A stretch of DNA of 64,000 bases from Megaustenia siamemsis (Eukaryota; Mollusca; Gastropoda; Stylommatophora; Ariophantidae): assembly GCA_032433765.1 (NCBI GenBank), contig JAVIAB010000059.1:56009103-56073102 (forward strand), in the 5' to 3' direction. This document shows, in pieces, positions 1-64,000 of the stretch. The stretch's first letter is position 1. The number at the start of each line of letters is the position of its first letter. The position numbers and the translations under genes were made by a program. The notes under the pieces were generated by a model, which was not told the DNA's origin, searched no databases, and worked only from the letters and a program-made list of their open reading frames with translations.

Positions 1-516
1 ACAAATTTCTATCTCGGCAGTTATTTATCATTTATGTTGATGACCTTCTGCCAATTCATTCTCTTAAGCTGTCTGTTATTTTTTCACTTTGCTTCCCTCT
101 ATCTCTTTGTTCCTCATTTTTTCCATTTGTTACAATATATATTCCAGCTGTTCTCTTCTCATTACATGACCAAAAAATGATGATTGTTTCTTCCTAATAT
201 TGGAAATTAGCTCTCTTTTTGCTTTGACCTCTTTCAGAACATTTTCATTACTCTTCTTAGCTGTCCATGGTATTCTCAATATTCTTCTGTCAAACCACAT
301 TTCTACAGACTCCAGTGATTTTCTTGTCTGTTGTCCTATTGTCCATGATTCACATCCATATGTTAAGACTGGCTCTACATAACATTTAAGGACAATTTTA
401 TCTAATCTTTGCATAAGGGCTATTAGGTCTTGTTCAGTTTCTGCTAAACCAAAGATGCCATTAACGAAGTACATATTACTGATAGCAATGCCACCAATAC
501 TGACAGACCTTTTCAT
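1..516 (-). mobile_element. Non-LTR retrotransposon fragment (RT C-terminus, family a)
   Basis: The minus strand reads VLKCYVEPVLTYGCESW, then LESVEMWFDRRILRIPW and SSFFGHVMRREQLEYI. This is the region after the RT core that ends in the RRILRIPW/GHVMRR signature. It continues off the left edge with the 3' end (NCRDR-like). Two further copies of the same family lie at 37735-38165 and 46790-47207. Non-functional remnant. Confidence 0.82.
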
Positions 517-716
517 GACCTTCTAGAGCACCCGCCATATTTCTATCCATGAAAATATAAAATACGGTAATTACAGTGAAGAAAGTTGATATAAACAAAT
601 TAAATTACTGTCTAGATAGAGTGTACAGTCTAGTAACCAAGAATAGCACTAAATGAGTAAAATCCAAACAATCTGAAAAGTAATTTCGGTTATGTCAGAA
701 TGCATGATTTCTTTCT

Positions 717-944
717 GGAGCCAGTAGTGGGTTGTAATGTACACTCCTATAAGGTATGGTGTCAGCTGGTAGCAAGGAGCCAGTAGTGGGTTGTAACGTA
801 CACTCCTATAAAGTATGGTGTCAGCTGGTAGCAAGGAGCCAGTAGTGGGTTGTAATGTACAGTCCTATAAGGTATGGTGTCAGCTGGTAGCGAGGAGTCA
901 GTAGTGGGTTGTAACGTACACTCCTATAAGGTATGGTGTCAGCT
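717..944. repeat. 60-bp minisatellite, about 4 copies
   Basis: Unit contains CCAGTAGTGGGTTGTAAYGT then ACACTCCTATAA and GTCAGCTGGTAGC. The same sequence occurs once, not tandem, on the minus strand at about 55255-55320, with matching flanks (CTTTACAAA, ACTGACGTTTC), so a dispersed element was locally amplified. Confidence 0.85.
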
Positions 945-1384
945 TTACAAAACAGGTACATAAAAAATACTGACGTTTCTACCTACACGCGGCTTTCTCC
1001 AGAAAACGAGAGCAACAACAACAAACAATGAAATACAGATAAACACTGCTATATCTAGGATGAGAAGGACAGGTAAGCCAAGGAGAAATAAACAAAGGGA
1101 TAGAGATGCAATGGTGAAACGAGATATGTACTATATATATCCGTAGGTAAAAATATATTTGTGAAATTATGTAAGTTAATATATATATATATATAACATT
1201 GAAGCGAGACTTAACTTTTGGCAAGTTCCATCAGCTCTCATCGAGAATGACCGTCACATTTAGGCGAAATGGGACGGATGGAGAAGGGTATGTTGAGAAA
1301 GTAGCCACGTGATTGGACGGGAGGCCAGACGAGGTCACAAAATAATGGAATTAGTTGAGAAGCAGTCAGGTGTGAAACAGGTGT

Positions 1385-1440
<56 letters not shown>

Positions 1441-1685
1441 AGTGTGGGAGCAAACAAACAAACCCGACATTCCTCAGAACGATGCAAAAAATGTGGCGTA
1501 ATCGGGGAATTATCAGGATGTGTGATACAAACCAAAAAATCGCCTTGGAGGGAACACGTCAGGTGGTAGAGGGTCAAAACAGAAGCAGTGAAGGTAACAG
1601 GGAGAGGGAAAAAGAAGGGGAAATGGGAGTGAAAGAAGGAAAAGAAGAAAGGGGAAGAAAAAGGTATTACCCGTAAGAAACTTTT
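945..1685. other. Low-complexity stretch with TA microsatellites
   Basis: (TA)n at 1178-1196 and 1391-1438, then purine-rich GGGA/GAAA sequence at 1580-1675. A similar purine-rich piece followed by TTACCCGTAA is at 4640-4720. No gene seen. Confidence 0.6.
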
Positions 1686-1885
1686 AAGTCAGCTCAGTAA
1701 ATGAGAGAGCAAAGTGCTTTCTTTTATAAGACAGTTCCATAAAATGACTAATATTAAAAGTCAGCTCAGTAAATGAGAGAACAAAGTGCTTTCTTTTATA
1801 AGACAGTTCCATAAAATGCCTCCTATTAAAAGTCAGTTCAGTAAATGAGAGAAGGAAATGTATCCTATTATAAGTATAAATTTTG
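1686..1885. repeat. Diverged outlier of the 30-bp minisatellite
   Basis: Three diverged units with AAGTCAGYTCAGTAAATGAG and TTATAAGACAGTTCC, related to the array at 2817-4200. The two blocks are separated by the retrotransposon fragment at 1897-2812. Confidence 0.75.
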
Positions 1886-1896
1886 CCTCCGTCAGT

Positions 1897-2812
1897 CATA
1901 GTTGGCTATGGATTTTTCAGCGCCCCTACAAATGTTATTTTTTTCTTTTCTGTTCTTTCGTCGTGTATTCTCTTTCTCTATGAATCTGTTTACTTCTTGT
2001 TTGAGGTGAACCTTTAGAGTGTGTTTCTAGAGATTGTGGTCTGTAGCTATGTCTTCCCATGCTGCAGGGTTTATGTTCAGAGTCTTCATGTCGCGTTTAC
2101 ACACATCTACAAATCGAAGTTTTGGGCGCCCCCTAGTTCTTTTACCATATGCCAGTTGTCCGCTGAGTATATCTTTTGGTACACGGCCATCTTTCATACG
2201 GTGTACATGGCCAAGCCAGCGTAACCTACGTTGTTTGCGCAGCGTGTAGATATTCGGGAGGCATGTGCAAGTCATGATCTCCACGTTTGTCATTTTATCC
2301 TTCCAGGTGATACCAAGAATATGGCGTAGACATCGCATATGGAATGCATTTAGCCTCCTCTCCTACTTTACATAGGTTGTCCAAGATTCGCTGCCATACA
2401 GGAGGATACTAATTATGCAGGCATTGTACACTGCGACTTTTGTTTTAATTGTCAGTTTGCTGTTTTGTCAGACACGCCTAGAAAGACGGACAAAGGTGGT
2501 AGCAGCTTTACAAATACGAGTGTAAATTTCTGTATCTAAAGATAGTCTGTCGCTGATGATGGACCCCAGGTAGTTATACTGCCGCGCGATATCAAGTTTA
2601 TAGTTGTCGATAGAGATTTCAGGTGTTGCTTCGACGTCCTGACCGAGTATGTTAGTTTTCTGCAAACTTATTGTTAGACCGAAGTCTCGGCAGGCATGCG
2701 GAAAGCGATGTACCATGCTCTGGAGTTCTTCCTGACTGTGCGTGACAAGTGCAGCGTCGTCAGCAAATAACAGATCTCTAATAGAGAAGTGTCTGACCTT
2801 AGACCTTGCCTA
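1897..2812 (-). mobile_element. Non-LTR retrotransposon fragment with FADD motif (family b)
   Basis: Minus-strand translation runs LLFADDAALVTHSQEEL, TISLQKTNILGQD, YNYLGSIISDRLSLD, ILLYGSESW, HMRCLRHILGI, LRWLGHVHRM, GRPKLRF. It covers the end of the RT catalytic core (FADD near 2755-2770) to the C-terminus. Two in-frame stops (about 2467 and 2342) interrupt it, and the 5' part is missing. A truncated, dead copy, but the longest continuous RT piece here after 35060-35915. Confidence 0.85.
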
Positions 2813-2816
2813 TTGT

Positions 2817-4200
2817 AAAACAGTTCCATAACATGTCTCATATTATAAGACAGATCAGTAAATGAGAAGAAAATGTCTGCTATTATAAGTCAGTTCAGTA
2901 AAATGTCTCCTATTATAAGTCAGTTCAGTAAAATGTCTATTATTATAAGTCAGTTCAGTAAAATGTCTCCTATTATAAATCAGTTCAGTAAAATGTCTCC
3001 TATTATAAATCAGTTCAGTAAAATGTCTCATATTATAAGTCAGTTCAGTAAATTGTCTCATATTATAAATCAGTTCAGTAAAATGTCTCATATTATAAGT
3101 CAGTTCAGTAAAATGTCTCATATTATAAGTCAGTTCAGTAAAATGTCTCATATTATAAGTCAGTTCAGTAAAATGTCTCATATTATAAGTCAGTTCAGTA
3201 AAATGTCTAATTTTTTAAGTCAGTTCATTAAAATGTCTCATATTATAATTCAGTTCAGTAAAATGTCTCATATTATAAGTCAGTTCAGTAAAATGTCTAA
3301 TTTTTGTAAAAAGTCAGTTAAGTAAAATGTCTCCTATTATAAGTCAGTTCAGTAAAATGTATCCTTTTATAAATCAGTTCAGTAAAATGTCTCATATTAT
3401 AAGACAGTTCAGTAAAATGTCTCATATTATAAGTCAGTTCAGTAAAATGTCTCATATTATTAGTCAGTTCAGTAAAATGTCTCATATTATAAGTCAGTTC
3501 AGTAAATTGTCTCATATTATAAGTCAGTTCAGTAAAATGTCTCATATTATAAGTCAGTTCAGTAAAATGTCTCATATTATAAGTCAGTTCAGTAAAATGT
3601 CTAATTTTTTAAGTCAGTTCATTAAAATGTCTCATATTATAAGTCAGTTCAGTAAAATGTCTCATATTATAAGTCAGTTCAGTAAAATGTCTAATTTTTT
3701 AAGTCAGATCAGTAAAATGTCTCATATTATAAGTCAGTTCAGTAAAATGTCTAATTTTTAAGTCAGTTCATTAAAATGTCTCATATTATAAGTCAGTTCA
3801 GTAAAATGTCTCCTATTATAAGTCAGTTCAGTAAAATGTCCCATATTATAAGTCAGTTCAGTAAAATGTCTGCTATTATAAGTCAGTTCAGTAAAATGTC
3901 TCCTATTATAAGTCAGTTCAGTAAAATGTCTAATATTATAAGTCAGTTCAGTAAAATGTCTAATTTTTGTAAAAAGTCAGTTCTGTAAAAATGTCTGCTA
4001 TTATAAGTCAGTTCTGTAAAAATGTCCGCTATTATAAGTCAGTTCTGTAAAAATGTCTGCTATTATAAGTCAGTTCTGTAAAAATGTCTGCTATTATAAG
4101 TCAGTTCTGTAAAAATGTCTGCTATTATATGGTCAGTTCTGTAAAAATGTTTGCTATTATAAGTCAGTTCTGTAAAAATGTCTGCTATTATAAGTCAGGT
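2817..4200. repeat. 30-bp minisatellite, about 46 copies
   Basis: Unit AAGTCAGTTCAGTAAAATGT plus CTCATATTAT. From about 3970 the unit changes to a 31-bp variant with TTCTGTAAAAATGTCTGC. Open frames on both strands come from the 30-bp period and are not genes. Confidence 0.95.
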
Positions 4201-4202
4201 CA

Positions 4203-4570
4203 GGAGGCGAAGGCGCGCCTCACAGCACAGAGCTGGAAGTTGTCAGCTACCCACAGCTGATGGTTTGCGCCAGGATCGGTGAACCAGAACCATTCAGACC
4301 CTGCTCCACCTCTCCGCGGTGCCTCTAGTAACAGACTAACCTGTCTAGTCTGGCCAAGCGAGTAGGGTTCGAAGAGGGAAGACAACCCGGTTCTCAAAAA
4401 TGTCGTGCTGAAGTCGGATGTGTTGGGCCGAAATTCGCAAATATCACAGTAATACTGCAAACCACAATACAACGCAGACACACCCACTTAACGTCCTTTT
4501 AAGGACAGATGATGAAGAGGAATATTCTAGTCTACCAGAATACTCTAGAATACTTTAGTCATCTGGTGAA
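4203..4570 (-). mobile_element. SINE-E copy (about 370 bp)
   Basis: Nearly the same sequence as 38751-39146, which has clear target duplications. Landmarks on the plus strand: GGAGGCGAAGGCGCGCC, CAGGATCGGTGAACCAGAAC, CTGGCCAAGCGAG, TAACGTCCTTTTAAGG. The insertion lies in the 30-bp minisatellite, which reappears at 4571-4615. Confidence 0.78.
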
Positions 4571-5621
4571 CACAAGCAAGCAATTCAGTTCAGTAAATGA
4601 GAGAAGAAAATGTAAACTAATTTCTAGATGTTTCCTTTAAAAAAGGATGGGATATGGGAGTGAAAGGAGGAAAGGAATGGGAGGGGTAATGGAGGAAGAG
4701 AGAGGGGTTACCCGTAAAAAGGAAATCGTTGATGCCCCGTGGGGTGAGGCAACCCATATTGGCAATTAGACGATTCTCTAAAGTGAATCGGCTGCAGCTG
4801 TCAGAAGAACATGACACCAAGCTAGTAACTAGGACTTCCTCATTACCTTGATGGCTCTGAGAGTTGACGTGCGATGATATTGGGGTGTCTGCATCTCGAG
4901 CGATATTTTCCTGCCCCATGGTTTAGCTCTAATGATTACATATTACATACACTAATGTCGTGTTTCACGTTGAAAATGATAAATTGTGTTATTTTGTTTA
5001 AAATTATTATTTGTTTTTTTTTTTGCGATTAATTTGAGTTCAGTTTTAATAAAACAAATATAAATGGTTTTCTTGTATCACAAAATGAACTCGGTGTTTT
5101 TGCAACAATAAAGGGGCGACAATTAGATCCATCTCTCCTATACTTTAAACTGTGTCTTAAATCCCTTTGGATGTCGGTACAATGATGATAGTCTGCAATT
5201 CGCTTTATTTTATTATCCATTATTCACATCTATATAAAAACACATGGCATGAGCCAGTTATGACGTTCTCTTCCATGACTTGTCACCATGCAACAGATGA
5301 TGTTGCTCTTAAGTCAGGAGCCATACATTGAAATATGACAAATAATAAACATAACATAACAAAAAAAACGGAACATAACAAAACATAAAACTAGAAAGTT
5401 CTCAAATTAGGCAAATGAGAGAAGACATAAAAGAGCCCCAAGTGAGTAAAATAAAGGTAAAGAGAAAGCATAAACATAATCTAATGTAGGAAACAAGCAC
5501 GCGTCATTTCAGTAAATAGGTAAACATGATTTCGCTATTTGGTTTTTAAAAAAATGCTAACTGACAAAAAAGCAATATCTGAGTCTGATTTGTTTCTTTC
5601 AAAGTGTTCTATTCTTGCGTC
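4571..5621. other. No recognised gene
   Basis: A 100-codon minus-strand frame (4617-4919, MGQENIARDADTPISSH...) has mixed, non-repetitive composition and could be a retroelement remnant, but I cannot assign it. The rest is AT-rich and unassigned. Confidence 0.4.
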
Positions 5622-6797
5622 GGTAATACAAGAATCTAAATCTTTCTAAATTGTTTCGCCTTGTGGGCAATACTAGAATCTAAATCTTTATAAATTGTTT
5701 CGCCTTGTGGGCAATACTAGAATTTAAAACTTTCTAAATTGTTTCGCTTTGTGGGCAATACTAGAATTTAAATCGTTCTAAACTGTTTCACTTTGTGGGC
5801 AATACTAGAATCTAAATCGTTCTAAATTGTTTCGTCATGTGTGCAATACTAGAATCTAAATCTTTCAAAATTGTTTCGCCTTGTGGGCAATATTAGAATT
5901 TAAATCTTTCTAAATTGTTTCGCCTTGTGGGCAATACTAGAATTTAAATCGCTCTAAATTGTTTCACCTTGTGGGCAATACTAGAATCTAAATCTTTCTA
6001 AATTGTTTCGTCATGTGTGCAATACCAGAATCTAAATCTTTCTAAATTGTTTCGCCTTGTCGGCAATACTAGAATTTAAATCGTTCTAAATTGTTTCGCC
6101 ATGTGGGCAATACTAGAATCTAAATCTTTCTAAATTGTTTCGCATTGTGGGCAATACTAGAATTTAAATCTTTCTAAATTGTTTCGCCTTGTGGGCAATA
6201 CTAGAATCTAAATCTTTCTAAATTGTTTCGCTTTGTGGGCAATACTAGAATTTAAATCGTTCTAAATTGTTTCACGTTTTGGGCAATACTAGAAGCTAAA
6301 TCGTTCTAAATTGTTTCGTCATGTGGGCAATACTAGAATCTAAATCTTTCTAAATTGTTTCGCTTTGTGGGCAATACTAGAATCTAAATCTTTCTAAATT
6401 GTTTCGCCTTGTGGGCAATACTGGAATTTAAATCTTTCTAAATTGTTTCGTCTTGTGGGCAATGCTAGAATTTAATTATTTCTAAACTGTTTCACCTTGT
6501 GGGCAATACTAGAATCTAAATCGTTCTAAATTGTTTCACCTTGTGGGCAATACTAGAATTTAAATCTTTCTAAATTGTTTCGCCTTGTGGGCAATGCTAG
6601 AATTTAATTATTTCTAAATTGTTTCACCTTGTGGGCAATACTAGAATTTAAATCTTTCTAAATTGTTTCGCCTTGTGGGCAATTGTAGAATTTAATTATT
6701 TCTAAATTATTTCGTCTCGTGGGCAATACTAGAACTAAATCTTTCTAAATTGTTTCACCTTGTGGGCAATACTAGAATTTAAATGTTTCTAAATTGT
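5622..6797. repeat. 44-bp minisatellite, about 27 copies
   Basis: Unit AATACTAGAATCTAAATC, TTTCTAAATTGTTTCG, CCTTGTGGGC. It lies just downstream of the LRR-1 stop, ending about 230 bp beyond it. Confidence 0.95.
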
Positions 6798-7028
6798 GGG
6801 TTGGTCAGGACAGACACATTTTCTGTGTCCCAGTTACAAATTGTAAAGCATGTGTTGTCAAACTTTAATGTAAGCAAACACACGAGAGCACAAAGTAAAC
6901 AAAAATTGAGAACGGTTGTGAAGAACTGATCGTGTCGTGGTAAGACAGATATGCTGTACAGGTTACAGGGCCATACAACTAGTACTTTGGTGACCAAATA
7001 TATGGATAATCACACTGTCAACGGCTCT

Positions 7029-8303
7029 TTACGGTGGGCAGTATCGGCTAAGCTTGGAGAAGAAATCGTAAATACTAATCAGGCCACAATTACCCTGAAC
7101 GTTGACACTCGCCAGAGATAGAATCCAATTTGTTAAGTTTCGCTCCTGGCAGGTACATACGAGGCTTGGGGTGTCGCTCATGTCTAGAACATACAAACTA
7201 GTGAGCGAGTTGAGAGCTAGAGGCATACGAGTTAGATGGGAACTGCTAAGATCAATTTCATTCAAGAAACCCAGGTTTATGAATGCTTTGTTGGAGATTG
7301 CTGCAATGGGGTTGTTGTTTAAGTGGAGACTTGATATTTTACAATTAACCGGAAAGCTGTTGTCTGTTAATTCTCTTATAAGGTTGTATCCTAGGTCAGC
7401 TTCTGTTGCTGAGAGCGGAATGTCTGATGCTCGAATCTGTGTGATAGAGTTTGAGGATAGAGTGAGTTCAGGTACATACTTTAAGGTTGTCAGGACGCTG
7501 GGTATAGCCGGAAGTAAGTTGTAGCTAAAAAAAACGTCACTAACAGTGGCTGGGAGACCTCCAGAATAAGGGTCAGACAATCTGTTATGGCTGAAATCCA
7601 ACATCCCAACGAGTTCCAGAAAAGTAATGTTTGGTATAGCAGTTAACCGGTTAAAGTTTAGCTCAAGCGTGGCGAGAGAGTCTTTGTAATGATACAGTAC
7701 GTTACTTATATGGCTGGCGTCGGAGACCATGTTGTTGCTTAGCAACAAAGCTGTTAGCTTACTCCCCTGAGGTAGGTATGTCAAGTCCACAATCTTGTTC
7801 TGTTGAATGTCCAGATTCTGTAGAGCTGTTAACTTCGACAATGTTTTAGGGACGGCAGTTAGTTCGTTGTTGGCTATAGACAAAGTAACTAGCGTGCTGG
7901 CTACATTGTCCAGAGCGTTGTCCGGGACTGACGAGATAGAGCCTCCAGTGATGGTCAGTGTGGTGAGGCGAGTGAATGATTGGATCCAGGTTGGCCATGA
8001 CGTCATGTTGCCAGCACTTTCTAGATCAAGTGTAAGTAGAGTCTGTCCAATATTGCGCATGACGTCATTGTTCCAGTCTGCGATATTTGCGTTTTGTATA
8101 GTTAACGATGTGAGGGCCCTTAGATTGCGAAATGCGTTAGGGATTCTCGTAAAACCTGGCCAGGAGAATGTGAGGGTGTCAAGCGTGGCAGTGGACGCAT
8201 CAAAAGCTGTGTCCGATATGTTGGTGGTTGGGTTTTCTATGAAAGCTATTGATGTCAAGTTTGGAGGCAGGCTCCCGGCCGGTATGTCTGTTATTTGGTT
8301 CAT
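7029..8303 (-). CDS. LRR-1 exon 3 (LRR body and C-terminal cap)
   Basis: The exon opens after a TCTTCAG acceptor at 8304-8310 with ATGAACCAAATAAC and runs 424 codons to TAA at 7029. The open frame extends upstream of 8303, but those codons are intronic: joining exon 2 here makes a proper LxLxxNxIxxIP repeat (LNLN + MNQITDIP). Repeats such as LxxLxIxxNxLxxVP and LDFSHNRLSDPYSG are readable throughout. Several NxS/T sites are present. Confidence 0.9.
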   Translation of the reverse strand: MNQITDIPAGSLPPNLTSIAFIENPTTNISDTAFDASTATLDTLTFSWPGFTRIPNAFRNLRALTSLTIQNANIADWNNDVMRNIGQTLLTLDLESAGNMTSWPTWIQSFTRLTTLTITGGSISSVPDNALDNVASTLVTLSIANNELTAVPKTLSKLTALQNLDIQQNKIVDLTYLPQGSKLTALLLSNNMVSDASHISNVLYHYKDSLATLELNFNRLTAIPNITFLELVGMLDFSHNRLSDPYSGGLPATVSDVFFSYNLLPAIPSVLTTLKYVPELTLSSNSITQIRASDIPLSATEADLGYNLIRELTDNSFPVNCKISSLHLNNNPIAAISNKAFINLGFLNEIDLSSSHLTRMPLALNSLTSLYVLDMSDTPSLVCTCQERNLTNWILSLASVNVQGNCGLISIYDFFSKLSRYCPP

Positions 8304-11300
8304 CTGAAGATAACAATGTGAGAGCATGAACGGTTATTGACGATCATCACTTCAGGTGTATCGATATAATAAGCTAATTATATGTTTACACCGCTCCATG
8401 TACTTCACTTCCCGTGTGTTACCGGTGCCTTTTTAGGAGGGAAGTAAAGAATAGTGACACTGTGATCTTCCAAGCATGTCGTAAGAGGCGACTATGGAGG
8501 TTGATCGATGGCACAACAAGCTGTCATTGTAAAAAGTATTATTATGGAAACAGAGATCATAGATTTTAGAAGCAGTGATTTCTACAATATGTGCCATTTT
8601 GGCACGCAAGGTTTCTGTTTTTGAGATTGTGGTTCTGCCCTATGTACCGTCTTCGGCTCGAAAGGTCAATTGATAGATATAGATAGATATATGTACTTCA
8701 CTGTTGGTGACAAACTGTGTCTACATGTGCAGGTTCATTCTCAAGGGACTACGTTTTTGTTCCTGTTATTTCTTTATTTATTTTCTAGTTACCTCATCTC
8801 ACGGAGAAATATAATGTAAGTCACTATCCAAGATTTCCTGAACACAAAACAAAACTTCATGCACATGTCAGTGTGGGCGGTATACACGTATTCGTGTAGT
8901 TACACGTGTCTCAGACTTTTCACGGGTAGATAATAACGGCAAGGTTAATCCACGTAAATGGTGCAAGAAAATAATGTATCACAGGTAAATGGAAAGTCAG
9001 TGTACGGACGTAATCGTTGAAATAAAGATGCCAGTTCAACAGAAACATTTTTTTTTCACGTTGCGAAGTTTGAATCTACAACAGCCAGCAATAGCTAACG
9101 TTTAGTGATGTTACCTGTCGGAACTACTATATTACTTGTATCTCAACATTTTAATGCTCATCGGAACATATTTGACCAGGCATTAAAGATCGTTATCACA
9201 AACTTGATCCACTGCTGATCGCCACAATTGTGAAGTCCACCAGTTATCTTCCATTTATAAGGCCATTTCACTTGATTCCTGCATCCTCCAAAATGTTCTA
9301 TGCAGGCAAATTAGACGTCATCAATTCCTTCCTAGATGTGGGAAGGGCACAGGACTTCGACAACCACGAGTACACGTCACTCCTTCGGATGATAGAGATG
9401 GGAGTTAAGATAGGTACTGGAGTCGTCAGTCGCTGGACACTGCGGGACTGGCTGAGGAGGGGATCTAAGCACATTTGAACATGTTCGGAGAGCTATGATA
9501 ATGATCCGAAAATAACCTCAATAACACAATAATTTTAACAAACTAAACAAGTCTTTGGAGATCGAAAATACTTAGCAAGCACGAGGGAATGAGATTATCT
9601 TTTGCCTGATATCCAAGCTAATATATGATGAGATAGAGATGCACTCACGGTCTAGCGAATAGACATTTGTACTGAATTAAATTATAATAAATGAAATAAG
9701 AGTGCACATTAGCTAGATACGGAGAAGATGCTGGAGATACATCGATCATGTGCTCACAGTACACAAATAAAAGACTTCATATTAGGCTTTATGTGGGCAC
9801 TGGGCGTCAAAATAAAGCAAGGAATGCCAAAAGAAACTCAAGTGTAATTAAAAGAGAGGTTTCAAATATGGCGTAAAAAACACAAGGAAAAATCTAGATT
9901 TTATATTATATTATATTATATTATATTATATTATATTATATTATATTATATTATATTATTTATTATATTATATTATATTATATTATATTATATTATATTA
10001 CATTATATTACATTACATTATATTATATTATATTATATTATATTATATTATATTATATTATATTATATTATATTATATTATATTATATTATATTATATTA
10101 TATTATATTATATTATATTATATTATATTATATTATATTATATTATATTATATTATATTATATTATATTATATTATATTATATTATATTATATTATATTA
10201 TATTATATTATATTATTATTTGTAACATTGTTATTTGCTACAAAACAAAAATAAAAAAATGCGCATCAAGGAACCTTTCAATAATAATTTGACAGCAATG
10301 TATCTATATTTGTTGTTGTTGTTGCGTTCGCCAGCTTTCAACTCTGACGAAGTCCCTAGAGACTAGGAACTGAATTTTGCGTGTTAATCTATTTTTCCCT
10401 GGCAGTCGTGTGCACAGAGGTCCCTTGCCGCACAGGCAGATAACTCCGACTTCGGAGGTACTCATGTTTTTTCTATCGATGAGTAAGTGACCTTTCAAGC
10501 CGGGCCTCGCTGCTGAGACCAGGGGTGGTTGTCGCAGAGAGAAATCATAAATATAAATCCCAACTGGTGTAGCCGAGATTTGAACCCACAACCTCTCTGT
10601 CCCGAGGCCAGCGTCTTGTCTCGAGACCAACCAGTCCCCCGTGGACTTGGAATATGAGGAAACTGCAACAAGGAACACTTTGTAATTATATAGAGACGGA
10701 AATTGTACAAAGAAAAAGTAACTCACGTTTAGATTAAGAATTGGGTAGTATGTTGATGAAGGCACTATGGTCGGGACTTTTGTTAATCCTCTGTTCTCAC
10801 AGTTGATGGTCGTGTCAGTACAAGTACATTCCTGAAAACAAAACGCTACATATAAATATATATATTCTATTGAACTATGTATTAGTTTGTCTGATGTCAT
10901 CTTCATTAATTTGGTCATGTTCTGTACTCTGGTAGGTAATTCTGTGTATCAACCTGTTTATATGCGGAATATACCTTTAGGCAGTCTATCACTTTATAAA
11001 AATTCATTATAACACACTTCTATTTATTCTTTTCTATTCAATTCTTTTCTGATATGTTCTTCTCTGTTATATTATATTATGTTATGTTACGATAATCATC
11101 ACATCATTCCCAACACATCCATGGGTGCTCCGATCTTCTGCTCAAAAAGTTTAACAGCGAGTAACTGTGCCCGTTCGGTGTTGGTTGAGTGTCCTATCTA
11201 TTCGTCCAGAAAATCGATCTGTTCTGACATTATTATTGACCCACCAGTGCAATCAGTTTAAATAGCTATTCCTTTTTCACTTCCTTCAAAGTCATTCAAT

Positions 11301-12447
11301 CTCTTCACATCTCTGAGGTTGTTCATGATGTTTCTGTAACATTGATCTGTGCATGTGCTGATCTCACCTAAACTGTCAATCAGTTTGTTCCTCAATTGCC
11401 ATCAACATTAGACTCGTATTTCTCCAGCTCTTTTTAAACATTCTTCATTAGGTATTTTTGAGTCCATAGAATTCGTAACATTTTTTCTGATAAACCATCC
11501 CAACTGTCTCCAATATTCTCTGTGTTGCCTTGCTTATCGTCCCATGATTCACATCCATGTAGTAGAACAGATTTTATGTAGCACTTCAAGACACGTCTTC
11601 TAACATTATTTGGCAATGATTTATTACATTGGATGTTTTTTCAGTCGATGGAATTCTGTCTTGACTTGCCCTATTCTGCCTATAATTTCTGTCTTGACTT
11701 GCCCTATTCTGCCTATGATTTCTTTCTTTACCTGTCCTATTCTGCCTATAATTTCTTTCTTTACCTGTCCTATTCTGCCTATAATTTCTTTCTGTACCTG
11801 TCCTATTCTACCTATAATTTCTTTCTTTACCTGTCCTATTCTGCCTATAATTTATGTCTTTACCTGTCCTATTCTGCCTATAATTTCGTTCTTTACCTGT
11901 CCTATTCTGCCTATATATAATTTATGTCTTTACCTGTCCTATTCTGCCTATAATTTCTTTCTTTACCTGTCCTAATCTGCCTATAATGTATGTCTTTACC
12001 TGTCCTATTCTGCCTATAATTTCTTTCTTTACCTCTAATATACTGTCTATAATTTATTTCTTTACCTGTCCTATTCTGCCTATAATTTCTTTCTTTGCCT
12101 GTCCTATTCTGCATATAAATTCTTTCTTTACCTGTCCTATTCTGCCTATAATTTCTTACTTTACCTGTCCTATTTCCTATTCTGCCTATAATTTCTTTCA
12201 TTACCTGTCCTATTCTGCCTATAATTTATTTCTTTACATGTCCTATTTTGCCTATAAATTCTTTCATTACCTGTCCTATTCTGCCTATAAATTCTTTCTT
12301 TACCTGTCCTATTCTGCCTCTAATTTCTGTTAAGTATGTCCTTGATATCAACCACAAATGTCTTACCTGATAAACACAAACATCGCCGACAGCCAACGCA
12401 ATTAGAAACGTGCACAACAAAGACAGGTGTTGGACGTTCTTAGCCAT
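7029..12447 (-). CDS. LRR-1: secreted leucine-rich-repeat protein (3 coding exons)
   Basis: Predicted 486-aa secreted LRR protein joined from exon 1 (12367-12447), exon 2 (10727-10831) and exon 3 (7029-8303), all phase 0. Residues 1-22 are a hydrophobic signal peptide. CVYQ at the end of exon 1 joins ECTC at the start of exon 2, giving an LRRNT-like Cx4CxCx6C cluster. Exon 3 holds about a dozen irregular LRRs, then a C-terminal cap with LVCTC, GNCG and a final C. There is no transmembrane segment or GPI-like tail, so it is probably extracellular. The same exon lengths occur in LRR-2 and LRR-3. I cannot give a function. The layout resembles invertebrate proteins often auto-named oplophorus-luciferin 2-monooxygenase non-catalytic subunit-like, but that is recall, not a search. 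The exon model is well supported by paralog comparison; function is unknown. Confidence 0.85.
8450..8692 (+). mobile_element. Probable SINE sharing its 3' tail with the LINE at 56030-56408
   Basis: Ends GCCCTATGTACCG, GGCTCGAAAGGTCAATTGAT, then AGATA repeats. The last about 45 bp match the 3' end of the LINE fragment near 56361-56408. The 5' boundary is uncertain. Located in LRR-1 intron 2. Confidence 0.5.
8693..9897. other. Intron 2 of LRR-1 with an orphan coding-like segment
   Basis: No recognised gene. A plus-strand frame is open from about 9171 to a TGA ending at 9478 (about 102 codons: DRYHKLDPLLIATIV..., LDVINSFLDVGRAQDF..., TLRDWLRRGSKHI), non-repetitive and protein-like. Its end (from 9419) is shared with the minus strand at about 58020-58122. 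Confidence 0.4.
9898..10214. repeat. (TTATA)n pentanucleotide array, about 63 copies
   Basis: Nearly pure; a few interruptions (TTACA near 10000-10018 and a short slip at 9958-9962). Confidence 0.97.
10320..10640 (-). mobile_element. SINE-C copy
   Basis: tRNA-like head on the minus strand (GACTGGTTGGTCTCGAGAC, then GTGGGTTCAAATCTCGGC as B box). Body ATTTCTCTCTGCGACAACC and CACTTACTCATCGATAGA. Other copies are at 54478-55220 (+, interrupted) and 57225-57545 (-). Confidence 0.8.
10637..10690. repeat. Fragment of the foldback-type repeat F
   Basis: GGACTTGGAATATGAGGAAA then CTGCAACAAGGAACACTT, as in both arms at 13862-14385 and at 42440-42490. Confidence 0.6.
10727..10831 (-). CDS. LRR-1 exon 2 (LRRNT cysteines, 35 codons)
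   Basis: The acceptor is TTTTCAG|GAATGT and the donor AAAC|GTGAGT. The peptide starts ECTCTDTTINCENRG and ends PILNLN. Its 105-nt length and the E-C-x-C/INCE-x-R pattern are identical in LRR-2 and LRR-3. A SINE-C copy lies immediately downstream of the donor. Confidence 0.87.
10832..11404. other. LRR-1 intron 1, unassigned part
   Basis: Unique AT-rich sequence; nothing recognised. The 11060-11280 stretch has moderate GC and a 60-codon open frame without a recognisable motif. Confidence 0.4.
11405..11616 (-). mobile_element. Non-LTR RT fragment
   Basis: VRRRVLKCYIKSVLLHGCES, then EKMLRILWTQKYLMKN: the post-core RT segment in decayed form. Confidence 0.65.
11655..12323. repeat. 33-bp minisatellite, about 20 copies (LRR-1 intron 1)
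   Basis: Unit TTTCTTTCTTTACCTGTCCT, ATTCTGCCTATAA; pyrimidine-rich on the plus strand. Ends about 45 bp from the LRR-1 exon 1 donor. Confidence 0.95.
12367..12447 (-). CDS. LRR-1 exon 1 (signal peptide)
   Basis: 27 codons starting MAKNVQHLSLLCTFLIALAV and ending GDVCVYQ, then donor CAG|GTAAGA. Cleavage is likely around ALAVG/D. An AG acceptor lies just 5' of the ATG (TTCCAG|AAAATG), as in LRR-2 and LRR-3, which implies an upstream untranslated exon. Confidence 0.86.
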
Positions 12448-12814
12448 TTTCTGGAATTTACATTATAACCAAAAATAATTATAAGTTAATCCTTATTTAA
12501 GTAAATTAAATTACGTAAGATATGTAAACATTTGATATCAGTCTTGGGAATAAAATTAGAATGATGTTTACCCATATATACATTAAATTGTCTGTAGGCT
12601 TACAAAACGTGGACTATTATGGAAGATAAGTGTGGTCCAACCTTTTCTTACCCGAGGGCCAAACACATTGCATGAGGTCTCAGACCGTCATTTATTTATG
12701 TATCAGTAGCTAATGAGAACATCAAAGAACGTACTCACTGTCCTTCAATACTCCTTCAGATCTGAACTTTAAAACTGTCTATGAACTGTCAAGCTAAAAC
12801 TGAAAAATCCGCTG

Positions 12815-13362
12815 TCTCCAACTTAATAACTTTTCATTTAAGTCTCTAACTCAATAACTTTTCATTTAAGTCTCTAACTCAATAACTTTTCATTTAAATC
12901 TCCAACTCAATAACTTTTCATTTAAGTCTTCAACTCAATAACTTTTCATTTAAGTCTCTAACTCAATAACTTTTCATTTAAGTCTCTAACTCAATAACTT
13001 TTCATTTAAGTCTCTAACTCAATAACTTTTCATTTAAGTCTCTAACTCAATAACTTTTCATTTAAATCTCCAACTCAATAACTTTTCATTTAAGTCTTCA
13101 ACTCAATAACTTTTCATTTAAATCTCCAACTCAATAACTTTTCATTTAAATCTTCAACTCAATAACTTTTCATGTAAGTCTCTAACTCAATAACTTTTCA
13201 TTTAAGTCTCTAACTCAATAACTTTTCATTTAAGTCTCTAACTCAATAACTTTTCATTTAAATCTTCAACTCAATAACTTTTCATGTAAGTCTCTAACTC
13301 AATAACTTTTCATTTAAGTCTCTAACTCAATAACTTTTCATTTAAGTCTCTAACTCAATACT
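12815..13362. repeat. 28-bp minisatellite, about 20 copies (LRR-1 intron 0)
   Basis: Unit TAACTTTTCATTTAAGTCTC TAACTCAA, with TCTCCAACT and TCTTCAACT variants. Confidence 0.95.
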
Positions 13363-13861
13363 GCGAGCTTGAAGAATGATTTAGGAGCCGTCTGACAACA
13401 TCTGTTAAATTGACTTTTGTTTATTTTTTCTATGATGTCGCACAACCCCATTAATAAAACCTGATGGTCTTATTGGTCAATATTTTCCCCACCTTCAGAT
13501 AGCCCCACCCGGTAATTGTATAGCTTTGTTCCAGCATCGGAGGTTCTCAAAAGCAGCCAATCGGCATTTTCTCGTTGTCTTTGAAATAAACAACAAACGG
13601 CAGTCCGTGTACCCGATAGGTGAAATTCCTTGGCACTTGCCCACCCGTATCAGACGATCAAGACGAGATTTTGGCGACAATTAGAGATCTTCACAACATT
13701 CTTTCCCTCATCGACCGACATCCACCCTTACCCAAAGTCACAAGCTCACAAGAATATTATTACTGGACAGATGTAAAGACTTCCCCGGAGAAACGGTTGT
13801 AAAAGTCATTGGAATCTCCGTCTAGGCGTTATCATTGATAAGTTCGGAATTGGAGTCAACA
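13363..13861. other. No recognised gene
   Basis: Unique sequence in LRR-1 intron 0; short open frames on both strands without motifs. Confidence 0.4.
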
Positions 13862-14385
13862 ACGATGGCCTAACATCATTAAGCGCTATACATTTTAAAA
13901 AAAATACGACGATCTTCATTTTTAAGAGGACGTGAACTTCCGGTATATGGTGGATAGGCGGCGGGAGCAATTGAAAGCTATGCATGAAAAGTGTTCCTTG
14001 ATGCAGTTTCCTCATGTTCCAAGTCCGGCTTGTTGCAGGAGCTACTGAGTTAAGTACTCTGTGCACACCGTGAGCTGTGTCTTACGATGTTCTCCATCAT
14101 ACGCAATCGTCATTCATCGTAAACAATGGGAATATCGAAACACGGTCAAAACAGATGAACTGCACAGCTCACAGTGTGCACAGAGCACTTAACTCAGTAG
14201 CTCTTGCAACAAGCCGGACTTGGAATATGAGGAAACTGCAAAAAGGAACACTTTTCAGGCATAGTCTTTAATGGTTCCTGTCGCGTATCCACCATATTGA
14301 CTGGAAGTTCACGTCCTCCTGAAAATGATGATCACCATTAAAAAATAAAATATATAGCGCTTGCTGATGCTAGGACATCACCCTT
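13862..14385. mobile_element. Foldback (inverted-repeat) element, family F
   Basis: Left arm 13862-14070 and right arm 14160-14385 are inverted copies. Left reads TTAAGCGCTATA, GGACGTGAACTTCCGG, AGTGTTCCTTGATGCAG, CTCTGTGCACACCGTGAGC; the right arm reads the complement in reverse order. The spacer is about 90 bp. No coding capacity. A single-arm relative lies at 42395-42815. Confidence 0.72.
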
Positions 14386-14635
14386 ACTCCAAATCCGAAC
14401 ATATGAAACACAGTTAGTCATCGGACTATCTCCGTCGCACATCAAACAACAGACTGTAAGATCTCCCTACAATGTGAAATTGTGGAATTATGAATCCCTC
14501 CCGACTAACATGAACCTCAGGGAGTGGCTACGCTCACTTAATTTATATAAATATATATAACAAATGAAGTGATGCGAGCAACCTGATTAAAATGAAACCA
14601 GATCAAGCAAAATCAACATCTTTCTGCATCAAACC

Positions 14636-14815
14636 ATCACGTCAGAGGGAGATCGAGGAAGAGATGGATAGACGTATTAATAGACACATGCAAGGATTAT
14701 AGAAATCATTTCTACCCCTACAGAGCCAATATACGCCCACAAACGACTATACATCTGAATGGGAAGGGGCTAAAAGAACAAGTAGATCAATTTCTTGAGT
14801 TATTAGATTATATCA
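14636..14815 (+). mobile_element. Non-LTR retrotransposon 3' fragment
   Basis: RGRSRKRWIDVLIDTCKDYR is the GRPRKRWID signature near the C-terminus of non-LTR ORF2 proteins; a stop follows shortly. Confidence 0.6.
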
Positions 14816-15189
14816 TACATTCCGTCATTCTCCTGAGATGCTTAAAGGCAATATCAGATGGATAAAATAGAGAGAAACATTTGTCCTGTCGTATTCAATA
14901 GATGGTATTACTCACATAATTTACCTCTAATTCTTTACTTCTGAACTATTTTCATAGGCTGATTTACATCATGTGGTTCATCATCTCAATTACCGGGCAT
15001 GCTGGCGTAGGTGATCATGTCTATCCACAATTTTCGATCTCGACAGTTATTTCGAACGAGGGTTTTCCATTGGAATTCCCCTTAACGTTGTTGTCGTGAT
15101 TTCTATTATTCATGATTGTACAAAGAAGTTACGACTGTGGTTTAGTTTTCTGTTGCCTTCCGTCGGTTATTACAATTAATTTCGATCAT

Positions 15190-15435
15190 GGTTAGAATTA
15201 GGATTGTTCTGACCAGGTTTGAGGTGCGCGTGGCCGTACGGCTAGAACGTGGGCGTGGCCGTACGGCTAGAACGTGCGCGTGGCCGTACTGCTAGAACAA
15301 CTGTTTCGCTGAAAAGCCGGCGTACGATGATCGAAACCCGCTGTAGACAAAAAGGATTTTTTATATCGGGGATGAAATAAAAATCCTTCTGACAGGTCGT
15401 AGCGACTGCTTGACCAAGCGGTCTTTATCCCTATA
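15190..15435 (+). mobile_element. SINE-G copy with triplicated head
   Basis: The GTGCGCGTGGCCGTACGGCT AGAAC head is present three times (15218-15300), followed by GATGATCGAAACCCGCTGTA (B-box-like) and TGACCAAGCGGTCTTTATCC. A minus-strand copy with a single head is at 33185-33392. Confidence 0.65.
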
Positions 15436-16204
15436 ATTAGCTATACTTTGGAAAATCGCCTTATAGTCCAGTATGGTTCGCTGACCCCGAGAGGTATGAA
15501 TGTATCACACTCATACGCATAGTTTCTTTTTGTTTGCTCCTTCCCTTTTGCATAGCCTTCTCTACTACACATATTTGGGTTCTTTGGTCTACTTACTATG
15601 TCATGCTTTTTATAGTTCTTCTCCTCTAGTCCCTTATGAGACACTTCGGTTTTCTCCTCTATAATTTTTTTCTGTGCTCCTTACCCCTCATTTGTTTTTA
15701 CTGTACCCCACTCTCAGACATCTCACTCTTAGCGTCTTTTTACACCTGTCAGTCTACTATTCGATTCTTTCTCCTTTGTGTTTGCACACTGACCCCTGTG
15801 TTAACTCCTCTGGTTCTGTTTACATTTACGCACTTTTTGGCACGATTTTCGACGTTCGCGACAGCCGCACTTGGTTACGATTTTATTTTGGATTTCACAG
15901 GATAGTTGTATTTATTGTTGTTGTTTTCTTTAACACATTTCGATTGTTTTTGTTTTGGTTGTTTCTTTATCAGTTTTGTGTGTGTGTTTTTATTGTTTGT
16001 TCCTGATGAAGGCCTATTGAGCCGAAACGTTGTTTAGTCTGTGTCGTCCACTTGTCACGTAAAGCTTCTTACATACCATTTTTTTATTTTTTTATTTTTC
16101 CGGTCTTTATCCCTCTAGTTCTATCATGAGCCCTCAACATACACCAGCAATGGTAATATGTGTCGCAAAAAAAGTTTTTTTTTTCTAACCACTTCTATGC
16201 AATA
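15436..16204. other. No recognised gene; possible retroelement end
   Basis: Pyrimidine-rich, with short plus-strand open frames. CCTGATGAAGGCCTATTGAG followed by CCGAAACGTTG (16002-16032) resembles the end motif often seen in Penelope-like elements. A weak tail match to SINE-G lies at about 16098-16150. Confidence 0.35.
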
Positions 16205-16465
16205 AGTAAGTAAAGTACCCCCCGTCACGCCAAGTGGCGTATAGGGAAATATGGTGTTAGTGACCCTATATTGTACAGACCTTCAGCACATGATTTTTGG
16301 GGTAATGTGGTCAGTATTACGTCCGTGCTGCTTTACTTTCCCAGAAAAAAAATCCGGTACCCATTTAAGGCTGGGTGAGCCCGGAAGCCGTTGGTTGGGA
16401 TCGAACCCTACCCCTTGTCCTTTGTAGTCCAGTTCACTAACCCCTGAGCTATCGCGGCTCCTAGG
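16205..16465 (-). mobile_element. SINE-A full copy with 11-bp TSD
   Basis: tRNA-like head on the minus strand (GCCGCGATAGCTCAGGGGTT with A box, GGGTTCGATCCCAACC as B box), the shared GGAAAGTAAAGC body, and an end that faces GCCACTTGGCGTGACGGG. TSD TCTATGCAATA at 16194-16204 and 16466-16476. It lies in LRR-1 intron 0 near exon 0. Confidence 0.9.
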
Positions 16466-16833
16466 TCTATGCAATAGGAACACAAATTCAGGATGAAGAT
16501 AGTCCGGTCTTATAGGCTCAAGGCCCACAATCCTGTTGGACATTAGTAGCGACACCTATCTAATCACTTGCTACTATTTGTTACATCGTGGGTCTGTTGC
16601 TGTCTTGTTTTATCTCATAAGACAGTCTATACTATCAGGAAATCAGCAAGCGAACAGTATGTTACACAACACATAGAAATGAGATCACACATATCAATAC
16701 AGAATTATTTCTTCAATTAAATATATCTAACCAATAGGTTCGGTTGAATTATATGCAAGTTGTATTAATGATCGCACAGGGAACCTTCTTATAAAAATAG
16801 CAGCTAAATTGAGACAACAATTAAGAAACTCAC

Positions 16834-16876
16834 CGACCAGTTGTCCCGAACAGATCTGTGAATATAACCGGATCTG
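16834..16876 (-). promoter_or_regulatory. LRR-1 untranslated exon 0 and core promoter block
   Basis: The minus strand reads TCTTATCTCAGATCCGG, then about 43 nt, then a donor TCG|GTGAGT at 16834/16833. The same block and a donor at a similar distance occur upstream of LRR-2 and LRR-3. TTATCT is a GATA-factor site in reverse and TCAGATC resembles an initiator, so I place the start near 16876. The start site is inferred. Confidence 0.6.
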
Positions 16877-17169
16877 AGATAAGAGTTAACATAGACTGCA
16901 TTTTTAGCACATCCTGCTGTAATAATATTTCGATATGTAAAACATTCTTATCTTTTCTGCCTTGATTGGCTAAGGGTGAAAATAGCATACAAAATTGGAG
17001 GGGTCATTAAGTAACATCGAAACGAAGGATAGGAAACGAAGGTTTCTGTTAAAGAGGTAATCTTGCAATTATAACGTTTTGATTACAAACATAAGAACAG
17101 ATAAGATGGTGTGGTAGCGTGATAAAAAAAAATCATAATACAACACGAGTCTTTAATAAACATTACGAG

Positions 17170-17310
17170 AACAGCAGACTCATGGGCCGACCACGAAAAA
17201 GATGGATTTAAGGAATATTAGAAACACTAGGAAACAAAATAGCATCAGATGCCAATAAAAGAGCAAAAGACCGCAAATTATATCTCATCGATGATGAAAG
17301 TACATGATGA
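17170..17310 (+). mobile_element. Non-LTR retrotransposon 3' tail fragment (family d)
   Basis: GGCCGACCACGAAAAAGATG, then AAGACCGCAAATTATATCTC; same ending as the copy at 35760-35915. Upstream of the LRR-1 promoter block. Confidence 0.65.
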
Positions 17311-17315
17311 AGGGA

Positions 17316-17437
17316 GGAAGAAAGAAAGAAAGAAAGGCAGGATGAAAGAAAGAAAGAAAGAAAGGAAGAAGGAAAGAAGGAAAGAAAGAAGGAAAGAAGG
17401 AAAGAAAGAAAGAAAGAAAGACAGAAAGACAGACACA

Positions 17438-17470
<33 letters not shown>

Positions 17471-17495
17471 AAGAAAGACAGAAAGAAAGAAAGAA
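17316..17495. repeat. (GAAA)n-rich purine tract
   Basis: GAAAGAAA with GGAAG interruptions. It follows directly on the family d tail, so it may be the expanded 3' tail of that insertion. Confidence 0.9.
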
Positions 17496-17599
17496 CACTA
17501 TTTTGATATAATCAAATAAATCCAGTCATCAAATAAATAAACTATGCTGAGGTGTGAATCTGTTCTCAGGAAGAAGATCAAAATATTAAAGGGCATTGT

Positions 17600-18400
17600 A
17601 TAATAGATGATCATCATTACTGTGTGCCGTCTCCGCATCACAGGTTAGTGAAACATGGGGCGTCATTCAGCTCCGACGCTTGATCTGATGGTACAGTTTG
17701 TCATGCCCTGACTTGTCCATTTTTTATGTTACTCATCCATGTTTGTCTTGGTCTGCCTCTGCCACTTTTACCTTGTATTTTCCCATCCAAGATTACTTAT
17801 AGTAGGCTGTTGAGTCTTTTAATATGCCTCAGAAATTTGTCTTGTTTGAATTGTGTTTAGTAGTTCTCTTTTAATTTTTAGTTGCTTTAAGACTTCATCG
17901 TTTGTTTTCTTTTCTTTCCATTCAATTCTATCTATTCTTCTATAAATCCACATTTCAAAGGCTTCAATTTTCTGTTCTGTTTTCTTGTCTAATGTCCATT
18001 TTTCTGGCACCATTAAGGAATTTTGAGAAGATTTTGCTATTTTTAGTTTTAGCGCTGGTGTTATTTGTTTTGATGTTAGTATATTTTTCATGGCATTAAA
18101 ATTCACTTTTTGTTATTTCTATTCTTTCGTTTCTTTCAGTTTTACATTATCCATCATTTTTGTCCAATGTAGTTGTATCTCTGAACTGTCTCCAGTTATA
18201 TTCCTTCAACGTGGGCATCCATTTGTCGGTTTTGAGTATTTTCTTTCTTCATGATTATAGTTTTAGTCTTTTTGAAATTTGTAATTAATCAATATTTTTG
18301 GTTGTCATGTTTATTTAATTAAATAATTGGTGTAGATCTTTATGATTTTCTGATAATGAAACAGTATCACCTGCATATGCATTGAGTTTTCTATACTCAG
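17600..18400 (-). mobile_element. Non-LTR retrotransposon fragment (family c)
   Basis: Minus strand: NFNAMKNILTSKQITPALKL, MVPEKWTLDKKTEQKIEAFE, MWIYRRIDRIEWKEKKTNDE, ending in the GRQRQTKT-like tail and CGGAGACGG 3' end. Several stops. Related 3' ends at 42030-42235 and 51370-51545. Confidence 0.75.
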
Positions 18401-18769
18401 ATAAATATTCTTGGTAGGCAGAGGTTCAGCAACAAATCTTATTGGTAGCGAGAAGTTCAGGAACCTATGATATTGTTAGGGAGAGATCACATACAAGATT
18501 TGATTAATTGGAGAAACATTGTTTTAGTCAAGAAGGAAGATAAGATCAGGTAAGTACTTCTTAAATATAACCATCTACAAATGTATAGTTAGACCGTAAA
18601 ATGAGCGCATGTGAGACCTAGCGATCTAGCACATGGGGAAATCAGGGGTAACCCCAACGTGTATTTTTAAATGAAGCCCTTAACATACGGCTGACTTAGC
18701 AGCTCGGTAAGGGATAAACGTCATGTGCTCAGAGAAATCAAAGAACATGAAGAATGACTCTAGAGGCTC

Positions 18770-18965
18770 TCTCTTTGAAATGTGGGTTTAGAGAAGAATA
18801 TGTAGAATTGGATGGAAAGAAAAGAAAAAAACGATGGAAGTTTTAAAACAACTAAAAATGAAAAGAGCACTATTAAATACAATTGGAACAAGACAGATGA
18901 CATTTTTGGGGCATGTTAAAAAACACAACAGCCTAATAAAAGTATTATTGGAAGGAAAATTCATA
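18770..18965 (+). mobile_element. Non-LTR RT fragment abutting the large satellite
   Basis: Frames read FEMW, RRICRIGWKEKKK, LKQLKMKRALLNTIGTRQM and FLGHVKKHNS with stops. It ends within about 20 bp of the first 42-bp satellite unit. Confidence 0.7.
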
Positions 18966-18984
18966 TTATGACAGGCATCCAGAT

Positions 18985-21900
18985 TTGGTAACCCTCTGAC
19001 ACTGTCGCACTTAGTATAGACTTCAGGTAGTAACCCTATCACATTGTGCCACTTAGTGTAGCCATCAGGTAGTCACCCTCTCACATGGTGCCACTTAGTG
19101 TAGCCATCAGGTAGTCACCCTCTCACATGGTGCCACTTAGTGTAGCCATCAGGTAGTCACCCTCTCACATGGTGCCACTTAGTATAGCCATCAGGTAGTC
19201 ACCCTCTCACATGGTGCCACTTAGTGTAGCCATCAGGTAGTCACCCTCTCACATTGTGCCACTTAGTGTAGCCATCAGGTAGTCACCCTCTCACATGGTG
19301 CCACTTAGTGTAGCCATCAGGTAGTCACCCTCTCACATGGTGCCACTTAGTATAGGCATCGAGTAATCACCCTCTCACATTGTGTCACTTAGTGTAGCCA
19401 TCAGGTAGTCAACCCTCTCACATTGTGCCACTTAGTATAGCCATCAGGTAGTCACCCTCTCACATGGTGCCACTTAGTATAGCCATCAGGTAGTCACCCT
19501 CTCACATGGTGCCACTTAGTATAGCCATCAGGTAGTCAACCCTCTCACATTGTGTCACTTAGTATAGCCATCAGGTAGTCACCCTCTCACATGGTGCCAC
19601 TTAGTATAGCCATCAGGTAGTCACCCTCTCACATGGTGCCACTTAGTATAGCCATCAGGTAGTCACCCTCTCACATGGTGCCACTTAGTATAGCCATCAG
19701 GTAGTCACCCTCTCACATGGTGCCACTTAGTATAGCCATCAGGTAGTCAACCCTCTCACATTGTGTCACTTAGTATAGCCATCAGGTAGTCAACCCTCTC
19801 ACATTGTGGCACTTAGTATAGCCATCAGGTAGTCACCCTCTCACATGGTGCCACTTAGTATAGCCATCAGGTAGTCACCCTCTCACATGGTGCCACTTAG
19901 TATAGCCATCAGGTAGTCACCCTCTCACATTGTGTCACTTAGTATAGCCATCAGGTAGTCACCCTCTCACATTGTGTCACTTAGTATAGGCATCGAGTAG
20001 TCACCCTCTCACATTGTGCCACTTAGTATAGCCATCAGGTAGTCACCCTCTCACATTGTGTCACTTAGTATAGCCATCAGGTAGTCACCCTCTCACATTG
20101 TGTCACTTAGTATAGGCATCGAGTAGTCACCCTCTCACATTGTGCCACTTAGTATAGCCATCAGGTAGTCAACCCTATCACATTGTGTCACTTAGTATAG
20201 CCATCGGGTAGTCACCCTCTCACATTGTGTCACTTAGTATAGCCATCAGGTAGTCAACCCTCTCACATTGTGTCACTTAGTATAGCCATCGGGTAGTCAA
20301 CCCTATCACATTGTGTCACTTAGTATAGCCATCAGGTAGTCAACCCTATCACATTGTGTCATTTAGTATAGCCATCAGGTAGTCAACCCTATCACATTGT
20401 GTCACTTAGTATAGCCATCAGGTAGTCAACCCTATCACATTGTGTCACTTAGTATAGCCATCAGGTAGTCAACCCTATCACATTGTGTCACTTAGTATAG
20501 CCATCGGGTAGTCACCCTCTCACATTGTGCCACTTAGTATAGCCATCAGGTAGTCACCCTCTCACATTGTGCCACTTAGTGTAGCCATCAGGTAGTCACC
20601 CTCTCACATGGTGCCACTTAGTATAGCCATCAGGTAGTCACCCTCTCACATTGTGCCACTTAGTGTAGCCATCAGGTAGTCACCCTCTCACATTGTGCCA
20701 CTTAGTATAGCCATCAGGTAGTCACCCTCTCACATGGTGCCACTTAGTATAGCCATCGGGTAGTCACCCTCTCACATGGTGCCACTTAGTATAGCCATCA
20801 GGTAGTCACCCTCTCACATTGTGTCACTTAGTATAGGCATCGAGTAATCACCCTCTCACATTGTGCCACTTAGTATAGCCATCAGGTAGTCACCCTCTCA
20901 CATTGTGTCACTTAGTATAGGCATCGAGTAATCACCCTCTCACATGGTGCCACTTAGTATAGCCATCAGGTAGTCACCCTCTCACATTGTGTCACTTAGT
21001 ATAGGCATCGAGTAATCACCCTCTCACATTGTGCCACTTAGTATAGCCATCAGGTAGTCACCCTCTCACATTGTGCCACTTAGTATAGCCATCAGGTAGT
21101 CACCCTCTCACATTGTGCCACTTAGTGTAGCCATCAGGTAGTCACCCTCTCACATTGTGCCACTTAGTATAGCCATCGGGTAGTCACTCTCTCACATTGT
21201 GCCACTCAGTATAGCAATCGAGTAATCACCCACTCACATTGTGCCACTTAGTATAGCCATCAGGTAGTCACCCTCTCACATTGTGCCACTTAGTATAGCC
21301 ATCGAGTAATCACCCTCTCACATTGTGCCACTTAGTAAAGCCATCAGGTAGTCACCCTCTCACATTGTGCCACTTAGTATAGCCATCGGGTAGTCACCCT
21401 CTCATATTGTGCCACTTAGTGTAGCCATCAGGTAGTCACACTCTCACATTGTGCCACTTAGTGTAGCCATCAGATATCACCGTCTTACATTGTGCCACTT
21501 AGTATAGCCATCGAGTAATCACCCTCTCACATTGTGCCACTTAGTATAGCCATCAGGTAGTCACCCTCTCACATTGTGCCACTTAGTGTAGCCATCAGGT
21601 AGTCGCCCTTTCACATTGTGCCACATTAGTGTAGCCATCAGGTAGTCGCCCTCTCACATTGTGCCACTTAGTGTAGCCATCAGGTAGTCACACTCTCACA
21701 TTGTGCCACTTAGTGTAGCCATCAGGTGGTCACCCTCTCACATTGTGCCACTTAGTATAGCCATCGAGTAATCACCCTCTCACATTGTGCCACTTAGTAT
21801 AGCCATCAGGTAGTTGCCCTCTCACATTGTGCCACTTAGTGTAGCCATCAGGTAGTCACCCTCCCACATTGTGCCACTTAGTGTAGCCATCAGGTAGTCA

Positions 21901-24271
21901 CACTCTCACATTGTGCCACTTAGTGTAGCCATCAGGTAGTCACACTCTCACATTGTGCCACATAGTGTATCCATCAGGTAGTCACCCTCTCACACTGTGC
22001 CACTTAGTGTAGCCATCAGGTAGTCACACTCTCACATTGTGCCACTTAGTGTATCCATCAGGTAGTCACACTCACATTGTGCCACGTAGTGTATCCATCA
22101 GGTAGTCACACTCTCACATTGTGCCACTTAGTGTAGCCATCAGGTGGTCACCCTCTCACATTGTGTCACTTAGTATAGCCATCGAGTAATCACCCTCTCA
22201 CATTGTGCCACTTAGTAAAGCCATCAGGTAGTCACCCTCTCACATTGTGCCACTTAGTATAGCCATCGGGTAGTCACCCTCTCACATTGTGCCACTTAGT
22301 GTAGCCATCAGGTAGTCACACTCTCACATTGTGCCACTTAGTGTAGCCATCAGATATCACCCTCTCACATTGTGCCACTTAGTATAGCCATCGAGTAATC
22401 ACCCTCTCACATTGTGCCACTTAGTATAGCCATCAGGTAGTCACCCTCTCACATTGTGCCACTTAGTATAGCCATCAGGTAGTCACCCTCTCACATGTGC
22501 CACTTAGTATAGCCATCAGGTAGTCACCCTCTCACATGGTGCCACTTAGTATAGCCATCGAGTAATCACCCTCTCACATTGTGCCACTTAGTATAGCCAT
22601 CAGGTAGTCACCCTCTCACATTGTGCCACTTAGTATAGCCATCAGGTAGTCACCCTCTCACATTGTGCCACTTAGTGTAGCCTTCGAGTAATCACCCTCT
22701 CACATTGTGCCACTTAGTATAGCCATCGAGTAATCACCCTCTCACATTGTGCCACTTAGTATAGCCATCAGGTAGTCACACTCTCACATTGTGCCACTTA
22801 GTATAGCCATCAGGTAGTCACACTCTCACATTGTGCCACTTAGTGTAGCCATCGAGTAATCACCCTCTCACATTGTGCCACTTAGTATAGCCATCAGGTA
22901 GTCACCCTCTCACATTGTGCCACTTAGTATAGCCATCGAGTAATCACCCTCTCACATTGTGCCACTTAGTATAGCCATCAGGTAGTCACCCTCTCACATG
23001 GTGCCACTTAGTATAGCCATCGAGTAATCACCCTCTCACATTGTGCCACTTAGTATAGCCATCAGGTAGTCACACTCTCACATTGTGTCACTTAGTGTAG
23101 CCATCAGGTAGTCACCCTCTCACATGGTGCCACTTAGTATAGCCATCAGGTAGTCACCCTCTCACATGGTGCCACTTAGTATAGCCATCAGGTAGTCACC
23201 CTCTCACATTGTCCCACTTAGTATAGCCATCGGGTAGTCACCCCCTCACATTGTGCCACTTAGTGTAGCCATCAGGTAGTCGCCCTTTCACATTGTGCCA
23301 CATTAGTGTAGCCATCAGGTAGTCGCCCTCTCACATTGTGCCACTTAGTGTAGCCATCAGGTAGTCACACTCTCACATTGTGCCACTTAGTGTAGCCATC
23401 AGGTGGTCACCCTCTCACATTGTGCCACTTAGTATAGCCATCCAGTAATCACCCTCTCACATTGTGCCACTTAGTATAGCCATCAGGTAGTTGCCCTCTC
23501 ACATTGTGCCACTTAGTGTAGCCATCAGGTAGTCACCCTCCCACATTGTGCCACTTAGTGTAGCCATCAGGTAGTCACACTCTCACATTGTGCCACTTAG
23601 TGTAGCCATCAGGTAGTCACACTCTCACATTGTGCCACATAGTGTATCCATCAGGTAGTCACCCTCTCACACTGTGCCACTTAGTGTAGCCATCAGGTAG
23701 TCACACTCTCACATTGTGTCACTTAGTGTATCCATCAGGTAGTCACACTCACATTGTGCCACTTAGTGTATCCATCAGGTAGTCACACTCTCACATTGTG
23801 CCACTTAGTGTAGCCATCAGGTAGTCACACTCTCACATTGTGCCACTTAGTGTATCCATCAGGTAGTCACACTCTCACATTGTGCCACTTAGTGTAGCCA
23901 TCAGGTAGTCACACTCTCACATTGTGCCACTTAGTGTATCCATCAGGTAGTCACACTCTCACATTGTGCCACTTAGTGTAGCCATCAGGTAGTCACACTC
24001 TCACATTGTGCCACTTAGTGTAGCCATCAGGTAGTCGCCCTCTCACATTGTGCCACTTAGTGTAGTCATCAGGTAGTCGTCCTCTCACATTGTGCCACTT
24101 AGTGTAGCCATCAGGTAGTCACACTCTCACATTGTGCCACTTAGTGTATCCATCAGGTAGTCACACTCTCACATTGTGCCACTTAGTGTAGCCATCAGGT
24201 AGTCACACTCTCACATTGTGCCACTTAGTGTAGCCATCAGGTAGTCACACTCTCACATTGTGCCACTTAGT
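18985..24271. repeat. 42-bp satellite, about 125 copies (5.3 kb)
   Basis: Unit CCATCAGGTAGTCACCCTCT, CACATTGTGCCACTTAGTAT, AG. Zones differ: TGGTGCC dominates at the left, TTGTGTC in the middle, GTGTAGCC with CACACTC at the right. Blocks of variants recur in order (21601 and 23278; about 21300 and 22170), showing segmental duplication within the array. Lies between LRR-1 and LRR-2. Non-coding. Confidence 0.97.
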
Positions 24272-25491
24272 GTGTGTACTTTACATGTGTGTGTTGGTGG
24301 TACCTTAAATAGTGAACTGGCAGCCGCTTCTAACACGTGCTTGATGATAATGAGGAACTAGCAGTAGATAATACTTGAAGGGCGATCAGATGGATAATGT
24401 TGCTCAATATGTGCATACTACTTACGTATTTAATGCTGCAATGGTATACTTACCTTATATGTCAAGATTGGTACTTCGCGTTGTGTTCTGGTTCGTCTTT
24501 TCGGTTGGAATACGTCACACACATATCCATATATAATTAACTTCACACACAAGACTCTTGTAACATAAGTATAGAATGTTTTATTTACACAGTTCACTGA
24601 ACATATGATTTAAATATAAAATCCAGGCGGCGTGGATGACCGCTCAGGTATCAAAGTAGTGCCAAGGAGGTTTCTACCACCTCCTACTAATGTTAACTAA
24701 TCTCATAACTCTGTCGCACACAAGGTATCAATCACCTCTGTTGACTTCTCTGAACATGTTACATACTTAGTAAACATCCTAATGTCCACATCAGTGCTTC
24801 TATCATAAATCCATCCCAACTGTCACTCACTCCCTATTCTACCTCCTATCACTAACTGATATTATTCACGGAACTCTTACTTCCTCCATAGGGCTCTCGT
24901 ATCACTAATTCCTGAAAAACTTATTTAATTTCTCCTTGAAGGAAATGTACATCGTCTAGTATTTTGGCACACCAAAAACCACTACGGCTTTCGCCTTGTT
25001 GCTACTAAAAGTATCCATTTAATGAACAAGTGATCTAGCAGTGGCTTCCTGCTTTGCCTCTCGGAGTCGCTCTAAAATCTCTCCGTTCCCTTCTCACTAT
25101 CTTAATCACTAATACTAAAGGGTCCACGCACACTGGCGTGACCAACCTACCTACTCCCTGGAACTACATGTGACTTAACTTTTCTCTCTGCGCATCTCCT
25201 TAAAAAACTCCAGTCCCAACCAATGAAATCTTGCCACGTCACTCTCTGAATGTCAATCACTCTTCCTGTCTCCCACATCTTTCTTGATATTCTCGAGATC
25301 TACCTACGTTTAAACTCTACTCACCTGTCACTCTTAACTCCTGACCGCTCTCACCTACCCTCTCACTCCCAAACTTCATGCACGACCCTTACTCGTGCCC
25401 TACCCCATTAGTCTCACTCCCTTCTTAACACACAAATATTATCTCCACCTCCTTACACCCTTACATTCTCTATTACAAGTGTAGTCATCGG
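24272..25491. other. Unassigned intergenic block, C/T-rich on the plus strand
   Basis: From about 24800 to 25480 the plus strand is rich in C and T and poor in G. No long frame, no SINE or LINE signature. An LTR or 3' UTR-like origin is possible but unproven. Confidence 0.35.
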
Positions 25492-25855
25492 GCTGCGATA
25501 GGCAGCAACTGATTTGACATCAGATAGATTACTTCAGGCAGGTTGTGATGAGAAGCAAATGATTTAACATGAGACAGATTCCTTAGGACAGGCTGTGATG
25601 AGCACCAAATGATTTAACATGAGACAGATTCCTTAGGACAGGCTGTGATGAGCAGCAAATGATTTGACATGAGACAGATTCCTTTAGGCAGGTTATGATG
25701 AGCAGCAAATGATTTGACATGAGACAGATTCCTTAGGACAAACTGTCATGAGTAGCAAATGATTTGGAATGAGACAGATTCAGTTAAACAGGCTGTCATG
25801 AGTAGCAAATGATTGGACATGTGACAGATTCATTTAGACAGGCTGTAATAAGTAC
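25492..25855. repeat. About 50-bp minisatellite, 7 copies
   Basis: Unit AGGCTGTGATGAGCAGCAAA, TGATTTGACATGAGACAGAT, TCCTTAGGAC, diverged. Just downstream of the LRR-2 stop. Confidence 0.88.
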
Positions 25856-26056
25856 AATGTTCGTTAAAGTATTTGCGGCCTAATGATACTTTCTCACATT
25901 ATATAGGCAACACATTGCTGTGGAGTTTGGTTTTATATTTTATATATGTATTATTTCATATAAAGAGCCCGAAAAACTTCTAAAATTAAATATCCTCAAT
26001 CTGTGACTAGATAACTATTTGTTAATACGAATTCCTTTGCCAGCTTGCGTGGATCT

Positions 26057-27328
26057 TTACGACGGACAATTTGGGCTTATCTTTGAGAAGAAATCATAGA
26101 TGCTCATAATGCCGCAGGTACCTAAAACCTCGAATCTGTTCATTGTTACTATCCACAGTTGCAAGCTCATCTCCTGGCAAGTACAAACAAGGTTTGCTGC
26201 GTGACTCATGTCAAGGGAGTATAACTTAGTGAGCGAGCTGAGCGCGAGGGGCAGACGTGTTAGACGAGTGTTCGCAAGGTAAAGGTCATCAAGCGAACCC
26301 AGATTTTTGAAAGCCAGATTGGAAATTGTGACGATGGGGTTGTCACTTAACGTGAGACTTGAGATTTGACAGTTGATGGGGAAACTGTTGTCTGTTAGTT
26401 CTGTGATAAGGTTGTATCCCAGATCAACCATTGACGCTGAAAGTGGAATTTCTGACGCTCGAATCTGTGTAATAGAGTTCGATGATAGCATTAGGGCAGG
26501 CACCGAAAATATAGATTGTAAGGCCCTGGGAATAGCTGGAAGTAAGTTGTTATTAAAATAAATATAACCGATGCTGGTCGGGAAAGCCCCAGAGTAGGGG
26601 TCGGTGAGTCTATTGTGAGATAAGTCCAGAGTTCCAACGAGTTCCAGGAACGAGATATTTGGTATAGCAGTTAGTCGGTTAAAATTAATGTCCAAATAAG
26701 TCAGAGAATCCCTAAATGGGTACACGGCGTTGCTTAGATGAGTTGCATTTGAGATCAAATTGTTGTCAATTGATAACTCTTGTAACTTGCTCGACTGGGG
26801 AAGCCAGGTCAAATCCATGATCCTGTTATGATGAATGTACAGATTCTTTAGAGCCGTGAACTTGGAGAACGCTTTAGGAACAGTAGTTAGACTGTTGTTA
26901 TTAATATATAAAGTAATTAATGTGTCTGTTACATTGTCCAGAGCGTGGTCAGGAACTGAAGAGAGTGTGCCACCAGTGATGGTCAGTTCAGTGAGGTGAG
27001 TAAAATATTGAAGCCAGTTAGGCCATGACGTCATGGCAACGTTTTCTAGGTCAAGGTATAACAGTGTCTGACCAATATTTCTCATCGCCTCCTCGTTCCA
27101 GTCCAGAACGTAAGAGTCCCGTATGATTAACGAATTGAGAGCTTTCAGCCTGCTAAATGCGTCGGGGATCCTTGCAAAACGAGCCGAGGAGAAAGAGAGA
27201 GTACCAAGTGTATAGGCGGAGCCATCAAGCGCTGTTACAGAGATCGTGCTTGTCGGGTTTTCAGTCAGATATATTGTTGTGAGGTTAGGAGGCAAGCTTC
27301 CAGCAGGTATATCTGTGATATCATTCAT
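26057..27328 (-). CDS. LRR-2 exon 3 (LRR body and C-terminal cap)
   Basis: Acceptor TCTTCAG|ATGAAT, then 423 codons to TAA at 26057. It aligns along its whole length with the third exons of LRR-1 and LRR-4. Conserved landmarks are IPAGSLPPNLT, DNVTDTL, SFLELVGTLD, SSNSITQIRAS and FFSKISPNC. Confidence 0.9.
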   Translation of the reverse strand: MNDITDIPAGSLPPNLTTIYLTENPTSTISVTALDGSAYTLGTLSFSSARFARIPDAFSRLKALNSLIIRDSYVLDWNEEAMRNIGQTLLYLDLENVAMTSWPNWLQYFTHLTELTITGGTLSSVPDHALDNVTDTLITLYINNNSLTTVPKAFSKFTALKNLYIHHNRIMDLTWLPQSSKLQELSIDNNLISNATHLSNAVYPFRDSLTYLDINFNRLTAIPNISFLELVGTLDLSHNRLTDPYSGAFPTSIGYIYFNNNLLPAIPRALQSIFSVPALMLSSNSITQIRASEIPLSASMVDLGYNLITELTDNSFPINCQISSLTLSDNPIVTISNLAFKNLGSLDDLYLANTRLTRLPLALSSLTKLYSLDMSHAANLVCTCQEMSLQLWIVTMNRFEVLGTCGIMSIYDFFSKISPNCPS

Positions 27329-30300
27329 CTGAAGATAGCAATTGGACAACAATAAACATACTTTATAACCATTATGTTACCATGATGAATACGTCAAAAA
27401 CAATAAGTTAATATTAGAACACCTGTATATTAGTTGCTGCCATGTAGCAGTGAAACAGGAGATACATTATAGATCGTTTCCTAACAAGGCTGCGGAAGCC
27501 ACCAAATATATTGACAACCAGCATGAAATGAAATAGAAATGTGAATGGAAAGGACTGCAAACTACTTTACAAGGAATTAAATATGACAACCCAGATCTGA
27601 GAGTAGTAATCCTGTAACGGGTTTCATGATATTATAGAAATGAACTGATAAAAAGAAGGCGGTTCTATAGCAACCATGAAGCCAATAGATTGCTCTAAGA
27701 TTATATCAATCGGTTCTTGAACAAGCAATCAAGCGGAATACATCTCAACGTATCACGATTGCTTGCGATGAATCATGATATTGAAAGACGAAGGACAGCG
27801 GTTGCGTTCACTTTCGGTGCGGCTACGCCTTATGTCTTTTGGCGTGTACTTTATGTCTTTGGTGTGTCTTTTATTGTTCAGATCCTTCAATAAGATTAGT
27901 TTTAATTCGGATGATTCCACTGGCACGGGTGGTTGAGCAATTATGGATTTTAATTCGTTTGCAGTGATACGGGGGCCTTCGACTAACCATAACTCCTTAA
28001 CGTGTGTGAATACATGAACAAATAACCGCTGCTGGAGTAGAATAGTTCTCTAGAACAATTATTATGAATTAGTGCTATCAATCAACCAATAATCGTCAAA
28101 TAAGTATCAAACGAACATGGTACAACCAAGATATGGTACAACCAAGATATGGTACAACCAAGATATGGTACAACCAAGATATGGCACAACCAAGATATGG
28201 TACAACCAAGATATGGTACAACCAAGATATGGTACAACCAAGATATGGTACAACCAAGGTATGGTACAGCCAAGATATGGTACAACCAAGATATAGTACA
28301 GCCAAGATATGGTACAACCAAGATATGGTACAATCAAGATATGGTACAATCAAGATATGGTATACTCAAAGATATGGTACAACCAAGATTTGTTACAACC
28401 AAGATATGGTACACTCAAAGATATGGTACAACCAAGATATGGTACAACCAAGATATAGTACAGCCAAGATATGGTACAGCCAAGATATGGTACAGCCAAG
28501 ATATTGTACAACCAAGATATGGTACAACCAAGATATGGTACAACCAAGATATGGTACAACCAAGATATGGTACAGCCAAGATAAGGTACAACAAAGATAT
28601 GGTACAACCAAGATATGGTACAGCCAAGATATGGTACAACCAAGATATGATACAACCAAGATATGGTACAACCAAGATATGGTACAGCCAAGATATGGTA
28701 CAAGAAATGGTACAGCCAAGATATGGTACAACCAAGATATGGTACAACCAAGATATGGTACAACCAAGATATGGTACAGCCAAGATATGGTACAACCAAG
28801 ATATGGTACAACCAAGATATGGTACAACCAAGATATGGTACAGCCAAGATATGGTACAACCAAGATATGGTACAACCAAGATATGGTACAACCAAGATAT
28901 GGTACAACCAAGATATGGTACAGCCAAGATAAGGTACAACCAAGATATGGTACAGCCAAGATATGGTACAACCAAGATATGGTACAACCAAGATATGGTA
29001 CAGCCAAGATATGGTACAACCAAGATATGGTACAGCCAAGATATGGTACAGCCAAGATATGGTACAACCAAGATATGGTACAGCCAAGATATGGTACAGC
29101 CAAGATATGGTACAGCCAAGATATGGTACAACCGAGATATGGTACAACCAAGATATGGTACAACCAAGATATGGTACAGCCAAGATATGGTACAGCCAAG
29201 ATATGGTACAACCAAGATATGGTACAGCCAAGATATGGTACAACCAAGATATGGTACAACCAAGATATGGTACAACCAAGATATGGTACAACCAAGATAT
29301 GGTACAGCCAAGATAAGGTACAACAAAGATATGGTACAACCAAGATATGGTACAACCAAGATATGGTACAACCAAGATATGGTACAACCAAGATATGGTA
29401 CAGCCAAGATATGGTACAACCAAGATATGGTACAGCCAAGATATGGTACAACCAAGATATGGTACAACCAAGATATGGTACAACCAAGATATGGTACAAC
29501 CAAGATATGGTACAACCAAGATATGGTACAACCAAGATATAGTACAACCAAGATATGGTACAACCAAGATATGGTACAGCCAAGATAAGGTACAACAAAG
29601 ATATGGTACAACCAAGATATGGTACAACCAAGATATGGTACAACCAAGATATGGTACAACCGTGATATGGTACAACCAAGGATTGATTCAGTTAACACCG
29701 TCCACTTGTAGCAAAGCTAAGAGTACAACCTCTCTGTCACCATTTCGATCCTTATCTACCACATTCTTGAGCTTTTATTTCTGTTTCTTTGAAGAAGTGG
29801 CCATCTTGATGGATATATTTTTTTTCTTCAAAACCAGAGTAGTTGCTGCCATAGGGAACATAAGGTCAACAAGTAAGGAAAGATAAAATGTAGAAGTAAA
29901 AGTACCCCCGCCACGCCAAGTGGCGGCGTATAGGGAATATGGTGTTAGTGACCATAAATTTTACAGACCTTCGGCACATGATTTTTGGGGTAATGTGGTC
30001 GGTATTACGCCCGTGCAACTCTACTTTCCCAGAAAAAAATCCCGTACCCATTAAAGGTACCCATTGGACCGGAAACCGTCGGTTGTGATCGAACCCTACC
30101 TCTTGTCCTTTGTAGTTCAGTTCACTAACCACTGAGCTATCGCGGCTCCTAGATGGTAATGTTAGAAATTAATGCATCTGTTTTGATTGTAACTATAACT
30201 AATCTCTATATTTATTCATCTATACATACATTTGATTAGTTCAGACGCAGTTCAGCATTCAAAATGTTGCATAACATAACATGCATTACAACAAACATTA

Positions 30301-33070
30301 CAACAGACATTACAACAAACATTACAACAAACATTTCAACAAACATTACAACAAACATTACAACAAACATTACAACAAACATTACAACAAACATTACAAC
30401 AAATAACTATTACACCGAGATCACTAGCACATTCTCACAAAATATCAGCTACAACGCAAGTTTCAATTAACAAGGAGAGGAAACTAAAAGTTTAGTATAA
30501 TCAATGAATAAATTACGTCTAAACTAAGAGTTAAATAATAGCTTACGTCTAGACTGAGAGTTAAATAATAGCTTACGTCTAGACTGAGAGTTAAATAATA
30601 GCTTACGTCTAGACTGAGAGTTAAATAATAGCTTACGTCTATACTGAGAGTTAAATAATAGCTTACGTCTAGACTGAGAGTTAAATAATAGCTTACGTCT
30701 ATACTGAGAGTTAAATAATAGCTTACGTCTAAATTGAGAGTTAAATAATAACTTGCGTCTAGACTTGGAGTTAAATAATAAATTACGTCCAGATTGAGAG
30801 TTAAATAATAACTTACGTCTAGACTGAGAGTTAAATAATAAATTACAACTAGATTGAGAGTTAAATAATAACTTAAGTCTAAACTAAGAGTTAAATAATA
30901 GCTTACGTCTAGACTGAGAGTTAAATAATAGCTTACGTCTATACTGAGAGTTAAATATTAGCTTACGTCTAAATTGAGAGTTAAATAATAACTTACGTCT
31001 AGACTTGGAGTTAAATAATAAATTACGTCCAGATTGAGAGTTAAACAATAACTTACGTCTATACTGAGAGTTAAATAATAAATTACATCTAGATTGAGAG
31101 TTAAATAATAACTTACGTCTAGACTGAGCGTTAAATAATAAATTACATCTAGATTGAGAGTTAAATAATAACTTACGTCTAAACTAAGAGTTAAATAATA
31201 ACTTAAGTCTAAACTAAGAGTTAAATAATAGCTTACATCTAAATTGAGAGTTAAATAATAACTTACGTCTAGACTGGGAGTTAAATAATAAATTACGTCC
31301 AGATTGAGAGTTAAATAATAACTTACGTCTAGGCTGAGAGTTAAATAATAACTTGTTAAAGATGTTATAGCTGGCATCTGTGTTAACTGTCTGTTCTCGC
31401 AATTGATGGTTGATTCGATACAGGAACATTCCTGTAAGACAAAGAAAAAAGAAAATCAGCCTCTGATTTATCCACTTACAAATTCAATCATTCATCTATC
31501 AATCCATTCACACGTTCAATCATGTGTCTGTTCTTATATTCATGCATCCATAAATGCACTCTCACCCATCCATCCACTAATCAGTCTATATATGCACCTA
31601 TCTACAGACATACCTATCTACCTATCATCCTACCTACCTACCTACCTATCAAACTATTTACCAAGTTACCTTCCAACTTTCTGATTGTCTGTCGTTTTTC
31701 TATATGAATGTCTTTTAATCCAGTTTGCCCGGTACTTCATCTCTATATTTATCCAACTATCTATACATCTGATTAGTTCTTTTCAATAATTCCCCTATTC
31801 TTACGTTTGCATGATCATTAGTTCATCTAATTTTCTGTATCTTAGTTCTCCTTGTCGGTTTTTATTTTTCTAAAGTTGGATATTGGTCTATCCTCCTATC
31901 GGTCAATGTTTTCGTAACTTTGCCTATTGACCTATGAATCTTATGTCTATGATCATTGTGTCTGTGACTTCTATTACTTGCTATCCGTTAACATTATCTC
32001 TTTGAACCCGGGCCGACGTTCTTGTCTATTGGGAAGTAATGTCTACACTTATCATCGTGTCCATGAATGATACTTTATGTTACGCAAAAACCATCTGGCA
32101 ATTCTTTCATATTTGGACACGTTTTAATGAAGAAATAAATTTATTCAGAAGAATAATATTTGCTGATACTAGACAGATTACAATTGTAAAACAGATACTT
32201 CTTTTTCACCTTCTCTAAACAAATAATGAAGGATTGAACAATCATCTCCGCAATCCGCCCTTAACAGGGAGTTAAATGAGTGTAGATTCGTTGGGTTGCA
32301 GTTTGCTGCAAGGCTGAAATATTTGCAGCTGAGTGGCAGTGTTCCCTAGCGTTTGGCTTTTCGTGGCAAGGCGCTGTGCCACTGGGTACGGGTTCGATCC
32401 TGCCTTGGTGCATATTTTTTTCTGTTGTTGTTTATTTGTCATTTTTTCCGAGTGCTGTAAACATACCTCTTCCTCTGAATTGGATTCACTGAAATATTTG
32501 CGCTTTTCGGCCCAAACAGCCGACTTCAGTACGTTATTATTAAGGACTGATTTGCCTTCCTTCTGCAATCCCTACTCGCTTGGCCAAACTTCATAGTATG
32601 TGTCCAGGAGCACCACTGGGAGGTGGATCAGAGTCGTGATTAGTTTTTGTGTGCAGCCCTCCTGAATCTTACAGTCAGCTTTTGGTAGGCTAACTTCACT
32701 TATCTTGGTTGCTAGATGGGCGGAAATAGGATAACTCTAACCAAACTAGCAAAATAACTGCAGGTTTAGTACAATGATATTACACCTATTTCATCCCTAT
32801 ATCTGTCTATCCATTTCTTATTTATTTGCCAATTTCACCTTTCAAACCTTTAGTTTTCATAAATATATCAATTCTGTGTTATTTAGTTTTATTTTATTGT
32901 CTTAGCTGTTATCTCCCGTCTTTGAAAGATGTTTTCTAACACTAATCTTGTCAAGAGACTTATTTGTAACGTCAAACATGAAACATTACCTTATAGACAC
33001 AGTCTTCGGCAAGAGTCAGTGAGATTACAGAAGTGCACAGCATCATCAAGTCTTTGACTAACTTGAACAT
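26057..33070 (-). CDS. LRR-2: secreted leucine-rich-repeat protein (3 coding exons)
   Basis: Predicted 485-aa paralog of LRR-1 built from exon 1 (32990-33070), exon 2 (31327-31431) and exon 3 (26057-27328), all phase 0. It has a signal peptide (MFKLVKDLMMLCTSVISLTL, then AEDCVYK), an LRRNT-like cysteine cluster, the irregular LRR array, and a cap with LVCTC and GTCG. No membrane anchor is visible. The exon 2/exon 3 join gives LSLD + MNDITDIP, a canonical LRR segment. The gene looks intact. Intron 2 is unusual: it begins with a 30-bp minisatellite made from the end of exon 2 plus its donor, then carries a 16-bp satellite and a SINE. Expected location is extracellular; ligand and role are not readable from sequence. 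Confidence 0.86.
27329..28115. other. LRR-2 intron 2, acceptor-side part
   Basis: Mostly unassigned. 27795-27990 is a repeat-F piece matching 42600-42810 (TTCGGTGC, TTATGTCTK TTGGCGTGT, AATTCGGATGATTCCACTGG, GGGGCCTTCG). Confidence 0.55.
28116..29688. repeat. 16-bp satellite, about 98 copies (LRR-2 intron 2)
   Basis: Unit ACCAAGATATGGTACA with a common AGCC variant. Because 16 is not a multiple of three and the unit lacks stops, all six frames stay open for over 400 codons; none is a gene. Confidence 0.97.
29899..30151 (-). mobile_element. SINE-A copy (LRR-2 intron 2)
   Basis: Full family structure on the minus strand from GAGCCGCGATAGCTCAGTGG to the GCCACTTGGCGTGGCGGGGG end. The TSD is not clear. 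Confidence 0.85.
30284..30412. repeat. 12-bp minisatellite, about 11 copies
   Basis: Unit ACATTACAACAA. Confidence 0.92.
30508..31350 (-). repeat. 30-bp minisatellite made of LRR-2 exon 2 end plus splice donor, about 28 copies
   Basis: On the minus strand each unit reads AGTTATTATTTAACTCTCAG then YCTAGACGTA, which is the last nine codons of exon 2 followed by the donor. The unit is ten codons (SYYLTLSLDV-like) in the exon 2 frame, open for about 12 units to a stop at 30958. Most units keep GAC|GTAAGT, GTAAGC or GTAATT. Spliced at a distal donor, the message would gain multiples of ten residues without changing phase. Confidence 0.92.
31327..31431 (-). CDS. LRR-2 exon 2 (35 codons) abutting an exon-derived minisatellite
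   Basis: The acceptor is TTACAG|GAATGT. The peptide starts ECSCIESTINCENRQ and ends YYLTLSLD. The first donor is GAC|GTAAGT at 31327/31326. The reading frame stays open through the following 30-bp repeats to 30958 because each unit is ten codons. Confidence 0.85.
31432..32330. other. LRR-2 intron 1, unassigned
   Basis: Short degenerate ATCTAYCTAYC and TACCTACC runs near 31600-31660; otherwise nothing recognised. Confidence 0.4.
32331..32690 (+). mobile_element. SINE-D/E copy (LRR-2 intron 1)
   Basis: tRNA-like head with CTAGCGTTTGGCTT and GGGTTCGATCCTGCCTTGG. The body (TATTTGCGCTTTTCGGCCCA, CTACTCGCTTGGCC) also appears in SINE-E at 4203-4570 and 38751-39146, linking the two. Confidence 0.72.
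32990..33070 (-). CDS. LRR-2 exon 1 (signal peptide)
   Basis: 27 codons, ATG at 33070, ending EDCVYK, donor AAG|GTAATG. An acceptor TTTCAG|GAAAATG directly precedes the start, as in LRR-3. Confidence 0.85.
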
Positions 33071-33184
33071 TTTCCTGAAAGATTATTAACGCGAAATAAT
33101 AGTCTTGAAGGCACGAAGAAGGTTAAAATATAAATTAAAAAAAAATATCTTTACTACACATAAAACCATTACTGATGTATGTCG

Positions 33185-33392
33185 GGGAAAAGTGGGGGGG
33201 GGGTGTAGCTCACGATAGAACCAGATGAATAAAGGCCGCTTGGTCAAAGCAGTCGCCACGACGTGTGAGACTTTATTTCACCCTTAGAAATAGTCCTTTT
33301 TCTCTACCGCAGGTTCCGAACCCCGTACGTCGGGCTCTTCAACCCCTTAGAAACTGTGGTTTTAGCCCCGCGACCATGCGCACCTCTTAAAA
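33185..33392 (-). mobile_element. SINE-G copy (LRR-2 intron 0)
   Basis: Minus strand: GAGGTGCGCATGGTCGCGGG, GGGGTTCGGAACCTGCGGTA, TTTGACCAAGCGGCCTTTAT. Single head, unlike the copy at 15190. Confidence 0.68.
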
Positions 33393-33704
33393 TATAAGTT
33401 TCATTAAATCTAAAAAATATATTTAGTGATGACAGAAACTGATAGAATTAGGAGAAAGAATGTTTCGTATATTCAGAAGTTACCATATAGCAGTTAACTG
33501 GACTAATTTACAGCGTTGGGTCACACTTTCATCCGACAAAATAGGTGCCACTCATTCGTCCGGTAACCTTGGCGGTCGTTGCCACATTATAGAGGACATT
33601 GTCAGAATCTTCCTCCATCCTTCAAGATTAAGAGCTGCGTTTTTTTAGATCTTGCCCATTCTATGATGTCTTTTCACCGCTTTCTTGTCTTCTTGTATAT
33701 AAAA

Positions 33705-33790
33705 ACAATGTATGGTCCGAAGCAGGATCGAACCGGTACTCCTTGGCACAGCGTCTTGCCAAGAGAAACCAAACACTAGAGCACACGGAT
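33705..33790 (-). mobile_element. SINE-D head, minus copy of an inverted pair
   Basis: Minus strand: GTGTGCTCTAGTGTTTGG, GGTTCGATCCTGCTTCGG. It faces the plus copy that starts at about 33812. Confidence 0.72.
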
Positions 33791-33811
33791 AACTCAGCTA
33801 ACTAAAACTAT

Positions 33812-34010
33812 GGCCGTGTGCTCTAGCGTTTGGTTTCTTGTAACAGGGCGCTTAGCCAGGGAGTACGGGTTCGAACCTGCTTCGGACCCTACATAGTTCT
33901 TTGTTTTTTTTCTTCTGTTGTTGACGTTGATTATTTGTTGCTTTGTTCCCGAGGGCTGTAAACGTAGATCTTCCCCTGAAATCATTCGCTTGATCTATCG
34001 TTTGGGAAGT
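33812..34010 (+). mobile_element. SINE-D copy, plus copy of an inverted pair
   Basis: GTGTGCTCTAGCGTTTGGTT, GGGTTCGAACCTGCTTCGG, then the TTGTTCCCGAGGGCTGTAAA body, also seen at 32440-32480. Confidence 0.72.
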
Positions 34011-34059
34011 TTCCCTCTATAATAATATCCATTCATTATTATGTGTCTCCTTAGAATGT

Positions 34060-34610
34060 TCATTTTGCTTCCCTTACCATTGACAGCATGTCTGTAATCG
34101 ATCCAGTGGATCACTTCATTCTGATACTTCCACCTTGATGATTTAACTTATTTAAGATATGCGTAAATAGTTTATTTACCATCTGTTCTTCATCTGTCTT
34201 GCATTCTTCTTTCAATATCAGCAGAGAGTGTCCATGTTTATCTGGCGCTTAGGAATACAGATATCACTTCATTTCGTAATAATCTGATATGTTTTCTTAT
34301 GGAGATGATTTTGTTTGTTCATATATTGTTTATACTTGTCAGAGGTGTCATTGCCTTCGAAACTCTAGCAAACACTTCTGAGTTTGTGCCACAGTTAATG
34401 AGCATGAATCTTAGATATCTGAAATCATTGGTTTCGACCGTTTCAAATGCCTCTGTGTTTATTGTGATTATTTTTTCAGTGCCCAGGTTTTGTTTGCCAT
34501 CAATTTGATATTGTCAGCATTGATCACCATTCCATATGCTCGTGACGTCTTATTTAGGCACTCAACTAGGTCATCAAGCCCTGATACACCACTTGCTAGC
34601 CCATCTATAT
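34060..34610 (-). mobile_element. Non-LTR RT fragment
   Basis: The minus strand around 34480-34590 reads GLDDLVECLNKTSRAYGMVI NADNIKLM: the RT region that follows the catalytic motif. Decayed, with several frames. Confidence 0.65.
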
Positions 34611-35059
34611 CACATTCAAACATTCAAAACGAAGGTGGGTAATCGCCCTGCCTCCAATACCAAAAGTCACAAGGTGTTCTTCGAAGGCGTCAGTCATAAT
34701 TTAAAGAAGTATATTACATTATTTTAGGGAGAGTAAATATCTCTGCCTTACTTCTACGGTCATCGGACACCATTTATCCAATAGAATTGCTTTCTAGGCA
34801 GAATATACAATCTATTATAATACTGAACACATTACCCACAAATGTGTTGATCTAATTGTGAGCTAACCGTCACTTGCACTATTTGGCTGCACTCGAGACA
34901 TACCGATGGTCGTTTTCTTTCATTTGACCACCGTATTGATCATCTCATATAGATGCCTACCGCTTTCATGTAAATGACAGGTGTCCACATTTGAGCAAAG
35001 GCTGCCTTACATTAGGTTTCAACCAGTGATTTTGTCAAACAAGCAGTTGTGTACTATCC
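34611..35059. other. No recognised gene
   Basis: Unique sequence in LRR-2 intron 0. Confidence 0.35.
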
Positions 35060-35915
35060 CCCCTACTGTTTATTACATACATGGGCATATATGAATGTTA
35101 ACCAACCCATCAGAAACAGAGGAGATCAACGAGCTTTTATTTGCAGACGAATAGAGACACTAATACATGAAACAATAGAAGACCTACAAGAACACTTAAA
35201 CAAACTCAACAGCTCAGGCACAAAATGCAACATGAAAATTAACATCAACAAAACAAAAGTCATGAATATCGCTAAAATTAAACAGAACATCAACATAACT
35301 ATAGAAGGCAGACAACTAAAACAAGTAGATGAATTCAAATACATAGGAAGTTTAATGACAAACGATAATTCACTAACAGCACAGATAGAATAAAGATGCA
35401 CCAAAGCTTGTCAAATCATTGGACATTTATCACCACTATTGTCCAACAAGGAAATAACTCTGGAGGCAGAACGAGCAATATACAATACAATCTTAATCCC
35501 AACGTTGTGCTACCAGTGCCAGACCTGGACCCTAGATGCAAGAACAATAAGAAAAATAACCTCTACAGAGATGAAATGTGTTAGACGAATGACAGGAAAC
35601 AGTCTGAGAGATAAGATCAGAAATGAAGAACTGAGAAAAAACTAGGATAGCCCCCACCATAGAATATATAAAGAAACAACAAATAAAATGGTTTGGCCAT
35701 GTGACAAGACAGAAAGATCAAAACACAACACAACGAACCTTCAACAAACGTTGTGAGAATACAACACCCAATGGTCGACCAAGAAAAAGATGGATGGATG
35801 GAATATTAGAAGCACTAAGAAACATAACAGCAGCAGAGGCGAACATAAGAGCAAAAGACCGCAAATTATATCTTCCCTCGACGCTGAAAGGCAAATGAGG
35901 AAGGAAAGAAGAAGA
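35060..35915 (+). mobile_element. Non-LTR retrotransposon 3' portion (family d)
   Basis: Readable almost continuously across small frame changes: EINELLFADE then stop, LIHETIEDLQEHLNKLNSSG, MKININKTKVMNIAKIKQNI, QVDEFKYIGSLMTNDNSLTA, LIPTLCYQCQTWTLDARTIR, MKCVRRMTGNSLRDKIRNEE, IKWFGHVTRQKDQN, GRPRKRWMDGILEALRN. The FADD core is altered to FADE plus a stop. 5'-truncated. It is the best preserved LINE copy in the window and its 3' end matches 17170-17310 and 58700-58760. Confidence 0.88.
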
Positions 35916-36354
35916 GGAAGCAGTTGTGAAGATAATAGTTATTAATATTGTTTATATTCACATGCTAATCTCATTCCACGATAACAACAGCTTCAGCCGT
36001 ATGTGTCTACACCTGTTTGTGTGCGCTGCAGTGACTGTTAAGTTCAATTCTGTCAAAGCATCCCTTTATGCGATATATTAGATACATATTGATCAGGATG
36101 AGCCATGTTAGTAGTGTGTGCTCTATCGTTTCTGACAGCGCGTTTTCTTTGATCTTCATCGATACCATGTTGCTCTCAATAACAATTAAGAAAATGAAGC
36201 TATACCGTATGTCTGTTAACAAGTATCGATACATTTATTTGGTCAAACCACAAAAGCCTATCTGAGCGTTAATGACCAACCCTTACTATCCTCTCGCTCA
36301 TGCAGGCTGAGGTGCAGTACCTGATTATAGTTTGTGTATGCACAAACACAATAG

Positions 36355-36480
36355 AGCAGAAAACTGAACCTTTGAAATGTGGATTTATAGAAGAATGGGG
36401 AGAATAGGATGAAAGAAAAGAAAAGAAAACAGGCGATGAAGTCTTAAAACAAAACAACAAATTTTTTAATGAAAAGATTG
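36355..36480 (+). mobile_element. Non-LTR RT fragment (family c-like)
   Basis: FEMWIYRRMGRIG then KKRKENRR; close to the LRR-2 promoter block (ends about 150 bp downstream of exon 0). Confidence 0.62.
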
Positions 36481-36626
36481 CCGCTAAACACAATTCAAAT
36501 AAGGTCAGATTTGATTGCTGAAAGTAGTGCTATGGTTAATGATCAAACTGTGCATTTGTTTTATACTAATTGCTACATGGAGAATGCTGCACTACGTTTA
36601 AGAAACATAACTAGTGACACACTTAC

Positions 36627-36666
36627 CGGCCAGAAAGCTGTGAGTCTTTAAGGCAAACACGATCTG
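36627..36666 (-). promoter_or_regulatory. LRR-2 untranslated exon 0 and core promoter block
   Basis: The minus strand reads GTTCTCTGTCCGTTCTTATC then TCAGATCGTGT, followed about 40 nt later by donor CCG|GTAAGT. The 31-bp core differs from LRR-3 at three positions. GATA-like TTATCT overlaps an initiator-like TCAGATC. The transcript start is inferred. Confidence 0.62.
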
Positions 36667-36856
36667 AGATAAGAACGGACAGAGAACACAACGGTGACCT
36701 GGTCTTGTTTTAATGATAGTTTAATAGAAGAATATTCATGTGTGGACCAAAGAAAGTGGATTTAATATGGATATGGTAAGGTCAGAAGTCGTGGCGTTAG
36801 ATATGAATAAACATGAACTTTTTACTGGTCACACCAAGGGCAGTAAAAAAAAAAGT

Positions 36857-37366
36857 GAAGAGCCCGGTCACACCAAGTGGCGTATAGGGAATATGGTGTT
36901 AGTGACCATAACTTTTTACCTTCCGCACATTATTTTTAAAGCCGTGATAGCTCAGTAGTTAGTGAACTGGACTACAAAGGACAAGAGGTAGGGTTCGATC
37001 CCAACCGACGGCTTCCGGGTTCACCCAGCCTTTAATGGGTACCGGATTTTTTCTGGGAAAGTAAAGCGGCACCGACGTAATACCGACCACATTACCCCAA
37101 AAGTCATGTGCCGAAGGTCACTAACACCATATTCCCTATATGCTACACGGCGTGACGGGGGCACTTTATTTTTTTATTTTTTTTTACATTATTTTTAAGT
37201 GTATTGTGGTCAGTATTACACCCGTTCCGCTTTACTATCCCAGAAAAAATCCATCCGTCACCCATTTTAGACTGGGTGAACCTGGAAGTCGTCGATCAGG
37301 ATCGAACCCGATCTCTTTTCCTTAATAGTTGAGTTCACTAACCACAGAGCTATTCCGGCTCTCATA
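36857..37366 (-). mobile_element. SINE-A copy split by a second SINE-A
   Basis: 3' part 36857-36939 and 5' part 37199-37366, both minus orientation, once contiguous. Interrupted by the plus-strand SINE at 36940-37185. Confidence 0.85.
36940..37185 (+). mobile_element. SINE-A inserted in SINE-A, 13-bp TSD
   Basis: Complete copy from AGCCGTGATAGCTCAGTAGT to a T-rich end, flanked by ACATTATTTTTAA at 36927-36939 and 37186-37198. Confidence 0.9.
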
Positions 37367-37734
37367 CCAGGGTTAGTGGTATATTGAAATATCGCAGCGC
37401 CATTTGGGTCCTTAATTAAAACCTCTAGTGTGTGACTCAATGATTGTACAAAGAAGTTACGACGGTGGTTTTCTGTTGCCTTCCGTCAGTTTGTTTACGG
37501 TTGGCTCCCCTAGCCTTTGACTAAAAAGTCTCACCCACAAGGCAGTGGGGTTGTTTTACTTCTGGGTACCCTCCCTTAGCCTTTTACTCTCCCGAGCTTA
37601 CCTGCAAGGCAGCAGGACAACCACAGGTTGTACTGTTTACGGCAGCCACAGGTTGTACTGTTTACAGCCTACAGTAGCAGGTAAAATTACCTGACCTGAC
37701 ACCACTAATGAGGAAGATACTGTGCAATCCATTT

Positions 37735-38165
37735 TTGATAATCGAAGCAAGAAAAAGAGTTCTTAAATGCTATGTAGGTCCAGTCTTGGCATATGGATGT
37801 GAATCATGGACGATATGACAACAGACAAGGAAATCACTGGAGTCTGTAGAAATGTAGTTTTACAGAAGAATGCTGAGAATACCATGGACAGGTAGGAACA
37901 GTAATGAAAACGTTCTAAAAGAGGCCAAAGCAAAATGAGACATAATTTTCAATATTAAGAAGAAACAATCTTCATTTTGTGGCCATGTAATGAGAAGGGA
38001 ACAACTGGAATATATTGTAACTACTGGAAAAATTGAGGGACGAAGAGAGGAAGAGTTAAACAAAGAGAAAAAATACCAGGCAGCTTAAAAGAATGGCTTC
38101 GCAGAAAGTGAACAACAGAAATGATAAATAACTGTCGAAATCGAAAGCTGTGGAGAGACATGTTA
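37735..38165 (+). mobile_element. Non-LTR retrotransposon 3' fragment (family a)
   Basis: ARKRVLKCYVGPVLAYGCES W, then VEM, RRMLRIPWTGRN, GHVMRREQLEYIVTTGKIEG. Several stops. Same family as 1-516 and 46790-47207. Confidence 0.8.
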
Positions 38166-38737
38166 CCTCCGCAGTTTTTACATCACGCCACCTTTTCCTG
38201 ATCTCTTGGGTAGTGCAAATCAATGTCTATTCCTAACAGAAATAATCAGGATATCCGGTGTGCACTCGCGCACGTTAAAGAATACTTGACAGATAAAATC
38301 TAGAAGAGTAGGCCATACAAATGGGGTCTGGAGGGGTAAAATTGTTAGCAAAATCTTAACCACACTGTGCTATGGAGTTTGTGCACATGGGCCAGGATTC
38401 TGCTCAGATTTCTCTAGTGGAATATCGAATCACCTAATTGTTCGTTCAGTGTACAATGGTTATGATCCCAACAACAACAACAACAACAACAACTATAGAA
38501 GTGAAGTGGTCGTTAGTATATCAACAACATGATGGATAAGACTAGAGCCGCTTTAACTCGTCAGCAGTTCGGACCAGCGGGGAGTTTTAAAAAATTATTT
38601 CGTGGATTTGATTTCTGAAGAGCGGTGGAGTGTGGATGGTGGTGGAAGGGGAGGTGGGTCATAATGACTTACAGTTACATGTAAACTTCCTGTGGGGGGA
38701 TATGGAGAAGAATTTTGATAAATGGATACAACGTATA
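38166..38737. other. Unassigned repeat-like sequence with (CAA)n tail
   Basis: GTGTGCACTCGCGCACGTTA AAG followed about 200 bp later by AACAACAAC at 38470-38492 looks like a retroposed element with a trinucleotide tail. Family not named. Confidence 0.45.
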
Positions 38738-38750
38738 ATTTCTTGTATCG

Positions 38751-39146
38751 GAGGCGAAGGCGCGCCCCCCCCCAGCACCAGAGCTGGAAGTCGTCAGTGA
38801 CTCACAACTGATGGCTTGCGCCAGGATCGGTGAACCAGAACCATCCAGACCCTGCTACACCTCTTCGTGGTGCCTCTAGAAACAGACTAACCTGTCTAGT
38901 CTGGCCAAGCGAGCAGGGATCGAAGTGGGAAGACGAACCCGGTACACAAAAAAGCGTCGGCTGAAATCGGATGTGTTGGGCCGAAAGGCGCAGATATCAC
39001 AGTGTTACACTGCAAACTGCAACACAACGTAACTACGTCCACTTAACGTCCTTTTAAGGGCGGATGACGAGGAGGAAGTCTACGGTTCGTATCCGTTAGA
39101 ATACCTCAAATCATCGGACGAACGCATCATCATCATCATCATCATC
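38751..39146 (-). mobile_element. SINE-E copy with 13-bp TSD and (CAT)n end
   Basis: Same element as 4203-4570; ends with CATCATCAT repeats. TSD ATTTCTTGTATCG at 38738-38750 and 39147-39159. Confidence 0.88.
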
Positions 39147-39199
39147 ATTTCTTGTATCGATATGAGTATGACTAATTTCGCTTGACTATTGCTACAAGT

Positions 39200-39766
39200 A
39201 CCGCCGCGATAGCTCAGTGGTTACTGAACTGGGGAGCCGCGATAGCTCAGTGGTTACTGAACTGGGGAGCCGCGATAGCTCAGTGGTTACTGAACTGGGG
39301 AGCCGCGATAGCTCAGTGGTTACTGAACTGGGGAGCCGCGATAGCTCAGTGGTTACTGAACTGGGGAGCCGCGATAGCTCAGTGGTTACTGAACTGGGGA
39401 GCCGCGATAGCTCAGTGGTTACTGAACTGGGGAGCCGCGATAGCTCAGTGGTTACTGAACTGGGGAGCCGCGATAGCTCAGTGGTTACTGAACTGGGGAG
39501 CCGCGATAGCTCAGTGGTTACTGAACTGGATTACAAGAACAAGAGGCGGGTTCGATCCAGGTTCACCCATCCTTTAAAATTTAATTTAAATTTAGAAAAG
39601 AAACATCCGGATTTTTATCTGGGAAAGTAAAGCGGCACGAGCGTAATGCTGATCACATTGCTTCAAAAAATCATGTGCCGAAGGTCTATAAAAAGTATGC
39701 TCACTAACACTATAATTCCTAGACGCCACTTGGCGTGATGGGGCTCTTCACTTTACTTTTTATTGG
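39200..39766 (+). mobile_element. SINE-A copy with ten tandem tRNA-like heads
   Basis: Ten 33-bp units (GCCGCGATAGCTCAGTGGTT, ACTGAACTGGGGA), apparently identical, precede one normal body (AGAGGCGGGTTCGATCCAGG, GGAAAGTAAAGCGGCACGAG, GCCACTTGGCGTGATGGG). Each unit contains the A box TAGCTCAGTGG. Short flanking match TACAAGT (39193-39199, 39767-39773) is a probable TSD. Confidence 0.9.
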
Positions 39767-39845
39767 TACAAGTTGTGTCCGCGTTCACTCAAGCGTTTGT
39801 AGAAGCTAGAATCAAATGTTACTAATATATCTCTAGTTGCTCGAA

Positions 39846-41714
39846 AGTAAAACATTTCTTCTCTCCTTTTCTCTTAATAAAACATTTCTTCTCTCCTTTT
39901 CTCTTAATAAAACATTTCTTCTCTCCTTTTCTCTTAATAAAACATTTCTTCTCTCCTTTCTCTAGTAAATATTTAATCACTCCCTTTCTCTTAATAAAAC
40001 ATTTAATCGCTCCTTTCTCTTAATAAAACATTTAATCGCTCCCTTTCTCTTAATAAAACATTTAATCACTCCCTTTCTCTTAATAAAACATTTAATCGCT
40101 CCCTTTCTCTTAATAAAACATTTAATCGCTCCCTTTCTCTTAATAAAACATTTAATCACTCCCTTTCTCTTAATAAAACATTTAATCGCTCCCTTTCTCT
40201 TAATAAAACATTTCTTCTCTCCCTTTCTCTTAATATAACATTTCTTCTCTCCCTTTCTCTTAATGAAACATTTATTCTCTCCCTTTCTCTTAATAAAACA
40301 TTTATTCTCTCCCTTTCTTTTAATAAAACATTTATTCTCTCACTTTCTCTTACTAAAACATTTAATCGCTCCCTTTCTCTTAATATAACATTTCTTCTCT
40401 CCCTTTCTCTTAATATAACATTTCTTCTCTCCCTTTCTCTTAATGAAACATTTATTCTCTCCCTTTCTGTTAATAAAACATTTATTCTCTCCCTTTCTTT
40501 TAATAAAACATTTATTCTCTCACTTTCTCTTACTAAAACATTTATTCTCTCACTTTCTCTTACTAAAACATTTCTTCTCTCACTTTCTCTTACTAAAACA
40601 TTTATTCTCTCACTTTCTCTTACTAAAACATTTATTCTCTCACTTTCTCTTACTAAAACATTTATTCTCTCACTTTCTCTTAATAAAACATTTATTCTCT
40701 CACTTTCTCTTACTAAAACATTTATTCTCTCACTTTCTCTTAATAAAAAAAGTATTTTGTCCCTTTCACTTAATAAAACATTTCTTCTCTCCATTTCACT
40801 TAATAACAGATTTCTTCTCTCTCTTTCTCTTAATAACAGATTTCTTCTCTCTCTTTCTCTTAATAACATATTTCTTCTCTCCCTTTCTCTTAATAACAGA
40901 TTTCTTCTCTCTCTTTCTCTTAATAACAGATTTCTTCTCTCTCTTTCTCTTAATAACATATTTCTTCTCTCCCTTTCTCTTAATAACAGATTTCTTCTCT
41001 CTCTTTCTCTTAATAACAGATTTCTTCTCTCCCTTTCTCTTAATAACAGATTTCTTCTCTCTCTCTCTCTCTTAATAACATATTTCTTCTCTCTCTCTTT
41101 CTCTTAATAACAGATTTCTTCTCTCTCTCTTTCTCTTAATAACAGATTTCTTCTCTCCCTTTCTCTTAATAACATATTTCTTCTCTCTCTCTTTCTCTTA
41201 ATAACAGATTTCTTCTCTCTCTCTTTCTCTTAATAACAGATTTCTTCTCTCCCTTTCTCTTAATAACATATTTCTTCTCTCCCTTTCTCTTAATAACAGA
41301 TTTCTTCTCTCCCTTTCTCTTAATAACAGATTTCTTCTCTCTCTCTCTCTTAATAACATATTTCTTCTCTCCCTTTCTCTTAATAACATATTTCTTCTCT
41401 CCCTTTCTCTTAATAACATATTTCTTCTCTCCCTTTCTCTTAATAACAGATTTCTTCTCTCTCTCTCTCTTAATAACATATTTCTTCTCTCCCTTTCTCT
41501 TAATAACAGATTTCTTCTCTCCCTTTCTCTTAATAACAGATTTCTTCTCTCCCTTTCTCTTAATAACAGATTTCTTCTCTCCCTTTCTCTTAATAACAGA
41601 TTTCTTCTCTCCCTTTCTCTTAATAACAGATTTCTTCTCTCCCTTTCTCTTAATAACAGATTTCTTCTCTCTCTTTCTCTTAATAACAGATTTCTTCTCT
41701 CCCTTTCTCTTAAT
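39846..41714. repeat. 30-bp polypyrimidine minisatellite, about 62 copies
   Basis: Unit TTAATAAAACATTTCTTCTC TCCCTTTCTC. Left half has AAAACATTTAATC and AAAACATTTATTC variants, right half AACAGATTTCTTC, so variants are zoned. Long frames on both strands are by-products of the 30-bp period. Confidence 0.96.
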
Positions 41715-41950
41715 AGAATGTTTCTTCTGCCACCGTTCATGTAAAACAAAATCAGCTTCAGAACTGTCGATTGTTACCATCATTAAAAGTGTATTCAAAT
41801 ACGAGAACTGAACACACTCAACGCGTTTCCCATTGCCCACAGTCAATAACAGATGTATAGAAAGCTGACAAGGCAGTCAGTTTTCCGCCTTTACATCTTG
41901 TGAGTGCGTCTAGAGCTGTATATTCAAGGAAAACCATTCAAATTTAGATT

Positions 41951-41951
41951 A

Positions 41952-42010
<59 letters not shown>
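41951..42010. repeat. (CA)n(TA)n microsatellite
   Basis: ACACAC run followed directly by ATATAT. Confidence 0.95.
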
Positions 42011-42013
<3 letters not shown>

Positions 42014-42029
42014 CCTATAGGTATATTAT

Positions 42030-42260
42030 CATGTTAAAAGACACAACAGCCCACTAAAAGTAATCTTGTAAGGCAAATACAAGGTAATAGAGGCAGAGGC
42101 AGAGCAAGACTAACATGGACGAGAAACATTAAAAGATGTACAGGCCAGCATATGACAACCTACATCATCAAATCTACAGACAGATTGGAATAGCGCTCCA
42201 TGGAGCAAAACTTCGATACGGAGACGGCACTCAATGATTCTATTCTATTCTATTATATTC
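42030..42260 (+). mobile_element. Non-LTR retrotransposon 3' end (family c) with TTCTA tail
   Basis: AGGCAGAGCAAGACTAACAT GGACGAG, ATGACAACCTAC, CCATGGAGCAAAACTTCG, GGAGACGGCACTCAATG, then TTCTATTCTA repeats. Confidence 0.72.
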
Positions 42261-42394
42261 TATTCTATTCATGTAGTCAGTTTCTCTGTATTTTGGGGAT
42301 GCCTCGGCTATAATGACATTTCCAGACACACATGCATACATGCATGCACACATTTGTATATGTATACATGCATATATACACACATAAATACACT

Positions 42395-42815
42395 GACTTC
42401 CGGTCAATATGGCGGATAGACGACAGGAACCTCCGAGGCACTGTCTGAAAAGTGTTCCTTGTTGCAGTTTCCTCATTTTCCAAGTCCGGCATGCAGCTGG
42501 AGCTACTGAGTTTAGTGCTCTGTGCACACCGTGTGCGTGCTGTGATTTTCATCCGGATGATGTTGCTATAGTAGGATTGCTTACGATAAATGATGATATC
42601 ATATGGCGAAGGGCGGTTGAGCTGCGTTCCCTTTCGGTGCCGCTTGGCCTTATGTCTGTTGGCGTGTGCTGTAGAGGCTATGATGAGGACATCAGCGGCC
42701 ATTATTTTTTGGATATTCGCTCAGATGTTAATTCGGATGATTCCACTGGCAGGGGCAGTTGAAAAGTTATGAATTTGCATTCGTTTGTAGTGATACCGGG
42801 GCCTTCGTGTTGTGT
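42395..42815 (+). repeat. Repeat F copy
   Basis: First half matches the arms of 13862-14385 (ACTTCCGGTCAATATGG, AGTGTTCCTTGTTGCAG, CTCTGTGCACACCGTG). Second half matches 27795-27990. Confidence 0.65.
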
Positions 42816-43217
42816 GTCAGTAGATCCGTAATCTGAAGGGAATCACCCAATGTTTGTGACGCTTTTTAGTTTTGCTGCCCGGGAGGTTGTGAGTGTTAAC
42901 GTCAGGCGCCTAGAATTAGGACAGTTGATTACATCACACATTTTGGGTGATTTCGGAATTTCCCGCTCAGCAGACAAGTAAAACCTTAGATGGTTGTAGT
43001 TAGTATACAAACCAATTTTAAATGGGTTAACAGAAGACAAGTTTAAAAATAGAACAATCAAAAGCGGTAGGAAGACAACGTCACAAAATGGACAGAATAA
43101 ATAATGTTCTTGCCTCACGAAGATGCTCTTAAATGTGAAGGTTAACACTAGATTGTGAAAACGTTATCAGAAGTGCCTACAAACGACCAGAAACGTTAAG
43201 AGACTAAATAAAGCTCT
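42816..43217. other. Intergenic, downstream of LRR-3
   Basis: No recognised feature; presumed 3' flank of the pseudogene. Confidence 0.35.
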
Positions 43218-44490
43218 TTACGATGAACAGTTTGGGCTTAGTTTGGAGAAGAAATCATAAATATTCACGAGGCCGCAGTTTCCTAAAACGCAGTCGCTGG
43301 TCAGTGATAGAATCATATGTTCTAGGCTCTTCTACTGGCAAGTACAAACGAGAGTTGTCGTTTCAGTCAAATCCAATGTCTTCAGTCTAGAGAGCGAGCT
43401 GAGCGCTAGGGGCAGACGTGTTAGACGAGTGCCTTTAAGGTTCAATTAAATCAGTGAACCCAGATTTGTGAAGGCCTGTGTAGAAATTCGGACAAGAGGG
43501 TTATCATTTAGGCTGAGAATTGAGATTTGACAATTTATAGGAAAACTGGTGTCTGTTAATTATGTTATGAGGTTATACCCTAGATCGGCCGTGGTTGCTG
43601 AAAGCGGAATATCTGATGCGCGAATCTGTGTGATAGAGTTCGATGATAGAGTTAGTTCATCTACTTAATGTGAGGTTGCCAGTACGCGAGGAATGGATGG
43701 GAGGAAATTGTTGGTAAAATAGATGTATCTACAATTGGCTGGGATAGACCCAGAGCAAGGGTCTGATATTCTGTTATCGGAGAAATCCAGAGTTGAGAGG
43801 AGCGTCAGAAATGTAATATTTGGGATAGCCGTTAGCCGGTTCGAACTTATGCCAAGATAGCCAAGAGAATCTCGGTAAGGATACACGGAGCTACCTAGCT
43901 GGTTGGCGTCTGATATCATGTTGTAGTTAAGTGTCAATGACTCTAGCTGACACGCCTGCGGTAGGTAGGTCACGTCAATAATCTGGTTTTTTCTTCAAAT
44001 ACAAATTCCGTAGAGCCGTCAACATGGAAAACGCTTTAGGCACGGTAGTTAGACCGTTGTTGGTTAATGACAAGCTTATTAATGTGTTGGTTACGTTGTC
44101 CAGACCGTAGTCAGGGACTGATGATATGAAGCCGCCATTAATGGTTAGATCAGTGAGACGGGAAAAATATTGAAGCCAGCTCGGCCATGACGTCATGCCT
44201 ACGTCTTCAAGGCCAAGCGTTTTAAGGGTCTGACCTATATTTCTCATGACGTTATCGTTCCAGTCCTCAATGTTAGCGTCTCGCATGTCAAATATTTCTA
44301 GAACTTTCAGACTGCCTAATGCGTCAGGGATTCTTGTGAATACAACCGAGGAGAAGGTGAGGGTTTTTAACGTGTAGGCGTAGTCATTAAAAGCTGCTTC
44401 TGCGATTGTCGTGACTGGGTTATCTGTCAAGTATATTTCTGTCATGTTTAGAGGCAATCCCCCAGCTGGTATCTCTGTGATTTCGTTGCC
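43218..44490 (-). pseudogene. LRR-3 exon 3, frameshifted with four stops
   Basis: Opens after TCTTCAG with GGCAACGAAATCACAG (GNEITEIPAGG), which joins LSLD of exon 2 into a good LRR. Readable as one frame from 44490 to about 43993 and another from there to 43668; beyond it the LRRs and the cap (LVCTC then stop, GNCG, FFSKLSPNC) remain recognisable around the stops. Confidence 0.88.
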
Positions 44491-44636
44491 CTGAAGATGA
44501 AAGCGATAACAAGAAACGTTAATTATGATCATGATTGTTATCATTGTTAACACGTTCGAGCACTTATTAAACAAGCTAATGCTGGATAAAGAACATCATT
44601 CTCATTTGATAGCACAACTGAATGTAAATAACTCGC

Positions 44637-45235
44637 TCAGATTTTTGGTACTATTCATATTTTTGGTACCATTCATATTTTTTACAATTCATATTTTTGG
44701 TACTATTCATATTTTTGGTACCATTCATATTTTTTTACAATTCATATTTTTGGTACTATTCATATTTTTGGTACTATTCATATTTTTGGTACCATTCATA
44801 TTTTTGGTACCATTCATATTTTTGGTACCATTCATATTTTTGGTACTATTAATATTTTTGGTACCATTCATATTTTTTTACTATTTATATTTTTGGTAAT
44901 ATTTATAATTTTGGTACTATTTATATTTTTAGTACTATTTATATTTTTGGTACTATTAATATTTTTGGTACTATTCATATTTTTGATACTATTAATATTT
45001 TTTATACTATTCATATTTTTATACTATTCATATTTTTATACTATTCATATTTTTATACTATTCATATTTTTGGTACAACTCATATTTTTGTTACTATTTA
45101 ATATTTTTGGTACTATTCATATTATTGGTACTATTCATATTATTGGTACTATTCATATTTTGGTACTACACATATTTTTTATACTATTCATATTTTGGTA
45201 CTACTCATATATTTTTACTATTCATATTTTTCACC
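44637..45235. repeat. 18-bp minisatellite, about 33 copies (LRR-3 intron 2)
   Basis: Unit TTGGTACTATTCATATTT with TACCATTCATA and TATACTATTC variants. Starts about 150 bp from the exon 3 acceptor. Confidence 0.94.
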
Positions 45236-45565
45236 CTTAACACATAGAGAGACGAATTGTAAGAAATCAATAAATGTCGGCCTATACTGCGAGAATTTTT
45301 TTTTTAATGCTTCTCTTGTTTCTGAATATGTCAATATTAGATCCGCAGGTTCGGCCCCAGAAGGAGCAAAATGTATTTCTGCTTTTATGTTTTATACTTG
45401 AACCCGTTTGCCTTTGGTTTGCGTCACTTGTCCTCTGATGATAATTTCACCAACTTTGATTGTTTATATGACTATTCCAGTCCATTCTAACACAGGTCTA
45501 CATATACCTGTTTTTTTTAAATTATCCTGAACATTGTTAAACCAAATTAGTCACAAGAGAGAGTG
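45236..45565 (-). other. Coding-like remnant, unidentified
   Basis: Minus-strand frame reads VGEIIIRGQVTQTKGKRVQV, stop, NIKAEIHFAPSGAEPADLIL, TYSETREALKKKFSQYRP. It is non-repetitive and protein-like with one stop. No family recognised; perhaps a transposon remnant. Confidence 0.4.
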
Positions 45566-46468
45566 TTCGTCTACTGATTGTTTCTGTCCTGCATTGATTG
45601 ACCGTGTTCGTCTACTGATTGTTTCTGTCCTGCATTGATTGCCCGTGTTCGTCTACTGATTGTTTCTGTCCTGCATTGATTGCCCGTGTTCGTCTACTGA
45701 TTGTTTCTGTCCTGCATTGATTGCCCGTGTTCGTCTACTGATTGTTTCTGTCCTGCATTCATTGACCGTGTTCGTCTACTGATTGTTTCTGTTCTGTATT
45801 GATTGACCTTGTTCGTCCACTGATTGTTCCTGTCCTGCATTGATTGACCGTGTTCATCTACTGACTGTTTCTGTCTTGCATTGATTGACCATGTTTGTCT
45901 ACTGATTGTTTATGCCCTGCATTGATTGACCGTGTTCGTCTACTGATTGTCCCTGTCCTGCATTGATCGACCGTGTTCGTCTACTGATTGTTTCTGTCCT
46001 GCATTGATTGACCGTGTTCGTCTACTGATTGTTTCTGTCCTGCATTGATTGACCGTGTTCGTCTACTGATTGTTTCTGTCCTGCATTGATTGACCGTGTT
46101 CATCTACTGATTGTTTCTGTCCTGCATTGATTGACCGTGTTCGTCTACTGATTGTCCCTGTCCTGCACTGATTGTCCGTGTTCGTCAACTGATTGTTCCT
46201 GTCCTGCATTGATTGACCGTGTTCGTCTACTGATTGTTATGTCCTGCATTGATTGACCGTGTTCGTCTACTGATTGTTCCTGTCCTGCATTGATTGACCG
46301 TGTTCGTCTACTGATTGTTATGTCCTGCATTGATTGACCGTGTTCGTCTACTGATTGTTCCTGTCCTGCATTGATTGACCGTGTTCGTCTACTGATTGTT
46401 TCTGTCCTGCATTGATTGACCGTGTTCGTCTACTGATTGTCCCTGTCCTGCACTGATTGCCGTGTTGC
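45566..46468. repeat. 41-bp minisatellite, about 22 copies (LRR-3 intron 2)
   Basis: Unit GATTGACCGTGTTCGTCTAC, TGATTGTTTCTGTCCTGCAT, T. Confidence 0.95.
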
Positions 46469-46701
46469 GTTCTTTCCCTGGGACTGCTGATGACGTTTTC
46501 CCTGTCCTTTGCGGCGCCATATTCCACCATTCCCCTGACACGTGGATTATCCTTAGATTCGTTGGCGCCATTCTGAGCAAGGGTTTTCGTTTAAAGCCCT
46601 CGTCATGTCATACATGTCCATTTTAAGGTCTCTTGCGCAGTGGCAGACCCTGGGGCAGTGCCTCGAACTCCTATATGCCCGAGGAAATATATCCAAGTTA
46701 G

Positions 46702-47262
46702 GCTGTTAACACAGGGGCGTAATACCGACCACATTACCCCAAAAATCATGTGTTGAAGGTCTATAAAATGTATTGTCCCTAATACCATATTAGAGCCAGT
46801 CTTAACATATAGATAAGAATCTTGGACAATAGGACAACAGACAAGAAAATCACTGGAGTCGGTAGAAATGTGGTTTTACAGAAGAATGTTGAGAATACCA
46901 TGGACAGCTAAGAAGAGTAATAAAAACGTTCTGAAAGAGGCCAAAGCAAAAAGAGAGCTAATTTCCAATATTATGAAGAAACAATCATCAATTTTGGCCA
47001 TGTAATGAGAAGGGAACCGCTGGAATATATTGTAACAACTGGAACAATTGAGGGACGAAGAGATAGAGGGAAGCAAAGAGAAAAAAATACCAGACAGCTT
47101 AAGAGAATGGCTTGGCAGAAGGTCAACAACAGAAATGATAAATAACTGTCGCGACCAAAAGTTGTGGAGAGACATGATCACCTACGCCAGCAGGCCCGGA
47201 ACTTGATGATGATGAACACCATATTCCCTATTCGCCACATGGTCTGACGGGGTACTTTACTT
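46702..47262 (+). mobile_element. SINE-A 3' part split by a LINE fragment
   Basis: 46702-46789 (GGCGTAATACCGACCACATT, ATCATGTGTTGAAGGTC) continues at 47208-47262 (CACCATATTCCCTATTCGCC, TCTGACGGGG). The 5' head is missing. Confidence 0.8.
46790..47207 (+). mobile_element. 5'-truncated LINE (family a) inserted in SINE-A
   Basis: LEPVLTY, RRMLRIPWTAKKSNKNVLKE, CHVMRREPLEYIVTTGTIEG then a GATGATGA end. About 11-bp imperfect TSD AAYACCATATT on both sides (near 46779-46789 and 47205-47215). Confidence 0.82.
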
Positions 47263-47560
47263 TACTTTTACTAGGCTGTTATTACGATAGTCGGGACGAG
47301 TAGATGCGTCCACTCCCTGCGGAGTGTGTTCTTGATAATCCTGCAAAACATGCTTTGGAAATCAGTCACGATGATCGCATGTGATGCTTGATGTTAGTCT
47401 CTTAACCAGCCATGTAATTCCGTCATAGCCACAATCTTCATGGGTGTGCTGGAAGTAGTGGACTTGCATGCTTCTGCACCTTTATATATCCACAGGTCTA
47501 TTAGAATATACAACAAAACTAACATAGGTACTAATACAGGATAAACAATCGGTGACGTAC

Positions 47561-47665
47561 GTCAAGACTGAGAGTTGAATAATTATTTCTTGAGATTGTC
47601 ACAACTGGTAATTGTGTTAATTGTCTGCTTTCACAGTTGATGGACGACTCCATACAATAACATTC
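47561..47665 (-). CDS. LRR-3 exon 2 (intact exon of the pseudogene)
   Basis: Acceptor CTACAG|GAATGT, 35 codons, donor GAC|GTACGT. It matches the exon 2 length and cysteine spacing of LRR-1 and LRR-2 exactly. Confidence 0.83.
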
Positions 47666-48539
47666 CTGTAGACAAACACAAATGCACAAAAATAATATAC
47701 ATATTTGTAAATTGTCTGTCTGTCTGTTTGTAGGTCTGTCGGCCTAGAAGATATGAAGCAGGATTTGAAATATGCCTGCCTGTCGGTCGTTCGGTATGTC
47801 TGTCTATCGGTCTATATCTATCTGTCTGTATATCGATCTCTGTTTATATGTTAACTCTATCTGTCTGTCTGTGTGTTAAGTCAGTCAGTCGGTCTGTCTG
47901 TCTATCTCTCTCTCTCTGTCTGTCAATTAACTGTTTCCTGATTCTATCCAACAATCTCATTATAACCATCATTCAAATGTTTCATTCGCGGTATAAAAAT
48001 AAAGTTAATTACAACATATGCTCTACTCCCTTCAAGGTAGGCAAGAAATCCCCAGAAATCTTGAATACATTAGTCCCCCTATATCCCAGTCGGTTTGTTC
48101 TTCTAACTGGCCGTTAATCTGTAGGTTTATTTATCTAGTCATCTTATTGTCTCCCTGCGTATTTTATTTTCATAATATTAATTATTTGTCTATTTCTTTC
48201 TCTGTATATATGACCTCTCCAGTGTTTGTCTATTCTAATTTCTTCAAATTCTCTATTTTGTCCATATTGTTAAATCTTATTTATCAAGTTTCCCTGTATT
48301 TGTTTTCTTCATTCGTTCTGTCTTTCTTCATCTGTCTGCCTAAACGTTTGTTTAATATGTATTGATGTTTATTTTTTTTACAGTGGGCTTCTCTTTAAAA
48401 ATTGTATCTCTATAACACTTCATGATACATCATAGTTCAAACGCCCAGCTGTGATTCGGGATAAATTCTGATATCAAAAAGCAAAAACCATAAAAAAACC
48501 CGAGTGGTTTCTTTAAATGACCGCCATGTTACCTTATAG
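47666..48539. other. LRR-3 intron 1, unassigned
   Basis: Degenerate TCTG/TCTA tetranucleotide runs at 47700-47930; the rest is unique AT-rich sequence. It ends with the displaced copy of the SINE target site at 48528-48539. Confidence 0.5.
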
Positions 48540-48884
48540 GGAGCCGCGATAGCTCAGTGGTTAGTGAACTGGACTACAAAGGACAAGAGGTAGGGTTCGA
48601 TCCCAACCGACGGCTCCCGGGTTCACCCAGCGTTAAATGGGTACTGGAATTTTTCTGGGAAAGTAAAGCGGCATGGGCGTAATACCGACCACATTACCCC
48701 AAAAAAACATGTGCTGAAGGTCTGTAAAATGTATGGTCACTAACACCATATTCCCTATACGCCACTTGGTGTGACGGGTCACTAACACCATATTCCCTAT
48801 ACGCCACTTGGTGTGACGGGTCACTAACACCATATTCCCTATACGCCACTTGGTGTGACGGGGCTCTTTACTTTTTTTTTTAAA
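48540..48884 (+). mobile_element. SINE-A inserted at the LRR-3 exon 1 donor, 12-bp TSD
   Basis: Full copy with the 42-bp 3' end (TCACTAACACCATATTCCCT, ATACGCCACTTGGTGTGACG, GG) present three times (48736-48861). TSD GTTACCTTATAG at 48528-48539 and 48885-48896; on the minus strand this is CTATAAG|GTAAC, the exon 1 splice junction. Confidence 0.92.
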
Positions 48885-48889
48885 GTTAC

Positions 48890-48976
48890 CTTATAGACAC
48901 AGTCGGAGTCATCACCGAGAGTTAATGCACCCAGAAACGTGCACAACAGAAGCACATGTTGGACGCACTTGCACAT
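48890..48976 (-). CDS. LRR-3 exon 1 (signal peptide, intact exon of the pseudogene)
   Basis: 29 codons starting MCKCVQHVLLLCTFLGALTL, donor AAG|GTAAC. The donor lies inside the target-site duplication of a SINE-A insertion (48540-48884), so a second copy of the junction sits on the far side of the SINE. Confidence 0.83.
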
Positions 48977-49099
48977 TTTCCTGAGAAATTACAAATGTGA
49001 AAACAGACATGTAGTTATTCCACAAATTGTGACTATTAATACAAGTAGAAAGAAATATATTTTCCTTTTCTACATTTTTCTTTTCACCCAAAGACAACT

Positions 49100-49330
49100 C
49101 CACTTCATCGTACGCCCTTAAAAGGACGCTACTTGGGCGTAATTGATCTATGTCGTGGTTTGCTGCAAACCGAGATTTTAGCTCCTCTCTATGTAACCCA
49201 TCCAAGTTTATTTCCATTTTTTTGAGCACCGAGTTTGCCTTCCCTCTAAATCTCCACTTGTTTGGCCAGAAAGTTCAGTCTCTTTCTAGGGGCACCAAGA
49301 AGATATGGAGTAGGATTTGAAATATGCTGG
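49100..49330 (+). mobile_element. SINE-D/E body fragment (LRR-3 intron 0)
   Basis: CCTTAAAAGGACGCTACTTG GG, TGGTTTGCTGCAAACCGAG, CTTGTTTGGCCAGAAAGTTC match the SINE-E body read on its minus strand. Confidence 0.6.
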
Positions 49331-49554
49331 CTTATACATCATAGTTCAAATGGCCAACTGTGATTCACCAAACTCTTTCAGGTCTGGGTTTGTCATACGC
49401 CTTTTCCCCATTAAAAATATATTGACACAATGATGAACACGCCTATTTGTTTTGAGAAAATATGATAACACTATAACTACAAGGTTGTCAAACATGTAAA
49501 AAAAAAAGGACATTCATTCATAATTATATTTCACTATAACACTGTTAGAATGAA

Positions 49555-49785
49555 ATTAATGGGAGAATGAATGAAGAAAGACTTCAACTCCAGGTATACA
49601 TTTGGTCACCATCTGATAAAAGAAAACGAGGCAGACCAAAGAGTCACTACGCTGAACAGTTACTAAGGAAAGCTAAACCATAAGGTTAAGAGACAATAAC
49701 AAAAACTAGCCTTAAAACGTCAAACGTGGAGAACTATGAATTCCGGTCTATGTGCCGTATTCTGCCCAAGAAGAGAATGCGTCAA
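49555..49785 (+). mobile_element. Probable non-LTR 3' fragment
   Basis: EERLQLQVYIWSPSDKRKRG RPKSHYAEQLLRKAKP resembles the GRPK tail of non-LTR ORF2 proteins, then stops. Confidence 0.5.
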
Positions 49786-49796
49786 TGAGCTATGTT

Positions 49797-50227
49797 TAAG
49801 CTTCCATAGCTCAGTGGTTAGAGCATTGGTCTTGTAAACCAGGGGTCGTGAGTTCGATCCTCACTGGGGGGCTAAATGTTCGGGTACATTTTTGGGGGCC
49901 TCGGTAGCCTAGTTGAGAAACCACCCGACTGGAGTACCGACGTTCGGACAACCCGTGTTCGATTCCCGCTGGGAGCAGTGTGAATTGTACTCGTGGTTGG
50001 AAAAAAAAATACCCGCCACGGTCGATCAAGCCGTTGACAGAAATGGGTACCAGGGTATAGCCCTGGGAAGGTGAAAAATGTCGCTTCGCATCTGAGTTTC
50101 GATGCTTGAGGCGACACTATACAGAAATATCCGAACATTTCTGGATAGGCGGCCGAGCACATATGGGTGTAAACTCGCGTGCTAAGACGCCGGTTCAAGT
50201 CTCGTACTTTACCTTTATCTTTACCTT
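49797..50227 (+). mobile_element. Dimeric SINE-B: tRNA-Thr head fused to SINE-B, 11-bp TSD
   Basis: TSD TGAGCTATGTT at 49786-49796 and 50228-50238 encloses a tRNA-Thr-like unit (49800-49872), a 20-bp linker, and a second tRNA-like unit (GCCTCGGTAGCCTAGTTGAG A box, CGTGTTCGATTCCCGCTGGG B box) with the family body and a short TTTACC tail. Both parts were therefore inserted as one element. Confidence 0.88.
49800..49872 (+). tRNA. tRNA-Thr(UGU)-like sequence inside a SINE
   Basis: A 73-nt cloverleaf can be drawn: 5' acceptor GCTTCCA, D arm GCTC/GAGC, anticodon stem TTGGT/ACCAG with loop CTTGTAA (anticodon TGT), T arm GTGAG/CTCAC with TTCGATC. The 3' acceptor TGGGGGG is one G too long and relies on G:T pairs. 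Because target duplications enclose it together with SINE-B, I read it as a retroposed head and not a genuine tRNA gene, although A and B boxes are intact. Confidence 0.6.
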
Positions 50228-50503
50228 TGAGCTATGTTGTTACTGGTGAATATAAGACTTTAAATAGAATCATGTAATTTTGTTTTGATTGTATACATGT
50301 TAACACTGATGAATGTTGAGTCTTTACCATAAAATTATCTGCTTTGTTATGAAATATTTGTAATTATGAAATGCTGTAAACATACTCTACGTGTGTCTGA
50401 TCCTATAATGGATAATGATCACACAATTAATCTACACAACACTGCATGGTAAGTCAAGAAAGACGCAATTATTAACAAGGAACACTGTCATAAACAGACT
50501 TAC

Positions 50504-50545
50504 CGACAGGGAACTGTGATAGTAATTAAGTGTTGACACGATCTG
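50504..50545 (-). promoter_or_regulatory. LRR-3 untranslated exon 0 and core promoter block
   Basis: The minus strand has GTTCTCTGTTTATTCTTATC then TCAGATCGTGT, and a donor TCG|GTAAGT at 50504/50503. A second GATA-like AGATAAG lies about 30 bp upstream (near 50575). It is the best-conserved non-coding match between LRR-2 and LRR-3. Confidence 0.62.
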
Positions 50546-51369
50546 AGATAAGAATAAACAGAGAACGCAAAGAGCTTATCTATTCTTGTTTGAACTTTAG
50601 TTGAACGTTTAACATTGGTTCACAGAGGGTTGAGTTGAAAGTGTAAAACTGATCGTAATAGGGAACTAGAGAGCTAACGTTTTGTCTTCTCATGATTAAT
50701 TGTCACAGTGACAGCGATGGTATAGACAACATGATGGGTAAACCCAAGATAGATTCTAGCTTTCTATGGTGCGCTTGGAGTAACGTACGGTGCAGCACAA
50801 GAACCAATTATGTTAAGCATCTACTTGGTTTCAGTGCTGTTATTAAGGAGCAGAGTAGGCCAGACAACGGCATTTGTCACGGTTTCATGCAAGCTCCATG
50901 TGAAGGTCTCTCCCAATATTTGGTCACTAGAAAAGGATAACGCGGGGAGCACAGCAAGACATTCAGAAAGTTGATAAAACACTGACAATTTAATATCAAA
51001 TAAACTCATTTTAATCAACAGTGAGGTTTAATTCAGGTGAGCTACGAGCAGAATGGGGGAGGATTGCCGCCCAGTTTATCCTCCCACACTGAGAGATTTA
51101 CTAGGAGATCTGAGCGCTAGTGGTCCGTTGTTCGATGTACGAAAAGGATAATCGTCGACTAAAGTAATAACTAACTAACTAGTCAAATACATAATGCCAG
51201 TGGGTCTGGTAGATCAGGAAGGGAGAGTCGGATTGACGATCATCTAACTTTTCAGAGCTTGAAAAAAAAAAACCCACAAAATCGTATGTAGCTACTTTAC
51301 TCAAATAAAGGCGGAACAAAATAATAACAATTTTACAAGCTGGCAGTCAAGTTTATCTGAACATATCAT
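50546..51369. other. Region upstream of the LRR-3 promoter, unassigned
   Basis: Unique sequence; GATTGCCGCCCAGTTTATCC near 51063 looks repeat-like but has no second copy in the window. Confidence 0.35.
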
Positions 51370-51545
51370 CATCATTGAGTTCCGTCTCCGCATTGAAGAT
51401 TGGCTACCATGGAATGCCGTTACGTTCTGTCTGTTGTCGGTTGTCATAGGCTGACTTGTTCAACTTCTGATGTTACTCGTTCATGTTAGTCTTGGTCTGC
51501 CTGTGTCTATTTTACCTTGTATTTTCCGTTCCAAGACTAATTTAG
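51370..51545 (-). mobile_element. Non-LTR retrotransposon 3' end (family c)
   Basis: Minus: GAAAATACAAGGTAAAATAG, GACCAAGACTAACATGAACG, CTATGACAACCGACAACAGA, CGGAGACGGAACTCAATGAT GATGAT. Confidence 0.72.
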
Positions 51546-51701
51546 CCCTGGTGTTATATGAACCTATACAATATTCATTTAATTAGACACTCTTGTCAGT
51601 TAAGTAATTGTAGGGTGCAGAGTTGTTCTCCTTTCTGAATTATAACATATTCATGTTGCTATTGAAGTTGTTGCATCAGTTTTATTATATTCAATAATTA
51701 T

Positions 51702-51750
<49 letters not shown>

Positions 51751-52504
51751 CATTACTTTACTTTTACTTGCATTATTTATTACAAGTTTTAACATTTATA
51801 ATTTGAATGCGTTCTCCTTTTCCTAAAAGGCAGTAGCAGGTTTGAAGACACTTACATGACCTCTCATCAAAAGGTTAAGCTGACCAGGTTTCATAACAAC
51901 ACTTTTTAATTAAGAGTCTTGGAAACAAGATAAGGACAGCTTAAATGCGCTGATATCGCGACACAGTCGTAAACTGGCGACACAACGCACCTACGCCCGT
52001 TTAAAGAGTGAATGCTAAGAGGAAGAAAAACTTAATAATAATGGCTGTGATGTTTACCTTTATTGATGCATCACACGAAATGGCTCTACAGAGCAAAACA
52101 CAAAAGCTTACCACATGAGAAAGAATACTTTTTCATTTTTAGATAAGATAGATGGTTCTTAGATTGTCTCTCATCCTTTGCTCTAGCAAGTCAGTCGTTA
52201 TGTAACTAATCATTTTCTTATACCACCACTCTCGGAGTATACCTTGATGTTTAAATTTGTTTCCCTATCCTCTTGATGTGAACATTTTCCGTGACTAAGC
52301 TGAAGTAGTCATTGGAAAGGAACTCTCACAACAACTTCCAACTCTTATTCCTAGCTTTATATCCCCAATCATTACCTGCTGTTATTTTGTTTCTTTCCCT
52401 ATAGCATGCCGACTGCTATATAAGCTGTACAATTACTCTAATTCCTGTCTGACTCACTTTAAATGCGACCCCAACTCTAGTTCCAGTCTGGTTCACTTTA
52501 AGAC
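51546..52504. other. Mostly unassigned
   Basis: (TA)n at 51704-51748. A SINE-E body fragment (-) at 51945-52026 (GATATCGCGACACAGT, CTACGCCCGTTTAAAGAGTG AATG). Otherwise nothing recognised. Confidence 0.5.
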
Positions 52505-53540
52505 CTTAATGCTAAAAATGTTTGTCTTACTTACTTTAATTAAGACCCTAATTCTAATGTTTGTCTGTATCACTTTAATTAAGACTCTAATTCTAATGTT
52601 TGTCTGTATCACTTTAATTAAGACCCTAATTCTAATGTTTGTCTTACTTACTTTAATTAAGACCCTAATTCTAATGTTTGTCTGTATCACTTTAATTAAG
52701 ACTCTAATTCTAATGTTTGTCTGTATCACTTTAATTAAAACCCTAATTCTAATGTTTGTCTTACTTACTTTAATTAAGACCCTAATTCTAATGTTTGTCT
52801 GTATCACTTTAATTAAGACTCTAATTCTAATGTTTGTCTGTATCACTTTAATTAAGACCCTAATTCTAATGTTTGTCTGTATCACTTTAATTAAGACCCT
52901 AATTCTAATGTTTGTCTTACTTACTTTAATTAAGACCCTAATTCTAATGGTTGTCTGTATCACTTTAATTAAGACCCTAATTCTAATGTTTGTCTGTATC
53001 ACTTTAATTAAGACCCTAATTCTAATGTTTGTCTGTATCACTTTAATTAAGACCCTAATTCTAATGTTTGTCTGTATCACTTTAATTAAGACCCTAATTC
53101 TAATGTTTGTCTGTATCACTTTAATTAAGACATTAATTCTAATGTTTGTCTGTATCACTTTAATTAAGACCCTAATTCTAATGTTTATCTGTATCACTTT
53201 AATTAAGACCTTAATTCTAATGTTTGTCTGTATCACTTTAATTAAGACCCTAATTCTAATGTTTGTCTGTATCACTTTAATTAAGACCCTAATTCTAATG
53301 TTTGTCTGTATCACTTTAATTAAGACCCTAATTCTAATGTTTGTCTGTATCACTTTAATTAAAACCCTAATTCTAATGTTTGTCTGTATCACTTTAATTA
53401 AGACCCTAATTCTAATGTTTGTCTGTATCACTTTAATTAAGACCCTAATTCTAATGTTTGTCTGTATCACTTTAATTAAGACCCTAATTCTAATGTTTGT
53501 CTGTATCACTTTAATTAAGACCCTAATTCTAATTTTTGTC
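52505..53540. repeat. 39-bp minisatellite, about 26 copies
   Basis: Unit GTCTGTATCACTTTAATTAA, GACCCTAATTCTAATGTTT. The 13-codon period makes a frame open for over 340 codons on both strands. CCCTAA occurs once per unit but this is not telomeric. Confidence 0.96.
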
Positions 53541-53547
53541 TGACTCA

Positions 53548-53925
53548 CTTTAATAACGACCATAAGCACACATATAACTTTAATAACGACCCTAAGCACA
53601 CATATAACTTTAATAACGACCCTAAGCACACATATAACTTTAATAACGACCCTAAGCACAAATGTGCAACTTTAATTACGACTCTAAGCAGACATATAAC
53701 TTTAATTACAACCATAAACACACATATAACTTTAATTACAACCATAAGCACACATATAACTTTAATTACAACAATAAGCACACATATAACTTTAATTACA
53801 ACAATAAGCACACATATAACTTTAATTACAACAATAAGCACACATATAACTTTAATTACAACAATAAGCACACGTATAACTTTAATTACAACAATAAGCA
53901 CACGTATAACTTTAATTACGACCTC
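53548..53925. repeat. 30-bp minisatellite, about 12 copies
   Basis: Unit AACTTTAATTACAACAATAA GCACACATAT; the first units carry AATAACGACCCTAAGC and share the ACTTTAATTA core of the preceding 39-bp array. Confidence 0.93.
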
Positions 53926-53961
53926 AGCTCTAGCTTGTTGTCAGTCCCATCTGTAAAGAAA

Positions 53962-54165
53962 CTCAACAATATTCTAACACAAAAACTCAACAATATTCTA
54001 ACACAGAAACTGAACAATATTCTAACACACAAATTCAACAATATTCTAACACAGAAATTCAACAATATTCTAACACAGAAGTTCAACAATATTCTAACAC
54101 AGAAATTCAACAATATTCTAACACAGAAATTCAACAATATTCTAACACAGAAACTCAACAACATT
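53962..54165. repeat. 24-bp minisatellite, about 8 copies
   Basis: Unit ACTCAACAATATTCTAACAC AGAA. Confidence 0.93.
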
Positions 54166-54677
54166 CTCAGACTATAACTGCGGATCTAACTCTAGCTATG
54201 ACCCTGACTTTTTTTCAGCCAGAACGGACTAGAATGCTTTCCGGTAAAATGTAAGGATTTTATAAGTGCAGACATATAAATGACACATATTACAAGTAAC
54301 TGAGAACTAGACTTGCCATACAATAACACTTTCATGTTATCTTTGTTGTAGAGATAACACAACCGTAGCTACACAAGAGCTTTGAAGACTTCGTTTATTT
54401 CAATGATCATGTTTTAGTAGGTTTAGTTCCAGTAGCGTATTATGTAGAAAAAAAAAGTACTGAACTCTTTCACTGCGTGACTGGTTGGTCTCGCGGCAAG
54501 ATGCTGGTCTCGAGACAGAGATGTTGTGAGTTCAAATCTCGGCTAAACCACTTGGTATTTTTATTTATGATTTCTCTCTGCGGAAGCCACTCCTGTTCTC
54601 ACCAGCGATGACCGGCTTGAAACGTCAATTACTCATCGACGGAAAAAAATATGAGCACCTCCGAAGTCGGAGTTATC

Positions 54678-55200
54678 AGTTAGGGGGCCTTGGTAGTCTA
54701 TTTGGAAAAAACCACCCGACTGGGCTACCGACGCTGTGACAACCCGTGTTCGATTCCCGCTGGAAGCAGTGTGGGTTGTACTCGTGGTTGGAGAAAAATA
54801 CCTCTGCGGTCTACCCAGCCGCTGGCAGAAATGGATACCAAGGTAGTACTCTGGCAAGGTGAGGAATGCCGCCTCGCATCATGAGTTTGTGTGTTTGAAG
54901 CGACACTATCCAGAAGTCTCCGAACACTTTTGGATAGGTGGTCGAGTATATATGGGTGGAAACTCAGGTGCGAAGATGCCGATTCAAGTCTCGTACTTTA
55001 CCTTTACCTTTACCTTTACCTTTACTTTACATTACCTTTACCTTACCTTTAACTTTACCTTTACCTTTACCTTTACCTTTACCTTTACCTTACCTTACCT
55101 TACCTTACCTTACCTTACCTTTACCTTTACCTTACCTTTACCTTACCTTTACCGTACCTTTACCTTTACCTTTACCTTACTTTTACCTTTACCTTTAAAT
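54678..55200 (+). mobile_element. SINE-B copy inserted in SINE-C, with expanded TTTACC tail
   Basis: Single tRNA-like head (GCCTTGGTAGTCTATTTGG, CGTGTTCGATTCCCGCTGG), body matching 49893-50205, then about 200 bp of TTTACC/TTACC. TSD AGTTATC at 54671-54677 and 55201-55207. It lacks the tRNA-Thr head of the other copy. Confidence 0.86.
54998..55197. repeat. (TTTACC)n/(TTACC)n array
   Basis: About 35 units; the SINE-B tail, only three or so units long in the copy ending at 50227. Confidence 0.93.
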
Positions 55201-55489
55201 AGTTATCTGCCTGTGCGGTGAAACGTCAGTATTCTGTAGTATTCCTTTGTTTGTAAAGCTGTCACCATAACTTGAAGGAGTGTACGTTACTCCCCACCAC
55301 TGGCTCCTTGCTACCAGTTTTACCGCAGCACTCCATTTATTTACCCGTTCCCCATGACGTCACTAAATATTTTCTCCTTGTGGACACACCATTTTACGTT
55401 TTCTCTTCTCTGGCTAGTTTGGAGTGACCATGTTTCGCGTGGCAACATAGAATAGGAATGAATAAGCTTTATCTTCTTTTTTTTATCTT

Positions 55490-55650
55490 TCAACTCCCTG
55501 TGGAGCATAGGTGGTCTTCAACAAACACTTTCCAAGCCATTGTGTTTCTTGCCATTTTTTAAAGATCATTCCATGTCTTCCCCATCATCTTCATTTCTGC
55601 TTCCATCTGTCTTCTCCAAGAATTCATTGGTCTGCCTCTTTGTCTTTTTC
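55490..55650 (-). mobile_element. Non-LTR ORF2 C-terminus fragment
   Basis: Minus: RPMNSWRRQMEAEMKMMGKT WNDLKKMARNTMAWKVFVED HLCSTGS, stop; the WRxxVxxLCSTG ending is typical of non-LTR proteins. Confidence 0.68.
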
Positions 55651-56029
55651 CCTGGAGATTCCCAAAAAGAGCCTGTTGTGTATTACTCATAAATAACCTT
55701 TATATAAGATATTAATGTGTACTGATTGGCATTGTCTTGTATCGTAGGAGAGAAGTTAGATGTCACAAAACTGGGTTTGCATTAATCCACAGATTTCTTC
55801 GTGTTTTTTTTTTTTGCTCAGTATTTAAGAATGTTGAACTTACTCGTTGATACATAAACTCTGGTATGAGCTTTATACCTGTTTTCTATATTAAAATATT
55901 TATGTTTTACTTCCTTCTCTTTGTTGGTAGGACTTTATTTTATTTTTCTGTTGATACTCTTAGATATATATTGCGTGGCCCATCTGTAAAGTTTAGTTCG
56001 TTGAGTTTATTTTCATTTCTGACATTGTT

Positions 56030-56408
56030 ATCTTTATAGAATCGCCAATCAATCACTAATATCTTCAGTAATAAAGAAAAGACGATGGTCATACGTTGGA
56101 CATGTGATGAGAAGAGATAATAATCGAATAGCAAAGCAAGCCCTCATATGGGAAACAACAGGTAAAAGAAAAAGAGGAAGACCCAGGGAGACACTGAGAA
56201 GAACATTGATGAGAGAGGCAAGAGCAGCAGGAATCGGTTCCCTCAATGAGATAGAACTGCTTGCACAGAACAGAGACAGATGGCGAGATTTGATAAAATA
56301 TCTTTAAAAGAAAACTGCTAGAACAAAAATTCATATAGGAGAAGGTGTATCTTGGTCTACGCCCTATGGGCCGGTTACGGCTCGAAAGGTCAATAGATAG
56401 ATAGATAT
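56030..56408 (+). mobile_element. LINE 3' fragment (family e) with GATA tail
   Basis: SVIKKRRWSYVGHVMRRDNN, KQALIWETTGKRKRGRPRET LRRTLMREARAAGIGSLNEI, NRDRWRDLIKYL, stop, then GCCCTATGGGCCGGTTACGG CTCGAAAGGTCAATAGATAG. The last C-terminal stretch is uninterrupted. The 3' end is shared with the SINE at 8450-8692. Confidence 0.8.
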
Positions 56409-56939
56409 CTTTATAGAAAATTGAGCAGGAGAAGACGAAGAAAAATAGAAAACGCTCGGTGCAGTTTTGTTTGTTTCTTGTCATATACATGCACCCACTT
56501 TATGGAGGTTGATAACTCAAAGTAAAGTCATGTTATAGATAAGTTTACCATAAACTGAGTCTCTTAACCAGAACGTATATGATTTGTAAACAACAAAATT
56601 ATGAAGTCGGCAAATGTGAAGTTCGATTTATTAAACCGGCCTCGAACATAACAAATAACATAACAAATAACATAACACATAACCTGAGAGACTGATAAGC
56701 ATACATTTTTTTGCAAAAAAGGACACACGACAGAGAGAAAGAGAAACATATTAAAGTGGGCTGATAATATATATAAATGACGTGACTTTTTCACAGCGTA
56801 TGTGATGTCATTATAGCTTGAGTCAGACGCCGTATTGTCACCACACTTGCTATGCCTTGCATGTACAGGAAGGTGGGGATTTTAATTCGTATATTCTCCA
56901 AAAAACTAAGAGAAATGGTCAAGCACCCAACAATACCAT
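56409..56939. other. No recognised gene
   Basis: AT-rich; four CATAACAAATAA-like units at 56645-56685. Confidence 0.4.
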
Positions 56940-57115
56940 CTATAATTTTAAAATAAAGAAGGTAGACATATATTAGCCATGTGATGAAAGAGCTCACAGG
57001 AGAATCGCAAAGCAAGTCAACATATGGAAAAACAGCGAGAAAAAGAAAAAGAGGTCGAACTAGAGAAACATACACACAAAAAACCACTGAGATGAAGAGC
57101 AACAATAGTGAGCAT
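56940..57115 (+). mobile_element. LINE 3' fragment, decayed (family e-like)
   Basis: ISHVMKE, RRIAKQVNIWKNSEKKKKRG RTRETY; same order of motifs as 56080-56230. Confidence 0.6.
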
Positions 57116-57224
57116 CTGCTGCCTTGTCTAGGTTGAGAGGTTCGTTCAGAGCAGAAACGTGAAACACAATGCCGTTCTTGTGCAAAGTCTGATACTTAAA
57201 ATCAAGACATTTTTATTTCTTGCA

Positions 57225-57545
57225 TTCCCCAGCATTTACCTCTGACTAAGTTCTTAGAGAATAGGAATTGAATTTTGCGTGTTAATCCGTTTTTCCCTGG
57301 CAAGCGTGTGCACGTGGGTCCCTCGCCGCACAGGCAGATAACTCCGTCTTCGGAGGTACTCATATTTTTTCCATCCATGAGTAATTGCCGTTTGAAGCCG
57401 GGCCTCGCTGCTGAGACCAGGAGTCGTTGCCGCAGAGAGAAATCATAAATAAAAATCCCAATTGGTGCGGCCGAGATTTGAATCCACAACTTCTTTGTCC
57501 GGAAGTCTGCGTCCTGCCTCGATACCAACCAGCCCCCCTCCCTCC
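57225..57545 (-). mobile_element. SINE-C copy
   Basis: Head GGTTGGTATCGAGGCAGGAC, B box GGATTCAAATCTCGGCC, body ATTTCTCTCTGCGGCAACGA. Aligns end to end with 10320-10640. Confidence 0.82.
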
Positions 57546-57770
57546 CCCCGAAATTCATATACGGAGTATCCTGAATGTATGCTCCATCCTCCGATTTTGG
57601 CTGGAAAGAACAATAAACAGATATTGGTCCCCTGTCATCAGGAACTCTCACATCGACGTTTCCTGTAGTTGACATCTGGAGAGACTGACTAAGAACAAGA
57701 AGACGACAGACCCAAGACAGGTACTTTAATTGACTACAATAAAAATATGTTATATTCACAACAATATTGT
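57546..57770 (-). other. Unidentified exon-like open segment
   Basis: Minus-strand frame MSTTGNVDVRVPDDRGPISV, YCSFQPKSEDGAYIQDTPYM NFGG runs without a stop into SINE-C. Possible acceptors TTCTTAG and CTCCAG precede it. Composition is protein-like; no family recognised. Confidence 0.35.
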
Positions 57771-58439
57771 AATGACGTTTGCCATCTAGTGTTTTGTCAG
57801 TATAACAGCAGCAACTCCAAGGTCATGGCCACAAATCTAATCTTGATGGCATCGAGACTAGGTGAGAGCTAACTGGAACTTAGGTGGATCATGAATAGAC
57901 TTCCGGTCTCGTAAGACATCTGACCTTAGCGGCACGTGGTAGTTTGCTCACACAGAAGCGCCTGCATCGTTACGGGTTAGGTACGTGGCAGGAGTTACCA
58001 AGAGATTGTTGGATTGGGTTACTGAGTTATTTGCGGGTCACCATCATTGCACTCCGAACATATGAATAGATCATCAGATCCCCTCAGCAAGTTTCACAGT
58101 GTCCAGCGACTGACGACTCTGTGTTGGTTTAAAAGTCTTTGGATACATAAATAAACTGCGGGGCTCCTACTCGTATTGTCGAGAATGTAAATCTGCTGAG
58201 CACGGTTATACCGAGATAATAAACGATCTTCAGCTATGATTATAGCTATTGCTTGTAATTTCTCTGAGCAATATATCTGTCCTCTACCGACCTGCTAAGT
58301 CTATTACAAGTTAAGAGCTTAGTTCCACTCAGATGGCAGTCTAATTAATGCTACCCCCTTCCCCGAGCGTTATCGCCACATGTATGTCACCAGTTTACAG
58401 CCGAATTATCAAGCCCGTGGAATACGACACAGACATCAG
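57771..58439. other. Unassigned intergenic
   Basis: 58020-58122 (minus) repeats the end of the orphan segment at 9419-9530 (GAGTCGTCAGTCGCTGGACA CTG, ATGTTCGGAG). The rest is unique. Confidence 0.45.
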
Positions 58440-58770
58440 TGTACAATGCAAAGAGGCTTCTACAAATGAGAACACCAGACTAGATGGTCAACCAATAAAA
58501 AATATGGATTGATAGAATATTAGAAACACTAAAATAACATCGATATCATTTGTCGCTGCACGTTGAAGGATATATTGCCGGGAATATCTGGACACTTATG
58601 GACTTGCCAGATGTGAAATGAGGATTGCCTATCGACTAAAATAATATAAACTAAATAAGAAAGACTAAAAACAAAACAACAGAAGAAGCCAAAAGATAAG
58701 CAAGAGACGGCTAACTATATATCCTCGCTATGGAGGGAGGACAGATGAGAAGGGAGAAGATTATGATAGC
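58440..58770 (+). mobile_element. Non-LTR 3' tail fragments (family d-like)
   Basis: TAGATGGTCAACCAATAAAA, GATTGATAGAATATTAGAAA CAC, and later AGAAGCCAAAAGATAAGCAA GAGACGGC, AGGGAGGACAGATGAGAAG. Confidence 0.6.
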
Positions 58771-58825
58771 TAATGAAGAAAACACTGACAAGTACAACCG
58801 AGCATGAACAGCTCTGAATTAGCAA

Positions 58826-59897
58826 GAACATCCATCACTTGCAATGTCTGACAACACAATTAGTAAAAACATCTAACACTTGCAATGTCTGACAACAAAA
58901 TTTGTAAAAAACATCCATCAGTTGCAATGTCTGACAACAAAATTTGTAAAAAACATCCATCATTTGCAATGTCTGATATCACAATTAGTAAAAACATCCA
59001 TCACTTGCAATGTCTGACAACACAATTAGTAAAAACATCCATCACTTGCAATGTCTGATAACACAATTAGTAAAAACATCCATCACTTGCAATGTATGAC
59101 AACACAATTAGCAAGTACATCCGTCACAATGCAATGTCTGACAACAAAATTAGTAAAAACATCCATCACTTGCAATGTCTGACAACACAATTAGCAAGAA
59201 CATCCGTCACTTGCAATGTCTGACAACACAATTAGCAAGAACATCCGTCACTTGCAATGTCTGACAACACAATTAGTAAAAACATCCATCACTTGCAAAG
59301 TCTGACAACACAATTAGCAAGAACATCCGACACTTGCAATGTCTGACAACACAATTAGCAAGTACATCCGTCACAATGCAATGTCTGTCAGCACGATTAA
59401 CATCTATCATAATGCAATGTCTGTCACAGTTACCAAGAGCATCAATCATAATGCAATGACAAGACTGACAACACAATTAGCAAGAACATCCGGCACAATA
59501 CAATGGGTGATGTGATAACACAATTAGCAAGACAATCCGCCACAATACAATGGGTGATAACACAATTAGCAAGAACATCCGTCACAATACAATGGGTGAT
59601 GTGACAACACAATTAGCAAGAACATCCGTCACAATACAATGGGTGATGTGATAACACAATTAGCAAGAACATCCGTCACAATACAATGGGTGATGTGATA
59701 ACACAATTAGCAAGAACATCCGTCACAATACAATGGGCGATGTGATAACACAATTAGCAAGAACATCCGCCACTATACAATGGGTGATGTGATAACACAA
59801 TTAGCAAGAACGTCCGTTACAATACAATGGGTGATGTGATAACACAATTAGCAAGAACATCCGTCACAATACAATGGGTGATATGACAACACAATTA
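58826..59897. repeat. Minisatellite: 41-bp then 47-bp units, host of the transposon
   Basis: 58826-59400: ACATCCATCACTTGCAATGT, CTGACAACACAATTAGTAAA, A. About 59470-59897: ACAATACAATGGGTGATGTG, ATAACACAATTAGCAAGAAC, ATCCGTC. Both share ACACAATTAGCAAGAACATC. Confidence 0.94.
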
Positions 59898-59920
59898 TAG
59901 TCCGTTCAGATTCGTTTGCC
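59898..59920 (+). repeat. Left terminal inverted repeat
   Basis: 23 bp, perfect complement of 62265-62287; weaker complementarity continues about 30 bp inward (AT-rich with TTCAAAAA). Confidence 0.93.
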
Positions 59921-60399
59921 TAGACATTAATTTATTTTTTTCAAAAACTTATTGTTCATTTGCATTGATCTTTTGAAGTTAGGTTTAGAATACTAATGTC
60001 GCTATAAAAATATTTTTTTATCAAAGAAATGTGATCCAGTTTCAAAGATGCCTTATTTAACCTATATTAAAAAAAAGTTAATGGATATTATAAACACCGG
60101 CGGGATTATGTAGATGCTTACATCTCACAGCTGATTCTTTAACATATAGGCATGACCTTCACGGCTGAATGCGCACCGTCCTAAAATAGTTATGTTTCCA
60201 CTATAAATTTTTATAAAGAAATGTTACATATGAAATTTCCCGTTTAGCACAAAATGACATTTTAGCCGAAACCGGAAATTATGTGACGTCAAAATCACGG
60301 CCGTAGACTCGAGTTCGAGTCATAATTCAGAGGCAAATCTCAATATTTACAGAAAGGAGGCGGCACTATCCATATTATCTTCTGCAAGTCTATGTGAGA

Positions 60400-61677
60400 A
60401 TGAATATAAAGGCAAAATATTTTACTGAGCATAACATTGCTATAAAGATTTATCAATACTTCTGCAGAGAGCGTAAAAAGGGACATCTTTATTGTTCTTT
60501 ATCAAACCCTGAGAAGAGAACAATGCATATTTTAGGTTTGTGTAAACGTTCATTTGATCGAATAGTTAAAGGAAGCGGATATTTATTGCCAACAAATGCA
60601 AGAAAGCAAGGAAGGAAAGAAACGTTAGACAGTTTTGATAAGGACCTAGTAAAAAGAGAAATCTGTCGAATGTTTGATATAAACGAAGAAGTGACACTTA
60701 GAAAGTTGAAGCTTTGGCTGAAAACTAACAACGACATTGAAATATCAAAAACTTCATTATGGAAAATATTAAGAAGTGCAGGCTTCACCTTTAGAAAGTA
60801 TGCTGGAGGAAAAAACATTATTTGTGAGAAGCCACATCTAGTAGCTCTCAGAAGCAAGTATTTACGTGAAGTGAAGGAAATGCGCGAAAATGATTATGAT
60901 ATTGTTTATTTAGATGAAACTTGGATCAACGCTCATGATACAAATGAAAAGGAATGGCAGTTAGCAGATGGAAGTATTAAAAGATCAGTACCAAGCAGTA
61001 AAGGGCAACGTTTGATAGTTGCACATGCAGGTAGCAGACATAATGGGTTGTTGCAGAATGCTCATCTCGTTTTCATTTCAAAATCCATAGACAATAGAGA
61101 CTACCACTACGAAATGAATGGGCACATATTTAAAGACTGGATCGAGAAAAGTATCCTTCCAATATTAGATCGACCTTCTTGTCTGATAATGGACAATGCT
61201 TCATACCATAACGTAGTTAACGTAGAAGATAGAATCCCAACATCATCAAGTACAAAAGATGCAATCAAAACGTGGCTCATAAAAGAACACATACAAGTTA
61301 ACGACAGCTACTTGAAACCCGAATTGCTTAGCCTTGTAAAACAGACACAACGTACAAAGATATTTAAAATAGACAAGTTAATTCAAGAACATGGCCATAG
61401 ATGTTTGAGACTACCTCCATATCATGCACACTTAAATCCTATAGAACTAGTTTGGGCAAAAGTTAAAGGACACGTAGCATATACAAATAAAACGTTCAAA
61501 TTATGCGATGTTGAGACACTTACAAATCAGGCTCTATCAAGTATAAATAAAGACTACTGGGTAAAATGTGAGGATCATGTGTTACGACAAGAAGAGGAAT
61601 ATTGGAAAAAGGATAGTTTGTTGTTTGTTCAGCCGAAAGCAGTAATCGACCTATTTGACTCGTCTGATTCTGAATGA
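60400..61677 (+). CDS. DDE transposase of the Sailor-like transposon
   Basis: 425-aa transposase; I start at ATG 60400 because the frame's earlier first codon at 60394 is GTG. Residues about 40-130 carry two helix-turn-helix-like stretches for end binding. The catalytic core is of the DDE_3 (IS630/Tc1/mariner) type: D172 in VYLDETWIN, D265 in LIMDNASYHN and E349 in LPPYHAHLNPIELVW. I count 83 residues between D265 and E349, far more than the 34 of Tc1/mariner and next to the 82 that define the Sailor group. The insert carries KxDKLIQEHGH before the PPYH motif. The C-terminus is acidic (DSSDSE). No frameshift or stop; codon use is AT-rich like the element itself. Confidence 0.9.
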   Translation: MNIKAKYFTEHNIAIKIYQYFCRERKKGHLYCSLSNPEKRTMHILGLCKRSFDRIVKGSGYLLPTNARKQGRKETLDSFDKDLVKREICRMFDINEEVTLRKLKLWLKTNNDIEISKTSLWKILRSAGFTFRKYAGGKNIICEKPHLVALRSKYLREVKEMRENDYDIVYLDETWINAHDTNEKEWQLADGSIKRSVPSSKGQRLIVAHAGSRHNGLLQNAHLVFISKSIDNRDYHYEMNGHIFKDWIEKSILPILDRPSCLIMDNASYHNVVNVEDRIPTSSSTKDAIKTWLIKEHIQVNDSYLKPELLSLVKQTQRTKIFKIDKLIQEHGHRCLRLPPYHAHLNPIELVWAKVKGHVAYTNKTFKLCDVETLTNQALSSINKDYWVKCEDHVLRQEEEYWKKDSLLFVQPKAVIDLFDSSDSE

Positions 61678-61794
61678 TCATTACTCTGATTAAGTCTACA
61701 GATAAATAGTTTGATTTGCAAAATTTCCTAGTTGATTTGTTAAACAGTTTATTGTTCAAGACCACCCAAGCAATCAAAAATATGTTATAAGCAA

Positions 61795-62000
61795 ACCAAC
61801 AACCATTACTTTGAATGGAAGCCTGCTTGAGTCAGTACAGAAGTTCAGCTATCTTGGATCCACTATTACAGCCACACTTTCCTTAGATGAGGAACTAAAT
61901 GTACGTATTTGAAAGGCAGCGACAACATTTGGGAAACTCACACCAAGAGCATGGAACTATATCAAATTGACTCTACGAACAAAAGTTCTATATATAATTT
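61795..62000 (+). mobile_element. Non-LTR reverse-transcriptase fragment inside the transposon
   Basis: Translates as ITLNGSLLESVQKFSYLGST, ITATLSLDEELNVRI, stop, KAATTFGKLTPRAW, a typical stretch downstream of the RT catalytic motif in non-LTR elements. It lies after the transposase stop and before the right inverted repeat and has at least one stop. Confidence 0.75.
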
Positions 62001-62264
62001 AAAATTTGTATACTTGCCACCTAGTAAAATTTTATGGACACGCCTATGGGTCATCGTTGCACTAGATTACTGTAAAACATTTTGATTAGGGTCAAAATAA
62101 TAGTTACATGGGCAAAGATCAAAGGAATTCGCCGCTTTAAGAAAACCGTTATAGCTAGACATCGAGTAACACATATGTTCTCGTGACATGGACATTTTAA
62201 CACCGTATGCCAAAAATCATGTGAAATCATCAAGAACTTTTTGAATTATAAATCATAACATCTC

Positions 62265-62287
62265 GGCAAACGAATCTGAACGGACTA
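62265..62287 (-). repeat. Right terminal inverted repeat
   Basis: 23 bp, perfect complement of 59898-59920, followed by the TA target duplication and resumption of the minisatellite. Confidence 0.93.
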
Positions 62288-62478
62288 TAGCAAGAACATC
62301 CGTCACAATAAAATTGGTGATGTGATAACACAATTAGCAAGAACATCCGTCACAATACAATGGGTGATGTGACAACACAATTCGCAAGAATATCCGTCAC
62401 AATACAATGGGTGATGTGATAACACAATTATCAAGAACGTCCAGCACAAAACAATGCCTGACAACACAATTCGCAAGC
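62288..62478. repeat. Continuation of the 47-bp minisatellite after the transposon
   Basis: Resumes in phase with TAGCAAGAACATCCGTCACA; four decaying units. Confidence 0.92.
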
Positions 62479-62618
62479 AAAATTTTGATTCGACGTCTCA
62501 TGTTTGGTTCTTGCTTCATCTGTCTTCTAGTAACTTTACTTTGCACTGTTGAAAACCTTTACGTATTATCTTAAGTTTGTTCTCAGATGTTGCTATTCTC
62601 TCCTAGATTCTTCCAGAT

Positions 62619-62624
62619 TTATTT
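62619..62624 (-). terminator. Candidate poly(A) signal of LRR-4
   Basis: AATAAA on the minus strand, 86 bases downstream of the LRR-4 stop codon. No equally clear signal was found close behind the other three copies. Confidence 0.45.
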
Positions 62625-62709
62625 GTTTAGAGATACAACGTGTCATATGCTGGTTAGATCATTGATAATACATTACATGTATAGCACCTCTGTTAACGTA
62701 TGCAGCATT

Positions 62710-63981
62710 TTACGCTGGACAGTTTGGTATTAATTTGGTAAAGAAATCATAAATATTCATGAGACCACAATTTCCTAAAACATAGTCGCTGGCCATTGAG
62801 AGAATCACGTGTTCCAGACCCTTCTCCTGGCAGGTACACACGAGCCTAGCAGAGTCAGTCATATCTAATGAGTCCAAGCTGCTGAGCGAGCTGAGGGCGA
62901 GGGGTAGACGTGTTAAACGAGTGTATCTGAGGTCTAACATATGCAGCGACGCCAGATTTTTTAAAGCTAAACTAGAGATTGTCACAATAGGGTTATTATT
63001 TAGATGAATATTTGTAAGCGCACAGTTGACGGGGAAGCTGTTATCTGTTAATTCTGTTATGAGGTTATACCCTAGATCGGCCATTGTTACGGAAAGCGGA
63101 ATGTCTGATGAACGAATATATGCGACAGAGTTTCTGGACAGAATTAGTTCAGGCACGGAATGTAGGGTTGCCAGTACACGAGGGATGGCTGGAAGAAAGT
63201 TGTTGGTAAAGTAGATGTAGGAGACATTTGGCGGGACAGCTCCGGAGTACGGGTCTGATAATCTATTATTGCTGAAATCTAGATTCCCGATAAGTGATAG
63301 AAACGTGACATTTGGGATGGCAGTTAGGCGGTTGTATTGTATATCGAGATAGCTTAGAGATGCACCGAAGGGGTACAAAAAGGTACTTAGATGGTTGGCA
63401 TCTGAAATCTTGTTGTTGTTGAGCATTAGAGCCTTCAGCTTGCTCGAGCGTGGAAGCCAGGTCAAGTCTGTGATCTTGTTCTGTTGGATGTATAGATTCT
63501 GCAGAACTGTGAACTTTGAGAACGCTTTAGGCACGGTAGTTAAGTCGTTATCATAGATGGACAAACTAATTAATGAGTTGGTTACATTGTCGAGAGCATT
63601 ATCGGGGACTGAGGAGATTGAGCCTCCCGTGATGGTCAGTTCAGTGAGGTTCGTGAAATACTGGAGCCAATTTGGCCATGACGTCATACCTACGTTTTGT
63701 AGGTTCAGGTTTTGCAGGGTTGCTCCAATTCTCATCATAGCCTCCTCATTCCAGTCCTGTATGTCTGCGTAGCTGATACTTAACGAATTCAAGGATCTCA
63801 GAAGGCGGAACGCGTCAGGGATTCTTGTAAAGCGGACCGAGGAGAAGGTCAGGGTTTCTAGAGTTGACGTGGAGCCAACGAACGCATTGTCTGCTATTGT
63901 GGTGATTGGGTTTTCTGTTAGTGATATGGATTGCAATATTGAAGGGAAGCTTCCCTCTGGTATATCTGTTATTCCGTTCAT
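62710..63981 (-). CDS. LRR-4: LRR paralog, exon 3 only (5' exons outside window)
   Basis: The acceptor ATTTCAG|ATGAAC at 63982-63988 is followed by 423 codons to TAA at 62710. The sequence begins MNGITDIPEGSFP and keeps every landmark of the family: DNVTNSL, NRLTAIPNVTFLSL, a LVCTCQEKGL cap, GNCG and a final PNCPA. No stops or frameshifts. Exon 1, exon 2 and the promoter should lie to the right of the window edge by analogy with the other three copies. It is closer in wording to LRR-3 than to LRR-1, so these two may be the more recent duplicates; that is an impression, not a computed tree. Confidence 0.88.
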   Translation of the reverse strand: MNGITDIPEGSFPSILQSISLTENPITTIADNAFVGSTSTLETLTFSSVRFTRIPDAFRLLRSLNSLSISYADIQDWNEEAMMRIGATLQNLNLQNVGMTSWPNWLQYFTNLTELTITGGSISSVPDNALDNVTNSLISLSIYDNDLTTVPKAFSKFTVLQNLYIQQNKITDLTWLPRSSKLKALMLNNNKISDANHLSTFLYPFGASLSYLDIQYNRLTAIPNVTFLSLIGNLDFSNNRLSDPYSGAVPPNVSYIYFTNNFLPAIPRVLATLHSVPELILSRNSVAYIRSSDIPLSVTMADLGYNLITELTDNSFPVNCALTNIHLNNNPIVTISSLALKNLASLHMLDLRYTRLTRLPLALSSLSSLDSLDMTDSARLVCTCQEKGLEHVILSMASDYVLGNCGLMNIYDFFTKLIPNCPA

Positions 63982-64000
63982 CTGAAATAAAAACAATGCT

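Follow-up and report, generated by a model that had tools for sequence, protein, structure and literature searches.

The window, a 64,000-nucleotide stretch of contig JAVIAB010000059.1 of the gastropod Megaustenia siamemsis, contains a gene of an LRR family, LRR-2, that reads on the minus strand in three exons:

32990..33070, minus strand: LRR-2 exon 1, signal peptide, ending CVYK|GTAATG (pattern scan)
31327..31431, minus strand: LRR-2 exon 2, coding for the cysteine cap and the first strand of the first LRR; the final 28 nt form copy 0 of a tandem array
26057..27328, minus strand: LRR-2 exon 3, LRRs, C-terminal cap and stop (open frame; Pfam LRR_8 E 5e-31)

The pattern scan gave two candidates for exon 1 in the interval, and the one with CVYK before the GT was chosen because homologs read CxYK|EC. 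Joined, exons 1 to 3 give 485 aa without an internal stop, and judged from its sequence the gene looks intact. The homolog P0001 reads SYYDLVNFDMNDITDIPAGSLP straight through, which establishes D|MNDITD as the canonical junction. Intron 2 splits the first LRR, with exon 2 ending in the strand (YLTLSLD) and exon 3 starting with its continuation (MNDITDIP). Comparison of exon 3 between LRR-2 and LRR-4 gave a dN of 0.23 against a dS of 1.64, the latter near saturation, which indicates that coding change has been held down.

The end of exon 2 and the start of intron 2 lie within a tandem array with the following parts:

30507..31354, minus strand: 30-bp array, consisting of the exonic copy, 27 full intronic units and a partial last copy (TRF, unit table)
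31325..31326, minus strand: canonical GT donor of intron 2, GAC|GTAAGT (same position in 34 of 34 exon 2s; junction D|MNDITD read in homolog P0001)
30961..31326, minus strand: intronic stretch of the array without a stop in the exon 2 frame, holding further GAC|GTAAGT donors at 31266, 31176, 31116, 31056 and 30996
30958..30960, minus strand: sole in-frame stop of the array, TAA in unit 13, after 12 open units
30507..30516, minus strand: partial last copy GTAATTTATT, a proposed remnant of the native intron start, followed by unique sequence

The initial annotation had described about 28 tandem 30-bp copies of the exon end and its donor, keeping the exon frame and open for about 12 units, and both statements are borne out. 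TRF called the array at 30507-31354 with a period of 30, 28.3 copies, 88% matches, 0% indels and a score of 1262, and the unit-by-unit table gives one exonic copy (31356-31327, TSYYLTLSLD) and 27 full intronic units (31326-30517); the only stop is the TAA at 30960-30958. The stretch copied in each unit is the last 28 nt of exon 2 (31354-31327, copy 0) and the GT donor. The exon ends at 31327 with ACAAGTTATTATTTAACTCTCAGCCTAGAC, the intron starts at 31326 with GTAAGTTATT, and the intronic unit is read in frame as GTA AGT TAT TAT TTA ACT CTC AGT CTA GAC (VSYYLTLSLD-like). In a self-match scan, the last 27 exon and first 6 intron nucleotides of LRR-2 matched 27 downstream places at 70% or more, the best at 0.94. 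The tandem unit thus runs across the exon–intron boundary, and the exonic copy shares one register with the 27 intronic units. That the period is constant and indels are absent is nothing unusual here, as several other arrays within the window also show 0% indels.

Many of the units carry a splice signal: GT is kept at 25 of the 28 donor positions and lost at 31206 (TT), 30876 (TT) and 30756 (GC). Scoring the donor positions with the U1 5' end and human donor frequencies, we found GAC|GTAAGT at seven of them (31326, 31266, 31176, 31116, 31056, 30996 and 30816), each with a computed U1 pairing of -5.7 kcal/mol; six of the seven, among them 31326 as the real donor, belong to the open part. Ten positions carry GAC|GTAAGC (-4.6), the native exon 2 donor of the paralog L052, and one carries GAT|GTAAGC (-4.3), native in L069. 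These three 9-mers, all native to exon 2 donors of the family, occupy 18 of the 28 positions with the real donor counted, and to this extent the units resemble usable donors. GTAATT stands at seven of the 28 positions (four after GAC, two after GAT and one after GTT), pairs weakly with U1 (-1.4 to -1.7) and is not native to any exon 2 donor seen in the family. The earlier description of most units as keeping a usable-looking GAC|GT agrees with the motif count, 21 of 28 positions, but the seven GTAATT sites pair weakly. Because the computed U1 pairing is equal, the first donor has no advantage over the five further GAC|GTAAGT donors of the open part, and the question of their use is a real one.

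The gene family provided the control. A protein database search found 233 proteins at E ≤0.001 among 7990 scored; among the 120 homologs listed, the named close relatives are gastropod proteins (Bradybaena similaris, a stylommatophoran snail, and Candidula unifasciata) of about 42-49% identity, and the best match is a JGI protein with 55% identity. LRR-2 shares with this gastropod secreted-type LRR family a similar length (most about 480-505 aa), the cysteine cap, the LRRs and the C-terminal VCTC motif, and the full-length named relatives are alike over exon 3 (roughly 42-48% identity). Membership is indicated by the Pfam LRR_8 match, the homologs, the cysteine cap and an exon 2 boundary common to 34 exon 2s. 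The family has at least 99 members in the 2.59-Gb assembly (exon 3 search, with 99 of 1171 candidates scored and 99 of 99 matched), and all but two of the 99 matches are on contig C59 at 55.9-62.3 Mb. The literature searched yielded no report on LRR expansion in land snails.

To compare exon ends within the family, we read 6-8 kb upstream in each of 21 paralogs (L039-L059), and a cysteine-pattern scan located exon 2 in 14 of them, with none in the stretch read of L040, L041, L045, L046, L048, L051 and L053. Two further exon 2s came from the exon 3 loci L034 and L038, the duplicate rows L026, L030 and L031 were dropped, and with LRR-1, LRR-2 and LRR-3 included the first census consisted of 19 exon 2s. 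The 18 other than LRR-2 had no copies of the exon end, the best match being 0.52-0.61 over 0.8-2 kb downstream. A genome search with the exon 2 protein gave 22 places, and 15 new ones, L045, L046 and L048 among them, were read as short stretches; none of these has an array within the ~345 nt read downstream, the best self-match at the homologous donor being 0.42-0.55. Two comparators, both without an array in the self-match scan, are in the window:

10727..10831, minus strand: LRR-1 exon 2
47561..47665, minus strand: LRR-3 exon 2

That LRR-1 and LRR-3 have the homologous exon end and no array, as first annotated, was confirmed, and the same applies to 31 further exon 2s. The array is thus found in 1 of the 34 exon 2s examined, in LRR-2 only. 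All 34 have GT at the homologous codon boundary, in phase 0, and those with a clear acceptor have an exon of 105 or 108 nt. This census is a family sample drawn by similarity to LRR-2.

We measured the spacing between the cap CxC and the first LRR in the 20 of 120 listed homologs that showed both landmarks of a simple pattern. In 18 family homologs it was 31-33 residues, with no insert at the exon 2/3 junction. The distant relatives P0102 and P0108 gave 87 and 79 residues, the second pattern falling further on. These data bear on the idea that the array region is coding, an extended exon 2 being the main form and the first donor not the usual one. The frame stays open for 12 units past the first donor, as such an exon would need; nevertheless, all 34 exon 2s place the donor at the same codon boundary, the family homologs have the canonical spacing and the first donor is intact (GAC|GTAAGT), and we consider this reading the least credible of those discussed here.

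We favor, with a probability of about 0.6, the explanation that the array is a mirage-type minisatellite seeded on the exon–intron boundary and mainly removed with intron 2 from the first donor. The array-free paralogs serve as outgroups and allow a concrete proposal for the seeding, in which one further element takes part:

31347..31354, minus strand: exonic AAGTTATT, which would have been the 5' half of the direct repeat that seeded the array; not at the matching place in eight other exon ends compared

Among the nine exon ends compared, only LRR-2 has AAGTTATT 30 bp upstream of the intron start. At the intron start itself, the array-free paralog L047 has the exact GTAAGTTATT, and LRR-1 and L049 match it at 8/10. 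The ancestral intron 2 would then have started with GTAAGTTATT, and AAGTTATT would have stood 30 bp upstream, in the exon end; through slippage or unequal exchange these 8-bp repeats would have given rise to a duplication of 30 bp, and further rounds of duplication would have brought the array to 27 units. The sequences fit a first duplication between the exonic and the donor-region 8-bp direct repeats. Alternatively, the array could have placed AAGTTATT in the exon by conversion; codon 8, AGC in the exon copy and AGT or AAT in every intronic unit, argues against a recent conversion. No selection is needed for the array's coding appearance, because a phase-0 exon end and a 30-bp unit give each copy a donor and an open frame.

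According to the favored explanation, the spliceosome would mainly join the first donor 31326 to exon 3 (27328), producing the 485-aa protein while the array leaves with intron 2, and occasional use of the five further identical donors of the open part would add 20, 50, 70, 90 or 110 residues. Set against this explanation are those same five in-frame donors, which do not differ from the first, together with a sixth whose sequence, GAC|GTAAGC, is the native donor in L052; human IFI6 also shows that extra donors of this sort may be used (PMC4526556). Between equal donors, intron-proximal sites can win. Any in-frame donor as far as 30966 keeps phase 0 when joined to the exon 3 acceptor. The units end in the strand of the first LRR (LTLSLD, LTLNLD, LTPSLD or LTLSID, with one LTLNLV), which exon 3 continues (MNDIT), so that any in-frame donor would rebuild the first LRR. 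Later-donor splicing would place 10n residues before the rebuilt first LRR and after the cysteine cap. The originally proposed insertion of n x 10 residues without a phase change is thus sound, whereas its position is not between the cap and the first LRR: the junction lies inside that LRR (YLTLSLD / MNDITDIP).

Signs of constraint on the frame or the donors were sought within the array. The 16 distinct changes from the unit consensus comprise 7 synonymous, 8 nonsynonymous and 1 stop, compared with opportunity fractions of 0.31, 0.66 and 0.03, respectively (transitions weighted 4:1). Seven synonymous changes of 16 against 5 expected is a slight lean, weakly against neutrality, and with so few changes we do not read constraint into it. 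The stops lend no support to selection for the open frame either, with one observed and about 0.5 expected. Over the 27 units, frame 0 has one in-frame stop and the other two sense frames have 77 and 4; frame 0 therefore owes its openness to descent. Mean diversity is 0.123 at the donor positions 1-6 of the unit, about twice the 0.062 found at positions 7-27 and at 28-30. Selection for donors would give the opposite pattern, and the higher diversity therefore counts against it.

Searches for the protein products were also empty. A database search with the array frame had two candidates, none scored, and one with a two-unit isoform had 137, none scored; the latter is a weak test because known family members were not retrieved at E 10 either. 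The suggestion of the initial annotation that later donors may be used thus found no support in the homologs, all 18 measured being without an insert, in the protein searches or in any constraint on frame and donors, and we regard leaky use of these donors as possible from the sequence.

A more productive role would be a donor ladder like that of human IFI6, in which exon 3 is joined to several of the array donors at appreciable frequency, giving isoforms longer by n x 10 residues, with the set altered by copy number. We hold this to be unlikely, while rating it above the other alternatives. It is supported by six copies of GAC|GTAAGT that lie in a single open frame and are computed to pair equally with U1, by the retained phase and by the first LRR that any of the six would rebuild, as well as by the precedent of IFI6 itself, as described in PMC4526556. 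It is weakened by the 18 family homologs without the insert, by the failure to find the extended protein in database searches of low sensitivity, by the greater variability of the donor positions within the unit and by the stop that closes the second half of the array. The fullest form of the idea, isoforms with 0, 20, 50, 70, 90 or 110 extra residues from the six identical in-frame donors, each rebuilding the first LRR, and a set that differs between individuals, and perhaps cells, as the unit number changes, we judge improbable. If true, it would add allelic or somatic diversity to an LRR family already of at least 99 members; any use of later donors would be a source of isoform diversity in this large family.

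The array might also affect splicing without being included in the mRNA, if repeated U1-binding sites changed splicing efficiency or exon 2 inclusion according to unit number. We think there is little chance of this: the family-native 9-mers at 18 of 28 donor positions would provide such sites, but the donors are not conserved within the array and 33 of the 34 exon 2s do without one.

Boundary-spanning minisatellites are already known as a kind. The "mirages" of amphioxus are minisatellite-like tandem repeats across exon–intron boundaries with splice signals, described in two globin genes (BflGb6 and BflGb9), with Adh3 and other loci cited (PMC3087553); PGBD5 has been compared with them and TnC cited (PMC3902484). 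Mirages are reported not to disturb regular splicing (PMC3087553, PMC3902484), and length and somatic instability have been reported for them. In BflGb9 it is the 3' boundary of exon 2 that is duplicated, as in LRR-2, and the 30-bp unit of LRR-2 falls within the size range of the Adh3 units, 10-72 bp (PMC3087553). The LRR-2 array differs in phylum and gene, and in having 27 intronic units, whole codons in each unit and a continuous frame over 12 units; normal splicing and instability are reported for the amphioxus cases, whereas the LRR-2 array was read in a single assembly. The IFI6 repeat unit is 12 bp. In human IFI6 (6-16), two downstream units of a splice-donor minisatellite are described as being used as donors, giving three mRNAs (PMC4526556). 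Both genes have intronic repeat units after an exon that resemble further donors of that exon; the unit sequence and the gene, which in the snail codes for an LRR protein, are probably unrelated, and use of the extra donors is reported for IFI6, those of LRR-2 being candidates. We recognized no mollusc case of such a minisatellite in the titles and abstract openings of the literature searched, which does not show that none is in print. The LRR-2 array is most likely a new mirage, and it extends boundary-spanning minisatellites, described in amphioxus, to a gastropod genome. It also amounts to a natural experiment on donor choice by the spliceosome, which is offered identical donors that differ little in the 30 bp around them, and 33 related exons show which donor is ancestral.

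Array birth is common in this region, since arrays (period ≥10, ≥3 copies) make up 30% of the window; their share of the 192 kb examined is 17.9%. Ten exons were placed in the window, and LRR-2 exon 2 is the only one that an array reaches. In intron 1 of LRR-1 we found 17 donor-like sites, the real donor included (15 being CAG|GTAA); this was rejected as a second case, as the array starts ~38 nt past the exon, without a visible exon copy, and its sites are spread over the three phases (5, 6 and 6). Besides the LRR-2 array itself (100%), a genome-wide DNA search with it returned 18 places at 63-73%, 19 in all. Of the seven other loci fetched, six (L002-L005, L007 and L008) were run through TRF and gave arrays that differ in period and unit, and L002-L008 were unmatched at E 1 in an exon 2 search. 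The matches of 63-73% thus look like chance similarity between AT-rich arrays, and the reading as a dispersed repeat was rejected.

Within the LRR-2 array, the 27 intronic units are of 17 types. Tandem arrays are often mis-sized in assemblies, and the unit number could be off here; that the number or part of the array is an artefact is very unlikely, given the many unit types, their nontrivial order and the contig of 78.6 Mb. Similarity between units is raised at lag 8 (46/2000 shuffles) and lag 2 (67/2000), a weak signal as these are the best two of 14 lags, and a 159-nt segment that begins in unit 10 is found again, 8 units further on, with no more than 2 mismatches. This segment hints at multi-unit duplication within the array.

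Tandem arrays with a period of 10 or more make up 30% of the window (positions 1-64000) and, after merging, form 25 separate arrays. The features discussed here, including one array at a paralog elsewhere on the same contig (C59 of the assembly, G000), are as follows:

11654-12328, minus strand: array of 33-bp units in LRR-1 intron 1
28117-29680: array of a 16-bp unit, 98 copies
39203-39529: repeat of a 33-bp piece, ten near-perfect head-to-tail copies
60307-61677, plus strand: 456-aa open frame encoding a DDE_3 endonuclease domain (E 6.5e-15)
Within G000:C59:56284309-56290309 (L044, the upstream stretch of one LRR paralog), just after exon 2: array of a 39-bp unit, 2.5 copies

The array in LRR-1 intron 1 begins approximately 38 nt downstream of the splice donor of exon 1, and most of its units carry a good donor consensus, CAG|GTAAAG. 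The reading frame of exon 1 stays open as far as 12228 (minus strand), a stretch that includes two CAG|GTAA sites, at 12303 and 12270; beyond it, the donor-like sites of the array shift across all three phases. The short array at L044 starts 4 nt into intron 2, and its unit is no copy of the exon.

The LRR family forms a very large tandem cluster around the window, at 55.9-62.3 Mb of the contig. A genome search scored 99 family matches among 1171 candidates, and 97 of the 99 fall within the cluster. The paralog at G000:C59:59913341-59914582 has a 1250-aa open frame around its match, compared with approximately 430-500 aa in most others. Within the window, LRR-3 looks like a pseudogene from the appearance of its exon 3 (43218-44490, minus strand), which matches LRR-2 in two pieces lying in different frames, the second containing four stops.

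The 16-bp array holds open frames of >400 codons in several frames and on both strands, and these are a trap for gene prediction. The 33-bp piece at 39203-39529 is similar to the start of a tRNA-like element present near 30150 on the minus strand. The open frame at 60307-61677 is a transposase-like gene.
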